Assembly: GCA_022792295.1 (NCBI GenBank)
Contig: JAAWAR010000028.1
Location: 25,842 to 89,841, forward strand
Length of the DNA stretch: 64,000 bases
Origin: Lachnospiraceae bacterium
GTDB lineage: Bacteria > Bacillota > Clostridia > Lachnospirales > Lachnospiraceae
Reading direction: 5' to 3'
Below the pieces are notes generated by a model that saw only the letters and a program-made list of their open reading frames with translations, was not told where the DNA came from and did no database searches. This document shows positions 1 to 64,000 of this stretch, in pieces. Every line of letters starts with the position of its first letter. Within the stretch, counting starts at the first letter, position 1. The translations under genes were made by a program, and so were the position numbers.

Positions 1-293
1 TGAAGTTGAAAAAGCGGCAGCACAATAGCTCCTTTCTGCCTGCCGAAAAACATCTATCTGCAACATCCTGGTTTTCGGAACCTGCTGTTCAAGATTTGTA
101 GCACAGACGCACCTCGGGATGGGCTTGATCCCTACAGGCGAAAATCTCGAAACATACACGGATTCCTATATCAAATGGGCTTTTTGGAATGCCTTTCTGT
201 TTAGTATGATGGTCCTTCTGGGCCGCCACCAGCGGATTAATCGGCCTGTAAATATCGGAGGCCAGCCTGAATGGGCATCTGTAATTGGTAGTT
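1..293. other. left-edge region with no assignable gene
   Basis: No recognisable gene. A plus-strand frame is open from about 29 to the stop at 293-295; its first ATG is at 119 and has no clear Shine-Dalgarno sequence. It would encode a 58-residue peptide with a Trp/Phe/Met-rich hydrophobic middle. The minus-strand 78-residue ORF (89-325) begins inside the terminator hairpin and is unlikely to be real. This could be the tail of a decayed gene that begins left of the window. Confidence 0.4.
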
Positions 294-344
294 AAAAAAT
301 CCCGGAGCCGATGTACGCATCGCACATCGGCTCCGGGATTTTTT
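294..344. terminator. strong bidirectional intrinsic terminator
   Basis: A perfect 21-bp inverted repeat, with arms 294-314 and 324-344 and a 9-nt loop. It begins with A6 and ends with T6, so it can terminate on either strand. It lies just 3' of the HD-GYP response regulator (minus) and 3' of whatever runs in from the left edge. Confidence 0.9.
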
Positions 345-352
345 CAGTTAAA

Positions 353-1396
353 TTAACGAATCGAATCCGCCAGCTTTTCAAATTCCGGCCTTGCCTCTTT
401 AAAGCACTCCAAAAGCTTTGGATTGAACGCCCCGCACTCTCCATTTAAAATCATATGAAACGCCTGGTCTTTTGTAAAAGGCGGCTTGTATACACGTTCA
501 CAGATCAACGCGTCATAGCAGTCTGCAATCGACACGACCTGGGCACTGATCGGGATTTCCTCTCCCTGCAGGGCATCCGGGTAGCCTCTGCCATCCCATT
601 TTTCGTGGTGATGCAGCGCGATGTCGTAACAGTGCTTATAATACTCCTCATCCATGGAAGAAATCTGCTGAACGATCTCGGCGCCCTTCGTCGTATGCGT
701 CTTCATGATCTCAAATTCTTCCTTTGTGAGACGTCCCGGCTTCAGCAGGACAGAATCGGAAATGCTGATCTTTCCGACATCGTGCAAAACGGCCGCATCC
801 GCAATCGTATCAATATCATGATCCGTCAACCCATACTCCGGACAACGTCTTTTAACCACCACAAGCAGCACACGGGAAAATTCCCGAATACGGATCGTGT
901 GGGAGCCGGATTCCATGTTTCGAAATTCAACGATCGTCCCCAGCGTATTGATCAGCTGCGTGTTATGCTCCAAAAGCTTTTTGGTCTGCTCCTTGACAAG
1001 GTCTTCCAGATCATTCTTATATAAATACAGCTCTACAATATTTTTCACACGGCCGCGGACAATATCCGGATCAAACGGTTTGCTGATTATATCAGAAACA
1101 CCTAGATCGTAAGCTTTTTTTTGTACTTCAGAAGAAAAGTCCCCGGTTATCATAATGACCGGTATTTCCTTCATCATATCCTCGCGATGCATAAAATTGA
1201 GGACCTCAAAGCCATCCTTGACAGGCATGACAATGTCCAGAAGGATAGCGGCGATTATCGACCGGTTCTCTGCCAGGCACTGCTCCGCCTGCTCACCGTT
1301 TTCTGCCTCCAGCATTTCAAATTTCCCCATAAAAAGGGCCTTCAGCAGCTCCCGATTCAACTCTACGTCATCGACAATCAGCAGTTTATTTCTCAT
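353..1396 (-). CDS. response regulator with HD-GYP phosphodiesterase domain
   Basis: 347 aa. An N-terminal receiver domain (about 4-120) has the acidic pair after LLIVDD and phospho-acceptor Asp54 in LLDIVMP. A coiled linker (about 125-150) leads to an HD-GYP domain with HD at 205-206 (LHDVGKI) and the full HHxxxDGxGYP signature near 263-273. The family hydrolyses cyclic di-GMP, or related dinucleotides, when the receiver is phosphorylated. No histidine kinase lies next to it. The start follows a GGGGG Shine-Dalgarno and an AT-rich spacer. The gene is 67 bp downstream of the sortase on the same strand, so read-through is possible. The c-di-GMP specificity is family knowledge and cannot be seen here. 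Confidence 0.9.
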   Translation of the reverse strand: MRNKLLIVDDVELNRELLKALFMGKFEMLEAENGEQAEQCLAENRSIIAAILLDIVMPVKDGFEVLNFMHREDMMKEIPVIMITGDFSSEVQKKAYDLGVSDIISKPFDPDIVRGRVKNIVELYLYKNDLEDLVKEQTKKLLEHNTQLINTLGTIVEFRNMESGSHTIRIREFSRVLLVVVKRRCPEYGLTDHDIDTIADAAVLHDVGKISISDSVLLKPGRLTKEEFEIMKTHTTKGAEIVQQISSMDEEYYKHCYDIALHHHEKWDGRGYPDALQGEEIPISAQVVSIADCYDALICERVYKPPFTKDQAFHMILNGECGAFNPKLLECFKEARPEFEKLADSIR

Positions 1397-1463
1397 TATA
1401 TATACCCCCGATTGGTATTTTCGTATCCATCCGTTCCTTCTCCCTGCCGAGAAAGAACCGATT

Positions 1464-2300
1464 TTATTTTATCGTATTTGCCGTAAATTGTAAAGTTATT
1501 TTTTTACTAAGTTGACACCTGCTGCGAAAGCCTGCCCCTTCGATCTCTCCTGCAATTACAAAAAGCCTCCCATCCGGCCTTGTATATTCACACGTCATAA
1601 GCGTCACAAGCCGTTTGGGCCATTCGGGCAGAAATCCCGTATCATAGAGGCGTTCTTCACTCACATATTTTATAAACGCCTCATACTCCTCCTTTGTCTC
1701 TGCCAAAAGCTGCTTTGTAAATTCCTCTGTAAGCTCCCCGGCAGGACGGCATAGGACCGCCACAAGCCGATAGACGCCCGGTGTCTCCAGCGTATCAAAA
1801 CGGATGAGCGGATGCGCCCGGCCAAATTCCGGAGAAATATATTCATCCAATGCGCCGAACATGGCTCCGTTTTTCATGTGATGCCCATACAAAAGCACGT
1901 TTCTGCACTCTGCATCCCGCACGCAGGCCGCCTCCATATAGACCATGCCATACGCCGAAGGCGCCTTATCAAAGCCATGGTTCAAATAAAAATCCGGATC
2001 GGACGGTCTGCACATGACCGGGTAATCAACGGTCAGCCCCTCGATCCGAAGCCAGCCTGTCACATCCTCGTTTTCTGCAAGAAGGGGTGCATAGTCGGGA
2101 ATCAGCGGCTTAACCGCCCCTTCCGGCCCCGTTTTTTCCTCTTTCCTCTGCGTTTTGGCAGCCGCATATACCCGCGCCAGATCCTCCTCCCCTCTGCGGT
2201 ACTCTCCCACGCTCTCCAGATACTGCCTCCCACACCTGAGACATGCCCACACACTAAACACGGCAACCACACAGCGAAGTATGCCTCTTATTTTTTTCAT
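1464..2300 (-). CDS. class B sortase
   Basis: 278 aa membrane-anchored transpeptidase that joins sorting-signal proteins to the cell wall or to pilin partners. An N-terminal hydrophobic segment (about 5-23) serves as signal anchor. The catalytic triad is readable: His140 or His141 in LLYGHHM, Cys237 in LVTLMTC, and Arg245 in PDGRLF. The Cys followed by Glu-Tyr and the long helix between His and Cys (about 190-215) fit class B rather than class A. No substrate gene is adjacent. The only sorting signal found in the window is the FPKTG of the giant surface protein about 21 kb away, and pairing the two is inference. Confidence 0.9.
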   Translation of the reverse strand: MKKIRGILRCVVAVFSVWACLRCGRQYLESVGEYRRGEEDLARVYAAAKTQRKEEKTGPEGAVKPLIPDYAPLLAENEDVTGWLRIEGLTVDYPVMCRPSDPDFYLNHGFDKAPSAYGMVYMEAACVRDAECRNVLLYGHHMKNGAMFGALDEYISPEFGRAHPLIRFDTLETPGVYRLVAVLCRPAGELTEEFTKQLLAETKEEYEAFIKYVSEERLYDTGFLPEWPKRLVTLMTCEYTRPDGRLFVIAGEIEGAGFRSRCQLSKKITLQFTANTIK

Positions 2301-2355
2301 TATTCTTCCTCCGGGATTTTCCTGAATCCGATTATAATTTTTGTGACTGCCGCCG

Positions 2356-2384
2356 TTGGCGGAGATAAAGATTTGTGATAGAAT
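2356..2384 (+). promoter_or_regulatory. sigma-A-type promoter for the metallo-hydrolase gene
   Basis: A -35 of TTGGCG (2356-2361), a 17-bp spacer and a -10 of TAGAAT (2379-2384) lie about 30 bp upstream of the start at 2415. Confidence 0.5.
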
Positions 2385-2414
2385 GAATTATAAAGAAAGA
2401 AAAGGAGTGATTTT

Positions 2415-3038
2415 ATGCGTACACTTACCCTTACCTGGCACGGCCATTCCTGCTTTTCGGCAGAGGCAGACAGCTTCCATGTTGTTTTTGATCCGTATTC
2501 ACCGGACAGTGTCCCCGGACTTAAGCCGCTGTCTCTGACCGCCGATCTGGTCCTTTCAAGCCACGAGCACCGGGACCACCAATGCCCGGAGGCAGTCTCT
2601 CTCTCAGGAAAGGAAGCAGACTGCCCGTTTCAAATCGAAACCATCGACTCCTTCCATGACGACGCCGGCGGGAGCCTGCGCGGAACAAACCGCATCCATA
2701 TTCTCACGGCCGGCGGTCTCCGGCTCGCCCATATGGGTGACATCGGATGCACGTTAGAGAGTGCGCAGCTTGAACGGTTAAAAGATCTCGATGTGCTCCT
2801 GCTGCCTGTCGGCGGCTACTACACCATTGATGCCTCCCAGGCAAAGGCACTCGAAGGTATCCTTCGTCCGCGCGTGACCATCCCGATGCATTACCGGACC
2901 GCAAACTTTGGCTATCCGGTCATCAGCACGCTTGACGCGTACACGCAGCTTTGTGATGATGTGGTCATCTATGACACAAATGTACTCACGATCGACAAAC
3001 AAACAAAGCCACAGACGGCCATCCTGACGCTTTCTTAG
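2415..3038 (+). CDS. MBL-fold metal-dependent hydrolase (UlaG/UPF0173-like)
   Basis: 207 aa cytoplasmic metallo-beta-lactamase-fold protein. The metal-binding HxHxDH signature is at 50-55 (SHEHRDH). Further ligands are likely at the HMGDIG segment and at the PMHYR segment near the C-terminus. The early WHGHSCF strand is typical of UlaG-like hydrolases. Substrate unknown. The start at 2415 has AAAGGAG eight bases upstream; the ORF frame at 2356 in the track is a different frame. It is a single-gene unit convergent with the radical SAM gene. Confidence 0.85.
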   Translation: MRTLTLTWHGHSCFSAEADSFHVVFDPYSPDSVPGLKPLSLTADLVLSSHEHRDHQCPEAVSLSGKEADCPFQIETIDSFHDDAGGSLRGTNRIHILTAGGLRLAHMGDIGCTLESAQLERLKDLDVLLLPVGGYYTIDASQAKALEGILRPRVTIPMHYRTANFGYPVISTLDAYTQLCDDVVIYDTNVLTIDKQTKPQTAILTLS

Positions 3039-3070
3039 ATGCCTTTCTTTGGCCTTACCCTGGCTGAGCG

Positions 3071-3946
3071 TCAGATATGCCGCCGCCATTCTTCCATGCG
3101 GTAGCGTTTTTTTGCCCGGGTCTCCTCAAGGCTGGCCAGCATCCGCGGGATATCTTCATTGAATGTTCCCGCGAGCACTACATAATTAGAAGCGTGGTTC
3201 GTGCGGAAGATTGTCCCCGGCGAATCCACATGTGAGAGGAACAGTTCCATTTCCTCAACAATTTCATCCGGTGTGATGAGCTCCATTTCTCCTTTTTTTA
3301 CTTCCTCGTTCATCTGCGTCCCTTCATACAGACGCAGTGTCAAAAAGGAGGCATACTCCGGATTCATGGCGCTTATCAAGGCGGCGGATTCGACCGCATG
3401 CCTGCGGATCCCCTTTCTGCCGCCTAGGCCGGAGATCAACGTGACCGACGTCTTTAATCCACACCGTTTCAGCTTCTGTCCGGCGGCGGCGAGCTCTGCC
3501 GCCGTCACCTCCTTGTGGATATGCGAAAGCACGGCATCATCCCCGGACTCTGCTCCCAGATAGATTAGCTGCAGACCGGCCGCCGCCAAAGCCTTCAATT
3601 CCGCCTCCGGCTTTTTTAATACATCCTTTGCGGTCCCGTAGGATGAAACACGCTCCACTGCGGGAAATCTCTCGTAGACATATCCCAAAAGCTCGAGCAG
3701 CAGCTCCGTTTTGACCACCAGTGCATCCCCGTCCGCAAAAAACACTCTGCGCACAAGAGGACCATACTGTCTGCGTGCCTCCTCAAGATCCTGCAGGATT
3801 TCCTCCCGTGTCCGTACACGGAATTTTTTCTCCCGGTACATGTTGCAGAATGTACACGCATTATGCGCACATCCGATTGTCACCTGGATGATCAGACTGT
3901 ACGCCTCACTGGGCGGTCGGTATAAGACTCCTTCGTATTCAAGCAT
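3071..3946 (-). CDS. radical SAM protein with CX4CX2C cluster motif
   Basis: 291 aa. The Fe-S/SAM motif is Cys26, Cys31 and Cys34 (CAHNACTFC), so the first gap is four residues rather than the usual three. This variant with a following Met-Tyr occurs in a recognised group of uncharacterised clostridial radical SAM enzymes. A GAESG strand and a second GLGG strand complete the SAM-binding half-barrel. No B12 domain or extra cluster-binding Cys motif is seen. It is last in the LRR-VWA-AAA operon, 24 bp after the ATPase gene, with AAAGGAGAGG upstream of the start. Reaction unknown. Confidence 0.8.
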   Translation of the reverse strand: MLEYEGVLYRPPSEAYSLIIQVTIGCAHNACTFCNMYREKKFRVRTREEILQDLEEARRQYGPLVRRVFFADGDALVVKTELLLELLGYVYERFPAVERVSSYGTAKDVLKKPEAELKALAAAGLQLIYLGAESGDDAVLSHIHKEVTAAELAAAGQKLKRCGLKTSVTLISGLGGRKGIRRHAVESAALISAMNPEYASFLTLRLYEGTQMNEEVKKGEMELITPDEIVEEMELFLSHVDSPGTIFRTNHASNYVVLAGTFNEDIPRMLASLEETRAKKRYRMEEWRRHI

Positions 3947-3970
3947 ATCGGTTTTTCTTCCTCTCCTTTT

Positions 3971-5491
3971 CTAAAAGCCCAGCCGCTCAAGCCGGCTCTT
4001 AAGCCCTTTCTCTCTTTCCTCAAATAAAAGCCGTTTGTTGTAGCGATAGTAGCGCTCGCAGTCGTACTCCTCCAAAAACCGGACCGCATAATAGCTGCTG
4101 TTCAGCTCCGTAATGAAGATCACCATCTCCTGGCTATCACCAAACGCCCCCTCCATAAAGTCAAAGGCGGCTTCCAGCTTTTTGAGCACATTCCGGCAAA
4201 GCTCCTCATATCTGTCCCTCTCCTTATCAAACCGTTCGGCAAAGCACGCAAACACCGGTTCCCAGGCTGTAAGAGATCCGGCCTTGGCCTCCTGCAGGCA
4301 GCGGTTTAATGTTTCCGCCACATCCCGGAGGCGGTAATCCTCGGCGCGCGTTAAGAGTCCCGCCTTTTTCTTTTTTTCATGTTCGGATCTGAACGCTTCA
4401 AGAAGCCGCTCAAAGCGCATAAGCGGCGTAAGCATCCCTTCTGCCGTACCCGCAGACTCCGCTTGGAATTCCTTCAATTTTTCAAATAAAAGCTCCAGGT
4501 ATTCCTCCCTTTGCCCCACATCTTTGAAGGCCGTCTCAAGCCTTGAAAGAAGCAGGCTGACGATCGAAAGCCTTTCATCGAACTCCGCCCTGCCGGCCCG
4601 TTCCAAAAGCCCCTGGCTGCAGGCTCCGCACAGCATTTCATCAAGCTGGTATTCGGCCTGGTACCGTTTATAAAGCTCTAAATAATTCGCGAAATCCCTG
4701 GCAATCTTTTCATGCTGAAGATACTGGCCGATCACTTCGCGGTCCGCCTCCATGTTGTTTTTCTCATATACCCCAAGGAATCTTGACAGATCCTCCCAGC
4801 CGCGGGGCGTCGCAAACCGCTTTCCATTCACGGTCGTCTCTGTCCGGCAAACGTACTCTGGCTTTGCCGTCAGGTAGGACAGAATAGCCGGATGCAGGTT
4901 TACCTGCTTTGCATATTCCTTCCATACCTCAAAATCGGCCTCCACCTCGATCTTCTTTACCCGGTCTAACGTTGCAAGGTCGAACTCCCGCACAGATTTA
5001 TTGTATTCCGGCGGATTTCCGGCTGCCGCGATGATCCAGCCGTCTGGAATTTTATGGTTCCCGAAGCTTTTATACTGCAAAAACTGCAGCATGGCCGGAG
5101 CAAGCGTCTCGGATACACAGTTAATCTCATCAATGAACAAAAGCCCTTCCGTTAGTCCCGTCTCCTCCATCCGTTCATAGACAGAGGCAACGATTTCACT
5201 CATCGTATATTCGGTCACATGTCTTTTTTTTCCGCCGAATTCCTTCTCGGAGATAAACGGCAGGCCGATCGCACTCTGCCTTGTATGGTGCGTGATCGTA
5301 TAGGAGACAAGCGCAATTCTGCACTCTCTCGCAACCTGTTCCATGATCTGTGTTTTCCCGATTCCAGGCGGTCCGATCAAAAGAAGCGGCCGCTGCTGCA
5401 TCGGCGGGATCTCATATTCGCCGTGTGCATCCTTAAAAAGATATGCCGCAATCGTATTTTTTATCTCCTGTTTTGCCCGCTTAATGTTCAT
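3971..5491 (-). CDS. MoxR-like AAA+ ATPase
   Basis: 506 aa. Walker A GPPGIGKT is at 40-47, Walker B LLFIDEIN at about 117-123, and sensor 1 AAAGNPP near 157-161. The first 180 residues form the ATPase core. The remaining 300 are Glu/Lys-rich helices of unknown role. MoxR-type ATPases remodel or load metal into partner proteins, usually a VWA protein encoded next door, as here. Start chosen at ATG 5491, which has AGGAGTG just upstream and overlaps the VWA stop by 11 bp. The track's longer start at 5545 would lie deep inside the VWA gene. Confidence 0.85.
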   Translation of the reverse strand: MNIKRAKQEIKNTIAAYLFKDAHGEYEIPPMQQRPLLLIGPPGIGKTQIMEQVARECRIALVSYTITHHTRQSAIGLPFISEKEFGGKKRHVTEYTMSEIVASVYERMEETGLTEGLLFIDEINCVSETLAPAMLQFLQYKSFGNHKIPDGWIIAAAGNPPEYNKSVREFDLATLDRVKKIEVEADFEVWKEYAKQVNLHPAILSYLTAKPEYVCRTETTVNGKRFATPRGWEDLSRFLGVYEKNNMEADREVIGQYLQHEKIARDFANYLELYKRYQAEYQLDEMLCGACSQGLLERAGRAEFDERLSIVSLLLSRLETAFKDVGQREEYLELLFEKLKEFQAESAGTAEGMLTPLMRFERLLEAFRSEHEKKKKAGLLTRAEDYRLRDVAETLNRCLQEAKAGSLTAWEPVFACFAERFDKERDRYEELCRNVLKKLEAAFDFMEGAFGDSQEMVIFITELNSSYYAVRFLEEYDCERYYRYNKRLLFEEREKGLKSRLERLGF

Positions 5492-6857
5492 ATGGCATAC
5501 ACTCCTGTTTCCCACATCCCGTCTCCATAAGCTCCTCTGCATCAAGCACCACCTTCATGGCCCAGGGCGGCACATCCGCATCTGTAAACCGGTCCCGGAC
5601 AAACACAAACGCCGTATCGAAAGGCGGCATTTTAACCGGAAAAATCCCACGGCCGTCCGTAAAGTATAAGAGCCCTTTTAACCTGTCAAACCGCCCCTCC
5701 CGGATTAGCTGCTCTACATAAAGGAACGCCGGCCTGAAATCGGTACCGCCAAGCCCGCAAAGCTCCAGTCCGTCCATATAGGAAAGAAGCGACTCCCGGT
5801 CTTCGATCTTCACATCCTGGCGTACCTTGTCATCACACTGGATTATATGGATGTTTACTTTTTTAAAAAAGCTTTCCGACTCTGCCAGGACCGTATACGT
5901 CTCCTCCAGAAAGCGCTTTACCAGCTCGCCCGAGCAGGACATGGATGTATCAATTACGACGGCAAAGTCCTCGACCTTTCGGATTTCCCGTGTCTCAAGC
6001 GGCTCGATGAGCGGCATATTTTTATAAAGACTTAAGCCATACGTATAAAACACATAGTCGAATGCGTCCGGGTCCACTTGGAGCGCCTCTCTCTGCACGG
6101 AAAATTTCCGCAGAAAGCTTCGGTAGTCATATCTCTCTCTGTTCTCCACCGCCAGATGCTCTTTGAAATCCTTCTCTCCGTCTGACGCCTCGCCGGTCTG
6201 TGCCTCCAATTCCATTTGAACCCTGGCACGCATCTCATCCCAGTCTTCTTTGCTGTTTCTCGGCAGAGCCCTGGAGTGCGGTTTTTCTCTCTGCTCCCAG
6301 AGCGTATGGTCATCCCGGCAGAATTCCACACATAGCCGCTCCCGGTCTTTTTCCGAGAGTCCCTGCAGCGCCCGGTAAACGCTCTCGGCGTTTAAGACGG
6401 CCAGCTCCTGTTCCAGATGTCCGTAAAGTTCCCGACGCAGGGAAGGGATCGGAAGATGCACACACGCTTTTTTTAACCCATCTGCCAAAGCCTCTACGGA
6501 GATGTCACATGCCAGGCTCCAAAGCTCGGGATCCCTCCATTTTCTCGCCCACATATGGCCAAACAGGCAGTGGAACAGCGTATGAAGACAGGCCCGATTT
6601 ATATAAATCCGGTTTTTTCGGTACAATTCGGCTATAAACTCCATCTGATAGAACAGCCGGCTGCCGTCTGTCCCCAGACCGCAGATCTTCCCGTCCGGCA
6701 CGGGGGTTAGGGCGTTCAGTGGAACATCCAGAAAGCGCATCGAGAGATACAGTTCATTCCTCGCATCCCGCAGAATCTCCCCACATACATCGGCCAGCTC
6801 CAAAAGGGCCGTTTGTTCTTTCCATATTGGCGATACGTATGCATCCAGTTCCTGCAT
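5481..6857 (-). CDS. VWA protein with degenerate zincin-like N-terminal domain (DUF2201-like)
   Basis: 458 aa. The C-terminal third is a von Willebrand factor A domain with MIDAS motif DTSMS at 303-307 and a later GGTDF (Thr) loop. The N-terminal half resembles the putative metallopeptidase domain usually joined to this VWA type. Its helix reads HTLFHCLFGH (92-101), so the HExxH Glu is replaced by Thr, which argues against peptidase activity. A charged linker (about 205-235) separates the halves. Start ATG at 6857 has AAAGGAGAG upstream. It overlaps the ATPase gene by 11 bp, consistent with a translationally coupled ATPase/VWA pair. Confidence 0.8.
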   Translation of the reverse strand: MQELDAYVSPIWKEQTALLELADVCGEILRDARNELYLSMRFLDVPLNALTPVPDGKICGLGTDGSRLFYQMEFIAELYRKNRIYINRACLHTLFHCLFGHMWARKWRDPELWSLACDISVEALADGLKKACVHLPIPSLRRELYGHLEQELAVLNAESVYRALQGLSEKDRERLCVEFCRDDHTLWEQREKPHSRALPRNSKEDWDEMRARVQMELEAQTGEASDGEKDFKEHLAVENRERYDYRSFLRKFSVQREALQVDPDAFDYVFYTYGLSLYKNMPLIEPLETREIRKVEDFAVVIDTSMSCSGELVKRFLEETYTVLAESESFFKKVNIHIIQCDDKVRQDVKIEDRESLLSYMDGLELCGLGGTDFRPAFLYVEQLIREGRFDRLKGLLYFTDGRGIFPVKMPPFDTAFVFVRDRFTDADVPPWAMKVVLDAEELMETGCGKQECMPYEH

Positions 6858-6889
6858 GGCCGGCTCTCCTTTCTGGATTTTGTCACCGC

Positions 6890-7813
6890 TTAGCCTTTGG
6901 TCAGGCCGTAACGAAACTTCTTTTTTTCGGGCAAAAGGACCTCATGGCGGTAATTCGTAAGAAGGCCCACAAGCTCCGGAAGGCGGCGGCGCGACGCCTC
7001 GGCCAGGAGCGTCTTTACCGCCTCGGACGAAAGACCGGCCTCACCGGATTCGTCTTTCCCGAAGCGGCCAAGCAGCCATTTAAAGCTTTCCCCGTCTGAC
7101 AAACAGCCGGATAATACCTCCTGCAGTCTTTCCTGCAGAAACGTTTCATACTGTGTCCTGGCATTTTTTGACAACGCATACGGGAAACGCAGGCGGCACA
7201 GGGCAATCTCTGCGGCCAGGCAGACCTCCTCCTCCGCCTTCTCATACACAAAAAGCCCGTCGTATTTATCAAACTGCAGCCGTCTGTCCACAAAACAATA
7301 GCGGTATTTCTGACCGCTTCCATGGATATTGGAAACTGTGATCCGCGCCGGCGTGTTCTCTACGGCCTCATCGTAGTAAGCCGGAAAAATCAGCCGTGCC
7401 GCCTCGTATTCTTCCCTTTCTTTGTCAGACAAAAGGCAGTGAACCATCATGCGTCCGTTCTGCTCGGTGACAAAATCGCGAAGCAAAGATCGGCCATCCG
7501 CATTCATATGCACAAACAGTTCCTTAAGACGATGACAGCCGTTTAACACACCGCCTCCGATTTCCAGGGTATCCGCATAAAAATGGAGTTCGCGAAGCCG
7601 GTCACAGCCGTAAAACGCATACCGCCCGATTTTTTTAAGCGTTTGCGGCAGAAAGATCTGTTCCGCCATGCTCCCGGCAAAAGCCCTGTCAAAGAGCTCC
7701 GTAACGGGCAGATCTCCAAGCCGTTTTGGCACAATGGCGCAGGCATTGTCTTTTAAAAGACCTGTTATACAGGCTCCCCCGTTTCGTTCTGTATATGCAA
7801 AAGATGTTTCCAT
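6890..7813 (-). CDS. BspA-type leucine-rich-repeat protein, no signal peptide
   Basis: 307 aa. Residues about 15-105 carry BspA/LRR_5-like units, recognised by repeated I-LP-TLKKIG-YAFYGC and L-EL-F patterns. The middle and C-terminal parts are mixed helices with a pair resembling an ankyrin-like hairpin near 265-290. There is no signal peptide or membrane segment, so it is probably cytosolic, unlike most surface BspA proteins. It is the first gene of the LRR-VWA-AAA-radical SAM operon, 32 bp before the VWA gene. It may recruit substrate for the ATPase/VWA pair; that role is inference from position only. Confidence 0.7.
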   Translation of the reverse strand: METSFAYTERNGGACITGLLKDNACAIVPKRLGDLPVTELFDRAFAGSMAEQIFLPQTLKKIGRYAFYGCDRLRELHFYADTLEIGGGVLNGCHRLKELFVHMNADGRSLLRDFVTEQNGRMMVHCLLSDKEREEYEAARLIFPAYYDEAVENTPARITVSNIHGSGQKYRYCFVDRRLQFDKYDGLFVYEKAEEEVCLAAEIALCRLRFPYALSKNARTQYETFLQERLQEVLSGCLSDGESFKWLLGRFGKDESGEAGLSSEAVKTLLAEASRRRLPELVGLLTNYRHEVLLPEKKKFRYGLTKG

Positions 7814-7870
7814 ATTTTTCTCCCGATGCAGCCCATGCCGGCTGCTTCTATGCCGGCCTGCCTAAGCCGC

Positions 7871-9271
7871 CTATTGATCCCGGTCCATCAGCCTTTGCAG
7901 CTTTTTTAAACGCCGCATGCCGCTGAAACGGTAATAGTAAAGGATGAAGGCCGCCGAAGTGACGCCCCAGCTGATTGGATAGCTTGCAAGCGTCGTGTAC
8001 AGACCCGGGCGAAGAAAGCCGGCCGTAAAGATCCACACGATGCGCAGCACACAGGTGCCGAAGCAGATGAGGAGCATCGGAACAAAAGCGTCGCCGATCC
8101 CGCGCAGCGTACAGGGATATACGTTGACAAGCACATATAAGAACCAGAACGGCACCAAAAACCGAATGATCTGCATGCTCTCCGCAAGCACGTTTTGATC
8201 GCTCGTAAAGAGGTTTCCCAGGCTGCTTCCGAAGGTCAGCATCACTGCACCCAGCCCGGCTGTGATCAAAGCCGACATAATAATCCCGACCCAGGTCCCC
8301 TTTTTGATCCGGTCGAGCTTTCTCGCCCCGAAGTTCTGTCCGGTAAAGGTAGTCACGGAAATTCCCATGGCGTCCATGGTCATCCAGAACAGGCCGTCAA
8401 TCTTTCCATAAACTGCCCAGGCGGCGATTGTATTCGTACCAAAGCCGTTTATGTTGGCCTGGATCAAGACATTGGAGATCGAATACATCATTGACTGTAA
8501 GCCGGCCGGAAGCCCGATTTTGATAATCTTTTGCAGGAACATGTGATCCACCCGCAGCGCCTTTGGCTCAAAGCGGTACGCCTCCTTTGTACGCATAAGC
8601 GCCGACATGACAAGCACTGCCGAACAAAGCTGTGACAAAATCGTCGCGATTGCCGCACCGGCGACCTCAAGCTTCAATCCCACAACAAACAGAAGATCCA
8701 GCACGATGTTGACCAGGCAGCTTATAATCAGAAAAAGCAGCGGCCGCCTGGAATCCCCCACAGCGCGAAGAATTGCCGCACCCATGTTATACATCAGGTT
8801 TGCAATGGTGCCGAGGAAATAGATGCGAAGGTAGGTTACGGAATACTCCATGATCTCGGCCGGCACGCCCATGGCCCGCAGCGCCGCCGGCGAAAGCGCC
8901 TCCCCGACCAAAAGAAGCGCCACGCCGCCTCCGATTGCCAGGCAGAACGCAGTATGCACGGCTTTTTTTACATATGCGCTTTGACGTGCACCGAAATACT
9001 GGGACACAACGACCGATGCACCTGATGAAACGCCGACAAAAAAGCCCACCAGCAGATTGATCAATGTCCCTGTCGTGCCGCCCACAGCAGACAGAGCCTC
9101 TTTTCCCACGAATTTTCCGACGATCATGGCATCGGCCGTATTATATAGCTGCTGAAAGAAGGTTCCAAACAAAATCGGAAAGAAAAACAGAAGGATCTGC
9201 TGCCAGATCACGCCCTCTGTGATCCCGTTGTAGCCCTCTGCCTTCTGAGTCCCGTTTATACGTGTTCCCAT
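7871..9271 (-). CDS. MATE family efflux transporter
   Basis: 466 aa polytopic inner-membrane protein with about 12 hydrophobic segments and the two-fold internal similarity of the MATE/NorM superfamily. Typical elements are the N-terminal FQQLYNTADAMIVGKFVG segment and the repeat-two equivalent around IQANINGFG. MATE proteins export cationic drugs or metabolites using Na+ or H+ gradients; the substrate here is unknown. The start has GAGGATG upstream, and a large hairpin (9295-9330) sits in the leader. It lies 57 bp before the LRR gene and may be read with that operon. Confidence 0.9.
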   Translation of the reverse strand: MGTRINGTQKAEGYNGITEGVIWQQILLFFFPILFGTFFQQLYNTADAMIVGKFVGKEALSAVGGTTGTLINLLVGFFVGVSSGASVVVSQYFGARQSAYVKKAVHTAFCLAIGGGVALLLVGEALSPAALRAMGVPAEIMEYSVTYLRIYFLGTIANLMYNMGAAILRAVGDSRRPLLFLIISCLVNIVLDLLFVVGLKLEVAGAAIATILSQLCSAVLVMSALMRTKEAYRFEPKALRVDHMFLQKIIKIGLPAGLQSMMYSISNVLIQANINGFGTNTIAAWAVYGKIDGLFWMTMDAMGISVTTFTGQNFGARKLDRIKKGTWVGIIMSALITAGLGAVMLTFGSSLGNLFTSDQNVLAESMQIIRFLVPFWFLYVLVNVYPCTLRGIGDAFVPMLLICFGTCVLRIVWIFTAGFLRPGLYTTLASYPISWGVTSAAFILYYYRFSGMRRLKKLQRLMDRDQ

Positions 9272-9294
9272 TTTTCATCCTCTGCGAAAAAGGA

Positions 9295-9330
9295 GGGGAC
9301 ATTATAGATGTAACTATCTGTAATATCCCC
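9295..9330 (-). terminator. hairpin between hpt and MATE gene (terminator or attenuator)
   Basis: 15-bp imperfect inverted repeat (arms 9295-9309 and 9316-9330, loop of 6) with GGGG/CCCC ends. On the minus strand it is followed by TCCTTTTTC. It can end the ddh-hpt transcript or attenuate read-through into the MATE gene. Confidence 0.55.
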
Positions 9331-9382
9331 TGTCCATGTTGATGCAGCCGTGCAGATGCCCTGCCTGCTGCGTTTTGATCTG

Positions 9383-9742
9383 TTATCCGTTGTGCCTTTT
9401 AATGACTGAGCAGATTTCTTCGTAATCCGCCGCCGCCTGCTCCATCAGCCCGTCTGTATTGCCGCTCTCGCCGGCCCGCAGCGCTTCCGTCAATTTAGCC
9501 ACACTCTCGTAAAAGCGGTCCAGTCCGAGATTCCCCGCCACGCCTTTTAACGTGTGGGCCGCACGGAACGCCGCCTCCGTATCACCTGCGGCCTGTGCCT
9601 CCTTGAGGCTTTCAAAGTTCGGGTCCGCCGGGAACCGCAGCAGGAACTTAAGGTACATGGCCTCCATATTCATAAATCTGGACAGCGCCGTCTCAAGATT
9701 CACTCCGGCAGCGATCAGGTCCTTTTTAAATTCTTCTGTCAT
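9383..9742 (-). CDS. stand-alone Hpt (histidine phosphotransfer) domain protein
   Basis: 119 aa, all-helical. The phospho-accepting His63 sits in the family motif AAHTLKGVAGNLG (61-73), followed by the expected amphipathic helix. Hpt proteins relay phosphate between hybrid kinases and response regulators. No kinase is nearby; the nearest receiver protein in the window is the HD-GYP regulator 8 kb away. The start codon follows the ddh stop codon with no gap, and its Shine-Dalgarno (AGGAG) lies within the ddh tail, so translation is probably coupled to ddh. Confidence 0.85.
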   Translation of the reverse strand: MTEEFKKDLIAAGVNLETALSRFMNMEAMYLKFLLRFPADPNFESLKEAQAAGDTEAAFRAAHTLKGVAGNLGLDRFYESVAKLTEALRAGESGNTDGLMEQAAADYEEICSVIKRHNG

Positions 9743-10729
9743 TTACAAAAGCTCCTTTCTGAGTTCTTCCCCGCTTTTGGCCGACAGGTATGCCGGCGCA
9801 ATGTCAAGCACCGTCTTGCAGCCGCTCATTCCCTCATTCTTCATGCGGTATGCGGCACGCGCACACGCTACAATGACTGCCGAGGTAAATTCCGGATTGG
9901 AATCCAGCTTTAAGCTGTACTCGATCACATGGTTATTTTCCAGATTCCAGCCGGTTTTCCCATTGCGGATCACAAAGCCGCCGTGGGGCAGGCCCGCATG
10001 CTCCTTCTTTAATTCTTCCTCACTGACAAAGCATACGGTTGTATCATAGTCGGAAAAATAATTCGGCATTGTTACGATCTCGTTTTCGATTCGTTTCCGG
10101 TCAGCGCCCTCCTCGGCGACCACAAAGCACTCTCTCGTATGCTTCTGTCTCGTTGTCAGAGCCGGTGTGCCTCCGTTTCGGATCTCGGTAAGTACGCTTT
10201 CTACCGGAACCGTATACTGTCTTGCATCCTTCACGCCAGAAATCCGGCGGATGGCATCCGAATGTCCCTGACTCACACCGCGGCCCCAGAAGGTATAGTC
10301 GCTCCCATCGGGCAAAATGGCGTTCGCATAGACACGGTTAATCGAAAACATGCCCGGGTCCCAGCCCGCAGAAATGACCGCCACTCTGCCTGCCTCTCTG
10401 GCAGCTTTATCTACTGCCGCAAAATGCTCTGGAATTTTCGCATGCGTGTCAAAACTGTCTACCACGTTGAAATATTTTGCATATTCCGGCGTCTGGACCG
10501 GAAGATCGGTCGCGCTGCCGCCGCAGAGGATCAAAACATCAATTTTGTCCGCCATCTGCTTTGCCTTGTCTGCTGAATAAACGCCGACATTTTCTGTTAA
10601 TATTTTCACGTCCTTGGGATCCCGTCTTGTAAAGACCGCCGTAAGCTCCAGATCGGGATTATGACGGATCGCACATTCCACACCGCGCCCCAGGTTTCCA
10701 TAACCCATGATTCCGATTTTCACTGTCAT
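9743..10729 (-). CDS. ddh: meso-diaminopimelate dehydrogenase
   Basis: 328 aa NADPH-dependent oxidoreductase converting tetrahydrodipicolinate to meso-diaminopimelate in one step, the short branch of lysine and peptidoglycan precursor synthesis. The Rossmann motif GIMGYGNLGRG is at the N-terminus. AGWDPGM and the FWGRGVSQGHSDA substrate loop are characteristic of Ddh. Length is normal for the family. Start set at ATG 10729 with GGAAGG just upstream; the track's extra 35 residues lie in leader sequence. A long inverted repeat (10806-10861) lies in that leader. Hpt follows directly. Confidence 0.93.
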   Translation of the reverse strand: MTVKIGIMGYGNLGRGVECAIRHNPDLELTAVFTRRDPKDVKILTENVGVYSADKAKQMADKIDVLILCGGSATDLPVQTPEYAKYFNVVDSFDTHAKIPEHFAAVDKAAREAGRVAVISAGWDPGMFSINRVYANAILPDGSDYTFWGRGVSQGHSDAIRRISGVKDARQYTVPVESVLTEIRNGGTPALTTRQKHTRECFVVAEEGADRKRIENEIVTMPNYFSDYDTTVCFVSEEELKKEHAGLPHGGFVIRNGKTGWNLENNHVIEYSLKLDSNPEFTSAVIVACARAAYRMKNEGMSGCKTVLDIAPAYLSAKSGEELRKELL

Positions 10730-10781
10730 CCTTCCACTCTCCTCTGCCACCGAACCGATATAATCTATTATTTTTAAGAAA

Positions 10782-10861
10782 CGACATAAATTTTTATGAC
10801 GTTTCCTGCACTGATTTTTGCCGTGTGCAAACACAGAAGCTTTCCTGCAAAAATCGTGCAG
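10782..10861 (-). promoter_or_regulatory. structured leader of ddh
   Basis: Two dyads lie between the second MATE gene and ddh. One is a near-palindrome of 20 bp at 10782-10801 (CGaCATAAA/TTTATGaCG). The other has arms of 15-16 nt at 10806-10821 and 10847-10861 (CTGCAC(T)GATTTTTGC and its complement) with a 25-nt loop. No known riboswitch class is recognised. They could form an RNA hairpin or operator sites. Confidence 0.4.
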
Positions 10862-10895
10862 ATCACCCAGAAGGTTATTATAGGTAACGGCAACT

Positions 10896-12248
10896 TTATT
10901 TGTCGTTTTCTATAGTTATAGCAGGTGCGCCGTTGTGTGTCAATTCTTTTTTCATGAAGAAAGCCGTAACAGCGGCCGTCAAAAATTCGGAGGCCGTCAC
11001 TGTAAGCCAGATGCCATTGACACCGAAAAAAACAGGCAGAAAAAATACAAAAAAACTGTTTAAAACCACGCCGCGCAGCAGGGAGATTGTCAGAGAAATC
11101 CCCGGCCGCACAGTCGACTGGAAATAAGCACTGCACAGAATGTTCCATTCGCTGGCCGGAAAACAGATAAAATACAATCGGATTGCCGGGACTGCCATTA
11201 AAAGGACCTCTGGGGAGGGATCCAAAAACAGATGAGATAAAGGGGTCGGGAACAACAGGCCAACCGCCATAAAAAGAACGCCCACAAAAAGCGCCGTCCG
11301 GATTCCGAGCGTACTTGCTTCCCGAACGCGCGCTCTCTTTCCTGCACCAAAGTTCATCGCCAGCAGCGGCTGCACCGCCTGTGCGATTCCGTTCGAGACG
11401 GAGAGCACAACAAGGGCCGTATTGCTGATGATCCCATACACAACCACGCCGATGTCACCCACGTAAGCCAGAAGCTGCCGGTTGAACAAAAACGTCACAA
11501 GGCCGCTCGATACCTCCATTAAAAAGCTCGCCAGACCGCTGCTTATAATTTCCCTCATTTTTCTTAAGCTTAAGGTAGGCACCGGGCGCAGGTGGTTTTC
11601 TTTCGCAAAAAAATGTGCGGAAAGAATCAGGACCGTCAGCGTGCTGCCCGCAGCCGTAGAAAGAGCCGCGCCTCCCATTCCCCATTTCAGGACATAAATA
11701 GTGACATAGTCCAGGATCACGTTCGTGACACCACCGCTTATGACACCTGCCATCGCGAGCCTCGGCGCCCCATCGTTTCTCACAAAGGCCTGTAAAAACG
11801 AGGAAAATACAAATACTGGGGCCGCCGTCACCAGCACCAGACCGTAGGGCCTTGCATAGCCTGTCATACTGTCTGTATTCCCGAGAAGTACAAGCAGGGG
11901 ATCAAAAAAAGTACGGCAGAGGCAAAAGGAAGACACAGCAAACACAACGGCCATGAAAAGCGCCGTCGTGAAATAACCGCGCGCCGCCTTCTCATTTCCC
12001 CGGCCTCGTTCAAAACAAAATAAGACGCTGCCGCCCACCCCGCAGAGCATGCCCAGGCCGAAATACACGCTGTAGAGCGGCAAAAGGAGATTAAGCGCAG
12101 CCATGCCAGCGGCCCCGATCCCGCGTCCGATCATCACGGTGTCCGCCAGGATGTAGATGGAAGTCACGAGTGTCGCACTTACCGACGGCATCAGATAGCT
12201 TATAAAGGCCTGGCGGACCGGAGCCTCAAGCAGATTTATCTGTTTCAT
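10896..12248 (-). CDS. MATE family efflux transporter (second copy)
   Basis: 450 aa polytopic membrane protein of the MATE superfamily with about 12 hydrophobic segments. It begins with the family's polar start and the ILADTVMIGRGIG segment, and the second half repeats the pattern around LFNRQLLAYVGDIG. It is only distantly similar to the first MATE protein here, so this is not a recent duplication. It lies 24 bp downstream of the ATC hydrolase-like gene on the same strand and may be the last gene of the metG-traX-tatD-rsmA run. Substrate unknown. Confidence 0.88.
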   Translation of the reverse strand: MKQINLLEAPVRQAFISYLMPSVSATLVTSIYILADTVMIGRGIGAAGMAALNLLLPLYSVYFGLGMLCGVGGSVLFCFERGRGNEKAARGYFTTALFMAVVFAVSSFCLCRTFFDPLLVLLGNTDSMTGYARPYGLVLVTAAPVFVFSSFLQAFVRNDGAPRLAMAGVISGGVTNVILDYVTIYVLKWGMGGAALSTAAGSTLTVLILSAHFFAKENHLRPVPTLSLRKMREIISSGLASFLMEVSSGLVTFLFNRQLLAYVGDIGVVVYGIISNTALVVLSVSNGIAQAVQPLLAMNFGAGKRARVREASTLGIRTALFVGVLFMAVGLLFPTPLSHLFLDPSPEVLLMAVPAIRLYFICFPASEWNILCSAYFQSTVRPGISLTISLLRGVVLNSFFVFFLPVFFGVNGIWLTVTASEFLTAAVTAFFMKKELTHNGAPAITIENDK

Positions 12249-12272
12249 AAATTATTTTCTCCGACTTGCCCG

Positions 12273-12962
12273 TCATGCCACGTTAAAATTTGTGTCCTGA
12301 TAGCCTTTCAGGCAGGCCCCGGCCTCCTTTCCGTACGCCTCCTCAAAGTCCTCCAGGACCCCCTCAGCGGCGGCTTCTCCTTCCTCACCGAAAATGGCGG
12401 TTGCGACCTCGTAGAATGCCCAGTACAAATGCGCACAGTGGTATTCGAAGCTTCGCAGGCCGGAAGAATTTTTTTCGAGCCTAAAGCCTTCCGCCAGGCC
12501 CGCATTCCGGACTGTCTGGATACAGAAAGCATGGTCGTGCAGCGTCTGCGATACCTCGTATACGAGCTCCGGGTTAAAGCCGCGGCAGATGGATGCGTCC
12601 AGATCGCTGCAGTAGACAAGTCCTGCCTCTGTAAGCCCCATCTTCTTAAACTGCTCATGCCACGGGCAGACATGGATGTGCATCTCATAATCCGGCGAGA
12701 CCGTCTTTACCTCTGTCCGGTTCGCGAAACCGAGCGCCTTTACCTCGTTTGTGGAGATCCATTCCCCGTACTGGCAATATGTCTCATAGGTCAAATCCTT
12801 TCCATCTCGGATGGCACGCTGTGCCATCCGGCGGCCCCGCTGCTCGGCATAATACCGGGCCGCATGCAAAAATGCCGCCTTCCCGCGCTCTCCAAAGCAC
12901 TCCGTCAGACGGACATAGTATTTCGCGGCAAGAAACGCATGTGTCATTTCATTAAATCCCAT
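12273..12962 (-). CDS. L-2-amino-thiazoline-4-carboxylic acid hydrolase family protein
   Basis: 229 aa soluble protein resembling the ATC-hydrolase family. Members include the L-ATC hydrolase of bacterial cysteine synthesis from thiazoline, but most are untested. Conserved-looking features are the CPWHEQF segment, the YCSDLDASICRGFNPEL segment (Cys and Asp residues) and HHDHAFC-like histidines. Start taken as ATG 12962, forming a TGATG overlap with the rsmA stop, with AGAAAGGGG upstream. The track's GTG three bases earlier is possible. Function by family only. Confidence 0.65.
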   Translation of the reverse strand: MGFNEMTHAFLAAKYYVRLTECFGERGKAAFLHAARYYAEQRGRRMAQRAIRDGKDLTYETYCQYGEWISTNEVKALGFANRTEVKTVSPDYEMHIHVCPWHEQFKKMGLTEAGLVYCSDLDASICRGFNPELVYEVSQTLHDHAFCIQTVRNAGLAEGFRLEKNSSGLRSFEYHCAHLYWAFYEVATAIFGEEGEAAAEGVLEDFEEAYGKEAGACLKGYQDTNFNVA

Positions 12963-13831
12963 CACAATCCCCTTTCTCCCAGAAGGTCCGACAGCCTGGC
13001 AAACTGGGAAAGCGTCAGTGCCTCCCCCCGTACCGCGGCCGAAAGCCCCATTTTTTCTATGGCCTCTGCGGCCTGCTCCCTCGTAAACGGCAGGCCGGAC
13101 GAATTGCCGATGCCGTTTGCCAATGTTTTTCTCCTTTGATTAAACGATGCCCGAATCAGCCGGAACATAAGCCTTTCGTCATCGGCTTTAACCGGCTTTT
13201 CCTTGTACTTTGTCAGCCTGATCACCGCCGAGCCGACGTTCGGGCGCGGAATAAAACAGTTCGGCGGCACATTCGCCACCAGCTCCGCTTTCGCATAATA
13301 CTGGACAGCAAGAGAGAGCGCGCCGTAGTCCTTGGAACCGGGGCCCACCCGCATACGGTCCGCCACCTCCTTCTGTACCATAACCGTAATCATATCGACC
13401 GGAATATCGCTTTCTAAAAGTCCCATGACGATCGGTGTTGTAATATAATAGGGAAGGTTTGCCGTCACCTTCATCGGCCGGCCGTCGTTATAACGGTTGA
13501 CGATAGCGTTCAGATCCGTCTTCAGGATGTCGCCCTGGATCACTGTCACATTCTCATAACCAGCAAGTGTCTCTGCAAGAATCGGCAAAAGCTTTTTATC
13601 AATCTCCACAGCCACCACATGTCCCGCCGCCTCTGCCAGATACTGCGTCATCGTGCCGATGCCCGGACCGATTTCCAAAACACAGTCATCCTTTCTGATT
13701 TCGGCCGCTTCGATTATTTTATCCAGAACATGCGAATCAATCAAGAAATTCTGCCCGAACTTTTTTTGGAATGTAATTCCATGTTTCTGTATGATTTCTA
13801 TGGTATTTTTCGGATTTCCCAGATTTGCCAT
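12962..13831 (-). CDS. rsmA: 16S rRNA dimethyladenosine transferase
   Basis: 289 aa KsgA/RsmA. It dimethylates two adjacent adenines in the 3'-terminal hairpin of 16S rRNA during small-subunit maturation, using SAM. Motifs: KFGQNFLID at about 21-29, SAM-binding VLEIGPGIGTMT, and the catalytic NLPYYITTPI (motif IV). The C-terminal helical domain is present. Start chosen at ATG 13831 with GGAGGTAAGGAG upstream; the extra 22 residues in the track extend into the tatD tail. It sits between tatD (10 bp gap) and the ATC hydrolase-like gene. Confidence 0.95.
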   Translation of the reverse strand: MANLGNPKNTIEIIQKHGITFQKKFGQNFLIDSHVLDKIIEAAEIRKDDCVLEIGPGIGTMTQYLAEAAGHVVAVEIDKKLLPILAETLAGYENVTVIQGDILKTDLNAIVNRYNDGRPMKVTANLPYYITTPIVMGLLESDIPVDMITVMVQKEVADRMRVGPGSKDYGALSLAVQYYAKAELVANVPPNCFIPRPNVGSAVIRLTKYKEKPVKADDERLMFRLIRASFNQRRKTLANGIGNSSGLPFTREQAAEAIEKMGLSAAVRGEALTLSQFARLSDLLGERGL

Positions 13832-13841
13832 GTATTTCTCC

Positions 13842-14642
13842 TTACCTCCCTCCGGCCGGCCGCGTATATTCGCACAGCCGGTACAGCCGTTTGGCATTTT
13901 CTGTGGTCTGTCGGATGACCCCCTCTGCCGTTATCCCCTTGAGCTCTGCAAGGGCCTTTGCGACAAGCGGAAGATTTTGGGAGGAATTGCGCTCCCCTCT
14001 GTGCGGCACAGGCGACAGATACGGGCAGTCCGTCTCCAAAACCAGCGCGTCAAGCGGCGCATACTCTACGACCTCCCTCAGCTTCCTGGCATTTTGAAAC
14101 GTGAGTACACCGCCGATCCCCAGGTAAAAGCCCATGTTCAGATATTCCCTCGCCATCTCGATTCCGTAGGAAAAACAATGGATCACACCGCCTGTCGTAC
14201 CTCCACACTCTGCCTTTATGATCTCTAGTGTGTCCTTTGCCGCATCGCGGCTGTGGATGACAACCGGGAGTCTTCCTTCCCTGGCAAGGGCAAGCTGCCT
14301 TACAAACCAACGTTTCTGAATGTCCCTGCCTGGCGTTTCCCAGTGATAATCAAGGCCGATTTCGCCGATCGCGACTACTTTTTCTTTCGCTGCCTGATCC
14401 CGGAGCCAGTCTATATCGGTCTCTGTAAGCTCCCCTGTCTCTGATGGGTGTACCCCGACAGCCGCGTAGATGAACGGATAACGTGCTGCCAGCATCTGGG
14501 TTGTTTTGCAGGATGAAAGGCTTGCGCCTATGTTCACCACCCGGCCGATTCCATGATTTTCTAAATCTCGCAGAAGCGTATCCCGGTCTGCGTCGAACGC
14601 CGCGTCATCGTAATGTGCATGTGTGTCAAATATAAGCTCCAT
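13842..14642 (-). CDS. tatD: TatD family metal-dependent hydrolase/DNase
   Basis: 266 aa TIM-barrel metallohydrolase. Metal-binding HxH is DTHAHYDD near the N-terminus, with GEIGLDY, VIHSRDA, HCFS and the ETDCPYL motif near the C-terminus, the full set of TatD signatures. The family acts as 3'-5' DNase in repair and as a possible D-aminoacyl-tRNA or DNA quality-control enzyme. Start at ATG 14642, preceded by CAGGGGGA, overlapping the traX-like gene by 17 bp. The location between metG and rsmA is a common Gram-positive arrangement. Confidence 0.93.
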   Translation of the reverse strand: MELIFDTHAHYDDAAFDADRDTLLRDLENHGIGRVVNIGASLSSCKTTQMLAARYPFIYAAVGVHPSETGELTETDIDWLRDQAAKEKVVAIGEIGLDYHWETPGRDIQKRWFVRQLALAREGRLPVVIHSRDAAKDTLEIIKAECGGTTGGVIHCFSYGIEMAREYLNMGFYLGIGGVLTFQNARKLREVVEYAPLDALVLETDCPYLSPVPHRGERNSSQNLPLVAKALAELKGITAEGVIRQTTENAKRLYRLCEYTRPAGGR

Positions 14643-15324
14643 GAAGGATTCCCCCTGTAAAGTAAAGGATGGATAGATGCACCGGATAAAACACATACGG
14701 CAGGCAGCCCAGCCTTTTTCCTCTCTCCTGGCTGTAGCGATTCATGAAAAAAAAAGCGGTACAGGCTGCCGGCCACATGAGATCCGGGCCGTAAAGGAAA
14801 AAAAGTGTTAAAATGCCCGCCCGCGTCCGCATCGGAGGATTTTGCCGGAAGAAATAGAAAACCAGAACCAGCAAAAGCCCCACGGGACCGTAATCCATAC
14901 GAAACAGCCAGGCAGCCGTAAAACCGGCTATGGCCGTCAAGCACGCGCAAAGCCGGCCAGCCCGAGAAATCCCCTTTAACGTCAGAAGACCGACGAGCAG
15001 CAAAAACAGCGTATTTTGATTTTTGGGGGCAGACAGGCTGTTTTCTACAACCAGGTTATACGGAAGCTCTGATACGACTGCGGCGGCCAAAAGCCGAGCG
15101 GCATAGCGCTTCCAGTCTTTCGTATGAAGGAAACCTTCGACGAGCAAAAATGCAAAGAGAGGAAAAGCCATCCGCCCGACAAGGCGCATGGCCATACAAA
15201 TCCCCTCTTTAGGCAAGGAGGCGGCGTATTCCGACCCATACATCCAGACATAGGCCGCATGATCGATTGCCATCGCCCCCATAGCGAGAAGCTTTAAATC
15301 CGCCGATGAAAACCGTTTTCCCAA
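14626..15324 (-). CDS. TraX family membrane protein, TTG start
   Basis: 232 aa polytopic membrane protein resembling the TraX/acyltransferase-like family. It starts with LKLLAMGAMAIDHAA, has RLVGRMAFPLFAFLLVEGF, and shows about six to seven further hydrophobic segments. F-plasmid TraX acetylates pilin; chromosomal members are untested. The reading frame begins with TTG immediately after the metG TAG stop, and GAGGT inside the metG tail acts as the ribosome binding site, so translation is coupled to metG. It overlaps tatD by 17 bp. Confidence 0.8.
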   Translation of the reverse strand: MGKRFSSADLKLLAMGAMAIDHAAYVWMYGSEYAASLPKEGICMAMRLVGRMAFPLFAFLLVEGFLHTKDWKRYAARLLAAAVVSELPYNLVVENSLSAPKNQNTLFLLLVGLLTLKGISRAGRLCACLTAIAGFTAAWLFRMDYGPVGLLLVLVFYFFRQNPPMRTRAGILTLFFLYGPDLMWPAACTAFFFMNRYSQERGKRLGCLPYVFYPVHLSILYFTGGILHGAYI

Positions 15325-17283
15325 CTAACTTACCTCGGAGCCCGCCTTCATATCTTTATCCGGCATCATGAGTGCCAGGTTCCCCTCATCATCCGCCGCG
15401 CTGAGGATCATGCCCTCAGACATCATTCCCGCCAGCTTTGCGGGCTTCAGGTTCGCAACGACCATGACCTTCCTGCCCACCATATCATCCGCTTTGTACC
15501 ACGCCTTGATGCCGCTTAAAATCTGTCTCGTCTCGGAACCAATTTTAATCTGGAAGCACAAAAGCTTCTTTGACTTCGGGACCTCCTCGCACTTTATGAC
15601 CTCTCCGATCTGAAACTGCAGCTTCGCGAAGTCGTCATACGTGATCTCCGGCTTTTTCTCCACATCCATACCGTTCTCCTCCCTGGCAGGCGCTTCTTGT
15701 TTTTCTGCGGCTGTGCACATAGCCCCGACTTTCTCCAAAACCTCCTTGATGTCCATGCGGGCAAAGAGGATCTCCGGTTTTTCCGTAACCTTGTTTTTGC
15801 TCGGGTATAGGCCGAATTCTTTCATGTCCGCAAGCGGCCTCTTTTCTGTCCGAAGCTGGGAGAGGATCCGCTCGGAAGTCTCTGGCATAAAGGAGGCTAA
15901 CAGGGAGGCGCCGATCACAATGGCCTCTGTCAGGTTATAGAGGACCGTCGCCAGGCGGTCTTTTTTCGCCTCATCCTTTGCCAATGTCCATGGAGTTGTC
16001 TCATCGATGTATTTGTTGCTACGCCGGAAAATATTAAAGATTTCCGTCATGGCATCGGCCACGCGCAGCCTGTCCATCTTTTCGTCAGCAAGTCTCGCAG
16101 CCTCCAAGACGACAGCCTTTAAGTCCTCATCCACAGGCTCTTTAACGCCCTTATTCTCCACAACGCCGCCAAAGTATTTATTCGTCATCGAAACCGTCCG
16201 GTTCACAAGATTTCCCAGGATATTCGCCAGGTCAGAATTCATGCGCTCCACCATCAATTCCCAGGAAATAACTCCGTCGTTCTCAAACGGCATCTCATGC
16301 AGTACAAAGTAGCGCACCGCATCCACACCGAAAAAGTCCACCAGTGTGTCTGCATACAGCACGTTCCCCTTCGATTTACTCATCTTTCCGTCGCCCTGCA
16401 GAAGCCAAGGATGGCCGAAGATCTGCTTCGGAAGCGGCTCGCCTAACGCCATCAGAAAGATTGGCCAGTAGATCGTATGGAACCGGATAATGTCCTTTCC
16501 AATTAAATGCAGATCGGCCGGCCAGTATTTTTTATAATTCTCACCATGCGTTTTGTCGCAGTCATAGCCGATTCCCGTGATGTAGTTGCTGAGCGCGTCC
16601 AGCCAGACATAGGTGACGTGCTTCGGGTCAAAATCCACCGGAATCCCCCAGGTAAACGACGTCCTGGACACGCACAGATCCTGCAGGCCCGGAAGCAGGA
16701 AATTGTTCATCATCTCGTTCTTGCGGGAAACGGGCTGGATAAACTCCGGATGTGCGTTTATATGGTCAATGAGCCTTTGGGCATATTTGCTCATACGGAA
16801 GAAGTAGGCTTCCTCCTTGGCCGGCTGTACCGGGCGGCCGCAGTCCGGGCATTTCCCGTCCACAGCCTGAGACGATGTCCAAAACGACTCACAAGGCGTA
16901 CAGTAAAGCCCTTCATAATGCCCTTTATAAATATCTCCCTGCTCGTACAGCTTTTTGAAGATCTTTTGTACCTGTTTTTCATGATCGGCATCCGTCGTAC
17001 GGATAAATTTGTCATAGGAGGTGTTCATCAAATCCCAGATCTTTTGGATCTCACCGGCCACCTGATCCACGAATTCCTTCGGCGTGACCCCGGCCTCCTT
17101 CGCCTTCAGTTCGATTTTTTGTCCATGCTCGTCGGTCCCGGTCTGGAAAAATACGTCATAGCCCTGCTCTCTCTTATAGCGGGCGATCGCATCCGCCAGC
17201 ACGATCTCATAGGTATTGCCGATATGCGGTTTTCCCGAGGTATAGGCAATGGCGGTTGTAATATAGTATGGCTTTTTACTCAT
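15325..17283 (-). CDS. metG: methionyl-tRNA synthetase with C-terminal tRNA-binding domain
   Basis: 652 aa class I aminoacyl-tRNA synthetase that charges tRNA-Met. HIGH motif appears as HIGN in KPHIGNTYE. The zinc knuckle is CTPC...CPDC, and the KMSKS loop is present (DGKMSKSKGN). Residues from about 540 onward form the EMAP-II/OB-fold tRNA-binding domain (FAKLQFQIGEV). Start at ATG 17283 with AAAAGGAGC upstream; the track's earlier start reaches into the leader. No T-box leader was recognised in the 175 bp before the gene. It heads a run with traX, tatD, rsmA and the ATC hydrolase gene. Confidence 0.96.
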   Translation of the reverse strand: MSKKPYYITTAIAYTSGKPHIGNTYEIVLADAIARYKREQGYDVFFQTGTDEHGQKIELKAKEAGVTPKEFVDQVAGEIQKIWDLMNTSYDKFIRTTDADHEKQVQKIFKKLYEQGDIYKGHYEGLYCTPCESFWTSSQAVDGKCPDCGRPVQPAKEEAYFFRMSKYAQRLIDHINAHPEFIQPVSRKNEMMNNFLLPGLQDLCVSRTSFTWGIPVDFDPKHVTYVWLDALSNYITGIGYDCDKTHGENYKKYWPADLHLIGKDIIRFHTIYWPIFLMALGEPLPKQIFGHPWLLQGDGKMSKSKGNVLYADTLVDFFGVDAVRYFVLHEMPFENDGVISWELMVERMNSDLANILGNLVNRTVSMTNKYFGGVVENKGVKEPVDEDLKAVVLEAARLADEKMDRLRVADAMTEIFNIFRRSNKYIDETTPWTLAKDEAKKDRLATVLYNLTEAIVIGASLLASFMPETSERILSQLRTEKRPLADMKEFGLYPSKNKVTEKPEILFARMDIKEVLEKVGAMCTAAEKQEAPAREENGMDVEKKPEITYDDFAKLQFQIGEVIKCEEVPKSKKLLCFQIKIGSETRQILSGIKAWYKADDMVGRKVMVVANLKPAKLAGMMSEGMILSAADDEGNLALMMPDKDMKAGSEVS

Positions 17284-17458
17284 ATGTTTAGCTCCTTTTG
17301 GCTGGATAAAAAATGTTCGCTCTGCGTTTCCTTGCCCGATACAGCCTTTCTGTAGAAGTCTACCCCGTCTGCCAGATTTTGTCAAGCCGTGGCCCAAGGA
17401 ATTTTATTCAAAAGCCGCACATATACTGGCAGTGGAACATATCCCAAGGAGTGAAATC

Positions 17459-19282
17459 ATGCATTCTTTCTTTCCGCATTCTGTGCCCCGCCGGCTGCGG
17501 GCTGTTTTTTTCTTGTACCTAACCGTATTGACACTTTTTTTATGCTCCTGCGGGCGTGAGAGACTGGATGTCTCAGGAACCGGCGGACAAACCGGGGAAT
17601 TTTATTCATCCGATCAGCCAGCCGCCCAGACGGCTTTTTCTGACTTTTGTACCCGCGTTTTCCGTGAGGAAATGGAGGGGGCGCCGACCCTTGATCTGCA
17701 TTTTTCTCTCCTGCATCCGGAACGCTATGGGATCCAAACAGAGGAAGTAAGCCTAGGCACGGTGAGTCTCACCGGTATGATTGCCGCAAACGAGGACCGA
17801 AAGGCGCTGCGGGCGGAGCTTTTAAAGTTTCAGCCCGAGGAACTTGAGAAGCGGCAGAGGATCCTTTACGATGCGCTTTTAGAGACGCTTGACGCCTCAC
17901 TTCTCGGGGAAGGCCTGGAACTCTATGAGCAGCCCCTAGCCCCCACCATAGGCGTACAGGCGCAGCTTCCGATCCTCTTGGCCGAATACACATTTACCTC
18001 CCAAAAGGATGTGGAGGACTACCTTTCTCTGCTCTCCCAGCTTGACGGCTATTATGAACAGATCCTTGTATTCGAGCGCCAAAAGGCCGATGCCGGCCTC
18101 GCACCCTCCGACGCCTCTATTGATGCGATCATTGCTTCTTGTGAGAGCTACCTGATCGACCCGGAGGAAAACTTTTTGACCGAAACCTTTGAAACCCGGC
18201 TGGAGCGCCTTTTGGGCACGGGGGAGGATTCCGAGGAGCTAAAAAGCGCTTTACGCGGACGCCATGTTGCAGCGATCCGCGAACATTTCCTCCCCGCCTA
18301 TGAAAATCTGATCACAGGCATGACCGCCTTAAAAGGGCGCGGCATCCGGGACGGCGGGCTCTGCCAGCTTGCAGACGGCAGAAAATACTATGAATACCTC
18401 TTAAGAAGCGGCCCCGGCCTTTCTTATTCGGTCCCTGCATTAAAGAAAGCGCTTGCGGCACAGATGGAGGAGGATCTCACAGCCATTTCCCGACTTTTTT
18501 CCGAGAATCCGTCTCTTGACGCAACGGATTCTGACTTCTCCCTGTCCGACCCGCAAAAGATCCTCGACGATCTCAAGGTACAAATGGCAGGTGAGTTTCC
18601 GACAGGCCCGGACTGTAACTATGAGATCCGCTATGTTCCAAAGTATCTGGAAGGCTCATTAAGCCCCGCCTTCTATCTGACTGCCCCCATGGATGATCTG
18701 AATCAAAATGTAATCTACATAAACGGCGGCTATTCTGACGGGCTCTACACTACGTTAGCGCATGAAGGATTCCCCGGCCATCTCTACCAGACTGTCTATG
18801 CCCGGTCGCATGCCGCACATCCTTTAGAGTCAGTTTTAAGCTGTTCGGGCGCAAATGAGGGCTGGGCGACTTATGTGGAAAACTGTGCCTGCCTGTTTGA
18901 CAACGGACTTCCTGACGGCGTCGGCGAGTACCGCGCCAGGGCCCGTTCCTTTTCTCTCTGCGTCCATGGCCTTTTAGACATCGGCATCCATTACGACGGC
19001 TGGACTATGGAGCAGGCGAAAGAATTTATCACCACCTATTTCCAGGCTGACGATACAGTTGTGCAGGAACTTTGGCAGACCATGATCGACAATCCGACTA
19101 ATTACCTGGAATACTGCGGCGGCTATGTAGAGATCATGGAAATGCGCCGAATGGCAGAGCTGCAGCTTGGAGAACGTTTTTCTCCTTTGGAATTCCATCG
19201 CTTTCTTTTGGACATCGGCCCCCTCCCTTTCCCGGTCATACGGAACTATTTTTCGGAGTGGCTGGAAGCCTCGAAAGCGTAG
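17459..19282 (+). CDS. DUF885 family metallopeptidase-like lipoprotein
   Basis: 607 aa. The N-terminus is a lipoprotein signal with lipobox LCSC at about residue 24-27 of the chosen start, so the protein should be tethered outside the membrane. The C-terminal half carries the DUF885 signature AHEGFPGHLYQ, an HExxxxH-type metal site, plus NEGWATY downstream, both typical of this peptidase-like family. Length (about 600 aa) matches the family. The start at 17459 has AAGGAGTG upstream; the track's M at 17432 lacks one. Substrate unknown. Transcribed divergently from metG. Confidence 0.88.
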   Translation: MHSFFPHSVPRRLRAVFFLYLTVLTLFLCSCGRERLDVSGTGGQTGEFYSSDQPAAQTAFSDFCTRVFREEMEGAPTLDLHFSLLHPERYGIQTEEVSLGTVSLTGMIAANEDRKALRAELLKFQPEELEKRQRILYDALLETLDASLLGEGLELYEQPLAPTIGVQAQLPILLAEYTFTSQKDVEDYLSLLSQLDGYYEQILVFERQKADAGLAPSDASIDAIIASCESYLIDPEENFLTETFETRLERLLGTGEDSEELKSALRGRHVAAIREHFLPAYENLITGMTALKGRGIRDGGLCQLADGRKYYEYLLRSGPGLSYSVPALKKALAAQMEEDLTAISRLFSENPSLDATDSDFSLSDPQKILDDLKVQMAGEFPTGPDCNYEIRYVPKYLEGSLSPAFYLTAPMDDLNQNVIYINGGYSDGLYTTLAHEGFPGHLYQTVYARSHAAHPLESVLSCSGANEGWATYVENCACLFDNGLPDGVGEYRARARSFSLCVHGLLDIGIHYDGWTMEQAKEFITTYFQADDTVVQELWQTMIDNPTNYLEYCGGYVEIMEMRRMAELQLGERFSPLEFHRFLLDIGPLPFPVIRNYFSEWLEASKA

Positions 19283-19355
19283 TTTTCCCACACTCTGGAC
19301 AAATGATAAAAAATTGCTTATGATAGAAGCAAAAAGACGAAAGGAGAGCGTACAC

Positions 19356-19877
19356 ATGAACGAAGTTTTAAACAATATCCTGACCCGCCGAAGCATCCGC
19401 AAATTTACCGGGACGCCTGTTCCAAAGGAAATCTTAGAGGAGCTTGTAAACGCCGCCCTTCACGCGCCGAGCGGAATGGGCAGACAGACCTGGAAATTTA
19501 CCGTGCTCACCAATAAGGCCCTTCTGGCCCGCCTTACATCTGCCATTGAAAAAGAGCTTGACCGTCCCGGCTACGACATGTACCGGCCGGCCGCTGTCAT
19601 CCTGCCTTCCAATGAGCGAGACAGCCGCTTCGGCAGAGAGGATGATGCCTGCGCGCTTGAAAATATTTTTCTGGCGGCCCATTCCCTGGGGATCGGCTCC
19701 GTGTGGATCAATCAGCTCCAGAATATCTGCGATAAGCCAGATATCCGGGCCGTGCTGGACGATCTGGGCATCCCCGCCGATCATGTCGTCTACGGCATGG
19801 CCGCCCTCGGGTATCCGGACCCGGATACCCCGATCCAGCCGAAGGAACGGATCGGAAAGGTTTCTTATGTGGAATAA
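19356..19877 (+). CDS. nitroreductase family FMN oxidoreductase
   Basis: 173 aa, the short form of the nitroreductase fold. FMN-binding RRSIRKFTG is near the N-terminus, ALHAPSGMGRQTW follows, and the C-terminal GYPDP segment closes the fold. The enzymes reduce nitro compounds or quinones with NAD(P)H; the natural substrate is unknown. Start at ATG 19356 with AAAGGAG upstream, 73 bp after the DUF885 stop. The ORF listed from 19167 runs through the tail of the previous gene. A strong terminator follows. Confidence 0.88.
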   Translation: MNEVLNNILTRRSIRKFTGTPVPKEILEELVNAALHAPSGMGRQTWKFTVLTNKALLARLTSAIEKELDRPGYDMYRPAAVILPSNERDSRFGREDDACALENIFLAAHSLGIGSVWINQLQNICDKPDIRAVLDDLGIPADHVVYGMAALGYPDPDTPIQPKERIGKVSYVE

Positions 19878-19895
19878 GAGAAATGGCAGGGAATA

Positions 19896-19944
19896 AAAAG
19901 CCGCCCGACAGTATCTTTACCTAGGATACTGTCGGGCGGCTTTT
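19896..19944. terminator. bidirectional intrinsic terminator between nitroreductase and pfp genes
   Basis: A perfect 20-bp inverted repeat (19896-19915 and 19925-19944, loop of 9) starts with AAAA and ends with TTTT. It serves the nitroreductase gene on plus and the phosphofructokinase gene on minus. Confidence 0.9.
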
Positions 19945-20027
19945 ATCCTGCTTACGCCTCCTCGCGGCGTCTGATTTCCATTTCGACGTTTATAAAAGCC
20001 CAGACAAGCCTGAACGATTATCACCGA

Positions 20028-21266
20028 TTACCATTTGTCGCAGTGGTACAAATGTCTCGGAATCCCATCCACCATGATCGGCGGGACGTCTCCCTGGATT
20101 AAAGGCTTGACATAGCTGATAAAATCTTCGGTCACATAATCTCCGGACTCGTTGATCCATTTTCTAGGAACAACTTTCTCCACATTGGATACCTTGTGTA
20201 CGTTGCGCAGACTTGTCGTACACTGGTACGGATCATCGGAAAGGCGCTCTAAGATTACCATCTCGCCGGTATCGCCCTCATCGGCCGCTTTGACTGCAGC
20301 TCCGCCCACCTGGAACGCTTCTATGATGTCGATCCGCGAGCTAAGATGGGATGCCGCTCTCTGGAGCGTGGAAAGCTCGATGCCTCTGGTCTTGCAGCCG
20401 ATCTCGTTTGCAATCCTGCAGGCCAGGTAATTTGCCGTGCCGCTAAGCTGCTTATGGCCGAAGGCATCCACATAATCGACTCCATCCGTCAGCTCGCATA
20501 CATAGCGGCCATCCTGTAAACGAATCCCCTCAGAGACCGCCACAACGACCGACTGCTTCTTTTTAAGGAGCTCCTTCGTCTTTTCCACGAATTTCTCCAC
20601 GTCAAAGGCCAGCTCCGGCAGATAAATAAGATCCGGCCCCTCACAGTCCTCGCCCCTGGCGAGAGCCGTGGCCCCGGTAAGCCATCCGGCGTTTCGGCCC
20701 ATGACCTCAATGATCGTGACAAGACCCTTGCCGTACTCCAGCGCATTACTGTCACGGATGATCTCTTTTGTGGATGTCCCGATATATTTTGCGGCACTTC
20801 CGTAACCCGGCGTATGATCTGTGAGCGCAAGATCGTTATCGATCGTCTTCGGAACGCCGATAAACTTTGTCGAATGTCCCTTTACAATCGCGTAATCCGA
20901 AAGCTTTTTGATCGTATCCATGGAATCGTTGCCGCCGATATAAATAAAACACTCAATCTCCAATTTATCCAGAATCGAAAAAATTCTCTCAAATGTTTCC
21001 GGATCCTCGTGTATCTCCGGAAGCTTGTACCGGCATGAGCCAAGATAGGCGGCCGGTGTCCTCTTTAAAAGCTCTACGTCCAAGTCGTTGCGGATATGCT
21101 CCGAAAGATCGACGTACTGCTCGTCCATCAGGCCCTGAATTCCGTGCAGCATTCCGTATACCTTCTTTGCGCCTCTGTCAATCGCTGTCCTGTACACACC
21201 CGCAAGGCTGGAGTTAATCGCTGAGGTCGGGCCTCCTGACTGCCCGACGATCACATTCCCATTCAT
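20028..21266 (-). CDS. pfp: 6-phosphofructokinase, pyrophosphate-dependent type
   Basis: 412 aa. It phosphorylates fructose 6-phosphate in glycolysis. Phosphoryl-donor residues point to PPi rather than ATP: GGNDS at 111-115 places Asp where ATP enzymes have Gly, and PKTIDND at 139-145 has Lys where ATP enzymes have Gly. MGRNAGWL and the C-terminal domain are normal. PPi enzymes make the step reversible and save ATP, common in anaerobic clostridia. Single gene with its own promoter overlapping the end of marR. Donor choice is read from residues only. Confidence 0.9.
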   Translation of the reverse strand: MNGNVIVGQSGGPTSAINSSLAGVYRTAIDRGAKKVYGMLHGIQGLMDEQYVDLSEHIRNDLDVELLKRTPAAYLGSCRYKLPEIHEDPETFERIFSILDKLEIECFIYIGGNDSMDTIKKLSDYAIVKGHSTKFIGVPKTIDNDLALTDHTPGYGSAAKYIGTSTKEIIRDSNALEYGKGLVTIIEVMGRNAGWLTGATALARGEDCEGPDLIYLPELAFDVEKFVEKTKELLKKKQSVVVAVSEGIRLQDGRYVCELTDGVDYVDAFGHKQLSGTANYLACRIANEIGCKTRGIELSTLQRAASHLSSRIDIIEAFQVGGAAVKAADEGDTGEMVILERLSDDPYQCTTSLRNVHKVSNVEKVVPRKWINESGDYVTEDFISYVKPLIQGDVPPIMVDGIPRHLYHCDKW

Positions 21267-21298
21267 GTGATGTTGCCCCTTTCATTCATTTTTTTATT

Positions 21299-21327
21299 AC
21301 TATACGACATTTATTTCCGATTTTCAA
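21299..21327 (-). promoter_or_regulatory. promoter of the PPi-phosphofructokinase gene
   Basis: Minus strand TTGAAA (21322-21327), 17-bp spacer, TATAGT (21299-21304), 33 bp before the ATG at 21266. The -35 lies inside the 3' end of the MarR gene. Confidence 0.7.
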
Positions 21328-21781
21328 GCAAATCAGCATTTTCTTTTTCCTTCATCCGAAACCATTTATCGAGCTTAGCAAGCGCCCGGATCAAAAGACG
21401 CAGTTCGCTCTTTTCCATGCCTTCCATAATCGCTTTGATTAGCTCGCTGTGGAACCGCGCATGGTGTTCATAGGCTTTTTTCCCTTTTTCCGAAAGAGAG
21501 ATATAAACAACCCGTCTGTCCTCCTGCCCCCGCTCTCTGACCACATAGCCTTTTTTTACCAGGCTGTTCATGGCAATCGTCAGTGTTCCCACTGTCACAG
21601 AGAGCTCTCTGGCGATCGAGGTCATATTTTTGGGCGCGCCGGCGCCAATCGCCTCCATCACATGCATGTCGTTATTTGTAATATCTTTGAATTCCTGTGT
21701 GATAATTGCCTTCTGTTCGATGTCCATGACATCGCGGAACAGACGCACCAGTACCTCATTCAGTATCTCGTAATCGTTCAA
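21311..21781 (-). CDS. MarR family transcriptional regulator
   Basis: 156 aa winged-helix regulator. The core runs about 35-105 with the HTH around MTSIARELSVTVGTLTIAMNSL and the wing ERGQEDRRVVYISLS. N- and C-terminal helices for dimerisation are present. A C-terminal extension rich in Arg/Lys/Glu follows. Start ATG 21781 has GAGGAACCC upstream. It has its own promoter (21817-21845). A member controlling fatty-acid synthesis (FabT-like) or efflux is possible, but no target gene adjoins it; its neighbours are spmB and pfp. Confidence 0.87.
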   Translation of the reverse strand: MNDYEILNEVLVRLFRDVMDIEQKAIITQEFKDITNNDMHVMEAIGAGAPKNMTSIARELSVTVGTLTIAMNSLVKKGYVVRERGQEDRRVVYISLSEKGKKAYEHHARFHSELIKAIMEGMEKSELRLLIRALAKLDKWFRMKEKENADLLENRK

Positions 21782-21816
21782 CGGAGGGTTCCTCTCTTGC
21801 TTTTTGAGTTGCCTTT

Positions 21817-21845
21817 AGTATAGCGCAGATTTTGCATGAAAACAA
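21817..21845 (-). promoter_or_regulatory. promoter of the MarR gene
   Basis: Minus strand TTGTTT (21840-21845), 17-bp spacer, TATACT (21817-21822), 36 bp upstream of the start codon. Confidence 0.65.
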
Positions 21846-21852
21846 CAGCTTT

Positions 21853-22386
21853 TCACACCTGCCCCATAAATCCGGCCAGAAAAATGCTGGCGGCGATGCC
21901 TCCTGCCGTGGCCAAAAGCGCTCCCGGAAGTGTCCATCTGGTCTTTCGGATGCCTGCGCTCATAAAATACACGCTCATTGTGTAAAAAATCGTCTCCGTA
22001 CAGCCCATCATAATAGACACCATATTTCCGACCAGGGAATCCGGCCCATATTCCTTAAAAATGTCAAGGATCAGGCCAGTCGCGGCCGAGCTGGACACCA
22101 TCCGTACCAAAATGACTGGAATCAAAGGAAGCGGGATATGAAGCCTGGAAGCGGGAATCTTGAGGAACTCCGAGGCCGCCTCCAAAAGCCCCGAGGCACG
22201 CAGAATCCCCACCGCAGCCATCAATCCGATCAACGTCGGCAGGATTTGGGCCACCGTCTTCATCCCTTCTATGGCTCCCTTTAAAAAATCGTCAAATACT
22301 GGTCTGCCCGCAAGCAGGCCGAAGCCGACGATATAAAAAATGGAGAGCGGCACCATGAATTCTGATAAAAAGATCAAAATATCCAT
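21853..22386 (-). CDS. spmB: spore maturation protein B
   Basis: 177 aa membrane protein of the nucleoside-recognition (gate) family, with about five hydrophobic segments. Diagnostic features are the ILPTLIGLMAAVGILRASG stretch, VRMVSSSAATG, and MMGCTETIFYTMSVYF. SpmA and SpmB work together in spore core dehydration. Here spmB has no spmA neighbour. The gene is divergent from the ArsC-like gene, with GGGAAA before the ATG. It implies a sporulating ancestor, although paralogues of this family occur in non-spore-formers. Confidence 0.85.
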   Translation of the reverse strand: MDILIFLSEFMVPLSIFYIVGFGLLAGRPVFDDFLKGAIEGMKTVAQILPTLIGLMAAVGILRASGLLEAASEFLKIPASRLHIPLPLIPVILVRMVSSSAATGLILDIFKEYGPDSLVGNMVSIMMGCTETIFYTMSVYFMSAGIRKTRWTLPGALLATAGGIAASIFLAGFMGQV

Positions 22387-22416
22387 TGCTTTCCCTTAAG
22401 CTTCTTCTTTCTCCTA

Positions 22417-22445
22417 TTGTATTCCTTTTTAAAATCGGATATACT
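22417..22445 (+). promoter_or_regulatory. promoter of the ArsC/Spx-like gene
   Basis: TTGTAT (22417-22422), 17-bp spacer, TATACT (22440-22445), about 31 bp before the ATG at 22477. Confidence 0.75.
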
Positions 22446-22476
22446 TGTTTCATTCTTATGAAACGGAGGAAATGCC

Positions 22477-22833
22477 ATGTCTGTCTTGTTTATCGAATAC
22501 CCCGCCTGCTCAACCTGCAAGAAAGCCAAAAGCTGGCTTGACGCACACAAGATCTCCTACACAGACCGCCATATCAAGGAGAACAATCCCGCCAAAGAGG
22601 AACTCTCCATGTGGCTTAAAAAAAGTGGTCTGCCGCTTAAACGCTTTTTTAATACCAGCGGCCTGCTCTACAAGTCCATGAATCTTAAAGAAAAGCTCCC
22701 TGCACTTTCAGAGGAGGAGGCGCTTTCACTGCTTGCCACAGACGGTATGCTCGTAAAACGCCCCCTCATCGTCGCAGAGGATTTTGTACTCGTTGGCTTT
22801 AAAGAAGCAGAGTGGGAGGAAAAGCTGGGTTAA
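22477..22833 (+). CDS. ArsC/Spx-family thioredoxin-fold protein
   Basis: 118 aa. The N-terminal CSTCKKA motif (about 11-17) carries the redox CxxC, and the following helix and RHIKENNP strand are typical of the arsenate reductase/Spx/YffB superfamily. The C-terminal half has KRPLIVAEDFVLVGFKEAEW, the usual closing strand. Glutaredoxin-dependent arsenate reductases, Spx regulators and untested YffB-type proteins share this fold; nothing here separates them. Start has GGAGG upstream. Its terminator hairpin overlaps the stop codon and lies within the opposing gene. Confidence 0.85.
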   Translation: MSVLFIEYPACSTCKKAKSWLDAHKISYTDRHIKENNPAKEELSMWLKKSGLPLKRFFNTSGLLYKSMNLKEKLPALSEEEALSLLATDGMLVKRPLIVAEDFVLVGFKEAEWEEKLG

Positions 22834-22850
22834 GAAACCCGGCTTTTTTT
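22824..22850 (+). terminator. intrinsic terminator of the ArsC-like gene, inside the opposing coding end
   Basis: An 8-bp stem (22824-22831 / 22836-22843) with one G-U pair and a 4-nt loop, followed by T7. The left arm contains the gene's stop codon. The T tract is the complement of the Lys-rich C-terminal codons of the minus-strand membrane protein. Confidence 0.75.
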
Positions 22851-23762
22851 CTTTTTCCGGCCGGCCAGGCCCCATAACGCCGCCACTGCAAGCAGCCCTG
22901 CAAAAAAGCCGATGCCAAGCCTTACGACTGTCAGATGCGTTGTCAGCCACTGGAGAATGCGATCTGCAAGGGGCAGGGGCACTTCCCTTTCCTGCTTGGC
23001 CTCCGTCTGCAAAGGAACGGCCTGCGCCCGGGCTTTTTCTGCCTTTTGCACACTTTCTTTTGTTTCCTCCTCTGCCGCCTCCTCATAGATCCCGATGTAC
23101 TGTTTGCCGCGGATTTCCGGCGTCATGACCTGCCCTCCGTATTTTACCTCCACATTCCGCATCAGTTTTGCGCCTTTCGCCAGGGCGTCTCTGAATAATA
23201 CCCCTTCTTTCTCGTAAGGCGGGCCATCCCAGTCCACCGTTTCTACCCGGTAACAGTCCAGGGGAAGCTTTAGCCATGCAAGAAGTTCCTCCCCGTAATC
23301 CAAAAGCGGCACATCTGCCGGAATCTCTGTATCGCCGAGCAGATAGCTTTCTGCATCGTAGTCCGCCACCGTAAGCGGGAATGAAAAATCCTCTGACCAT
23401 GCCGCTCCCCTTTCTATCATTTCAAGCCTGGGAACCTCCCGTTCAAATGTGATCTCTGCTGTTTCATCTGTAATCGAGATCCTGGCCGTATCCGGCGGCT
23501 GCTCCTTCCCCTCCAGAAAAAAAGATACATTTGCCGAGGCATAAGTTGGTTCACTCGGTTTGGTTGCGTTTCTTATCCTGGTAGAAACCAGACGATAAGT
23601 CTTTCCCTCCTGTACGAGCTCCTCCTTTGGCCTGTACGCCTCGCCGCCGTCCGTAAAAACCGGGCTCTCCCAGGTCAGTCCGGACAGGGAACCGGCGCCT
23701 AAAAGCGCCGGAAGAAAAAATGCCAAAAACCCTGCTGCCTTCCAAAAGACTCTATCTCTCAT
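22830..23762 (-). CDS. membrane-anchored accessory protein of the surface locus, family not recognised
   Basis: 310 aa. An N-terminal signal segment (about 5-25) is followed by an extracellular beta-rich region of about 230 residues with many Glu/Asp/Tyr. A charged coiled stretch (about 228-262) then leads to a C-terminal transmembrane helix (about 280-300) and a Lys-rich tail (RKKKKSR). There is no LPxTG motif. Start ATG 23762 overlaps the giant gene's stop region by 11 bp, with AAGGAGGAAAAGG upstream, so it should be made together with the giant protein. It could assist its assembly or tether it. No function is assigned. Confidence 0.7.
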   Translation of the reverse strand: MRDRVFWKAAGFLAFFLPALLGAGSLSGLTWESPVFTDGGEAYRPKEELVQEGKTYRLVSTRIRNATKPSEPTYASANVSFFLEGKEQPPDTARISITDETAEITFEREVPRLEMIERGAAWSEDFSFPLTVADYDAESYLLGDTEIPADVPLLDYGEELLAWLKLPLDCYRVETVDWDGPPYEKEGVLFRDALAKGAKLMRNVEVKYGGQVMTPEIRGKQYIGIYEEAAEEETKESVQKAEKARAQAVPLQTEAKQEREVPLPLADRILQWLTTHLTVVRLGIGFFAGLLAVAALWGLAGRKKKKSRVS

Positions 23763-26700
23763 CCCTTTTCCTCCTTGTCAGCGCCAGGCCTAAAAGCATG
23801 GCGGTGCTTACGGCCAGGCCAAGCAAATATGTCCCCGGCTGACGGTCGTCTCCGGTCTTTGGAAAGCGGAAATACTTTCTGCCCTCCTGCTTTAAACGCA
23901 AAATCCCTTCTCCCTTCTTGTCCGTCTGATAGGAAGCGAGGATTCGGCCCACTCTCCTCTCCTCCTGCGGTTTGGGCTCCTCAGGTTTTATCCGTACGCA
24001 TATCGTTTTGGGGGGATAGTGCTTGGGCTTATCATCCGGTTTGGGGGGAACTGGCTCCGATTCAGGTTCGGGCTTTGGTTCCTCCGGTTTTGGTTTTTGG
24101 GGCCCAGGCTCCGGCTCTTTGGGGATTTCCTTCTTCTTATCCTCCATTACAACCTGCTCGATCTCTCCGTATTCCGATACGGTAAACGAGATTGCCTCCG
24201 CCGTCTCATAGCCAGCCGGTGCCAGCTTCTCCGTCAGCGTATACCGCTCTCCCGCTTTCAGCCTCGCCTCAAACACATGTGGGCTGTCTCCCGAGATCCA
24301 TTGCTCTATAATCGTTCCATCTGCCTCCTGCAGCATAAGGCTGGCCCCGCTAAGTTCCTCACCGGTTGTCATGTCCGTTTTGCGGATCTCGACCTGCGTT
24401 TCCCGGTTTCTCAAATCGGTCTGAATCAACTCTCCGTTTTCATGAATAGCAAGCGATACCTTCGCTGTCTGAAGGCGGCTTCCGTCGGAAAGCCACAGCA
24501 TTTCCTCCAAAAGAAACGTGGTGCCCGGTGCAAACAGGAGATCTCCATCTGCCTTTCTTCGGTTCTCAATCCGATATTCTGTGAGGGTTTTGGGGTTATC
24601 CCAATAAAGAAGCGCCTTTCCATCACAGGTTTTCAGTGCAAATTGATGTTTGACAGGAAGGCGCCCCAAAAAGCGGACATTCCCATCCTCCCCAAACCTG
24701 AGCCGGAAGGTTTTTCGTCCCGTGGGAAGCACACACCCATCTGAAAACTCTGTCTGCTCGCACAAAGTAAGAACTTCCCCTTCCCTGGCGGTTTTAGCGG
24801 TGATTGGCCATTCTCCCCCGGTTCCCTGCCATTTCGCCAGCTCCTCGCCTTCTTTTAAAAGCGTATAGTGCATGCGGACCGCCGACCGGCCGCTGACGGC
24901 AAGCGCCTGGATTCCCTCTTTTCCTTCCTCATACACGGCCCGGATCGTCTGTGACTGGTCTGTGATGTGGAGAATTCTCCTGCCGTCCCAAGATATGCTG
25001 AACCGGACCGGCACCGCCAGGGCATATCCGTCAGGCACTTTTTCCTCTACCAAAAAATACGTCCTTCCGGCCGCGAGCGTCCCCACGGCCCGATGCGGCC
25101 TTTCCCCAGAAATCCAGCTCTCCACCGCAGATTCCTCCATAATAAAGTGACCGTCTTCTGCCCGTGCCGGATAGATGGAAAGCCTTGCGCCCTCCACGAA
25201 ATGCCCAGTTTTAAAGCTGCTTTTTGAAAACAAAAATTCCGTCTTCTCATTTTCTGCCGTGATCGTACAGATAGGCTTGTCTTTGTCCGGCTCATCAAAC
25301 CGTACTCTCCATCGGTCCCGGCTCAGACGATAGCCCTTTGGCGGGCTGACCTCTTGTACCTCATATGTATCGTACACACAGCCTCCATTTTCATCCAGCT
25401 CTCCTGCCGGTAGCCCTTTGATTACCGCCGTTCCGGTCTCATCGGTAACCGCTCGGACACGTTCTCCTGTCCGCAGGTTTTTTGCTTCGAACCATGCCCC
25501 GCAAAGTCTTTTGTCCTTTTGCGCGCGGTCGCTCTTTTTAATCACAAGCTCTCCCTCTGGGAGCTTTTGTTTTTTCTTTTTATTTTCCATTTCATACCTC
25601 TGCACATGTCCTGTCTCCGTTACCCGTAAAAGTTTTGGGGCCGCCGTATCGTAGCCGGGAGGCGTCCCGGTCTCCACAAGCGCATATAACCCCGGAGGGA
25701 TTCTGTCGATCCTGTGCACACCGTTTGCCGTATCATAGCGGACTGCCGCCGGATGAACCTTACAAAAATTTTCCTTATAGCCAAACTGATAGGCAAACGA
25801 GGTCCTTGGCAGCCCGTTCGTGTCAAGTCCTGCGCGGCCGTCATGCCTCACGGCCGTGATCCGGATCGTCTCCTTTTCCTCCGTCTCCCAAAGCTGCGTT
25901 ACAATCTGTCCGTTGCCGGCCGTATGCGACTCTTTCTGCACGGCATGCCGTTTGACTGCTGTCTTTCCATGCCCTTCTGTCCAGGAAAGTTCATGGAAGC
26001 GGTCCTCATATTCTGCAAACATTGCCTCATACGCATTTGTCATGCCAGGAATATAGCCAGATAAATCCGCGGAATCCCAGCTATCAATCAGGTCTGCGAC
26101 CTCATAGCAAAAGCTCCCGTCAGAATTGAGCACAGCCGGATACAAAGAAAGTTCTGCACAGGCCCCGGATAAAAGCGCCTGCTTTTTTTGCCCCTTCCTT
26201 TCATACTTAAAGATCTCCAGCTTTGTATGGTCGTCTTTAAGCACAAAGGACTGCAGCTTTTCTGTCGGCTTGATGGTAATCTCCATAGAGGCCAAAAGAT
26301 ACCCGGCCGGTGCTTCAAGCTCCTCTAAAATATAATCTCCTGCAGGGATTCCCTCAAAATATTTAGGTCTTCCATCGGTTATCCACAATCCGACCATAGA
26401 AATTGGAGAGTTATCCACTGGGTTTTCCACAATCCACTCAGCAGGGGTTTCCTCCTTTTTGACAAAATAATATCCTTTCGGATATGTCTTAAAGTCCATG
26501 CTCTGGATTCGCTCTGCACGGTACAGTGCCAGCTTCGTGCCGGAAAGCTGGCGGTTTGTGTATGCCCCGCTTCCCTCACTGCTCTGATGCACGCCGGCTC
26601 CTGGCTCCTCTCCATCAACCGTGTTCCGGTAATCCCTGGCCCCGTCTGTCTTGGAAATTTCAACCTTGATTTTTTCATCCGCCATGGCAGTTCTCTGCAC

Positions 26701-29700
26701 GGCCGTCTGTTCCTTTACACAGACGGCCACCGGCATCGCCTTGACATAACCCGCCGGAGCCTTAAGCTCCTCCATGATGTAGCAGCCCGGCATCACACGC
26801 CTTAGCAGGTCGGCCTGCCCATCCGTCTGTCCGTTGTCCGTACCATCCTGCGGGGTTGTTTCTCCGGAGCTCCAGAGATTCGGGAGCAGGTATGCTTCTC
26901 CGAGACGGTGCCACAAAAGCGTATCCTTCGCATACAGCGCCTCGTGATCCCGTATCGTATAGGCCGCCCGGTTATACAGTTCCAAAAGATCGTCATATTG
27001 ATACCGAACATAGTCCCCATCCCGGTCATATATGTTTTTTCCTTTTTCATAGTGATCCTGGCTTTTTTTGTAATATCGGATCAGTCCAAATGCATCATAG
27101 ACCGGCTGCATCCGCTTTTCAAAGCGTTTTTCGGCGGCGTTCCAGCTTCCTGTAAGATAGGCACCCTCTGTCCCGGCATAAATTTCTCCCGGACGTCCTG
27201 TGAGAATCTTCTCTCTTGCAAGCACAGTACCATCCGCCTTATAAGAAACCGTTACCGGCCATACGTAATACCGCGTTTCTTCGGGAGCTTTTGGTCCGGA
27301 TTTTTCTATATAGGCAAGGCCCGTGTATCCGTCCACCTGGGCATCCCGGCATAACGCCTCATCCAAATGGTAGAGGATAGATGCCTCGTCTAACTTCTTA
27401 AACGCTTTCGCCCCGCTGTCGTAAACCAGCTCTGAAAAATCGCCGCCACAGATTTCAAAGACAGGCCTCCCGCCTCTTAATGCGTAGACAGAATCTGTGT
27501 CTGCCGTGATTTTTATCCTTTTTCCTTCTCTGTCATATCCGAACAGGCTGCCCTGCCGGTCGGTTTCAAGCACCCTCAGCCCGCCGAGATCATAAAACAG
27601 GACCGGTGTGTCCTTACGTTCTGTCGTCCGCACCTTCCAGCGTCCGTCCCTTTGCAAAAACTCCGTCTTCTGCCCGGCAAAGCCTTCCTTTACAAGGATC
27701 TCCTTTACATTTCCGTTACGGTCTCTGTTTACCTCCACCCCCTCAAACGTATAATCTTCGCCATCGCCGCCTGCCCGCACTTCAATGGCCTCATACAGCG
27801 CCATCATAGCGCCTGCCACATAGCGGTTTTCGTCCCCGGCCGTCCCAAGTGTTTTGGAAATGTAGCCATAGCCCTGAAACACGCCGTTTTCGTATACAAG
27901 CTCTACGCGCTCTCCCGCTGCCTTACGGTTTTCCAGATATTCGAGCGTCCCCTTTTTCCAGCCAAAGCCCTGGTACTGTCCTGCGCTGTTGTAGGCGAGC
28001 TCCAGATTTTCCAAGCCGTATTCGATTCCCAGAAGGGTGATTGTCCCCTCTACGCGTCCCGATACCTTCATTCCCCGAACCGTGTCCCCGACCTTCCGTT
28101 TGGACACCTCCAGGCTTGTCGCCGTATCATTCACATAGATGCGTGCAGTCTCTGTCCTCTCCTTTTGCCCGTTTCCTTCGGCTTTACTTGTATAGGGATA
28201 GCAGACTGCCGCTGCCTTTTCTTCCCCGCTGTCCGGATAATAAGACACCGCATCGCTGTAGATCTCGACGGGGATGGGCCCGCTCCTTCTATATCCGGCT
28301 GGAGTTTTAAGCTCTGCCAACACGTAGACACCGGCCTTCACCGGATTTGGGGTCTCAAGATAGCCGGCTGTCTGCACAATCTTGCCGCCTTCCTCATTGA
28401 CCACGGTGGACAGCGCCTCAAACTCTCCCGTCCGGACGCCCTTTTCGTCCGAAAAGATTACGACATCCTTCTCCCGGCAGATCGGCGTACCGGCCGCCAC
28501 TGTGCCGGAAAAAAGCTCCCCGGGTCCCATGAACGGCAGGCCTCTTGCAAACGGAGCAATGTGTTCTGCCCCCATCGCCTCCAAAAATTCCCTGCTTCCT
28601 GCGATCCTGGTCGGCCTGCCGTATCTTTTTACTGAGCCGTCCCCGTCTCTCCTCTCGTCGCGCTCCGCCCTATAAAGCGCAAATACCGCGTCATCGTGCA
28701 GGATCGGCTCTCCGGTCTCTGCATCCAGTTTTTCGATCCGCAGCCTCGCCTGATATGGACGGTTCAAAAAACTCTGCTCTGCAAAGCCCGTGTGCGCTGC
28801 CGGTCCCTCACTTTCGGTCTCCGGCACGCTCCACGGCACAAGCATCGGCGCGTATCGTCTGTCATATGCCGTCTGCATTCCGTTCATGGCAAAGACATTA
28901 TCTTTCAGGTACAGGCCATATCCGCTTTCCAGCCCTCCTTTCCCGTCCGGATACGGAACATTGTCTTCAACCGAGGCGTTTTCGCTTCTTAAAACATAGT
29001 GATAATACTCCGCAACCTTTGGATTCCGATATGGTCTGCAATGCTCCTTTTCCTTCTCCCTGTCCAGCCCATAGGGGTAGAGTTCAAAGTCCCCGTCATG
29101 ACTGTGTGCCAGAATCACATACTCTCTGAGCGGTTCCGTATGCGTATTTGCCCACTCCTCATTAAAACGGATCCAATATTTTTTTGCCAGCTCATTGGGT
29201 GTCGTTTCTTTTTTATATTGATAAAAAGAGGAATACATTTCCGACTCTGTTTCATACACGCAGGGAAGTGAAAGCTCCTTTGGCGTGTCAATGGCATAAT
29301 GTCTGTTGGGGAAATCCCCGTATTCCGGCTTATACGGCTGCTGCTCGGAAAGGACGTATTCTCCGTAAGGCAGATACTGCGATATGCCATATGCATATTC
29401 TGTCTTTCCCTCCTTCTTAAACTGCCCCGCAGCAAGAGTCGAACAATCCTGATCGAGCCCTCCTCCCTCCTCGCTGTCCCATAAAATTTCGTACAGAGAA
29501 TCCAGATCATAGCAAAAAAACGGCGCCAAATACTCCTCCGCCTTCAAAATCGCCGCATACAGCGCCTGATCGTACAACTCGTCTGCGTACGCCGTATCGG
29601 AGCCGTCCCCGATTTTTTTCTTCAGCTTGTCCGTTTCCGTCTCCAGATACCAGGTAACTGCAAACTGCCGCACGGCATCCGAGCGCTTTGCGTTTTCCTC

Positions 29701-32700
29701 TGCCGCGGCAGAGGAATTGATCGTATTTCGGATCCCGCTGAATCGGCCGCAGGCAAACGGCTTAAACGACGTATTCATAATCTCCCCGTCGTTGTGCCAC
29801 CGGTCCGTATCTGCCGTTTTGATCGCGTCAAAAAACTTCTCGTAGTTATAGCTCTCCACGAGCCGCGAAGTCCCCGCTTCATCCTCTGCGCGGCACAAGA
29901 CCGTCTCTAAGAGCCTGCGTCCCGTCTTCTTCGTATACAGTCTGGGAACCAGCTCCGGGAAAGCCTCACAAGCGGCCTTCCCATCAAGCAAGATCCCATT
30001 TTTATCCGTCCAGAGAATCATCCCGTCCGGGTCACAGTATAACCGTTCCAAATTGGATTTCAGATAAACCTTAAAACGGAAATTGTCCATTGCCTCTCCA
30101 TCCGATAGCATCTTTTTTACCTTTATTTTCTGCTTGATCGGCCGTTCCAGAAGCTGCAGCGGGAACCTCCCTGTCTCTCCGTCCTCACTTATGCGGGTCT
30201 GTCCACGGTAGGAAAGCGTCTTTTCTGCGATATACGTGTCTGCCGAATTTGCCCCCTCTCCTGTCGAGACAGAAAGTGCCGCGCCCGCAAATCGAAGGAG
30301 ATATTCTGCGAAACCGATCTCCTCTTTGGCCCTGTAGTCAGCCGTATTCCCCGCCCCTAAAGACACAATATCCGCTTCGGTCAGCCGCACCTTTTTTTGC
30401 GGCAGCTTTGCCGTAAACCGCAGCGTAAGGCTTCCTCCGCTGTCTGAAAAGTCCTGTCCGAAGCTGTCCGTCCCTTCGGTCTCCACATGCAATCTATAGA
30501 CCCCTGTTTTTTTATCATAAACGGCCCCTTCTAGCAAAACGTCCTTTTCCACAAGCTCTGTCTCTGTCGTAATCTCAATTTTGTCCACTGCCTCCGTCTC
30601 CAAAATCCGGTACTGGTTTTTCGGATCGCCCAACAGATAGTCGATGATCTCCTCCCCGGCTTTATGGTAGACCATTACCCTATGCCGGATAGCCTCCAAA
30701 ACGCCTTGTTCGCTTACCAGCATGGCCGGTGTAAGTGTTGCGTCGATATAATAGCGTTTATCGCTTCCGCTTCCCATATAATAGCGGCGTTCTACCTCAT
30801 AACGGTATCTTCCCTCCGCCTGATAGGCCTGATACACCCATCTAAGCTCTGCCGGATTTTCATACACCGCGTAAATCCGATCCACCTCCAGGCTCGCACT
30901 TTTCTCCTTTCTTATAAAGAAACGGCGGCTGTCTCTGACAGAGGCACCTGCGTAGAGGACGATTCGGTAATGATCGCCTTCCCTTGTAATAGAGTCTATT
31001 CCTCCAAAGCTCCATTCCGGATTCTCCCTATACCATTCCAGAATCTTTGCAATTAGCTCTCCGTTTGTGCTCCCTGGCGTGATCCCAGACGGTGTCAGCT
31101 CTGCTGTCGCCGCTCCGTAAACCGTCCTTAATGCAGGCTCTAAAGGCGCGGTCGTCTGCCCGTAAATGTCAGGCTCCCCTTTTCTTACTCCGCGGCTGTA
31201 TACCGGTGCATCCCACTGCGAGCAGATGCCATCCGCCGTAACCGGTGTCTCATAGCCGTTTCGATTTAACACCTCCTCTACCGCCGCTTTGACAAAGCAA
31301 AGGCTTTCCGGCTCCAAAAGACTCTCCATAAGAAGCTCCTCTTTGGCGTCGGGCTCCAGATCCAAAAGCTGCATCCTCTTTTTCTCCGGAATCTGCAACG
31401 CCCTTATGATCTGGTCCTCCATGCGGCTTGCCGGAACCTGCCCCGTTATCTTTCCGTCTGTTCCGTATTCAGGTTCGTATCGAACATGGCTTCTGCCGCT
31501 TTCGGCCCGTTTCCAGACCGGATTTCCTTCCGGATCCGTAACCGGCCGCTCCTCGCTTCCTGTCACATGAGGTCCTGTCACACTGGCCTCTCCGCTGTCT
31601 GTCCTGTAAAAGCTTGTCCCCTCCGGGAATCCGGAAAAGATGAGTTCATAGCCCTCTGTTCCTGTTGAGGTGACAAAAAACGGGAGTTCATCGTAGCCCC
31701 TCCCTCCTCCGGCTTCCCCTTCCATGGAGGAGGAAATATCGGAAAGAGAGAGCACTGCGGTTCCCCTGGCCCCGGCTGCCTCAGGGGTCTTAAAGCCGGT
31801 CCCGTAATTTGTACGCTTTTTTGAAAGCCCGTTCACGGAAAGCTCAAATCCCTCGCTTCGGGAAAGCTCCTTCACATAATAGCTTCCGAGAAGCAGTGGC
31901 CGTCCAATCCAGCAGTTTCCGTTTCTTTCCTGATTTTCCTGATACCGGTTTATCGGCCCTTTTCCGTTAAAATCCGGCCGCTTTTTGATCTCTCCCGTCT
32001 CGTAATCATAGGTCACACCGGGCTCTCTTGTACAGGCAAGGAAGTCCGCGTTGCCGTCCTCGTCCGTAGCGGCAACCGCTACGAGATCATTTTTGTGGTA
32101 TACAATGCCAGTGTTGCTTAGTCTTCCCCTACTTTCAAGCTCCGCATCCGGATGGATGAGATCCTCTGCCGCAAAAAGCCCGTAAACCGCTCCCTCAAGC
32201 GTGGCATCCCCTTCGGCCTCCCCGTATGCGGTATAGGTGTCGCTCTCCTTTCTGTATAGATCCAGATCTCTTTTATTGATATGAAGCCGTCCTTCCGTCC
32301 GGTGGTCGCGGACATGCCAGGCATCCCCGCAGTCTTCCTTCCCGCTGCAGTGAGAAAACGTTCCCGATTGACCTTTCTTCAGATGCCGCTTTCCGTCTAA
32401 AGAAGCCCCGGCCAGATAGCCCTGGAAATCTTCCAGACTTCCGCCAAACGCCCACTCATTGTCGTCCGGCTCTGTCTCATCCGAAAACGCCGGCTTAAAC
32501 TGAAAAAGTCGTCTCTGTCTGACAGGCAGTTTCGCCTCCTCCCCCGCATTGGAGGCTGTCGCCCTTTTGACCCTGCTTTTTGCATTGGAAGCTGTCTCCT
32601 TTGCAGTCTGCCTTTTTGCATCGGAGGCCGTCGCCGGCTCCGTGTTTTTTTTGCTATTTTCCGTATCGGAAGCTGGTTTTTGCCATCCCGTCTTCCAAAC

Positions 32701-34755
32701 GCCGCGTTCGGACGTTACAGTGCTCTTTTTTATCTCCTGACCCCCTTCGGCCAGATAAAACGCAAGAACCCCGGCCAAATGTCCGCCACCCGGTCCACTG
32801 TTTTTTATAAGAGCGGTTCTTATGCTTTGACGCTGTCTGCGTTCTTCCTCGGTATTCCCTGTATACCACACATTTTCCGTGATCTGGCTGCTGGCTCCTG
32901 CGGCAAAGACTGCCTCGGCCCCTGCCTCGGAGGAATTTGTTGTCACCAGCTCAATCGGCTTATCATCCGCATGAAAACCGTGGAGAATATATCCCGGTCT
33001 TGCCTGTATCTCTTTCCAGGTATAGGTGAACCTAAGACGGATAAATTTCTCATACGTTTCCTCACAGTCCGCCCTACAGCCTGAAGCCTCAAATGCCTTG
33101 GTGCTCTCAGCGCCTTCCCCGCCGTATCCTCCTTTGGACGGACTTCCGCTTTCCAAAACTTCCGAGACAAGCTCTGGCGCATCCTCGTCGGCCAGCCAGT
33201 GAAAATGTGTCCCGCCGCTTTGGGCCTTTTCACAGGAGTCCAAAAGCTCCAGCCATTTCCCTGCCGCTTCCCGATTCGCATCTTTTACCTGCTCTGCAGA
33301 CTCTCCCTCCGGTTCTTCTTCCTCGTCCGCCTCCTCGGACTCCTCCTTTCCCCACTCCGGCAGCGGATGGCCGTCACAGTACGTCTTTGCATACGTGTAG
33401 CTTCGCGTATCCGTGTGGGTAATCTCTCCCTTCACATCCGTCGTTCCCTCGGAAAATACCTGAAAGCCGGTCCAGGGGGTAAAGCTTAAATTCTCCTTCA
33501 CAAGTCCTGCTGCCGCCTCGCTTTTACTTAAGGAATCCATGTCTTCAAACCGTTCGTACAAATAAAACTGGCTGCCCTTTAAGGGCTTTTCTGTTTCGTC
33601 GTCAAATTTCTTTAACCGCACATGATAATTTGCCTGAAACGTTTCCTCGTGCCGGAAAATCTGAAACTGCAGCTTTGGCTTTGTTTTCCCATGCCCCGGC
33701 GGCTCCCATTCGCTGTCCCCCTCCTGGCTGATGACAATATAAAACACCTGGTCGGACGGCGCAATTCGGATGTCCGCCTTATAAAGCCTCTGATGAGCCG
33801 GCGCATTGATGCAGGCCTTAAAATCCATCCATTCGTGAAGATAATCATCGCTCCAGCTCCCTTCCGTGTACCAGCCGGAGCCGCCGCGCATGGTAATTTT
33901 ATAGCGCACCGTCGTCTTATTGTATTTTTCTTCTTCACTCATCGTGCTGCCCACCGCATTTTCATTGGCGAGCGCCGAGCCGTTATTATGGATTCTGATG
34001 GAATCCCCGCTCCAGGTCACCTCATATAGGTTCTCACCCATGACCGATTTGGCGATGTTTTTATCCTGTGAAGCGTCCAGCCAGCCTACGTTTCCGCCGG
34101 TAGAGCCGTTGTCCCAGACGCTCTGTGGCTCGATCTTTGCAATATCGCGGATAAACTCGCTTCCCAGCTTAAACTCCGTATCCAGGGCTCCCGGCCCGTC
34201 AGAAAAGGGCAATACCTGAAACGGCACTGCCTTTTCCTCCGAGGTCGCCTCGCTGATCTCCTGCGGCGCTTCCTTTCCTTTGGCCGCTCCCTCTGCGGCC
34301 GCCTGTTCCATGGCCGAAACCGCACGTCTCTCGATCTCCTCATTGTCTGCCACCCAGGCGAATTTTGTTCCTGTGTCATCCTTTATGTACTTGACTGTAT
34401 TCGGTCCGGAGACTGTGGATGCAAGCTGCGCATACAGATTTGGATCGTACTTTTTCGCCGCTTCTTTGAGTGCCGCCCAGTTGGCAGGATAGCCCCAGAA
34501 CAGACGCCTGGCCTGCACGTCTGTGAGCGGCGCCGGCAGCGTATCGTATTTATAAGTATCGTAGCGGTCTGCCGCCCTCCAGCTTTTCCCTCCATCCAGG
34601 CAGTAAAACGGAGCCGTCGATTTCTGCGGCCATACATCCGAAGCATGCGCCTTCATAGGAAACGGCACACGCATCCAAAGTGCTGCCAGCACCACTGCCA
34701 GGATGCCGGCCACCGGCCGTTTCTTCCCTGCTATCAATTTCTCCACAGCCTTCAT
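23752..34755 (-). CDS. giant SpaA/Cna_B-rich cell-surface protein with FPKTG sorting signal
   Basis: 3667 aa. A signal peptide (about 1-38, ending near AHA) leads to an N-terminal module with an isolated Cys in FYCLD (Cys52). Repeated SpaA/Cna_B-type Ig folds follow, shown by E-box patterns Y-L-E---P-GY near residues 1796, 2142, 2657, 2807, 3022, 3129, 3231 and 3504. Such folds often form Lys-Asn isopeptide bonds. A 12-residue TASNA-type linker repeat lies at about 708-743, and a Pro/Glu/Lys-rich wall-spanning stalk at about 3545-3600. FPKTGD (3631-3636), a hydrophobic helix and RRKRDER end the protein. It is probably a sortase substrate: adhesin or pilus-like stalk. Start ATG 34755 has AAAGGAGAAAGG; the track's longer start runs into the previous gene. 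Confidence 0.9.
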   Translation of the reverse strand: MKAVEKLIAGKKRPVAGILAVVLAALWMRVPFPMKAHASDVWPQKSTAPFYCLDGGKSWRAADRYDTYKYDTLPAPLTDVQARRLFWGYPANWAALKEAAKKYDPNLYAQLASTVSGPNTVKYIKDDTGTKFAWVADNEEIERRAVSAMEQAAAEGAAKGKEAPQEISEATSEEKAVPFQVLPFSDGPGALDTEFKLGSEFIRDIAKIEPQSVWDNGSTGGNVGWLDASQDKNIAKSVMGENLYEVTWSGDSIRIHNNGSALANENAVGSTMSEEEKYNKTTVRYKITMRGGSGWYTEGSWSDDYLHEWMDFKACINAPAHQRLYKADIRIAPSDQVFYIVISQEGDSEWEPPGHGKTKPKLQFQIFRHEETFQANYHVRLKKFDDETEKPLKGSQFYLYERFEDMDSLSKSEAAAGLVKENLSFTPWTGFQVFSEGTTDVKGEITHTDTRSYTYAKTYCDGHPLPEWGKEESEEADEEEEPEGESAEQVKDANREAAGKWLELLDSCEKAQSGGTHFHWLADEDAPELVSEVLESGSPSKGGYGGEGAESTKAFEASGCRADCEETYEKFIRLRFTYTWKEIQARPGYILHGFHADDKPIELVTTNSSEAGAEAVFAAGASSQITENVWYTGNTEEERRQRQSIRTALIKNSGPGGGHLAGVLAFYLAEGGQEIKKSTVTSERGVWKTGWQKPASDTENSKKNTEPATASDAKRQTAKETASNAKSRVKRATASNAGEEAKLPVRQRRLFQFKPAFSDETEPDDNEWAFGGSLEDFQGYLAGASLDGKRHLKKGQSGTFSHCSGKEDCGDAWHVRDHRTEGRLHINKRDLDLYRKESDTYTAYGEAEGDATLEGAVYGLFAAEDLIHPDAELESRGRLSNTGIVYHKNDLVAVAATDEDGNADFLACTREPGVTYDYETGEIKKRPDFNGKGPINRYQENQERNGNCWIGRPLLLGSYYVKELSRSEGFELSVNGLSKKRTNYGTGFKTPEAAGARGTAVLSLSDISSSMEGEAGGGRGYDELPFFVTSTGTEGYELIFSGFPEGTSFYRTDSGEASVTGPHVTGSEERPVTDPEGNPVWKRAESGRSHVRYEPEYGTDGKITGQVPASRMEDQIIRALQIPEKKRMQLLDLEPDAKEELLMESLLEPESLCFVKAAVEEVLNRNGYETPVTADGICSQWDAPVYSRGVRKGEPDIYGQTTAPLEPALRTVYGAATAELTPSGITPGSTNGELIAKILEWYRENPEWSFGGIDSITREGDHYRIVLYAGASVRDSRRFFIRKEKSASLEVDRIYAVYENPAELRWVYQAYQAEGRYRYEVERRYYMGSGSDKRYYIDATLTPAMLVSEQGVLEAIRHRVMVYHKAGEEIIDYLLGDPKNQYRILETEAVDKIEITTETELVEKDVLLEGAVYDKKTGVYRLHVETEGTDSFGQDFSDSGGSLTLRFTAKLPQKKVRLTEADIVSLGAGNTADYRAKEEIGFAEYLLRFAGAALSVSTGEGANSADTYIAEKTLSYRGQTRISEDGETGRFPLQLLERPIKQKIKVKKMLSDGEAMDNFRFKVYLKSNLERLYCDPDGMILWTDKNGILLDGKAACEAFPELVPRLYTKKTGRRLLETVLCRAEDEAGTSRLVESYNYEKFFDAIKTADTDRWHNDGEIMNTSFKPFACGRFSGIRNTINSSAAAEENAKRSDAVRQFAVTWYLETETDKLKKKIGDGSDTAYADELYDQALYAAILKAEEYLAPFFCYDLDSLYEILWDSEEGGGLDQDCSTLAAGQFKKEGKTEYAYGISQYLPYGEYVLSEQQPYKPEYGDFPNRHYAIDTPKELSLPCVYETESEMYSSFYQYKKETTPNELAKKYWIRFNEEWANTHTEPLREYVILAHSHDGDFELYPYGLDREKEKEHCRPYRNPKVAEYYHYVLRSENASVEDNVPYPDGKGGLESGYGLYLKDNVFAMNGMQTAYDRRYAPMLVPWSVPETESEGPAAHTGFAEQSFLNRPYQARLRIEKLDAETGEPILHDDAVFALYRAERDERRDGDGSVKRYGRPTRIAGSREFLEAMGAEHIAPFARGLPFMGPGELFSGTVAAGTPICREKDVVIFSDEKGVRTGEFEALSTVVNEEGGKIVQTAGYLETPNPVKAGVYVLAELKTPAGYRRSGPIPVEIYSDAVSYYPDSGEEKAAAVCYPYTSKAEGNGQKERTETARIYVNDTATSLEVSKRKVGDTVRGMKVSGRVEGTITLLGIEYGLENLELAYNSAGQYQGFGWKKGTLEYLENRKAAGERVELVYENGVFQGYGYISKTLGTAGDENRYVAGAMMALYEAIEVRAGGDGEDYTFEGVEVNRDRNGNVKEILVKEGFAGQKTEFLQRDGRWKVRTTERKDTPVLFYDLGGLRVLETDRQGSLFGYDREGKRIKITADTDSVYALRGGRPVFEICGGDFSELVYDSGAKAFKKLDEASILYHLDEALCRDAQVDGYTGLAYIEKSGPKAPEETRYYVWPVTVSYKADGTVLAREKILTGRPGEIYAGTEGAYLTGSWNAAEKRFEKRMQPVYDAFGLIRYYKKSQDHYEKGKNIYDRDGDYVRYQYDDLLELYNRAAYTIRDHEALYAKDTLLWHRLGEAYLLPNLWSSGETTPQDGTDNGQTDGQADLLRRVMPGCYIMEELKAPAGYVKAMPVAVCVKEQTAVQRTAMADEKIKVEISKTDGARDYRNTVDGEEPGAGVHQSSEGSGAYTNRQLSGTKLALYRAERIQSMDFKTYPKGYYFVKKEETPAEWIVENPVDNSPISMVGLWITDGRPKYFEGIPAGDYILEELEAPAGYLLASMEITIKPTEKLQSFVLKDDHTKLEIFKYERKGQKKQALLSGACAELSLYPAVLNSDGSFCYEVADLIDSWDSADLSGYIPGMTNAYEAMFAEYEDRFHELSWTEGHGKTAVKRHAVQKESHTAGNGQIVTQLWETEEKETIRITAVRHDGRAGLDTNGLPRTSFAYQFGYKENFCKVHPAAVRYDTANGVHRIDRIPPGLYALVETGTPPGYDTAAPKLLRVTETGHVQRYEMENKKKKQKLPEGELVIKKSDRAQKDKRLCGAWFEAKNLRTGERVRAVTDETGTAVIKGLPAGELDENGGCVYDTYEVQEVSPPKGYRLSRDRWRVRFDEPDKDKPICTITAENEKTEFLFSKSSFKTGHFVEGARLSIYPARAEDGHFIMEESAVESWISGERPHRAVGTLAAGRTYFLVEEKVPDGYALAVPVRFSISWDGRRILHITDQSQTIRAVYEEGKEGIQALAVSGRSAVRMHYTLLKEGEELAKWQGTGGEWPITAKTAREGEVLTLCEQTEFSDGCVLPTGRKTFRLRFGEDGNVRFLGRLPVKHQFALKTCDGKALLYWDNPKTLTEYRIENRRKADGDLLFAPGTTFLLEEMLWLSDGSRLQTAKVSLAIHENGELIQTDLRNRETQVEIRKTDMTTGEELSGASLMLQEADGTIIEQWISGDSPHVFEARLKAGERYTLTEKLAPAGYETAEAISFTVSEYGEIEQVVMEDKKKEIPKEPEPGPQKPKPEEPKPEPESEPVPPKPDDKPKHYPPKTICVRIKPEEPKPQEERRVGRILASYQTDKKGEGILRLKQEGRKYFRFPKTGDDRQPGTYLLGLAVSTAMLLGLALTRRKRDER
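32546..32632 (-). repeat. 36-bp tandem repeat encoding a TASNA linker
   Basis: Three 15-bp cores of the form gcattggaggctgtc start at 32546, 32582 and 32618, exactly 36 bp apart. They encode three 12-residue units beginning TASNA/TASDA. A fourth degenerate core is near 32663. The units are Lys/Arg/Glu-rich and look like a flexible linker. Confidence 0.85.
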
Positions 34756-34798
34756 ACCTTTCTCCTTTAATCTTCTATTCCTGGCTCGGCCAGACGGC

Positions 34799-37700
34799 TC
34801 AAATCCCTTCTTTACCGGGCGTTGTTTCCTGCGTCTGGACAACACCGTCAAGCGTCCAGGCTCCGGAACCATCTACGGTATATCCATCCGGTGTCACCGT
34901 GTCGGAATACATATATCCATCCGGTTTGGCCAGGCAGTAGCATCTGCCGTCCACCCAGCGCCAGCCTGTCGCCATCTGCCCGCCGCTCTCAAAATAATAC
35001 CAGCGTCCTCCTATAAGATGCCAGCCCTTGTACATGCGCCCCAGGCTTCCGTCCGCTTTGTCGTGCAGGTAATACCAAAAGGCCCCTTTCGAATCGAAGT
35101 ACCAGCCCGTATGCAGCTTCCCGTCATCGTCAAACCGAAACCAGGAGGCGCTTTCCTGCCCAGCCCCTGCATAGGGATTGTGGATATAAGCCCATTCCTT
35201 CGCATACGTTCGCCCTCCCTCTGTAAACAGCCAGTTTCCGGCTCCGTCCTGTACCCAAGTCCCCATGACCGCGCCCTTTGGCGTCTCTGCCAGCACTCTT
35301 GTCGTCCCTGATGTGGTTATCCCGAGCGAGGAGCGTTTTGCGGCCGAGCCTTGCGAGCCTCCTGAGCTGCCCGTGGAATAGGTCTTATTTACAAGCCTGA
35401 ACTTTAAAAGCACCTCTGCCGTCTTCGATGCCTGGCCTGCTCTTGCCGTTACCTGCACTCTTTGCTCTGCGGTATACGGATATTTTTTTATGGCCTCTGT
35501 AATCCAGGCAGCGTCTGTAATCGGCACAAAAAGTCCGTCATCCGTCACGGAGAGTATGTCCGTATCCGTCTCCCACTCTACCTTTTTCTTTGCTTCTTTG
35601 GGATAAACGGCCGCATTCAATTTTTGCCCGCCCGCCCCGCTCCAGGTAAGCGTAGGTTTCCCCGCCGGTCCGGTCTTTGTAAGCAGCATGTCAAACTCCA
35701 GTGCCTTCTGATTAAGCTCCACACGTTCCGGAAGGATTTCTGTCTCGTCTATCGTAGAAAAACGGATAACCGCTTCACAGAAAGCTGTCTGCCGGTTCCC
35801 CAGTGTATCCTTTGCCGTCACAGTCACTTCTGCTTTCCGTTCTCCTGCCCCCGTGCGCTTTGTATATGGATTTTCCTTATAAACCGCGTCATCGACAGCC
35901 ATAATATCGCGAATCCACTTAGTATCTTTAACGACATGGAGGCTGGCATTTTTATAGTCTGCCTCTGCCTCCCCGTTTCCATAGCCTCCTGCCTTTACCG
36001 TGAGCAGATTGGTGTCATCCACTGTCCAGGAAACATCCTTTTTATCAAAATAATCCGGTGAAAATTCGGCCTTCAAGGTCTGCGGAGGCGAGATGAGAAC
36101 CGTCTCCCTCGGATTTTTCCTGTCTCCCGTAAGCCGCCTGGTGACTGTAAACTCCAGCGCCGTTTTGTCAAGCGATGCCCCTTCTACGGCCACATGCGTC
36201 CGGTCTTTGATCTGGAAAGTCACGAGAATCCGGCAGTTTGCCGCAAGCGGCTTTCCTTCAAAGCTCGCGGCCGGACGCGTCCTGGCGGTAAGGACAGCCA
36301 CGCCTCCTTGTATCCCTCCGCCGTAAATCGTATTTGGAATCGTATACCGGTATTCTTTGTCCGCCTGCTCCCTTTCCAGCCGCTCCTCAATATCCTTAAA
36401 AAAATCGGCCTCCAGATTCAGCTCGATGGAGGCGCTTTTTTCCGTATATCCGGACGCATCCTCGTCCCCATTGGCCTTCAAAAAAATCAGATCGGCATCG
36501 TCAACACTCCAGGCCGTTCTCTTGTCGGCTACGTCGTTGTTTTCTCCGATCACCGATTCGATCCGCACCTCCTGCACCTCGGTTCCTTCCTCCAGCGCCC
36601 CGTTGAGATAACGCGCAATCAGTTTTCCGGACTGCTCTCTGACCTCTGTGACAATGGAGGGCGACCGTCTGTCTCCGCTTCTCTCCTGAACAACATGAAA
36701 GGAAATTTCCTCCGGTACAGTCCCAATCTTTGCCGCCACCTTTTTATACACGGCTGAAACCTCCGTATCGTTTTCTGGCATCACAAAACGATAGCTGCCG
36801 CCGGTCTGATACGACATAGCGATGCGCTTGCCGGCCGCATCGCTATACGTTGGCGTCCCATCCATCTGATACTTTTCCTCCTCCGTATTCCGCGGCGCGG
36901 TTGTTACCGTGACCGTATCCCCGGCGGCAACGGCTCCGCGGTGCGATTTATCCAGATCGTGGCTGTAGGCAGATGAGCCTCTTGCCGTAAGCGTCGCCAC
37001 GTCATAATAATTCTGTACATTGGCTGCCGTGTCGATCTGAAGAACGGAGACCAGATAGCCGCGAACCGGACGCCCTACCGCACTGGGTGCAAAATGATCC
37101 GGGGAGCAGAGGAACATTTTTACCGCGTCCTCCGTGTCAATGACATGGAGAACCCCTTCCTCCAGTTCTTCGTAAAAATATCGTCCCTCCTCGGGTTTGC
37201 TCCCCCGTCCCTGAACCAACGTATAAAAATTATCTCCGACATGCCAGAACCCGATGTGATCCTCATAGGCAAACTGATTGTCCTCCAAAATTCCGCAGCC
37301 GCAGACACCGGCCGCAAGCTTCTCCTCGCGGTCCGTAAAAAGATAGGCCAGATCAGCGCCTGTCTCCGTCCCGTATCGAAAATGAAACCCTGTATCATGT
37401 GTACCGATGAAGCTTCCTTCATGGGCCGCACTTCCTAACCCCGAGCTCGCAATCTCCCCCTCAAACCGGGCCACCTTCAGCCTACCGGAGGCATATTTTC
37501 CACTCACGCCTCCGATTGACTGCGAGCCGGCGCCTCCGATGGTCCCCATTACGTGTACGTTAAAGATATCCGTATCGTTTTGAAAGCCGGCAATCCCGCC
37601 GACATAGCCGCCTCCCTGGATTCTTGCGCTTTTCGTGCTCCCTGTATTGACGGTGCAGTCTACGAGCAGAGACCCGGATGCGTTTCCCACGATGCCCCCT

Positions 37701-38638
37701 GTATACGTCTCCCTCTTTGTACTGCTGTCGATCGCCACATGATCTGCCGTACAGTTTTCTGCCACGCTTTTGTCTGTGAGGATGCCCACCACCCCGCCGG
37801 CCGTTCCTTCCGTTTTCAACGTTCCGCTCACGGTAACTCTGTGGATTATGCTGTTTTCTGCCGTCCCGGCAAGAATCCCGGCCTCTCCTTTTGCGGTGAT
37901 GACATTTTCAGGCTTCACGGTCAGATCTGTCACCGTTGCTCCCTTTAATGCCCCGAACAGGCCAACCTGCGTCCAGTTCGGCCTATACATGCGGAAATTG
38001 GACACCGTCTTCCCATTCCCGTTAAACGATCCGCAAAACGGAGTTGCCCTTTTTGCCTCCCGCTCCTCCTCCGTTCGGTAAAAGCCGATTGGCATCCACG
38101 CGATGCCCTCCAAATCAATGTCTCTTGTCAATTCGAAATGGGCTCCCGTATAATCACCGGGAAAACTCCCGGCACCCTCCTCAACCACCATCCCAAGCGA
38201 CGCCAGCTCGGAAAGCCCCATAAGCTCGCCCTTCGTTGAAATCTGGTAAGGCCGTTCCTCTGTCCCGTCTCCGGCTGTCCCGTCAAGGAAGCGCATATCT
38301 CCTATCCAGCCTTCCCACAGTTCTCCTGTCCCCTGAAAGCGAAGATCGTAGGTGGAGGCAGGCATCGGAAGGAGCGTGGCGTTTGAACCTGTTTTTATCA
38401 GAGCATTGGCGGCCGTGGCTTTAAAAGGCAGCCGGACATTCTTTTCTTCCATTCGGCCGTTTCCCGGTATGGCCGTACCGGTGACGGCTACACCGATGCG
38501 AAGCGAAACCCTTCCAAATTCTCTTGCCGTCGCTTCTGCCAGGGCCTGGACCGGCAGCAAAAATGCCGCGAGGGAGCAGAGCCCGGCCGCCATCGCGCAG
38601 CGGGCCGGCCATTTTCTTTTCTTTGTTCTTTTTGCCAT
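34799..38638 (-). CDS. secreted GLUG-repeat, Ig-like and cell-wall-binding-repeat protein
   Basis: 1279 aa. A signal peptide (about 10-35, ending ALAEA) precedes a beta-helix-like region (about 100-400) with GLUG-type repeats such as VGLFGALKGATVTDL and GGIVGNASGSL. The middle (about 600-1100) holds three or four related beta units that each pair 'TVDD..L' with 'A.V' strands, resembling bacterial Ig-like domains. The last 155 residues are choline-binding/CW-type repeats (TGWYFDSKGAFWYY, KGWHLIGGRWYYF), which bind the wall non-covalently. No sorting signal. Start ATG 38638 has AGAGGAGAAAA; the giant gene follows 43 bp later. Confidence 0.85.
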   Translation of the reverse strand: MAKRTKKRKWPARCAMAAGLCSLAAFLLPVQALAEATAREFGRVSLRIGVAVTGTAIPGNGRMEEKNVRLPFKATAANALIKTGSNATLLPMPASTYDLRFQGTGELWEGWIGDMRFLDGTAGDGTEERPYQISTKGELMGLSELASLGMVVEEGAGSFPGDYTGAHFELTRDIDLEGIAWMPIGFYRTEEEREAKRATPFCGSFNGNGKTVSNFRMYRPNWTQVGLFGALKGATVTDLTVKPENVITAKGEAGILAGTAENSIIHRVTVSGTLKTEGTAGGVVGILTDKSVAENCTADHVAIDSSTKRETYTGGIVGNASGSLLVDCTVNTGSTKSARIQGGGYVGGIAGFQNDTDIFNVHVMGTIGGAGSQSIGGVSGKYASGRLKVARFEGEIASSGLGSAAHEGSFIGTHDTGFHFRYGTETGADLAYLFTDREEKLAAGVCGCGILEDNQFAYEDHIGFWHVGDNFYTLVQGRGSKPEEGRYFYEELEEGVLHVIDTEDAVKMFLCSPDHFAPSAVGRPVRGYLVSVLQIDTAANVQNYYDVATLTARGSSAYSHDLDKSHRGAVAAGDTVTVTTAPRNTEEEKYQMDGTPTYSDAAGKRIAMSYQTGGSYRFVMPENDTEVSAVYKKVAAKIGTVPEEISFHVVQERSGDRRSPSIVTEVREQSGKLIARYLNGALEEGTEVQEVRIESVIGENNDVADKRTAWSVDDADLIFLKANGDEDASGYTEKSASIELNLEADFFKDIEERLEREQADKEYRYTIPNTIYGGGIQGGVAVLTARTRPAASFEGKPLAANCRILVTFQIKDRTHVAVEGASLDKTALEFTVTRRLTGDRKNPRETVLISPPQTLKAEFSPDYFDKKDVSWTVDDTNLLTVKAGGYGNGEAEADYKNASLHVVKDTKWIRDIMAVDDAVYKENPYTKRTGAGERKAEVTVTAKDTLGNRQTAFCEAVIRFSTIDETEILPERVELNQKALEFDMLLTKTGPAGKPTLTWSGAGGQKLNAAVYPKEAKKKVEWETDTDILSVTDDGLFVPITDAAWITEAIKKYPYTAEQRVQVTARAGQASKTAEVLLKFRLVNKTYSTGSSGGSQGSAAKRSSLGITTSGTTRVLAETPKGAVMGTWVQDGAGNWLFTEGGRTYAKEWAYIHNPYAGAGQESASWFRFDDDGKLHTGWYFDSKGAFWYYLHDKADGSLGRMYKGWHLIGGRWYYFESGGQMATGWRWVDGRCYCLAKPDGYMYSDTVTPDGYTVDGSGAWTLDGVVQTQETTPGKEGI

Positions 38639-38658
38639 TTTCTATTTTCTCCTCTCTT

Positions 38659-40188
38659 TTATGCCTGCGGCAGGCAGAACGCAGGCCTTAGCCCTATGCT
38701 CCCGTCGTCCACTCGTGCAGGCCGGATGCAGCCTGCCTTCAGGTCAACTGCGTAAACCAGCTTTCCATAAGAAAACAGGCCTTGTGCATCCTCCTCATAT
38801 ACGGGTGTACGCAGCCAGTAGCCGCGGTCAAACGAGCTGTTTCCCCCATCCGGTGTCCAAAGCTCCTTCCGGTATCGGAGCGCTTCCTCTACAGACAGAA
38901 GAAAAATCGGATCTGTCATGGACTGGAACAAAAGCTCGCAACAAAGCAGACGGCTGTCCGCAAATTCCTCGAAGCTTCCTTCCTCCGTCCTTCCCAAAAA
39001 CGCAGTGTTTACCCCCGTAGGGACCGCAAGCAGTCCGCTGTCCGTGTCCGCCTGTTTTAACAGCCACTCGCGGGCCTTCGAAGTTTTATAATTACTGGTT
39101 TCGCCAAATGGCAGAATTTTTCTCTGGGTGTTTGTACTGTCGATATCAGAACGTATGACAGTCTCGCATAAGAACAATGCGCTTTTTTGATAATTAGAAT
39201 CTGCATCCTTATAATCGTCGTCTATGCATCGGAAGCGGTATGGGATTTTTCCTATCCTTCGGATCTGTATATCCCCTGTAGACCAGCTCCTTTTTTCGGC
39301 CGGCTCTCCCGTCTCCGGTTTTTTTAAAATAAGGCCAGGACGAAGTTCCATGCCTTCCTTCCACTCCTCCTCCGGAATCGGAAGCCCAAGAGCATCTAAA
39401 AGTTCGGTCCCCAGACAGGCACGGTATGCAGAAATCCCGTTGGCAAAATCCGCCCGGAGCCACCACCGAAGCCGTTCCTTAAGCGTCCCGAAACGTTCGG
39501 AGGCCGATTCGGCAGCCACGGCCTTTGGAATTACTCCTTCAAGCGCGTAGAGCATCCCGCCCTTGTAGTCTTCCTCCACACAGACAAACGGCAGCCGTTC
39601 CTCACTTGTTCCAAAACGGTAGAGTACCGAAATTCGGTCGCCCCTTTTTTGTGAATCAAAGCGGGTTCCGCAGCGGTCACATACGGAATCCCCTTCTGCA
39701 TCCGTATGGCCAAGGCTTCCCAAAAGAGCCTGCCGCTCCTCGCCGCAAAAGCGGCAGAAGATCCGTTCTCGCCCGTCTCGCAGGCAGTCCGCCTGCTGCA
39801 GCTTCTCGTTCTCCCACACATGCGGACAGGTTTCCTTTAAAAGCCTTTTCTCAACCCCGATGCGATTCGTCATATAGACGTGACCGGCCTCCTTTTTTTC
39901 CGTAAGCTTCGTATTGGAAATGTTGACAATGCCGGGAAACATCTGCGCGATCACCAGCGTATCCGGCTCAAAATCCTCTGCGGTTACATAGAATTCATGC
40001 CGGCCGGGCTCTCGTATCGACGAGACCACTTCCATGAGAAGGCGGCTGCATTCCTCTTTCTCTGAAACCGTATACGTCTGTTTACCGGCCAGATTTCCTG
40101 CCGCGTAAGACCGCATCGTCATTTGGCTGCCGGCCAGGACTGTCAAAATTCCTGCCGCTGCCAAAAGCCGTCCTGTTCTTCTTTTCAT
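38659..40188 (-). CDS. secreted Cys-rich protein with DUF6273-like C-terminus
   Basis: 509 aa. A signal peptide covers about 1-29. A middle segment has paired Cys motifs (FCRFCGEE and CDRCGTRF) that look like a small zinc-ribbon or disulfide knot. The C-terminal 250 residues resemble the DUF6273 domain, ending in RGYWLRTP and GLRPAFCLP. Start is ATG 40188 (MKRRTGR), with GGAGG five bases upstream; the track's longer ORF begins in front of the promoter. It is the first gene of the surface operon, about 100 nt after the predicted transcription start. Function unknown. Confidence 0.75.
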   Translation of the reverse strand: MKRRTGRLLAAAGILTVLAGSQMTMRSYAAGNLAGKQTYTVSEKEECSRLLMEVVSSIREPGRHEFYVTAEDFEPDTLVIAQMFPGIVNISNTKLTEKKEAGHVYMTNRIGVEKRLLKETCPHVWENEKLQQADCLRDGRERIFCRFCGEERQALLGSLGHTDAEGDSVCDRCGTRFDSQKRGDRISVLYRFGTSEERLPFVCVEEDYKGGMLYALEGVIPKAVAAESASERFGTLKERLRWWLRADFANGISAYRACLGTELLDALGLPIPEEEWKEGMELRPGLILKKPETGEPAEKRSWSTGDIQIRRIGKIPYRFRCIDDDYKDADSNYQKSALFLCETVIRSDIDSTNTQRKILPFGETSNYKTSKAREWLLKQADTDSGLLAVPTGVNTAFLGRTEEGSFEEFADSRLLCCELLFQSMTDPIFLLSVEEALRYRKELWTPDGGNSSFDRGYWLRTPVYEEDAQGLFSYGKLVYAVDLKAGCIRPARVDDGSIGLRPAFCLPQA

Positions 40189-40288
40189 TGTATCCTCCAT
40201 GGTTTTTCCGGCTGATCCTGCCGGGTAAGAATCCGAATTCCGTTTGACAGATGGAGAGAGAGTCCCTCCATAGAATGTATAAACTATA

Positions 40289-40314
40289 GCATGGACAAGT
40301 ATAAAAGTCCATGC
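40289..40314. promoter_or_regulatory. operator-like dyad framing the -10 of the surface operon
   Basis: A perfect 8-bp inverted repeat, GCATGGAC and GTCCATGC (40289-40296 / 40307-40314), with a 10-bp centre that contains the -10 TATACT. A dimeric repressor bound here would cover the -10. No regulator gene is adjacent. Confidence 0.55.
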
Positions 40315-40326
40315 GTGATTTGTCAA
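40298..40326 (-). promoter_or_regulatory. near-consensus promoter of the four-gene surface operon
   Basis: Minus strand TTGACA (40321-40326, perfect -35), 17-bp spacer, TATACT (40298-40303). Expected start of transcription near 40291, about 100 nt before the DUF6273 gene. Confidence 0.8.
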
Positions 40327-40471
40327 AAAATCCCCCCTCAAATGAGACACTTTGACGGTTTTACCATCCTGACTGACAAAAAAATTCGGCAGGATGACCA
40401 CTCCGGTCCCCTGCCGTTACTCGAGGATTCCCGTTCACTGACAAACCGCCATGCGGGAATCCAGATCACCA

Positions 40472-41437
40472 TTACGGGAAAAGGTCCCTTGCCGCAGGGA
40501 TTCCGTATGCCGATTCCGCGCTCCAAACCGCGCGCAAGATCGCCTCAGCCATGACCTGTGCCGCAAGTGTCCCAACCATATCCAAATCCGCCTCTATCAT
40601 CCCGACAGACAAGGCATAGATACTGTCCCCATCCGAGGAGGTATGCACCGGCCGGACTGCACGGGCATATCCGTCATGCGCCATGCCTGCAATCTTACAA
40701 AGCCTTGTTTTATCGAATCTGGCATTGGTGATGACCGCACCGATCGTTGTATTTTTTACAAACTTATTCTCCACGACTTCATAGCTTCGAAAGACCGCTT
40801 CCTCCGTATCGGCCAACGTTTTCTTATCGGCGTTTAAAAGTCCGGCGGCCTTCTTTCCGGTTTTCCAGTCATAAATGTCCCCGGCCGCATTCACCGCCGC
40901 AAGCGCACCTACCTTCAGGTCGCCGATCTGGAGCGCATAACTCCCGATCCCGGCCTTCATGCAGAAATCCCGGCCCCGCATTTTTCCGACCGTCGCCCCG
41001 GTTCCGGCGCCGTAGTTTCCGTCGCGGTAATTCTGCTTTTGGGCCCCTTCGCAGGCCGCATATCCCATCGCCTTATCCGGCCGTATCCGGCAGCTCCCCA
41101 CGCTCAAATCAAACAGGCAGGACTCACATACAAGCGGTACCTTCGTGATCCCCACGTCAAAGCCGATATTCCTCTCCTCCAGATACTGCATAACGCCGCC
41201 CGCCGCATCCAGGCCGAATGCACTTCCTCCACTTAAAAGCACCGCATGGATGGCCTGCGCTGTTGCCATTGGCTTTAAGAGCTCCGACTCACGCGAAGCC
41301 GGCCCGCCGCCACGCACGTCAAGCCCCGCGGCCATTCCCTTCTCACAGAGCACCACTGTGCAGCCGGTTCCTGCTTCCTTATTTTCTGCACTTCCGATTT
41401 TGATGTTTTCGATCTCCTTAATAGATAGTTCCTTCAT
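40472..41437 (-). CDS. P1 family (DmpA-like) peptidase
   Basis: 321 aa Ntn-hydrolase-fold protein of the S58/P1 aminopeptidase family. The predicted self-cleavage and nucleophile site is the Asn-Thr-Thr of KNTTIGAVITNA, where Thr becomes the N-terminal nucleophile of the small subunit. Upstream it carries LLSGGSAFGLDAAGGV and GAGTGATVGKM, both typical. The family cleaves N-terminal residues or beta-peptides; the substrate here is unknown. Start ATG 41437 with GGGAGAG upstream; the track's earlier start lacks one. Separate transcription unit from the surface operon. Confidence 0.9.
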   Translation of the reverse strand: MKELSIKEIENIKIGSAENKEAGTGCTVVLCEKGMAAGLDVRGGGPASRESELLKPMATAQAIHAVLLSGGSAFGLDAAGGVMQYLEERNIGFDVGITKVPLVCESCLFDLSVGSCRIRPDKAMGYAACEGAQKQNYRDGNYGAGTGATVGKMRGRDFCMKAGIGSYALQIGDLKVGALAAVNAAGDIYDWKTGKKAAGLLNADKKTLADTEEAVFRSYEVVENKFVKNTTIGAVITNARFDKTRLCKIAGMAHDGYARAVRPVHTSSDGDSIYALSVGMIEADLDMVGTLAAQVMAEAILRAVWSAESAYGIPAARDLFP

Positions 41438-41649
41438 TCTACATTCTCTCCCTATACTCGCAGTGGACAAGGGGCTGCACGGTTCTACCGCGCAGATTAA
41501 CGAGCCGTTCCTCAAAATACGGCTCACCTGATTCACGGCCTCAACCGGGCTGTACCCCCCGCATCATAAAAGATATGCTTTCCATAAAAAGGCACAAAAA
41601 AAACACCGACCCCGCAGCATGTTATATCTGCAAAACCAGTGCTTTCCAC

Positions 41650-41722
41650 TGCGCCCTCAGGGACTCGAACCCTGGACAAATAGATTAAGAGTCTACTGCT
41701 CTACCAACTGAGCTAAGGGCGC
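41650..41722 (-). tRNA. tRNA-Lys(CTT)
   Basis: 73 nt, CCA not encoded. Acceptor arms GCGCCCT / AGGGCGC, D-loop AGCTCAGTTGGTAGAGC, anticodon loop CTCTTAA giving CTT, and T-loop TTCGAGT are all paired correctly. Confidence 0.97.
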
Positions 41723-41858
41723 ATATTTTTTAGTTCTGTGTCCTTATTGCTGACACGTCCCTTATTATAAGATACACACTTTCAAAAGTCAACACTTTTT
41801 TTTATTTTTTTTAACAAATTTTTACAGGTATGGGAACCGTTCAGACAAAAAAGGGTCA

Positions 41859-41880
41859 AAAGGCCGGCGCGCCGGCCTTT
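41859..41880 (-). terminator. intrinsic terminator of trxA
   Basis: The perfect GC-rich palindrome AAAGGCCGGC-GC-GCCGGCCTTT lies 16 bp after the trxA stop; on the minus strand it runs into TTTGACCC and a further T6 run. Confidence 0.75.
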
Positions 41881-41895
41881 CACAAATCTCCCATT

Positions 41896-42213
41896 TTACA
41901 GCATCCCGTCAATCATCTTTTTTAAGGTCTCCTTACTCTGAACCCCAACGGTCTTCGTCACCAGCTCACCGTTCTTAAAGAAAAGAATTGTCGGAATCGT
42001 CATAACGCCGTAGCGCGCGGCAATGTCCTCGTTTTCATCGACATCCAGCTTTCCGATCACGGCCTTTCCGTCATACTCTCCGGCCAGTGTCTCGATTACC
42101 GGTGCCATCATTTTGCAGGGACCGCACCAGGTTGCAAAAAAATCCACAACAGCCGGTACAGCTGCACCGAGAACCTCAGAATCAAAATTCGCACTCGTAA
42201 ACTTCTTTTCCAT
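41896..42213 (-). CDS. trxA: thioredoxin
   Basis: 105 aa classic thioredoxin, the cytoplasmic dithiol reductant. Active site WCGPC has Cys30 and Cys33; the cis-Pro follows in MTIPTILFF, and the Asp of VVDFFATWC is present. Length and fold are standard. Start ATG 42213 with GGAGAGAAGG upstream. It lies 17 bp downstream of a 46-residue ORF and ends in a strong hairpin. No reductase gene is nearby. Confidence 0.96.
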   Translation of the reverse strand: MEKKFTSANFDSEVLGAAVPAVVDFFATWCGPCKMMAPVIETLAGEYDGKAVIGKLDVDENEDIAARYGVMTIPTILFFKNGELVTKTVGVQSKETLKKMIDGML

Positions 42214-42230
42214 TGTTTTCCTTCTCTCCT

Positions 42231-42371
42231 TTATTTTTTCTTCTTTTTTCCACCTATCGCAGCGTTTGCCTCGTCAAACCGTTTTTTGAGTGTGAGAATT
42301 GTCTGATTTAAGTCCGTTTTGTCACAGGTCGCCTGGGAAAGGCTGCGAAGAAGTTTCGTTTTCATATCCAT
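42231..42371 (-). CDS. small Lys-rich helical protein, unrecognised
   Basis: 46 aa. It is predicted as one or two amphipathic helices (LLRSLSQATCDKTDLNQ, LTLKKRFDEANAAI) ending in five Lys. Start set at ATG 42371, with AGGGAGTG seven bases upstream; the track's 86-residue version extends into trmB. It sits between trmB (55 bp) and trxA (17 bp) on the same strand. No known family. A real gene is supported by the ribosome binding site and tight spacing, not by homology. Confidence 0.55.
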   Translation of the reverse strand: MDMKTKLLRSLSQATCDKTDLNQTILTLKKRFDEANAAIGGKKKKK

Positions 42372-42426
42372 CCGGGCACTCCCTTTTCTTGTCGGATTTC
42401 TTTTATTATATGCAGGGCGCCCGTCC

Positions 42427-43068
42427 TTATTCCCCACGAAAAGCCACAAGCCTGCAGATCGGCTTACCCTCCGCCACAAATCGTGTCTCATATTCGGTCA
42501 TAACATTAGAGGCGGCCGCCGCACTGTGATGTAAGTCAAAGGTCTTCTCTCGTATCCGCCATCTGCAGGCCTCGATCGACTCAAGGGAAAACTGAAACAA
42601 CTCCTGATTATCTGTCTTGAATTCAATTACCCCGTCTTTTTTTAAAATCCGGTCATAGACGGCCAGAAAACGATCCGAGGTCAGACGACGTTTGGTATGG
42701 CGGTCCTTCGGCCATGGATCAGAAAAATTCAGATAGATCCGGTCCACTTCGCCCTCGTCGAAAATGTCCGCCAGCTCCCTGGCGTCTACCCGCATAAACC
42801 AGCTATTGGAAAGCCCCGATTCCTCCCGCTTTTTAAGTCCCTTTAATAAAACGCTTGAATACCTCTCGATTCCTACATAGTTGATGAGAGGATTCATCGC
42901 GGCCAATTCCATGAGAAACTTTCCCTTCCCCATACCAATCTCGATGTGAATCGGATTCTCATTTTTAAAAAATGTATGCCACCGGCCTTTAAGCATCTTA
43001 GGCTCCTGAATGACATAGGGACTCTCTGCGATTTCCTCCTCCGCGCCTTTGATATGGCGTAACCTCAT
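42427..43068 (-). CDS. trmB: tRNA (guanine-N7-)-methyltransferase
   Basis: 213 aa SAM-dependent enzyme that makes m7G46 in the variable loop of tRNAs. SAM motif IEIGMGKGKFL, then the diagnostic NFSDPWPKDRHTKRRLTS and FKTDN. Size matches the family. Start ATG 43068 with GGGAGG upstream; nine extra N-terminal residues in the track lack a binding site. A good promoter lies 44 bp upstream. It heads a short unit with the 46-residue ORF and trxA. Confidence 0.95.
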   Translation of the reverse strand: MRLRHIKGAEEEIAESPYVIQEPKMLKGRWHTFFKNENPIHIEIGMGKGKFLMELAAMNPLINYVGIERYSSVLLKGLKKREESGLSNSWFMRVDARELADIFDEGEVDRIYLNFSDPWPKDRHTKRRLTSDRFLAVYDRILKKDGVIEFKTDNQELFQFSLESIEACRWRIREKTFDLHHSAAAASNVMTEYETRFVAEGKPICRLVAFRGE

Positions 43069-43111
43069 GCTGCTTCCTCCCGCTGTTTTATGCATTTACT
43101 TTTATGACGCG

Positions 43112-43140
43112 ATTATAGCATTTTTACTCTGGGAATGCAA
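43112..43140 (-). promoter_or_regulatory. promoter of trmB
   Basis: Minus strand TTGCAT (43135-43140), 17-bp spacer, perfect TATAAT (43112-43117). Confidence 0.75.
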
Positions 43141-43241
43141 GACGCCTTCACATTCTGAACGTTCTGTCGGTCTTTCTTTCAAAAACGACAAAATTTCTTG
43201 AAAGTTTACAAAATGTTAATGCAAAATTCCTTTTTTTCTAT

Positions 43242-43247
43242 TATAAT
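43242..43247 (+). promoter_or_regulatory. -10 box of the SH3-domain membrane protein gene
   Basis: TATAAT, 39 bp before the ATG at 43286. No good -35 at 16-18 bp; an A/T-rich stretch with TTGAAA lies farther upstream. Confidence 0.45.
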
Positions 43248-43285
43248 AAAAGAAATAATGTAGCAATGTGTATGGAGGTCAGCGT

Positions 43286-44206
43286 ATGGGAAAGATGGAT
43301 AATCCCGTTATCTGGGATAAGATACAAAGAAATGCGCAGGAAGCCAGACGTCTGGCAGAACAAAAGAAATACAATCTTTCGATGATTAAGTCCCGCCAGA
43401 CATTAGAATATATCGTAAAGCTTCAATGTGATAAAGCCGGTATTGTGGAGGGATCGCCGGATGATATGATTCGGCAGCTTTATGCAGGAAAATGGGTTTC
43501 CAAGCCCACCGCGGAACATTATCTGCAAATATTGGCACTCGGCGTCAATGCCGCAAAAACCGGGGATGGCAGCGCCGCCAACGCCAACCAGGCTTTAAAG
43601 CTTCTGACTGAGGAGGTCTACGCTATGGCCGGATCCGGGCGCAGCTCCCGCCCCCGGTCTGCAGCGTCCGCGCCGCCCCGCCAGTCCCAGGCTTCGCGTC
43701 AGACGGCTACCTCTGCGGCAAGACGCCAGCAGGGATCCCCAAAAGGTACACGCCGGTCCTCCTCATCCCGCAGCCGGAAAAAGCGCTCAAAGGCCGGATT
43801 AAACGGCAGCGATCTGATTAAGCTTCTTATACCGGTCGTTTTGATCGTCATTCTGCTCGTTCTGATTCGCGTGCTGGCGCCCAAAAAAACCGAGACAAAC
43901 GAAACCACGCCCGCACCGACGACCACCGAAGCTGTGACAACGGAAGCGCCGACCACCGCACCGCCGCCTGTGACGACCGAGGCGCCGACAACTCCTCCCG
44001 AAACCGAGCCCGTGACCTATAAGACCACCGATACACTCAATGTCCGCAAGACCCCTGCCCTTGCGTCAGACAACCGAATCGGCAAGCTTGATCCGAACAA
44101 GACAGTCGAATATGTAGGCGACTATGACGACACTTGGGCCATTATCCTATACAACGGCCAGCAGGCATATGTATCAAAAGAATTTCTGACTGAGGTCACC
44201 GAATAG
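43286..44206 (+). CDS. DUF4145-like / single-TM / SH3-domain protein
   Basis: 306 aa in four parts. The N-terminal helical domain (about 5-115) resembles DUF4145-type modules. A basic Ser/Arg/Ala linker (about 118-178) leads to one transmembrane helix (about 184-205, LLIPVVLIVILLVLIRV). A Thr/Pro/Glu-rich extracellular stalk (about 210-250) is followed by a bacterial SH3 domain (TLNVRKTP...TWAIILYNGQQAYV). The SH3 domain should contact wall peptides, so the protein may link the wall to a cytosolic helical domain. Start at 43286 with GGAGG; monocistronic, with a strong terminator. Confidence 0.8.
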   Translation: MGKMDNPVIWDKIQRNAQEARRLAEQKKYNLSMIKSRQTLEYIVKLQCDKAGIVEGSPDDMIRQLYAGKWVSKPTAEHYLQILALGVNAAKTGDGSAANANQALKLLTEEVYAMAGSGRSSRPRSAASAPPRQSQASRQTATSAARRQQGSPKGTRRSSSSRSRKKRSKAGLNGSDLIKLLIPVVLIVILLVLIRVLAPKKTETNETTPAPTTTEAVTTEAPTTAPPPVTTEAPTTPPETEPVTYKTTDTLNVRKTPALASDNRIGKLDPNKTVEYVGDYDDTWAIILYNGQQAYVSKEFLTEVTE

Positions 44207-44212
44207 GCGGCC

Positions 44213-44266
44213 GGCCATAAAAAAATTCCGGGAGTCTTTTTTCGTCTCCCGGAATTTTTTATGGCC
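44213..44266. terminator. strong intrinsic terminator
   Basis: Inverted repeat of about 21 bp (arms from GGCCATAAAAAAATTCCGGGAG to its complement, loop of 11) with T6 in the right arm. It separates the SH3 gene from the V-ATPase promoter. Confidence 0.9.
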
Positions 44267-44335
44267 GATTTCTAAAATTTTTATATTCTATAATTTTATA
44301 TTATGCTAATTATGGAAAATATAAATATTACATAT

Positions 44336-44363
44336 TTGCAATTAGCAAAAAGTGGTCTATACT
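44336..44363 (+). promoter_or_regulatory. promoter of the V-type ATPase operon
   Basis: TTGCAA (44336-44341), 16-bp spacer, TATACT (44358-44363), preceded by an A/T-rich UP-like stretch. The first gene starts 40 bp later. Confidence 0.7.
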
Positions 44364-44403
44364 AAAGATTTAGGATTAAATTTCTCCGAGAGGAGCTTTG
44401 CTT

Positions 44404-44715
44404 ATGAACAATACCATTAAACGCCTTTCCCAGATTGAAGATGAAGCCGTCAAAATCCTTGCTGACAGCGCTTCCCGCAAAAAGGAACTCACAGCAGAGT
44501 ATGAGGAAAAGACAAGGTTGTTTGATGAAGAATTGAAGAAAGAAACACAAAAACGGATTGCGTCACTGACAGAACAACTTTCACAGACCATGCAGGCAAG
44601 TTTGAAGGAGCAGGAGGCTGCGGCAAAAGAAAGCATTTTGGCACTGGAACGGCATTTTGAGGAAAATAAGGAGCGTTACCTCGATTGCCTGTTTCGGACC
44701 CTGACAGAGAGTTAA
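44404..44715 (+). CDS. V-type ATPase subunit H/G-like peripheral stalk protein
   Basis: 103 aa, almost entirely helical and rich in Glu/Lys/Ala, forming a long coiled coil. It matches the small H (AhaH/NtpF-like) subunit that pairs with subunit E in the peripheral stalk of V/A-ATPases. Start chosen at ATG 44404 with AGGAG upstream; the track begins at an in-frame TTG six bases earlier. It is the first gene of the nine-gene operon and is followed immediately by subunit C. Confidence 0.75.
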   Translation: MNNTIKRLSQIEDEAVKILADSASRKKELTAEYEEKTRLFDEELKKETQKRIASLTEQLSQTMQASLKEQEAAAKESILALERHFEENKERYLDCLFRTLTES

Positions 44716-45774
44716 ATGATGAAAGGCCTTATAAACTACAGCGCCATTGCCGCTAAGCTTTCCGCCATGCGGGGAAAGCTTTTGACCCAACAGCAATACG
44801 AAGAACTGCTTTCGGCCAAATCCGTTCCGGAAGCCGTCGCGTATCTGAAAAATCTCCCGGCCTACCACGCAGTATTCGAGGAGAGCGGGGAGGAGGAGAT
44901 GCATCGCGGCCGGATTGAACAGCTTCTTTGGCTTTCCCTTTACCGTGATTATGCAAGCCTTTACCGTTTTGCCTCTGTCAAACAGAAAAATTTCCTGGAT
45001 ATATACTTTCTTCATTTTGAGATTGACCTTTTAAAGCGCTGCCTGCGCAATACGCTCTCCAACCGTCGTTCTGAGCTGAATCTGAGCGTTTATGAAGAAT
45101 TTTTTTTCCGCCACTCTCATTTGAATCTGGCGGCCCTCGCGGCCTGTACCTCGTTGGAGCCCTTTCTCAAGGAACTTTCGGGCTCCCCCTATCAGGCTCC
45201 CTTAGGCCAACTTTTTGAGAGCGGCACGGCGGCATTATTTGACTATGAAGTGGCGCTTGACCTTTTCTATTTTATCCGCATGTGGAAAGCGCTTGAAAAA
45301 CAGCTTGAAAAAAATGAACGGGCTACTGTTGTCGAGGCGGTTGGAGAAAAGCTTGATCTTTTAAACCTGGAATGGCTTTTACGTGCACGCCAATACTACA
45401 GGCTCCCACCAGAGAGCATCCATACGTTTCTGATCCCGATTTTTTACCACCTGAAAAAGAGGCAGCTCACAGAGCTGGCTTATGCGGCAGGACCGGAAGA
45501 ATTTTTGGAGCTTTTGAGAAAAACCCACTATAAAAACAAGATTCCGGGGGATTTGTTTATCGGTCCGGAAGGCCTGAAGCTAAAGCAGGTATTCCGTGCC
45601 GTCACAGACGCCGCCTATCTCTCCTCAGGCCGCAAAAATCCATATTCTGCTGCGGCATTAAACAGTTTTTTCTATTTTAAGGAAGAAGAAATCCGCAAAA
45701 TTATTACCATCATAGAGGGCGTCCGTTATCAGCTTGACAAAGAGGAGCTCCTCTCTTGTCTGGCAGAAAGTTAG
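44716..45774 (+). CDS. ntpC: V-type ATPase subunit C (d/AC39-like)
   Basis: 352 aa soluble, mostly helical. It resembles the V/A-ATPase C (AC39) subunit, which caps the membrane ring and joins it to the central stalk. Typical features are the opening YSAIAAKLSAMRGKLL and repeated YARIRM-type helices, with aromatic-rich segments. Two adjacent ATGs at 44716 and 44719 could serve; the H stop is directly upstream. No enzymatic site is expected. The next gene starts 17 bp later. Confidence 0.88.
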   Translation: MMKGLINYSAIAAKLSAMRGKLLTQQQYEELLSAKSVPEAVAYLKNLPAYHAVFEESGEEEMHRGRIEQLLWLSLYRDYASLYRFASVKQKNFLDIYFLHFEIDLLKRCLRNTLSNRRSELNLSVYEEFFFRHSHLNLAALAACTSLEPFLKELSGSPYQAPLGQLFESGTAALFDYEVALDLFYFIRMWKALEKQLEKNERATVVEAVGEKLDLLNLEWLLRARQYYRLPPESIHTFLIPIFYHLKKRQLTELAYAAGPEEFLELLRKTHYKNKIPGDLFIGPEGLKLKQVFRAVTDAAYLSSGRKNPYSAAALNSFFYFKEEEIRKIITIIEGVRYQLDKEELLSCLAES

Positions 45775-45791
45775 AAAGGAGGCAGGATTTC

Positions 45792-47726
45792 ATGATAGAA
45801 AAGATGAAATTTATCAGTATTTCCGGGCCTAAGGATGATTTAGACCGGGTGGTAAACCAGGTGCTTTCCCACTATCCGATCCAATTTGAACATGCCTTGA
45901 CGGAATTAAAATCTGCGTCGCACTCCAGTCTGGTTCCCTATCCCGCGGCCAATCCCTATAGAGAGCCGTACCAAAAAGCAAAGCGCCTGATCAAACGGCT
46001 TTCGGGCGGTAAACCAGAGCAAAGCAGACAGTCGTCTATGGAGATCAAGGCCGCTGTCTCGCTCGTCGAAGATACACTGGGCAAGCTGACGGCTTCTCAA
46101 AAAAAGCGGGAGGAGCTTTTAGAAAAAGTCAAGAGCGATCGGGAGCTTTTGGAGCAGATCGAGCTTTACCAGGAACTGGATTTTGACATCCCTGCGATTT
46201 TAAAGTTTACACATATTAAATACCGCTTCGGCCGCGTGCAGAAGGAGCTCTATCCACAATTAGAACGCTTCGCCGTCGTTTCAAGCGATGTGATCCTATA
46301 CAAGTGCCATGAAACCGACCATTATGTCTCGCTTATTTATTTTACCCCGGCCGTCCTGGCAAATCGGATTGACGCCATGTTCGTATCACTCCAGTTTGAA
46401 AAGATTTTCCTGCCGGACCAGTTTGATGGAACGCCAAAGGAGGAAACCGAACGGCTGGAAAAGGAAATAAGCGGGCTGGAACATACGTATCGGGAGCTTG
46501 AGACTGCCGACGCCTCGCTTTTGTCTGCGCGTTCAAAAGAGCTTTTTGACGCTCTTTCGGTTTTAAAAAGCTACAATGACAATGCGGATGTCCACAAATA
46601 CGCCGCCTGCATCCATGACGATGCGCATCCCTATTATCTGCTCTGCGGCTGGATCCCAGCCGGTCAGGCAGACGCCTTACGCAAGGAGCTGCTGCCCGAT
46701 CATAAAACTTTCTTTGTTTTTGAAGACAGCCGGCTTCAGCGCCGGAAAACACCGCCGACCCGTTTGAAAAATCTGCCGTTTTTCAGACCTTTCGAACTGT
46801 TTGTGCGCATGTACGGACTTCCGGCCTATGGGGAATTTGACCCGACCATCATCGTTGCCATCACCTATTCCCTCTTTTTCGGCTTTATGTTCGGCGATTT
46901 CGGGCAGGGCCTTTTACTCCTTGTGGGCGGTTTCCTTCTCTATAAATGGAAAGGCATGGAGCTTGCCGCGATCGTATCCTGCTGCGGCTTTTTCTCGGCA
47001 GTTTTCGGCCTTTTGTTCGGCAGTGTCTTCGGCTTTGAAGACATTCTTCCGGCCCTCTGGCTGCATCCGGCAAAGGCCATGACAAATCTGCCGTTTGTCG
47101 GCCGCTTAAATACCGTATTTGTCGTGGCAATCGCGCTCGGCATGTGTATGATCCTCTTTACAATGCTCATAAACATGCTCATAAACTTTAAGAACCATGA
47201 TCCAGAAAAAACCTGGCTCGACACGAACGGCCTGGCGGGCTTTGTCTTCTATGCGGGGCTGGCTACTGTGAGCGTCCTGTTTATGACAGGGAGGTCTATT
47301 CCCGCCTTTGGCGTTCTGCTTGTCCTGTTTGTACTGCCGCTTCTTTTGATCTTTTTAAAGGAGCCGCTTTCCGCCTTCCTTTTAAAGAAAAGCCCGCTTA
47401 TTTCGGGCGGAATCGGTATGTTTTTTGTTGAGGGCTTATTTGAACTGTTCGAAGTTTTGTTGAGCTATTTTTCGAACACACTCTCTTTTGTCCGGGTTGG
47501 CGCTTTTGCAGTCAGCCATGCCGCCATGATGGAAGTCGTTCTCATGCTCGCGGGCGCGGAAAGCGGAAACTTAAATCCGCTCGTTGTGATCCTCGGAAAT
47601 CTGTTTGTCTGCGGCATGGAAGGCTTAATCGTGGGCATCCAGGTACTGCGTTTGGAATACTACGAGCTGTTCAGCCGGTTCTATCAGGGCACCGGCCGTG
47701 AATTTAAACCATTTTATCAAAAATAG
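45792..47726 (+). CDS. ntpI: V-type ATPase subunit I (a)
   Basis: 644 aa. The N-terminal half (about 1-330) is soluble with coiled coils and joins the peripheral stalks. The C-terminal half has about seven to eight transmembrane helices, including MYGLPAYGEFDPT, FGFMFGDFGQGLLL and the SFVRVGAFAVSHAA helix holding the Arg needed for ion translocation beside the K ring. Start ATG 45792 with AAAGGAGG upstream; the track's earlier start overlaps subunit C. It lies 17 bp after subunit C. Confidence 0.92.
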   Translation: MIEKMKFISISGPKDDLDRVVNQVLSHYPIQFEHALTELKSASHSSLVPYPAANPYREPYQKAKRLIKRLSGGKPEQSRQSSMEIKAAVSLVEDTLGKLTASQKKREELLEKVKSDRELLEQIELYQELDFDIPAILKFTHIKYRFGRVQKELYPQLERFAVVSSDVILYKCHETDHYVSLIYFTPAVLANRIDAMFVSLQFEKIFLPDQFDGTPKEETERLEKEISGLEHTYRELETADASLLSARSKELFDALSVLKSYNDNADVHKYAACIHDDAHPYYLLCGWIPAGQADALRKELLPDHKTFFVFEDSRLQRRKTPPTRLKNLPFFRPFELFVRMYGLPAYGEFDPTIIVAITYSLFFGFMFGDFGQGLLLLVGGFLLYKWKGMELAAIVSCCGFFSAVFGLLFGSVFGFEDILPALWLHPAKAMTNLPFVGRLNTVFVVAIALGMCMILFTMLINMLINFKNHDPEKTWLDTNGLAGFVFYAGLATVSVLFMTGRSIPAFGVLLVLFVLPLLLIFLKEPLSAFLLKKSPLISGGIGMFFVEGLFELFEVLLSYFSNTLSFVRVGAFAVSHAAMMEVVLMLAGAESGNLNPLVVILGNLFVCGMEGLIVGIQVLRLEYYELFSRFYQGTGREFKPFYQK

Positions 47727-47738
47727 GGGGCATTTATC

Positions 47739-48170
47739 ATGACTTTCACAGTAAAAATTCTTTTAACAATCGCACTGATCCTGAGTATTGCCGTTCCGTT
47801 CGGCACGTTTGCGGCCGGTGAAAAAACCAAAGGCCGTTACAAAACCGCCCTGGCGGCAAACGCATTCCTGTTTTTTGGCACTATGCTGTTTGCGGTCTGC
47901 GTATTCTTTAACGGCCATGCCTTTGCCGCTGAGACTTCCACCCAAACCGCGGCGACTTCCGCAGGTCTCGGCTATCTCGCGGCGGCACTTTCCACAGGCC
48001 TCTCCTGTATCGGCGGCGGTTTAGCCGTATCCGCAGCCGCTTCCGCGGCGCTTGGCGCAATCAGTGAGGACTCCTCGATTCTCGGAAAATCTTTAATCTT
48101 CGTCGGCCTGGCAGAGGGCGTATGTCTGTACGGACTGATTATTTCCTTTATGATCATCGGTAAGCTTTAA
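47739..48170 (+). CDS. ntpK: V-type ATPase subunit K (membrane ring)
   Basis: 143 aa with four hydrophobic segments. Only the second hairpin has the proteolipid pattern: small-residue helix GLSCIGGGLAVSAAASAALGAI, then GLAEGVCLYGLIISF with the ion-binding Glu. The first pair (about 5-22 and 42-62) lacks that pattern and may be a degenerate copy, so one ion-binding Glu is expected per subunit. Na+ or H+ use cannot be settled from this alone. Start has AGGGGG upstream. Confidence 0.88.
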   Translation: MTFTVKILLTIALILSIAVPFGTFAAGEKTKGRYKTALAANAFLFFGTMLFAVCVFFNGHAFAAETSTQTAATSAGLGYLAAALSTGLSCIGGGLAVSAAASAALGAISEDSSILGKSLIFVGLAEGVCLYGLIISFMIIGKL

Positions 48171-48188
48171 GCCAGGGAGGCATTTTTC

Positions 48189-48497
48189 ATGAAAATGTAT
48201 CTGATCAGCGACAACATCGATACGCTGACCGGCATGCGCTTAGCCGGCGTGGAAGGCGTTATCGCCCATGAACGGCAGGAGGTTAAGGCGGCTCTTGATG
48301 GGGTGCTTTTACAGAAAGACATAGGTATTCTTCTTATGACCGAATTCCTCGGAAAGAAATATCCGGATCTGGTAAAGGCGGTTCGCACGGAGCACAAGCG
48401 GCCTCTCTTAATTGAAATTCCGGACCGCCACGGGACGGGCCGCAGGCCGGACTTCATTACAGCGTATGTGAACGAGGCCATCGGCCTGAAGCTCTGA
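48189..48497 (+). CDS. V-type ATPase subunit F
   Basis: 102 aa alpha/beta protein with the Rossmann-like pattern of subunit F: it opens with YLISDNIDTLTGMRLAGVEG and has the ILLMTEFLGKKY strand-helix, ending in IPDRHGTGR. It sits in the central stalk with D. Start ATG 48189 after GGGAGG; subunit E follows 17 bp later. Confidence 0.9.
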   Translation: MKMYLISDNIDTLTGMRLAGVEGVIAHERQEVKAALDGVLLQKDIGILLMTEFLGKKYPDLVKAVRTEHKRPLLIEIPDRHGTGRRPDFITAYVNEAIGLKL

Positions 48498-48514
48498 GAA
48501 ATGAGGTGACTTTT

Positions 48515-49114
48515 TTGACCATCGACCTGAAATTACAGCGGTTCGAGGAAATCTGTCTTGGAGATGCAAAAAGACAGTATGACGAGGCCGTATCCGAATA
48601 TACGGACCGCCAGGAATCACTTTTTGACGAATATCAGAAAAAGGCCAAAATTCTGGCCGAGCAGCATCTCCAGGCAGAAACAGAAAAAATCCGCCGGAAT
48701 CTGAACCGAGAGCTGTCCGTGAACCAGATTGCGATCCGCCGTACCTGCAGCCAAAAGCAGGCAATGCTTCGTGAGGAACTGTTCGCAAAGCTCCGTCAAA
48801 AGCTGAAACGCTTTATGGAGACCTCCGGCTATGAAAAACTCCTGGAACACCAGATCAGACAGGCAAAGGAATTTGCAGGCGGCGACGAAATCCATATATA
48901 CATGGACCCGGCCGACGAACGTTTTAGAGATATTCTGTCCCAAAAAACAGGCTGTGAGATCCGTATCAGCCAGTATCCGTTCTTTGGCGGCACACGGGCG
49001 GTTATCTCATCCAGAAATATTCTCATCGACAACTCGTTCGAGACCCGCCTAAAAGACGCCGAAGAAAATTTCCAGTTCACGTTAGGAGGATGGAAGCATG
49101 ACGGCAACAGGTAA
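48515..49114 (+). CDS. ntpE: V-type ATPase subunit E, TTG start
   Basis: 199 aa, N-terminal long helix (Glu/Lys/Gln/Arg-rich) and a C-terminal globular domain (about 110-199). Subunit E joins A/B to the membrane part through the peripheral stalk. The start is TTG 48515: a perfect GAGGTGA Shine-Dalgarno (48503-48509) lies five bases upstream. The track's GTG 48506 is inside that site. It overlaps subunit A by 17 bp, with the A-gene binding site GGAGGATGG inside its end. Confidence 0.85.
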   Translation: MTIDLKLQRFEEICLGDAKRQYDEAVSEYTDRQESLFDEYQKKAKILAEQHLQAETEKIRRNLNRELSVNQIAIRRTCSQKQAMLREELFAKLRQKLKRFMETSGYEKLLEHQIRQAKEFAGGDEIHIYMDPADERFRDILSQKTGCEIRISQYPFFGGTRAVISSRNILIDNSFETRLKDAEENFQFTLGGWKHDGNR

Positions 49115-50864
49115 AATTTATGGCATCAACGGTCCCATCGTCTATCTGGCAGGCGATTTCGGCTTCCAAATGAACGAAATGGTCTATGTGGGCGAGGAAC
49201 GGCTTGTAGGCGAGGTAATCGGTCTGACCTCCGAGCGGACTACCATCCAGGTCTACGAGGAGACTACAGGTTTAAAGCCTGGCACACCGGTCGTTGGGAC
49301 GGGAGCTCCTGTCTCCGTCACATTGGCTCCCGGCATCCTCACAAATATTTTTGACGGGATCGAGCGTCCTTTAGGCGCGATTTTGGAGGAAAGCGGATGC
49401 TATATCGGCCGCGGCGTCCATGTCCCCTCTCTCGACAAACAGAAAAAATGGCAGACGCATATAACGGCAGAAGCGGGAACCTATCTCTATCCGGGAAGTG
49501 TGATTGCCGAGGTTCCGGAAACACGCGCCATCACACATAAGATCATGGTTCCCCCCGGTGTCGAAGGACGTGTCCTTTCCGTGGTTCCCGACGGGATTTA
49601 CACGATCGAGGAACCGCTCGTGACTTTGCAGACGCGAGACAAAGAAGAAATCGTCCTTACCATGACACAGAAATGGCCGATCCGGGCGCCGCGGCCCACG
49701 AGCCGCCGCTATCCCATATCCCGGCCGCTTGTCACGGGCCAGCGGATCGTTGACACGCTGTTTCCGCTTGCCAAAGGAGGCACAGCCGCGATTCCCGGCG
49801 GTTTCGGAACCGGAAAAACCATGATGCAGCATCAGATTGCCAAATGGTCCGACGCTGACATTATCATCTACATCGGCTGCGGCGAGCGCGGAAACGAGAT
49901 GACACAGGTCCTGGAAGAATTTGGTGAGCTGACAGATCCAAAAACGGGAAATCCATTGATGGAGCGTACGACGTTAATCGCCAATACCTCCAATATGCCG
50001 GTGGCTGCCAGGGAAGCAAGCCTGTATGCCGGCCTTACTTTGGCAGAATATTACCGCGATATGGGGTATCATGTCGCAATCATGGCCGACTCCACCTCCC
50101 GCTGGGCTGAGGCGTTACGAGAGTTATCCGGACGCCTTGAGGAAATGCCGGCCGAAGAAGGCTTCCCTGCCTATCTGGCATCACGTCTCTCCCAGTTTTA
50201 TGAACGTGCCGGCATCGTAGAAACTTTAAACGGCAGCGAGGGCTCCGTCTCGATCATCGGTGCAGTCTCGCCTCAGGGAGGTGACTTTTCCGAGCCCGTC
50301 ACACAGAACACAAAGCGGTTTGTCCGCTGCTTCTGGGGGCTTGATAAGAGTCTGGCCTATGCGCGCCACTTTCCGGCCATCCAGTGGCTCACCAGCTATT
50401 CCGAATATCTTTCCGATTTGTCCGGCTGGTATTCTGAATATGTAGACAAACGCTTTGTCACCTACCGGAATGAACTGATTATGCTTTTAAATCAGGAAAG
50501 CAATCTGATGGAGATCGTAAAGCTCATCGGCTCGGATGTGCTGCCTGACGATCAAAAGCTTGTATTGGAAATCGCAAGGGTAATCCGGCTCGGCTTTTTA
50601 CAACAGAATGCCTTCCACAAGGATGACACTTGCGTACCGTTAAAAAAGCAATTTAAAATGATGGAGATCATCCTTTATCTTTATAAGAAAGCCCGCTCTC
50701 TGATTGCCATGGGAATGCCGATGTCTGTCCTTAAAGAGGAGCCGATCTTTGAACGTGTGATCGCAATCAAATATGATGTGCCAAACGACAGGCTGGAGCT
50801 GTTTGACAGATATAGAGAGCAAATTGATGATTTCTACAACTCTGTCATCGAGAGAAACGCATAA
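49098..50864 (+). CDS. ntpA: V-type ATPase catalytic subunit A
   Basis: 588 aa, the ATP-hydrolysing/synthesising subunit of the A3B3 head. P-loop GGFGTGKT at about 234-241; the bulge region before it is the A-type insertion (about 110-200). Further motifs: [16 protein letters not shown] and [23 protein letters not shown]. All catalytic residues appear intact. Start ATG 49098 with AGGAGGATGG, overlapping subunit E. In anaerobes these enzymes may run as ion pumps or synthases; direction is not decided by the sequence. Confidence 0.97.
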
Positions 50865-50876
50865 GGGGGTTGCGCT

Positions 50877-52280
50877 ATGGCAATCGAATATTTGGGCTTA
50901 AGCTCTTTAAATGGACCTTTGGCCGTCTTAGAAGGAGTCTCGGGAGCGGCTTATGACGAGATTGTTGAAATGACGGTCAATGAAACACAAAAGAAACTCG
51001 GACGGATCATTGAGGTCTATGAAGACAAAGCCGTGATCCAGGTCTTTGGAGGGACCGAAAACATGGCTCTGCGAAATACGCACACCCGCCTGACTGGCCA
51101 TCCCATGGAAATCGGCGTCTCCCCTGACATGCTCGGACGCACTTTCGACGGTCTCGGCAACCCCATTGACGGTCTCGGGCCTATCCAGCCTGAAATGCGT
51201 CTGGATGTAAACGGCAAGCCGTTAAATCCTGTGGCACGCGAATATCCGCGTGATTATATCCGTACCGGGATCTCCGCCATTGATGGATTGACGACTCTGA
51301 TTCGCGGACAGAAACTCCCTATTTTCTCCGGAAACGGCCTGCCCCATAACGAGCTGGCGGCACAGCTTGTCATGCAGTCCTCTCTCGGAGACAATTCGGA
51401 TGAAAAATTTGCTGTTGTGTTTGCCGCAATGGGTGTCAAATATGACGTAGCGGAATATTTTGAACGCGTTTTCAGAGAGAGCGGTGTCATTGACCATGTG
51501 GCTATGTTCATAAATCTTGCCAACGACCCGGTCGTAGAGCGTTTGATTACGCCAAAGGTGGCGCTAACCGCCGCGGAATACCTGGCTTTTGAAAAAGGCA
51601 TGCATATTCTGGTGATCATGACGGATATGACCTCTTATGCCGAGGCAATGCGCGAGGTCTCCTCCTCAAAAGGTGAGATTCCTTCCAGAAAGGGGTTTCC
51701 GGGCTATCTGTATAGTGACCTGGCCTCTCTGTATGAGCGCGCCGGTATCGTAGCGGGAAGAAAAGGTTCTGTGACACAAATTCCGATCCTTACAATGCCG
51801 AACGACGACATCACACATCCGATTCCCGATCTGACCGGATATATTACGGAGGGACAGATCGTTTTGGATCGTACCCTGCACGGCCAGTCCATTTATCCGC
51901 CAATCCACGTCCTTCCTTCGCTGTCACGGTTAATGAAAGACGGCATCGGAAGCGGTTTTACGAGAGAGGACCATCAGGCTGTGGCAAACCAGCTCTTTTC
52001 CTGCTATGCAAGGGTCGGCGATGCAAGGGCCCTGGCGTCGGTAATCGGTGAAGATGAGCTATCCCCTATTGACAAAAAATATCTCGTCTTCGGCCGGGAA
52101 TTTGAGCAGCGCTTCGTCGGGCAGGCGCTTCATGACAACCGAACCATTCTGGACACGCTGACGCTTGGCTGGGACCTTCTGGGGCTCCTGCCAAGAGAGG
52201 AATTAGACCGAATCGATACGAAGCTTCTTGACCAATACTATAAGCCGACCGAGATTTCTGACGGGGAGATGAACGCATGA
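50877..52280 (+). CDS. ntpB: V-type ATPase subunit B
   Basis: 467 aa, the regulatory nucleotide-binding partner of A. It has the degenerate P-loop region [13 protein letters not shown] in place of a GxxxxGKT motif, and the signatures [35 protein letters not shown] and the C-terminal [11 protein letters not shown]. Standard length. Start ATG 50877 after AAGGGGGTTG, 12 bp past subunit A. Its stop TGA overlaps the ATG of subunit D. Confidence 0.97.
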
Positions 52281-52900
52281 CACCCGCAATGTTCCCGACA
52301 AAGGGTAATTTAATTCTGGCAAAAAATTCTCTGGCGCTGGCCTCCCAGGGATACGGGCTCATGGACAAAAAAAGAAATATCCTCCTGCGAGAGCTTACAG
52401 CGTTAATCGACAGAGCTAAAGGCATTCAGTCCGAGATTGACTCCACCTTTACGTCCGCCTACCGGGCCCTGCAAAAAGCCAATATCGCACTCGGCATCCA
52501 TTTTGTCGAGGAGATTGCCGAGTCGATTCCCGTTGAGGCGTCTATCCGCGTCAAGGCGCGCAGTGTTATGGGTACAGAAATTCCCCTTGTGGAATTTACT
52601 CCTGTTGTTCACACGAAACCGCCCTATTCCTTTTTCAGCACGGATGCCTCCCTGGATGAAGCCGTCCGGGCCTTCGAGAAAGTAAAGGAACTTATGGCTG
52701 AGCTTTCTGCAGTGGAAATATCGGCCTATCGGCTTGCGGAGAGTATCCGAAAGACACAGAAGCGGGCTAACGCCTTAAAAAATATTACAATCCCGGTTTA
52801 CCAGAAGCTTGTAGCCGACATCACCAACGCGCTCGAGGAAAAGGAACGGGAAGAATTTACCCGGTTAAAGGTTATTAAACGTAACGGGGAACGCTGCTAA
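52277..52900 (+). CDS. ntpD: V-type ATPase subunit D
   Basis: 207 aa. Two long helices flank a short middle region, the layout of the central-stalk rotor subunit D. N-terminal [28 protein letters not shown] is typical, and the C-terminal helix has [19 protein letters not shown] overlap with the B gene; last of the ATPase set. No terminator was recognised; the membrane protein gene follows 28 bp later and may be co-transcribed. Confidence 0.95.
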
Positions 52901-52928
52901 AACTGTCAACACCAAACGGAGTACACGC

Positions 52929-53645
52929 ATGAAAACAAAAACCGTCTGGATCTATCCTGCAGGCATCCTCTGCGCCGTCTGCTTTCTTCTGGCATTTCTC
53001 ATCACAGCCATTGAAGCGGTCGCCTACTGGACGCCCGGGTATTATGAAAAAGAATATACGAAATATGAGGTTTTAAACGATCTGCCGGAAATGACCATGG
53101 AGGATCTTCTGGAAGTGACTGATGAAATGATGGCTTTCCTGCGCGGAAAACGCCCGGATCTGCATGTCTTTACGACCATGGGGGGCGAATACCGTGAGTT
53201 CTTCAACGCAAGGGAGATTGCACATATGGAGGATGTACGGACGCTGTTTATCGGCGGCCTGTGGCTCAGGCGCATCTGCCTTCTTCTTGCTGCGTCCCTG
53301 ATTGGCGCATATGGCTTTCTGCGTCCAAAAAGTTGTCCGCGGGGGGCCTTCTCAAGGGCACTCTGCGTGGGAACCGGCGCATTTTTTGCGGTATCGTTCC
53401 TGATCGCCGGACTTATAGCTACAGATTTTTCTAAATATTTTGTGGTTTTTCACCGTATCTTTTTCCGAAACGACCTTTGGATTCTTGACCCGCGGACCGA
53501 TATGCTCATCAATATTGTTCCGGAACCCTTTTTTATGGATACGGCATTTCGTATCGGCGTTCTGTTTGCCGTCATGTCCGGTGTTTTTTTCGCCATAAAT
53601 TTTTTGATCGGCTTTATGCATCGTAAGGCGGCGTTGTCTTTTTGA
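52929..53645 (+). CDS. TIGR01906 (DUF1461) family integral membrane protein
   Basis: 238 aa. Transmembrane segments at about 10-30, 115-135, 150-170 and 205-230, with an N-terminal extracytoplasmic loop holding NAREIAHMEDVR, the block typical of TIGR01906/DUF1461. Function unknown in the family. Start has AACGGAG upstream. It lies between subunit D and a D,D-carboxypeptidase, apparently part of the same strand-wise run. The next gene's promoter lies in its 3' end. Confidence 0.8.
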   Translation: MKTKTVWIYPAGILCAVCFLLAFLITAIEAVAYWTPGYYEKEYTKYEVLNDLPEMTMEDLLEVTDEMMAFLRGKRPDLHVFTTMGGEYREFFNAREIAHMEDVRTLFIGGLWLRRICLLLAASLIGAYGFLRPKSCPRGAFSRALCVGTGAFFAVSFLIAGLIATDFSKYFVVFHRIFFRNDLWILDPRTDMLINIVPEPFFMDTAFRIGVLFAVMSGVFFAINFLIGFMHRKAALSF

Positions 53646-53662
53646 ACAGGATGTGATATACT
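53634..53662 (+). promoter_or_regulatory. promoter of the carboxypeptidase gene, almost abutting its start codon
   Basis: TTGTCT (53634-53639), 17-bp spacer, TATACT (53657-53662). Only six bases separate the -10 from the ATG at 53669, so a transcript from here would be leaderless or nearly so. The nearest purine run (AGGATG) is too far from the ATG to be a good ribosome binding site. Confidence 0.55.
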
Positions 53663-53668
53663 GAATCC

Positions 53669-55201
53669 ATGAAAAAATTCTTCAGTTTTTTTCTTTGTCT
53701 CGCTCTTTTTACGGGCCTTTTAAGGACCTCAGCTTATGCCGATACCGCATGGCCTTCCAATATCTCCATTCAGGCAGACGGCGGCGTTGTAATCGACGCG
53801 CGCTCCGGCGCGGTGCTGTATGGGAAAAACATACATGAATCGTATTATCCGGCCAGTATCACAAAGATTCTCACAGCGCTCATCATCATAGAGAACTGCG
53901 ACCTTGACGATACGGTGACCTTTTCCCATACCGCCGTTCATTCACTTGAGGCGAATGCGACCATACTGGGGGCACGGGCCGGCGATAAGCTGAGTGTACG
54001 CGACTGCTTATATGCGTTGCTTTTACAGTCTGCCAACGAGGTTGCCAACGCGTTAGCGGAGCATTGCTCCGGTAGCATTGAGGAATTTGCAGAATTAATG
54101 AACCGAAAAGCCGAAACTTTAGGCTGTACGGGAACGCATTTTGCAAACCCGAGCGGGCTGAATAACGAGAACCATTATACCACGGCCTATGATATGGCAT
54201 TGATTGCGAAAGCTGCTTTTGACAATCCTGTTTTTGTGGAGATTGATAAAACCACTTATTATGATGTTCCGCCCGGACAGCTTCAACAGTATCCGGACGG
54301 CTGGCGCTATTACACTCACCACAAAATGCTCAAAAAAAGCGATGCCGCTTATTATAATGGAATCTTAGGCGGCAAAACCGGTTATACCATCCTGGCCGGC
54401 AACACGCTCGTGACCTGTGCCGAACGTGAAGACCTAAAATTGATTGCTGTCGTCTTAAACGGGCATTCAACCCATTATGACGACACAAAGACGATGCTGG
54501 ACTTTGGCTTTAAAAATTTTAAATCTGTCTCTATTGCCGAAAAGGACAGCACCTATGAAAAGGTTGAAAACGATCTGACGATTGCCGGAATCTTTCCGGG
54601 AAACGCGATTCGTCTCTCTATTGACAAAAGCAGTGTCATTACGCTCCCGGTCAACGGGGACTTTGCGGATGTGACCTCAGCCTTGGATTACAGTCTGAAT
54701 CAAAATGCGCCGGATACAGCGGTCGCACGCATTGACTATATGTATGGGGAACGCAAGGTCGGGGAAGCCTACCTGGAGGCAAATGTCTCTGCCGGATACA
54801 CGCCTGGGCTCGTTGAAATGCCAAAGGCCTCCGGACTGGGTACGGGAAGCACGATCGAAATAACTGCCAAGGCACAGGAGGAAACATTTCCTCCAAATGC
54901 AGAAGCCGTACCGGAGACAGAGACCGCTCCTGAAAAGCCTGTAATTCCTCATGCATTTCAGGTTTTGATTTACGTGATTCTTGTCATGGCCCTTCTGGCC
55001 GCTGCTTTTTCCGCTGTCTTTGGCATTCTCAGCCATCAGGCCCGCAAGGAGCAGCGTGAGCTTTTGGAGCGGCGTGAACGCCGGGAAAAACGGCGCAGGG
55101 AATGGGGATATTCACAGTCCGAGTTCGATCTGCTCATACAGCAGCATGTAAGAGACAAAGACAACGCACAGAAAAAACGGCGGTTTTTTGGCAGATTTTA
55201 A
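53669..55201 (+). CDS. D-alanyl-D-alanine carboxypeptidase (peptidase S11)
   Basis: 510 aa low-molecular-weight penicillin-binding protein trimming the fifth residue of peptidoglycan stem peptides. A signal peptide (about 1-25) precedes the catalytic domain, which has SITK (Ser63, Lys66), SAN (121-123) and KTG (236-238). A second C-terminal beta domain (about 290-400) follows, then a transmembrane helix near 432-455 and a basic tail (RRERREKRRRE). Most relatives use an amphipathic helix, so a true C-terminal TM segment is notable. No convincing Shine-Dalgarno precedes it. Confidence 0.93.
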   Translation: MKKFFSFFLCLALFTGLLRTSAYADTAWPSNISIQADGGVVIDARSGAVLYGKNIHESYYPASITKILTALIIIENCDLDDTVTFSHTAVHSLEANATILGARAGDKLSVRDCLYALLLQSANEVANALAEHCSGSIEEFAELMNRKAETLGCTGTHFANPSGLNNENHYTTAYDMALIAKAAFDNPVFVEIDKTTYYDVPPGQLQQYPDGWRYYTHHKMLKKSDAAYYNGILGGKTGYTILAGNTLVTCAEREDLKLIAVVLNGHSTHYDDTKTMLDFGFKNFKSVSIAEKDSTYEKVENDLTIAGIFPGNAIRLSIDKSSVITLPVNGDFADVTSALDYSLNQNAPDTAVARIDYMYGERKVGEAYLEANVSAGYTPGLVEMPKASGLGTGSTIEITAKAQEETFPPNAEAVPETETAPEKPVIPHAFQVLIYVILVMALLAAAFSAVFGILSHQARKEQRELLERRERREKRRREWGYSQSEFDLLIQQHVRDKDNAQKKRRFFGRF

Positions 55202-55213
55202 TCGTGGCAATCT

Positions 55214-55263
55214 AAAAAGGCAAAACCAGACCTGGATTACTCCGGATCCGGTTTTGCCTTTTT
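55214..55263. terminator. terminator shared by the carboxypeptidase and exonuclease genes
   Basis: Perfect 14-bp arms AAAAAGGCAAAACC (55214-55227) and complement (55250-55263) around a 22-nt loop, ending in T5 on plus. The right arm lies within the last codons of the minus-strand exonuclease. Confidence 0.85.
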
Positions 55264-56214
55264 GGTTTTTCCGCGCTCCGAATTTCGAAGCTTGGTTTCT
55301 TCTTTTTTCTTAACTACTAGCTTTACGCCTTCATCGCCCACGAGTTTTTCCGTCCGCACCGCAAAAACCTCGCCGGACTCGGTCTTCTTCATCCGAATTT
55401 TGGCCTTTATGGGTCCATGCTCCGGGCAGACGGCCAGACACAGGTAAAACCGCTGGCCGTAGGAAAACCAGCGAATCTTCTTTCGCAACATCCGGTGGCA
55501 TTTGTAGCAGATCACATCCGTAACCCGCTTATCCGCCATGGCATCCTCCTTGGTCGGAAACGATCGGGATACAAACTTCGAATACTTCGGAAATTCCAGC
55601 GTGAACTCCTCTTTTTTTGTCTGCGGCACATGATAATAGTCTACAGAGACGTACTCCTGCACCGCCGTAAAGTCCAGCATAGTCAGAATTTTCGCCGTAT
55701 ACTCCGCATCCTCCAGCGCACGGTGAAACGGCTGCCTGGCTTCGATTTCGAGTTTCTTTACGGCCTCGTCCAATGATTCCCTGCTTTTTCCATCCGAGTA
55801 GCAAAGACTATACAGCTTTTGAACGTCATAAAACAAAAACGGCTGCGGAAACGCAATCTCCATCTCATGATAAGACATATTTCTCTGGAGCTCTGTCAGA
55901 TCCATGCTGCCCCAGGTACAAAAAAACACTTCCCCGCCGCACCAGTCCAAAAATTCTTCCATGGCCTGCACAAACGGGTAGCCCTGATTGGCAAGCTCCT
56001 GTGTGGTTGCGTGGGTCATCTCCGCAATGATCGGATGGAGCCTTGGATAGACGCAGGGCCGAATCAGCCGGTGGAATTCTGACACTTTCTCAAACTTTTC
56101 GTTTAGCTTTACAGCCCCGATCTCAAAAATTTCAAAGGGAAGGCATTCCAGAGACTCCTCCTTACCTGCAGAGCTCTGATTCCATTCCAGGTCAAATACA
56201 ATAAAATCCTTCAT
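55237..56214 (-). CDS. DnaQ-type 3'-5' exonuclease
   Basis: 325 aa. The exonuclease domain spans about 1-185 with acidic motif I DLEW (FIVFDLEWNQ), motif II near TWGSMDLTEL and motif III HRALEDAEYT, giving a DEDDh nuclease. The C-terminal region holds CYKCHRML plus a later Cys-rich CPEHG, possibly a zinc ribbon. It ends in a Lys/Arg/Glu-rich tail. An ATG ten codons earlier (56244) forms an ATGA overlap with the upstream gene's stop; 56214 is chosen because the family begins at that point. Role in DNA or RNA trimming unknown. Confidence 0.8.
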   Translation of the reverse strand: MKDFIVFDLEWNQSSAGKEESLECLPFEIFEIGAVKLNEKFEKVSEFHRLIRPCVYPRLHPIIAEMTHATTQELANQGYPFVQAMEEFLDWCGGEVFFCTWGSMDLTELQRNMSYHEMEIAFPQPFLFYDVQKLYSLCYSDGKSRESLDEAVKKLEIEARQPFHRALEDAEYTAKILTMLDFTAVQEYVSVDYYHVPQTKKEEFTLEFPKYSKFVSRSFPTKEDAMADKRVTDVICYKCHRMLRKKIRWFSYGQRFYLCLAVCPEHGPIKAKIRMKKTESGEVFAVRTEKLVGDEGVKLVVKKKEETKLRNSERGKTKKAKPDPE

Positions 56215-56240
56215 AGCAATCCCAGTATACGCAGACGGTA

Positions 56241-57614
56241 TCATTCTTTGGTTCTTGGAAGCTTTGCAAATGCCGTTTTGAGCTCCTCGTCGCTTGGAAC
56301 ATAGTCGCTCATTTGGCCGTCATTATATTTTTGATACGCCATCATATCAAAATAACCAGTTCCCGTCAAGCCAAAAACGATGTTTTTCACCTCACCGGTT
56401 TCCTTGCATTTGACTGCCTCATCGATTGCGACTTTGATCGCATGGCTGCTCTCCGGCGCCGGAAGGATTCCTTCGACTCTGGCAAAGGTCTCGGCCGCCT
56501 TAAATACCTCTGTCTGCTCCACACTCCTCGCAGTCAGAAGCCCCTGGTCATACAGCTCCGATACGGTCGCGCTCATCCCGTGATACCGTAGCCCTCCCGC
56601 ATGGTTTGCCGATGGAATGAAGCTGCTGCCAAGTGTATACATCTTTGACAGTGGACAGACCTTACCCGTATCACAGAAATCATAGGCGTAAACGCCCCGC
56701 GTAAGGCTCGGACACGAAGCCGGCTCCACGGCGATGATCTCATAATCGGCCTTACCCCGCAGCATGTCGCCTGCGAATGGGGAAATCAGGCCGCCTAAGT
56801 TGGAACCGCCCCCAGCGCAGCCGATAATCATATCTGCCTTAATGCCATATTTTTCAAGTGCCGTTTTTGTCTCCAGGCCGATTATCGACTGATGGAGCAG
56901 AACCTGGCTGAGCACAGAGCCAAGCACATAGCGATACCCTTCCTGCGTCATTGCCGCCTCCACGGCCTCAGAAATTGCACATCCGAGGCTTCCCGTAGTG
57001 CCGGGAAATTCTGCGTTGATTTGTCGGCCAACCTCTGTATGCATCGACGGGGATGGGGTCACTTTTGCACCGTATGTCCGCATAACCTCCCTTCTGAAGG
57101 GCTTCTGTTCATAAGAACACTTTACCATGTAAACCTGGCAGTCCAGATCAAAGTAAGAGCATGCCATTGAGAGCGCCGTTCCCCACTGACCTGCGCCTGT
57201 CTCGGTCGTCACACCTTTAAGTCCCTGCTTTTTCGCATAGTATGCCTGTGCGATGGCAGAATTTAATTTATGGCTTCCCGAAGTATTGTTTCCTTCAAAT
57301 TTATAGTATATATGTGCCGGGGTATCCAGCTTCTTTTCCAGGCAGTACGCCCGCACAAGCGGCGACGGACGGTACATACGGTAAAAGTCCCGGATTTCAT
57401 CCGGAATGTCGAAGTAAGGCGTGCTATCGTCAAGCTCCTGTCTGGCAAGCTCCTCGCAGAAGATTCCGGACAGCTCCTTTAAGGTGATGGGATTTAATGT
57501 GGCCGGATTTAAAAGCGGCGACGGCTTTTTCTTCATATCCGCCCGTACATTGTACCATTGCTTTGGCATCTCCTGTTCTTCCAGGTAAATTTTATAAGGG
57601 ATTTCCTGTTTCAT
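56241..57614 (-). CDS. TrpB2-like pyridoxal-phosphate enzyme
   Basis: 457 aa. It resembles the second group of tryptophan synthase beta chains (TrpB2), which join indole to serine but often act without TrpA. The PLP lysine lies in GSHKLNSA, the phosphate loop in GCAGGGSNLGG, and ETGAGQWG is present. The C-terminal part carries TGTGYFDM. No other trp gene is near, so indole scavenging or another beta-replacement role is possible. A promoter with extended -10 lies upstream, and the exonuclease gene overlaps its stop. Confidence 0.88.
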   Translation of the reverse strand: MKQEIPYKIYLEEQEMPKQWYNVRADMKKKPSPLLNPATLNPITLKELSGIFCEELARQELDDSTPYFDIPDEIRDFYRMYRPSPLVRAYCLEKKLDTPAHIYYKFEGNNTSGSHKLNSAIAQAYYAKKQGLKGVTTETGAGQWGTALSMACSYFDLDCQVYMVKCSYEQKPFRREVMRTYGAKVTPSPSMHTEVGRQINAEFPGTTGSLGCAISEAVEAAMTQEGYRYVLGSVLSQVLLHQSIIGLETKTALEKYGIKADMIIGCAGGGSNLGGLISPFAGDMLRGKADYEIIAVEPASCPSLTRGVYAYDFCDTGKVCPLSKMYTLGSSFIPSANHAGGLRYHGMSATVSELYDQGLLTARSVEQTEVFKAAETFARVEGILPAPESSHAIKVAIDEAVKCKETGEVKNIVFGLTGTGYFDMMAYQKYNDGQMSDYVPSDEELKTAFAKLPRTKE

Positions 57615-57659
57615 TTTGACTCGTTCCTTTCTTCCTGGTATTTTTCTTCTGCCTTCTCT

Positions 57660-57687
57660 ATTCTAGCAGACGAAAGAAGAATTGCAA
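57660..57687 (-). promoter_or_regulatory. promoter of the TrpB2-exonuclease unit
   Basis: Minus strand TTGCAA (57682-57687), 16-bp spacer, TGCTAGAAT extended -10 (TAGAAT at 57660-57665), 46 bp before the ATG. Confidence 0.7.
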
Positions 57688-57733
57688 AGGGGATTCGTGC
57701 AAAAACAGGAAAAAAGGCCAGGAGAGCCGTAAA

Positions 57734-58483
57734 TCAGCGAACTTCCCACTTGAAAAACCGGACAGAAATTCCCGCACAGATGCCGGTGACGACAGCCATA
57801 GTACAAACCAGAATCCAGCCCTTATCCACAGGAATTCCAAGAAACACCTTCTTCATCAACTGAATTCCCTGAACCATTGGAAACATAGATACAATTCTTT
57901 GTATACCCTCTGGCATAATTTCAAAGGGAATCGTGGTTCCCGAAAAAATCAACATTGGAAAATACAAAAAGCAGGCAATCAAACCCGCACTTTTCGTATT
58001 GTTTGCAACACCGCCTGCCATCATTCCAATACTCAGAGTTGATACCATTGTGAACAGCCAGCTTCCCATGAAAGCAGGCAAAGAGCCGCGCACTCGTATC
58101 TTGCAAAATACGGAAGCTGCAGCAGCCAGGGTAAGCAGAAAGGCAAGACAATAGAGCATATAAACGGTAAATTCCACCGCCAGAAGCTTAACAGGGCTGA
58201 CAGGTGTGACCCAAAACCGTTTCAGAACTCCCCTCTCCCGGTATTCCGATACTGCCAGAGGGAGGCCCATTAATCCCCCGGCACAGATTGAAATGGCACA
58301 TAGCGCACCAAAAGATTGTTCTATAAAGGTATACTCCAATCCTTTGCCTGCAGGCTTTGTCCCATAGATTAAACCCAGAAAAAGCATGACGACTAACGGC
58401 ATCAAAACAGCAGAAATTATCATGTTCATATTTCTGAAAGTAAGCTTCAGTTCATATTTTAAAAGAATACCAAAGGATCTCAT
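57734..58483 (-). CDS. ABC-2 type transporter permease
   Basis: 249 aa membrane protein of the ABC-2 export family, with about six hydrophobic segments and the cytoplasmic block LPLAVSEYRERGVLKRFWVTP typical of these permeases. It overlaps the end of the ATPase gene by an ATGA. The frame is intact although its ATPase partner is not. The family exports drugs, antibiotics or lipids. The gene is AT-richer than the neighbours left of 57.6 kb. It may be non-functional if the ATPase cannot be made. Confidence 0.85.
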   Translation of the reverse strand: MRSFGILLKYELKLTFRNMNMIISAVLMPLVVMLFLGLIYGTKPAGKGLEYTFIEQSFGALCAISICAGGLMGLPLAVSEYRERGVLKRFWVTPVSPVKLLAVEFTVYMLYCLAFLLTLAAAASVFCKIRVRGSLPAFMGSWLFTMVSTLSIGMMAGGVANNTKSAGLIACFLYFPMLIFSGTTIPFEIMPEGIQRIVSMFPMVQGIQLMKKVFLGIPVDKGWILVCTMAVVTGICAGISVRFFKWEVR

Positions 58484-59200
58484 TCTGCAAAAACCTCCTC
58501 TCCGGAAAGCATAAGATACGCGTCTTCAAATTTTTTGCACTCACTTTTCTCCTTTGCCTGTTCGATGGTTCCTTGAAAAACTGCGGTTCCCCTTTTCAGG
58601 ATACAAATCTCATCGCAAAGTTCCTGTACCTCATCCATAAAATGAGAAGTCAAAAAAATTGTTATTTTCCTTGAGTTCCGAAAGAATTTTCCAAACGTCA
58701 CGGCGTGCCTTTACATCAAGGCCGGTAGTCAGCTCGTCCAAAAATACAACCTGCGGATTGGAAATCAGTGCAAGTACAATAAAAAGCCTCTGCCTCTCAC
58801 CTACAGACAGGCTTTTTACCGCATGTTTTATTTTTTTGTCAAGCTTAAACCGGCTGCACAAGTTTTGCCAGTCATCCGGAGCCTTGTAAAGGCTGGCGGT
58901 CTCCTCGCACAACTCAAAAACCCGAATTTCCGGCTGGTAAGCACATTCCTGAAGCTGGACACCGATCTTCTCAAAAAGTCGGTGTCTGTCCTTTCGCGGA
59001 TTGCAGCCTAATATAGAAACTGTACCTCCATCCGCCTGGCGCGTTCCCAGCATGCATTCGATCGCTGTGGTCTTCCCTGCACCGTTTGAACCAAGCAGTC
59101 CAAAAATTCTCCCCCGCTTCACTGACAAACTCAGCTCATTCAATGCAATCAATTTGCCGTACTTTTTTGTAAGACGTTCAACCTTTATGGTTTCTTCCAC
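58480..59200 (-). pseudogene. ABC transporter ATP-binding protein, frame broken at T7
   Basis: The upstream frame (58631-59200, GTG start with GAGGAGG) carries Walker A GSNGAGKTT, a SVGERQR signature and Walker B VVFLDE. The downstream frame (58480-58701) continues with the His-loop TSHFMDEVQ and the C-terminal end. The break lies at a run of seven T (minus strand) within about 20 bp; dropping one base restores a normal-looking ABC domain of about 240 residues. Whether this is a true mutation, a sequencing homopolymer error or slippage cannot be told here. Next to a broken MerR gene. Confidence 0.8.
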
Positions 59201-59236
59201 TGCTTTTACCTCCTCGTTATTGATAAGATAAAAATA

Positions 59237-59258
59237 CCACCAATGAAAACATTGGTGG
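59237..59258 (-). terminator. hairpin after the MerR gene, before the ABC ATPase gene
   Basis: Perfect 9-bp stem CCACCAATG/CATTGGTGG with a 4-nt loop, followed on minus by TATTTTTA. Only 36 bp separate it from the ABC start, so it may act as an attenuator. Confidence 0.75.
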
Positions 59259-59271
59259 CAAAGTGGAGTGT

Positions 59272-60014
59272 TTAAGAAAATTTGTCTCTCATGCCCTGCA
59301 GCATGAGGATCATTTTGTGAGCGTTATTCTCGGCATCTGATAAGGAAAAAAGCAGTTTATCGCATACAGAAATAATCTCCGCATCGGCAGTCGGCGTATT
59401 CAGAATGTACTGTATGTCCGACTGTGGATTCTCGGACAGCTTGGAGAGCATGCGCAGAATCGCTTCCAAAGAATAATTGGCACATCGCAGAGCACGAATG
59501 ATTTTAAGGCGCTGTATATCCTCATCTGTATATACCCGATACCCGTTTTGTCTTCGTTTAACCGTCAGAAGGCCGTTCATTTCCCAATTTCGCAGGGTAT
59601 CCATTGAGATGTGAAGGTAGCAGGCTGCCTCTTTTCTTTTTAAAAAATGCGTTTGGTTCGTTTCTTCTCCCGACAGCATTTTTTTCACAATTTCTATGGA
59701 CTCCCTTGCATTCTTTTGCTCTTTTTTAAGTTGTTCCAAATATTCTCTTGCAAGCGCAAGCGCCGCATCAAATTCACCGGATGCGGACTGCTTTACCATC
59801 TGAACCATTTTTTTCGCAGGCCATTTTGTATCAGTTCGACTTTAAAGGCAAGACGGGCCAGCTTCATCTGTTCAACATGCTTTTCAGTAAATATGCGGTA
59901 GCCATTTTCCTGGCGCTTTACCCTGGGGATCAATCCCAGTTTTTCATATAAGCGGACGGTATTCGGATGAATCCCAATTATAGACGCAACTTCGGCAGTT
60001 TTGTAAGTCTTCAT
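59272..60014 (-). pseudogene. double-HTH MerR family regulator, frame broken at A7
   Basis: First frame (59793-60014): MerR helix-turn-helix IIGIHPNTVRLYEKLGLIP. It ends at a stop soon after a run of seven A. Second frame (59272-59808): a long helix, then another MerR-like HTH (LHISMDTLRNWEMNGLL) and a ligand-domain-like C-terminus. One extra base at the A7 run joins them into one protein of about 246 residues with two HTH domains. The run reads cgA AAA AAA in the zero frame, a possible -1 slippery site. It is expected to regulate the ABC genes that follow. Confidence 0.75.
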
Positions 60015-60141
60015 ATTATTTCCTCCCTATTGCAAGGAATATCTTATCATCCTGCAAAAGTCTGGTGTCTAAATGGAAGGTTTTTTCAGAAATATACGGG
60101 ACAGTACCAAGGGAATAAAAAAATTTGTAGCCTCTTAATTA

Positions 60142-60555
60142 TTAGTCAATCGCTTTTATCCCCATTTCAGACAGCTTCGTAAGGTTTTCAATCATACGAT
60201 TTAACATTTCAGGGGAATGTCCCTCCCATTTGGTTACTTCTGCCAAAATTCTTAGCGGGTGCTTTGATCTATACGATTTTGTTGGATTTCCGGGAAATTT
60301 CTTATCTGTCAGATTTGGATCGTCTTCGAAATCACCTGTTGGCTCGACAACATATATTCTTTCCGTATCATCTCCCTCTGCCAATTCTGCTCCCCAAATT
60401 GCTGCATCCAAGGTTCCTGCAAAATAAACATATTCGGATTTTCTATTGTCACTATAATTCTTTTTCTTTCCTGTGATTATTAAATCTCCTACTTTCAAAT
60501 TTGCTTTTGTTCCATGAAAAAAAGAACCTCGGCTAAATACTATTTTCTCACTCAT
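60142..60555 (-). CDS. arr: NAD+-rifampin ADP-ribosyltransferase
   Basis: 137 aa enzyme that inactivates rifamycins by ADP-ribosylation of a hydroxyl on the ansa bridge. Strong family features are FFHGTKANLKVGD, YFAGTLDAAIWGAELA, the VVEPTGDFEDDPNLTDKKFPGNPT block and WEGH near the end; length matches known Arr proteins. Start ATG 60555 with AAAGGAGAAAA; the track's 171-residue version includes leader codons. Chromosomal arr genes are common in environmental bacteria and do not by themselves prove acquired resistance. Confidence 0.93.
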   Translation of the reverse strand: MSEKIVFSRGSFFHGTKANLKVGDLIITGKKKNYSDNRKSEYVYFAGTLDAAIWGAELAEGDDTERIYVVEPTGDFEDDPNLTDKKFPGNPTKSYRSKHPLRILAEVTKWEGHSPEMLNRMIENLTKLSEMGIKAID

Positions 60556-60680
60556 ATGATTTTCTCCTTTACAACTTCTGAATCTATATACTGGATTATA
60601 AAATATCTGCCTGCTGCCCGCAATGCCTGTTTGCAAGCAAATTTTTAATGGGTACACAATTCCGAAAAAGAAGAAAAAAT

Positions 60681-61109
60681 TTAACTTACTGTGCGTTTTC
60701 GCAAAGAGATTAAATAAAATACATCCGATAGGATCTGCTTATCCCGTACCTCCAGCATCAGCCATTTCTGCCCGTTACCAGTTTTTGTATTCCTGAATAC
60801 TTCCTGCACATAGGCAGAGCACTGCGGCATTGACGATTCTGCTTCTGCAAATTCCTGATTCCCTATGACTACAAGCGCAATAAAATATCCCTGCGCAGGG
60901 TACAGAGTACAAAGAGATTTCCCACCTTTTCTGTATTTTATATTCCAGCCTGCCTGCATCAGACAGCGGCTGTATTCCATATGTGGTTTGACCTGGTATG
61001 CGGACTGAATACGGGCATTAAACTCTATCCATAATGGATTGTCAATGTATTTTGCAACTTGCTTCAGCGATGGGGGCGTTTCGTTTGTAAAAAGCACACT
61101 CCATTTCAT
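60681..61109 (-). CDS. DUF3788 family protein
   Basis: 142 aa soluble protein matching the DUF3788 pattern: an N-terminal PPSLKQVAKYI region, KYRKGGKSLCTLYP and a C-terminal DVFYLISLRKR. Family function unknown. It overlaps the preceding AraC-type gene by an ATGA, so the two are probably co-translated, a pairing that suggests joint small-molecule sensing or modification. No motif points to a catalytic residue. Confidence 0.75.
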   Translation of the reverse strand: MKWSVLFTNETPPSLKQVAKYIDNPLWIEFNARIQSAYQVKPHMEYSRCLMQAGWNIKYRKGGKSLCTLYPAQGYFIALVVIGNQEFAEAESSMPQCSAYVQEVFRNTKTGNGQKWLMLEVRDKQILSDVFYLISLRKRTVS

Positions 61110-62053
61110 CTCTGGTTTTCTCCTGTTCCTTCATTTTTTAACGGCAGAGGTTTGATCCAAATCTCCATGCAGGCCATCCCTTCTGCATCCCGGTAATACT
61201 TTTCTGCCGAAAATGCCTCCGTTGTCAGCCTATGATGCAAAAGCCAAGTATTAAAAAAATATTGGTTGGCCTGATCCAAAGCATGCGTTACCAATTTTTC
61301 AAAGCTTTCCGCTTCAACTTTACAGATAATGTATTCTCCCTCTGGAAGTTCCTTTTTTATAAAGCCAGGCTCCATCTTCTCCGGAATCGTTTCAGCACGT
61401 CCTCCTGCAAAATAAGCAAATGTTCCCCGTAGCGGATCTGCCGAATGTGACATTCCCATTTCCACACCGGTATTGAGATGGGATGCAATGGAACCTTTCT
61501 CCAGGTGGTATCGGCGCCAAAGTTGGCCGGGAACATCTACACCCATACTTTCGCCAACTGGAGCTTGTCCGGAAATTTTAACTTTTGTTTCAAACCCCAA
61601 ATAAATTTCTGCTTGTTTCAACGTCTTTTTATAGATTTCTAAAACCATATCTTTTGTTACCAACGGGACTCCCTCATCTATCTGTACATACTGCATAGAA
61701 ATCTCCGGTTTTTCAAATGTGTTGAGCATTTGCAGATCTTTCCTGTATTCTTCAGGGGTAATCCCATATGTTTCTTTGAAAGCTCTTGTAAAATTTGCAT
61801 GGCCTGAAAACCCGTATTCTAAAGCGACATCGAGAATTCGCTGTTCTGGATCTTTCAGAGCCTCGATTACTCTTGTCAGGCGACGAAGCTTTACATACTC
61901 TTGTACCGGTTTCTTTACCAGCCGCTTAAATAATCGTTGAAAGTAAAATGGGGATAATCCAACAAAATTTGCCAGAGATTCTGTTGGAATTTCCTCTGTC
62001 AAATGCCCCTCAATATAGTCCAATGCCTGTTCTATTGTTTCCCATGCCTGCAT
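61106..62053 (-). CDS. AraC family regulator with GyrI-like effector domain
   Basis: 315 aa. The N-terminal AraC DNA-binding domain (about 1-105) has two HTH motifs (ESLANFVGLSPFYFQRLFKRL and VALEYGFSGHANFTRAFKETYG). A GyrI-like/SOUL-type effector-binding domain (about 130-310) follows, in which aromatic residues and an acidic residue typically bind cationic drugs. This layout matches multidrug regulators such as Rob-type and SbmC-linked proteins. Start ATG with AAGGAGGTG. It may control the adjoining DUF3788 and arr genes, an inference from order. Confidence 0.88.
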   Translation of the reverse strand: MQAWETIEQALDYIEGHLTEEIPTESLANFVGLSPFYFQRLFKRLVKKPVQEYVKLRRLTRVIEALKDPEQRILDVALEYGFSGHANFTRAFKETYGITPEEYRKDLQMLNTFEKPEISMQYVQIDEGVPLVTKDMVLEIYKKTLKQAEIYLGFETKVKISGQAPVGESMGVDVPGQLWRRYHLEKGSIASHLNTGVEMGMSHSADPLRGTFAYFAGGRAETIPEKMEPGFIKKELPEGEYIICKVEAESFEKLVTHALDQANQYFFNTWLLHHRLTTEAFSAEKYYRDAEGMACMEIWIKPLPLKNEGTGENQR

Positions 62054-62225
62054 TGTTGCACCTCCTTGCTTGGATATTCCTATTCTATCATTTTATTTTT
62101 TCACAGACTTTTCACTCTATGCCCTTTTTTGATTTTATACGTATGTCATTCGCATGTTCAAAATGAGAGAAAAAGCCTTTTAACTTGAAAAAAGAATCAA
62201 AATCTTTTGAAATAGAAATCGTATA

Positions 62226-62254
62226 TTGATTTTCCGACACATATGTCGTATAAT
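62226..62254 (+). promoter_or_regulatory. TetR-gene promoter with operator in the spacer
   Basis: TTGATT (62226-62231), 17-bp spacer, TATAAT (62249-62254). A dyad CGACA-CATA-TGTCG (62235-62248) fills the spacer, as expected of an autoregulatory TetR operator. Confidence 0.65.
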
Positions 62255-62289
62255 ATTTTTTAATATATTAGGCAGAAAGTGGTATTTCT

Positions 62290-62892
62290 ATGAATAAAAG
62301 AGGGCAGGAAACAAGAGAGCGAATTAAGAAACATGCATGTATTTTATTTGCCGAAAAGGGCTTCAAACAAGTAACAATGAAAGATATTTGTGAAGACTGC
62401 GAGCTTAGCCGGGGTGGCTTGTATTGTCATTATAAGAGTACTCGCCAGATATTTCAAGAGATTATAGATGACAAGATGGGACAGCAAGATTACGAATTTG
62501 ATTTGAGAATACAGCAAAATCAATCGGCCGTAACCATATTAAATGATATTTTAGAGGGATATAAAAGTGAAATGCTTGACAGCCAATCCTCCCTAAGTAT
62601 TGCAATCTATGAATATTTTAGTGACTATGACCTTGCAGCTTCGGACAATGCATTGTATAAACAGTATTTAATCTCTGCAAATACATGGAAAAAATTAATA
62701 CAATATGGGATTGACACGCAGGAATTTAATGAAGTAGATATTGCCGCAGTCTTTGATTTAATTGTATTTTCGTATCAAGGGGTCAGGATGTATAGTAAAT
62801 TGATGCCTCTGGATAAAGAAATCCCTTCCAGAATCATCAAAGAAATTAAAAAAATATTAGTAAGGAGTGATCGCAGTGGCAACAATTTTTAA
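62290..62892 (+). CDS. TetR/AcrR family transcriptional regulator
   Basis: 200 aa. The N-terminal HTH runs about 20-48, with TMKDICEDCELSRGGLYCHYKSTRQIF in the usual place. The C-terminal helical ligand domain is of normal size. Its 3' end overlaps the nucleoside phosphorylase gene by 17 bp, so it likely controls that gene and itself. Upstream spacer has a fitting operator (62235-62248). The binding site before the start (AAAGTGG) is weak. Codon use is AT-rich like the surrounding accessory block. Confidence 0.88.
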   Translation: MNKRGQETRERIKKHACILFAEKGFKQVTMKDICEDCELSRGGLYCHYKSTRQIFQEIIDDKMGQQDYEFDLRIQQNQSAVTILNDILEGYKSEMLDSQSSLSIAIYEYFSDYDLAASDNALYKQYLISANTWKKLIQYGIDTQEFNEVDIAAVFDLIVFSYQGVRMYSKLMPLDKEIPSRIIKEIKKILVRSDRSGNNF

Positions 62893-63649
62893 TCATTTTG
62901 GTAAGGATAAAAACGCCTTTATCAATCCATGGGATGTCATAGAGAGGATTTCTGACTTTCCAGAGGTGTGTATCACTACATTTTCAGAAATCATTATAAC
63001 AGATTTTATTAAACAGAATGCAGCAAAAATAGTTGCAAATTTATATTCTGCAAATGGAGCTGTTCCCGTATATGAAATAGAATATGCAGGCAAAAAGCTA
63101 GGCTTATTCCTTTCCAGAGTCGGTGCCCCTGCCTGTGCGGCTGGTTTAGAAGAAATCATAGCTTTGGGTACAAAAAAAATTATACAGTTTGGAAGCTGTG
63201 GTATACTAAATCAATCTTATGCGGACAATAAAATAATTCTTCCATCTTCCGCTATCAGGGATGAGGGCACAAGCTACCATTATTTTCCGGCAAGTGAAGA
63301 AATACATGCGGACCGTTCTTCGACCGATATAGCAATACAGTGTTTAGAAAGGCATAAAATTCCCTATGTAGTAGGAAAAATCTGGACTAGTGACGCAATT
63401 TACAGAGAAACACTTGAAATTATTGAAGACCGTAAGGCACAGGGCTGTATCGCTGTTGAGATGGAGTGTTCAGCTTCTCTAGCCGTTGCCAAATTTAGAA
63501 AAATACCTATTATCCAGTTCTTCTATGGGGCAGACAACTTAGATTCAGACAAATGGGAGCCGAGAGATTTAACAGATTACGGGGCAAGTTCTGGCAATAA
63601 GTATATGACAATAGCCTTGGAATGCGGCATTGATTTTTTGAAGAAATAA
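62876..63649 (+). CDS. nucleoside phosphorylase family protein, GTG start
   Basis: 257 aa. It resembles the PNP/UDP (uridine and purine nucleoside phosphorylase) superfamily: SRVGAPACAAGLEEIIALGTKKIIQFGSCG, then VEMECSASLAVA, the usual MEx substrate loop with Glu. It should cleave a nucleoside with phosphate; base preference is not readable. Start GTG 62876 with AAGGAG nine bases upstream, inside the end of the TetR gene; GTG 62867 is less likely. A TetR partner for this enzyme is unusual. Confidence 0.85.
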   Translation: MATIFNHFGKDKNAFINPWDVIERISDFPEVCITTFSEIIITDFIKQNAAKIVANLYSANGAVPVYEIEYAGKKLGLFLSRVGAPACAAGLEEIIALGTKKIIQFGSCGILNQSYADNKIILPSSAIRDEGTSYHYFPASEEIHADRSSTDIAIQCLERHKIPYVVGKIWTSDAIYRETLEIIEDRKAQGCIAVEMECSASLAVAKFRKIPIIQFFYGADNLDSDKWEPRDLTDYGASSGNKYMTIALECGIDFLKK

Positions 63650-63684
63650 AGATTGCTGTCCAAATGGGGACAATGATAAAAAAG

Positions 63685-63726
63685 AAAGCCAAAGGCCTAT
63701 AACTATCTAGGCTTTTGACTTTTTTC
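63685..63726 (+). terminator. intrinsic terminator of the nucleoside phosphorylase gene
   Basis: Stem of 15 bp (63685-63699 / 63708-63722) with G-U pairs, followed by TTTT, about 35 bp after the stop. Confidence 0.75.
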
Positions 63727-63730
63727 CCAG

Positions 63731-63772
63731 CGTTCCCGAGGTGACTCGAACACCCGACCTACCGCTTAGGAG
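63731..63772 (-). other. 3' fragment of tRNA-Arg(CCT): putative attachment site
   Basis: On the minus strand this reads from the anticodon loop CTCCTAA through the stem GCGGT, the T arm with TTCGAGT, the acceptor 3' arm CGGGAAC and discriminator G. The 5' half that should pair with GCGGT is absent; unrelated sequence replaces it on the high-coordinate side. Such 3' tRNA pieces are typical att repeats left by tRNA-integrating elements, which would place the element to the right of 63772. Confidence 0.7.
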
Positions 63773-64000
63773 TTAAAAGGGCTGTTTCCACGCAGGTTCA
63801 GCCTAATCCTTGTGGTATCTCCAAGTCCAATAAAATCAACACTTTTGAACCTTTCATTTCCACCTAAGAGCACCTACGTCTACCTCAAAGCGGTATGATT
63901 TTCGTAGTCGTATTAGCAAAATATTAGCAGTTTTTCAATGAAGGTACAAGTGAAACTTATACGTTCACTTTGCATTTTCGAACCTACCTGCTTATTTTGC
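63773..64000. other. element-side flank of the tRNA fragment, no gene recognised
   Basis: No plausible coding region. It contains, on the minus strand, TGCTAATA repeated twice with three bases between (near 63910-63929), which may be an integrase or Xis arm site. The expected integrase gene would lie beyond the window edge. Confidence 0.5.

Follow-up and report, generated by a model that had tools for sequence, protein, structure and literature searches.

A MerR-type regulator gene and the adjacent ABC ATPase gene of an accessory DrrAB-like operon, probably a recently decayed pseudogene pair in a Lachnospiraceae genome

The window, by which we mean the whole stretch of 64,000 nucleotides that was analysed, comprises positions 25842-89841 of contig C81 in a draft Lachnospiraceae genome (2.81 Mb in 145 contigs, 81% complete). 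Open reading frames and Pfam matches place a regulator, an ABC ATPase and an ABC-2 permease, in that order, on the minus strand at 57734-60014. The features of the locus are as follows.

59272..60014, minus strand: two-domain MerR-type regulator gene, split (open reading frames; Pfam MerR/MerR_1 in both halves; relatives)
59793-60014, minus strand: first half of the MerR gene, with the first MerR HTH, 73 aa (open reading frame and Pfam)
59272-59808, minus strand: second half of the MerR gene, with the second MerR HTH and the C-terminal region, 178 aa (open reading frame and Pfam)
59808..59814, minus strand: A7 run at the MerR break, T7 on the plus strand (window sequence against relatives)
59235..59260, minus strand: terminator-like stem-loop between the MerR and ATPase genes (pattern match only)
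58480..59200, minus strand: DrrA-like ABC ATPase gene, split (open reading frames, Pfam, NCBIfam, relatives)
58631-59200, minus strand: first ATPase frame, 189 aa (open reading frame)
58480-58701, minus strand: second ATPase frame, 73 aa (open reading frame)
58802..58804, minus strand: ATPase codon 133, GTA, Gly to Val in the ABC signature (Gly in 76/77 relatives)
58659..58668, minus strand: site of the ATPase lesion, a net 5-nt deletion upstream of T7 that removes conserved Gly-Leu codons (relatives' spacing)
58652..58658, minus strand: T7 run near the ATPase break, A7 on the plus strand, already in the correct downstream frame and not the lesion (window sequence)
57734..58483, minus strand: ABC-2 (DrrB-like) permease, 249 aa, full-length open reading frame (Pfam, NCBIfam; full-length match in 76 relatives)
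57705..62225, no strand assigned: accessory block that holds the operon (missing at the syntenic site of the congener G002)

The stem-loop between the two broken genes has 11 pairs and a T tail; with such an element in between, the ATPase could be transcribed from a promoter of its own, or the hairpin could serve in regulation. Searches of the genome found no second intact copy of the ATPase, the next-best ATPase being just 35% identical, and no other locus with two MerR matches.

For comparison, a scan of GTDB genomes yielded 80 loci, mainly from Lachnospiraceae and other Bacillota, to which loci from the same family were added; the genus of the source organism comprises three genomes. The regulator is a single polypeptide in 84 distinct loci, its N-terminal part corresponding to the first window frame and its C-terminal part to the second, and in 77 loci the ATPase is likewise read in a single open frame, 229-248 codons long when counted from where the match starts. 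A split MerR gene was seen in 0/84 and a split ATPase gene in 0/77. Thus the frame of both genes is disrupted relative to intact homologues, as originally predicted, since in every relative each of the two proteins occupies a single frame. Most of the Bacillota relatives retrieved have the order regulator, ATPase, permease as well. A conserved unit of many Bacillota (L024-L103, for example L031:3794-5323) consists of a regulator that combines two MerR HTH domains in one polypeptide and, downstream of it, a DrrA-like ATPase with an ABC-2 permease; NCBIfam holds no specific model naming such a unit, and nothing useful was found in the literature on two-MerR-domain regulators beside ABC operons.

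The MerR gene changes frame where the original prediction had placed the switch, the frames 60014..59793 and 59808..59272 overlapping at the A7 run. The zero frame here reads CGA AAA AAA TGG, and relatives at this site read G-L-R-K-K-[IMVA], with the R-K-K codons written, for example, as CGA AAA AAG or CGG AAA AAA and followed by A or G. Because K-K is legible in both window frames, the lesion is that, on balance, one base has gone from CGA-A(7). A change of homopolymer length, from A8 to A7, is compatible with this lesion, and loss of the G from AAAAAAGA would fit equally well.

The ATPase gene proved to be different. The expected overlap of its two frames (59200..58631 and 58701..58480) near T7 is real, but the idea that this gene, like its neighbour, breaks at a seven-base homopolymer holds for the MerR gene only. 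All 77 intact relatives (77/77) carry L-K-x-x-G-[L/I/M/V]-[T/S/I]-[I/V]-[F/L]-L-[T/A]-S-H across the junction, with a length that never varies, whilst the window reads CTC AAG GAA AAT A followed by ACA ATT TTT TTG ACT TCT CAT. The motif T-I-F-L-T-S-H is whole in the downstream frame and begins ahead of the T run, and the interval from AAG to ACA is 7 bases in the window against 12 in the relatives. As the downstream frame already holds before the T run, the net loss of 5 nt lies upstream of that run, and the invariant, single-frame spacing of the relatives makes it a deletion of that size and not a homopolymer change. Missing at about 58663/58664 are five bases, equivalent to the Gly-Leu codons less one base. 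The T7 run was considered as the lesion itself and rejected: the downstream frame already covers the T-I codons ahead of the run, and the relatives (77/77) have two further residues. A one-base change, which had been expected to restore the gene, would rejoin the frames, but the resulting protein would be two residues short and would lack the conserved G-L and T-I. In the comparison of run lengths, proposed as a check, T7 is also present in this region in five intact ATPase genes, among them that of relative L025, which in the junction region reads ATTTTTTTG. The truncated ATPase product keeps Walker A, Walker B and the D-loop and lacks the H-loop histidine (TSHFMDE); Walker A, signature, Walker B and H-loop do not stand intact in a single frame, the signature reading LSVG and the H-loop lying in the other frame.

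Signs of relaxed constraint beyond the frameshift were found in the ATPase, namely the signature change from LSGGERQR to LSVGERQR (G133V), at a glycine kept in 76/77 relatives, and departures at near-invariant columns. In a leave-one-out comparison over columns at least 95% conserved, the N-terminal part of the ATPase deviates at 4/71 columns, a fraction matched by only 4/77 relatives; the Walker A change S44T and the change V79I are mild. The G133V substitution in the LSGGQ signature points to relaxed selection on the ATPase. By the same threshold the MerR gene is altered at 0/29 columns in its first half and 3/57 in its second, and the changes in both halves lie inside the range of the relatives. 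Any decay must therefore be recent, because the permease is still open and the conserved residues of MerR are mostly intact.

The operon lies in a block of 4.5 kb (57705-62225) that is missing from G002, where 204 bp separate the same neighbours. Synteny with G002, at a DNA identity of about 82-92%, extends over nearly the whole contig; the exceptions are the segment 57705-62225 and a part of the contig's right end, which is 79% identical. With a GC content of about 0.37-0.45 (about 0.43-0.45 in the operon itself), the block lies below the contig, which has 0.51. The DNA of the ATPase and MerR genes found no match in G001, and G002 carries other ATPase-permease pairs elsewhere, at 67-68% DNA identity. 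Besides the operon, the block holds an intact-looking Arr and an AraC-type regulator. The rifampin ADP-ribosyltransferase (Arr), at 60142-60561 on the minus strand, scores 205 bits with NF033144 against a cut-off of 130. At the block edges no transposase or target-site repeats were found, just chance repeats of 7-10 bp. The 204-bp spacer of G002 (C4 267937-268141, L128) contains an inverted-repeat-like pair, TGTTACTGTTCAC ... GTGAACAGTAACA, possibly a repeat element. Also syntenic in G002 is the window segment 23752-34872 (minus strand), where one open reading frame extends over about 3,700 codons and includes eight A/T runs of at least seven, all in frame. We infer that the source genome gained the block, rather than G002 losing it; an accessory, dispensable origin of the operon fits with its easy loss.

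The original prediction had set three readings side by side: homopolymer errors in the assembly, paired decay of a transporter unit and programmed slippage. Paired decay is the best supported of these, homopolymer error fails for the ATPase and is possible only for the MerR base, and slippage is contradicted. If the assembly or consensus were at fault, a base would have been dropped from the MerR poly-A stretch, the ATPase would have been misassembled and the genes of the organism itself would be intact. The genome is indeed a fragmented draft, loss of one base from a homopolymer, as in the MerR gene, is a typical long-read error (PMC12007338), and unclustered, BLAST-validated frameshifts are often sequencing errors (PMC3711429). 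However, the ATPase has lost 5 nt outside a homopolymer, and the G-to-V substitution in its signature is no indel artefact. General homopolymer errors were rejected on the basis of a survey against the congener G002, in which proteins from 734 kb of that genome were compared with 715 kb of the source genome to give 133 orthologues. Of these, 120/133 could be read without a change of frame for more than 90% of their length; the remaining 13 comprised 7 that end at contig edges and 6 that do not, and of these 6, inspected by eye, three have query frames that look spurious and the others look like start-site differences or partial matches, with no runs of at least seven at their junctions. Within the intact orthologues, which supply 140 kb of coding DNA from the source genome, breaks were found at 0/88 runs of at least seven; this gives a per-run error rate below about 3.4% (95% upper bound, rule of three), for core genes that selection holds intact, so that the control tests assembly error better than decay of accessory genes. 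With so low a rate, and just four such runs within the operon, one would not expect a chance error to strike there. Runs of A or T of at least seven are common here, and a run near a frame break is by itself weak evidence. Assembly error is thus an unlikely account of the two lesions, and one that we would equally not favour for the MerR base alone, where it could still apply.

Slippage, whether programmed or adventitious and whether by ribosomes or RNA polymerase, would rejoin the MerR halves at A_AAA_AAA and yield some joined regulator. CGA AAA AAA TGG does have the -1 slippery frame that was originally described, and 'pseudo pseudogenes', broken-looking genes rescued through slippage at nine-A runs, are known (PMC1088944). 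Nevertheless, the frame is unbroken in every relative, none of which is split or has retained the site for a change of frame, and the slippery site is an ordinary one, because the intact genes examined in the same genome (49,082 codons) contain A_AAA_AAA in frame 33 times. No downstream stimulator structure was seen, the 86 nt after the MerR run folding no better than shuffles (z -0.44), and A7 falls short of the 8-9 As at which productive transcriptional slippage has been reported, at sites kept among homologues where it is used (PMC1088944). The ATPase would be beyond such rescue: RNA slippage dropping one U, suggested earlier, is wrong for a 5-nt lesion with a T-run frame that is already correct. 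In the GeneTack survey, an unclustered frame transition with intact homologues denotes an indel mutation or sequencing error and not recoding (PMC3711429). We therefore regard rejoining by slippage as very improbable. A variant in which MerR is expressed conditionally by slippage at A7, with separately made MerR-domain polypeptides of 73 and 178 aa or a low level of joined product still acting and the ATPase abandoned, would seem far-fetched; the 178-aa polypeptide would have as its start an ATG inside the A7 run.

In gene order the operon resembles DrrAB-type ABC-2 efflux operons with an upstream MerR-family regulator (TIGR01188 drrA, PF12698/PF01061), and the top NCBIfam matches are drrA for the ATPase and the DrrB family for the permease. 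It differs in scoring below the curated drrA and drrB cut-offs (128 bits against 312 for drrA with the N-terminal part of the broken ATPase, a resemblance in manner of working only), in having a regulator with two MerR domains and in having two of its three genes broken. Frameshifted bacterial pseudogenes of the GeneTack pseudogene/singleton class likewise show one broken genome, intact homologues and no recoding signal (PMC3711429), although here two unlike lesions lie in adjacent genes of one operon. Genes rescued by poly-A slippage, such as Thermus dnaX and IS elements (PMC1088944), share the frame break at an A run, but the present run is only seven long and unconserved in relatives, and there are no split homologues.

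In conclusion, real and recent decay of an accessory DrrAB-like efflux operon, leaving an ordinary pseudogene pair, is the likely explanation of the two broken genes. The ATPase would have been inactivated when 5 nt were deleted from the stretch that links D-loop and H-loop, with its LSGGQ signature also substituted. A poly-A stretch is a usual hotspot of replication slippage; the MerR gene would have lost one base in such a stretch, and its two HTH domains would no longer form one protein. After the failure of one gene, selection on the remainder would have relaxed and the second lesion followed. The two lesions and their exact type, the intact genes of all relatives and the lack of homopolymer errors in the sample were observed directly; that function was lost, in which order this happened and that relaxed selection was responsible is what we infer from the sequence. 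A seven-T run beside a frame break need not be its cause, and here comparison with relatives led to a 5-nt deletion and allowed probable gene decay to be told from assembly error without reads. For annotation, the MerR and ATPase genes of this organism should be called pseudogenes, without appeal to a slippage mechanism.
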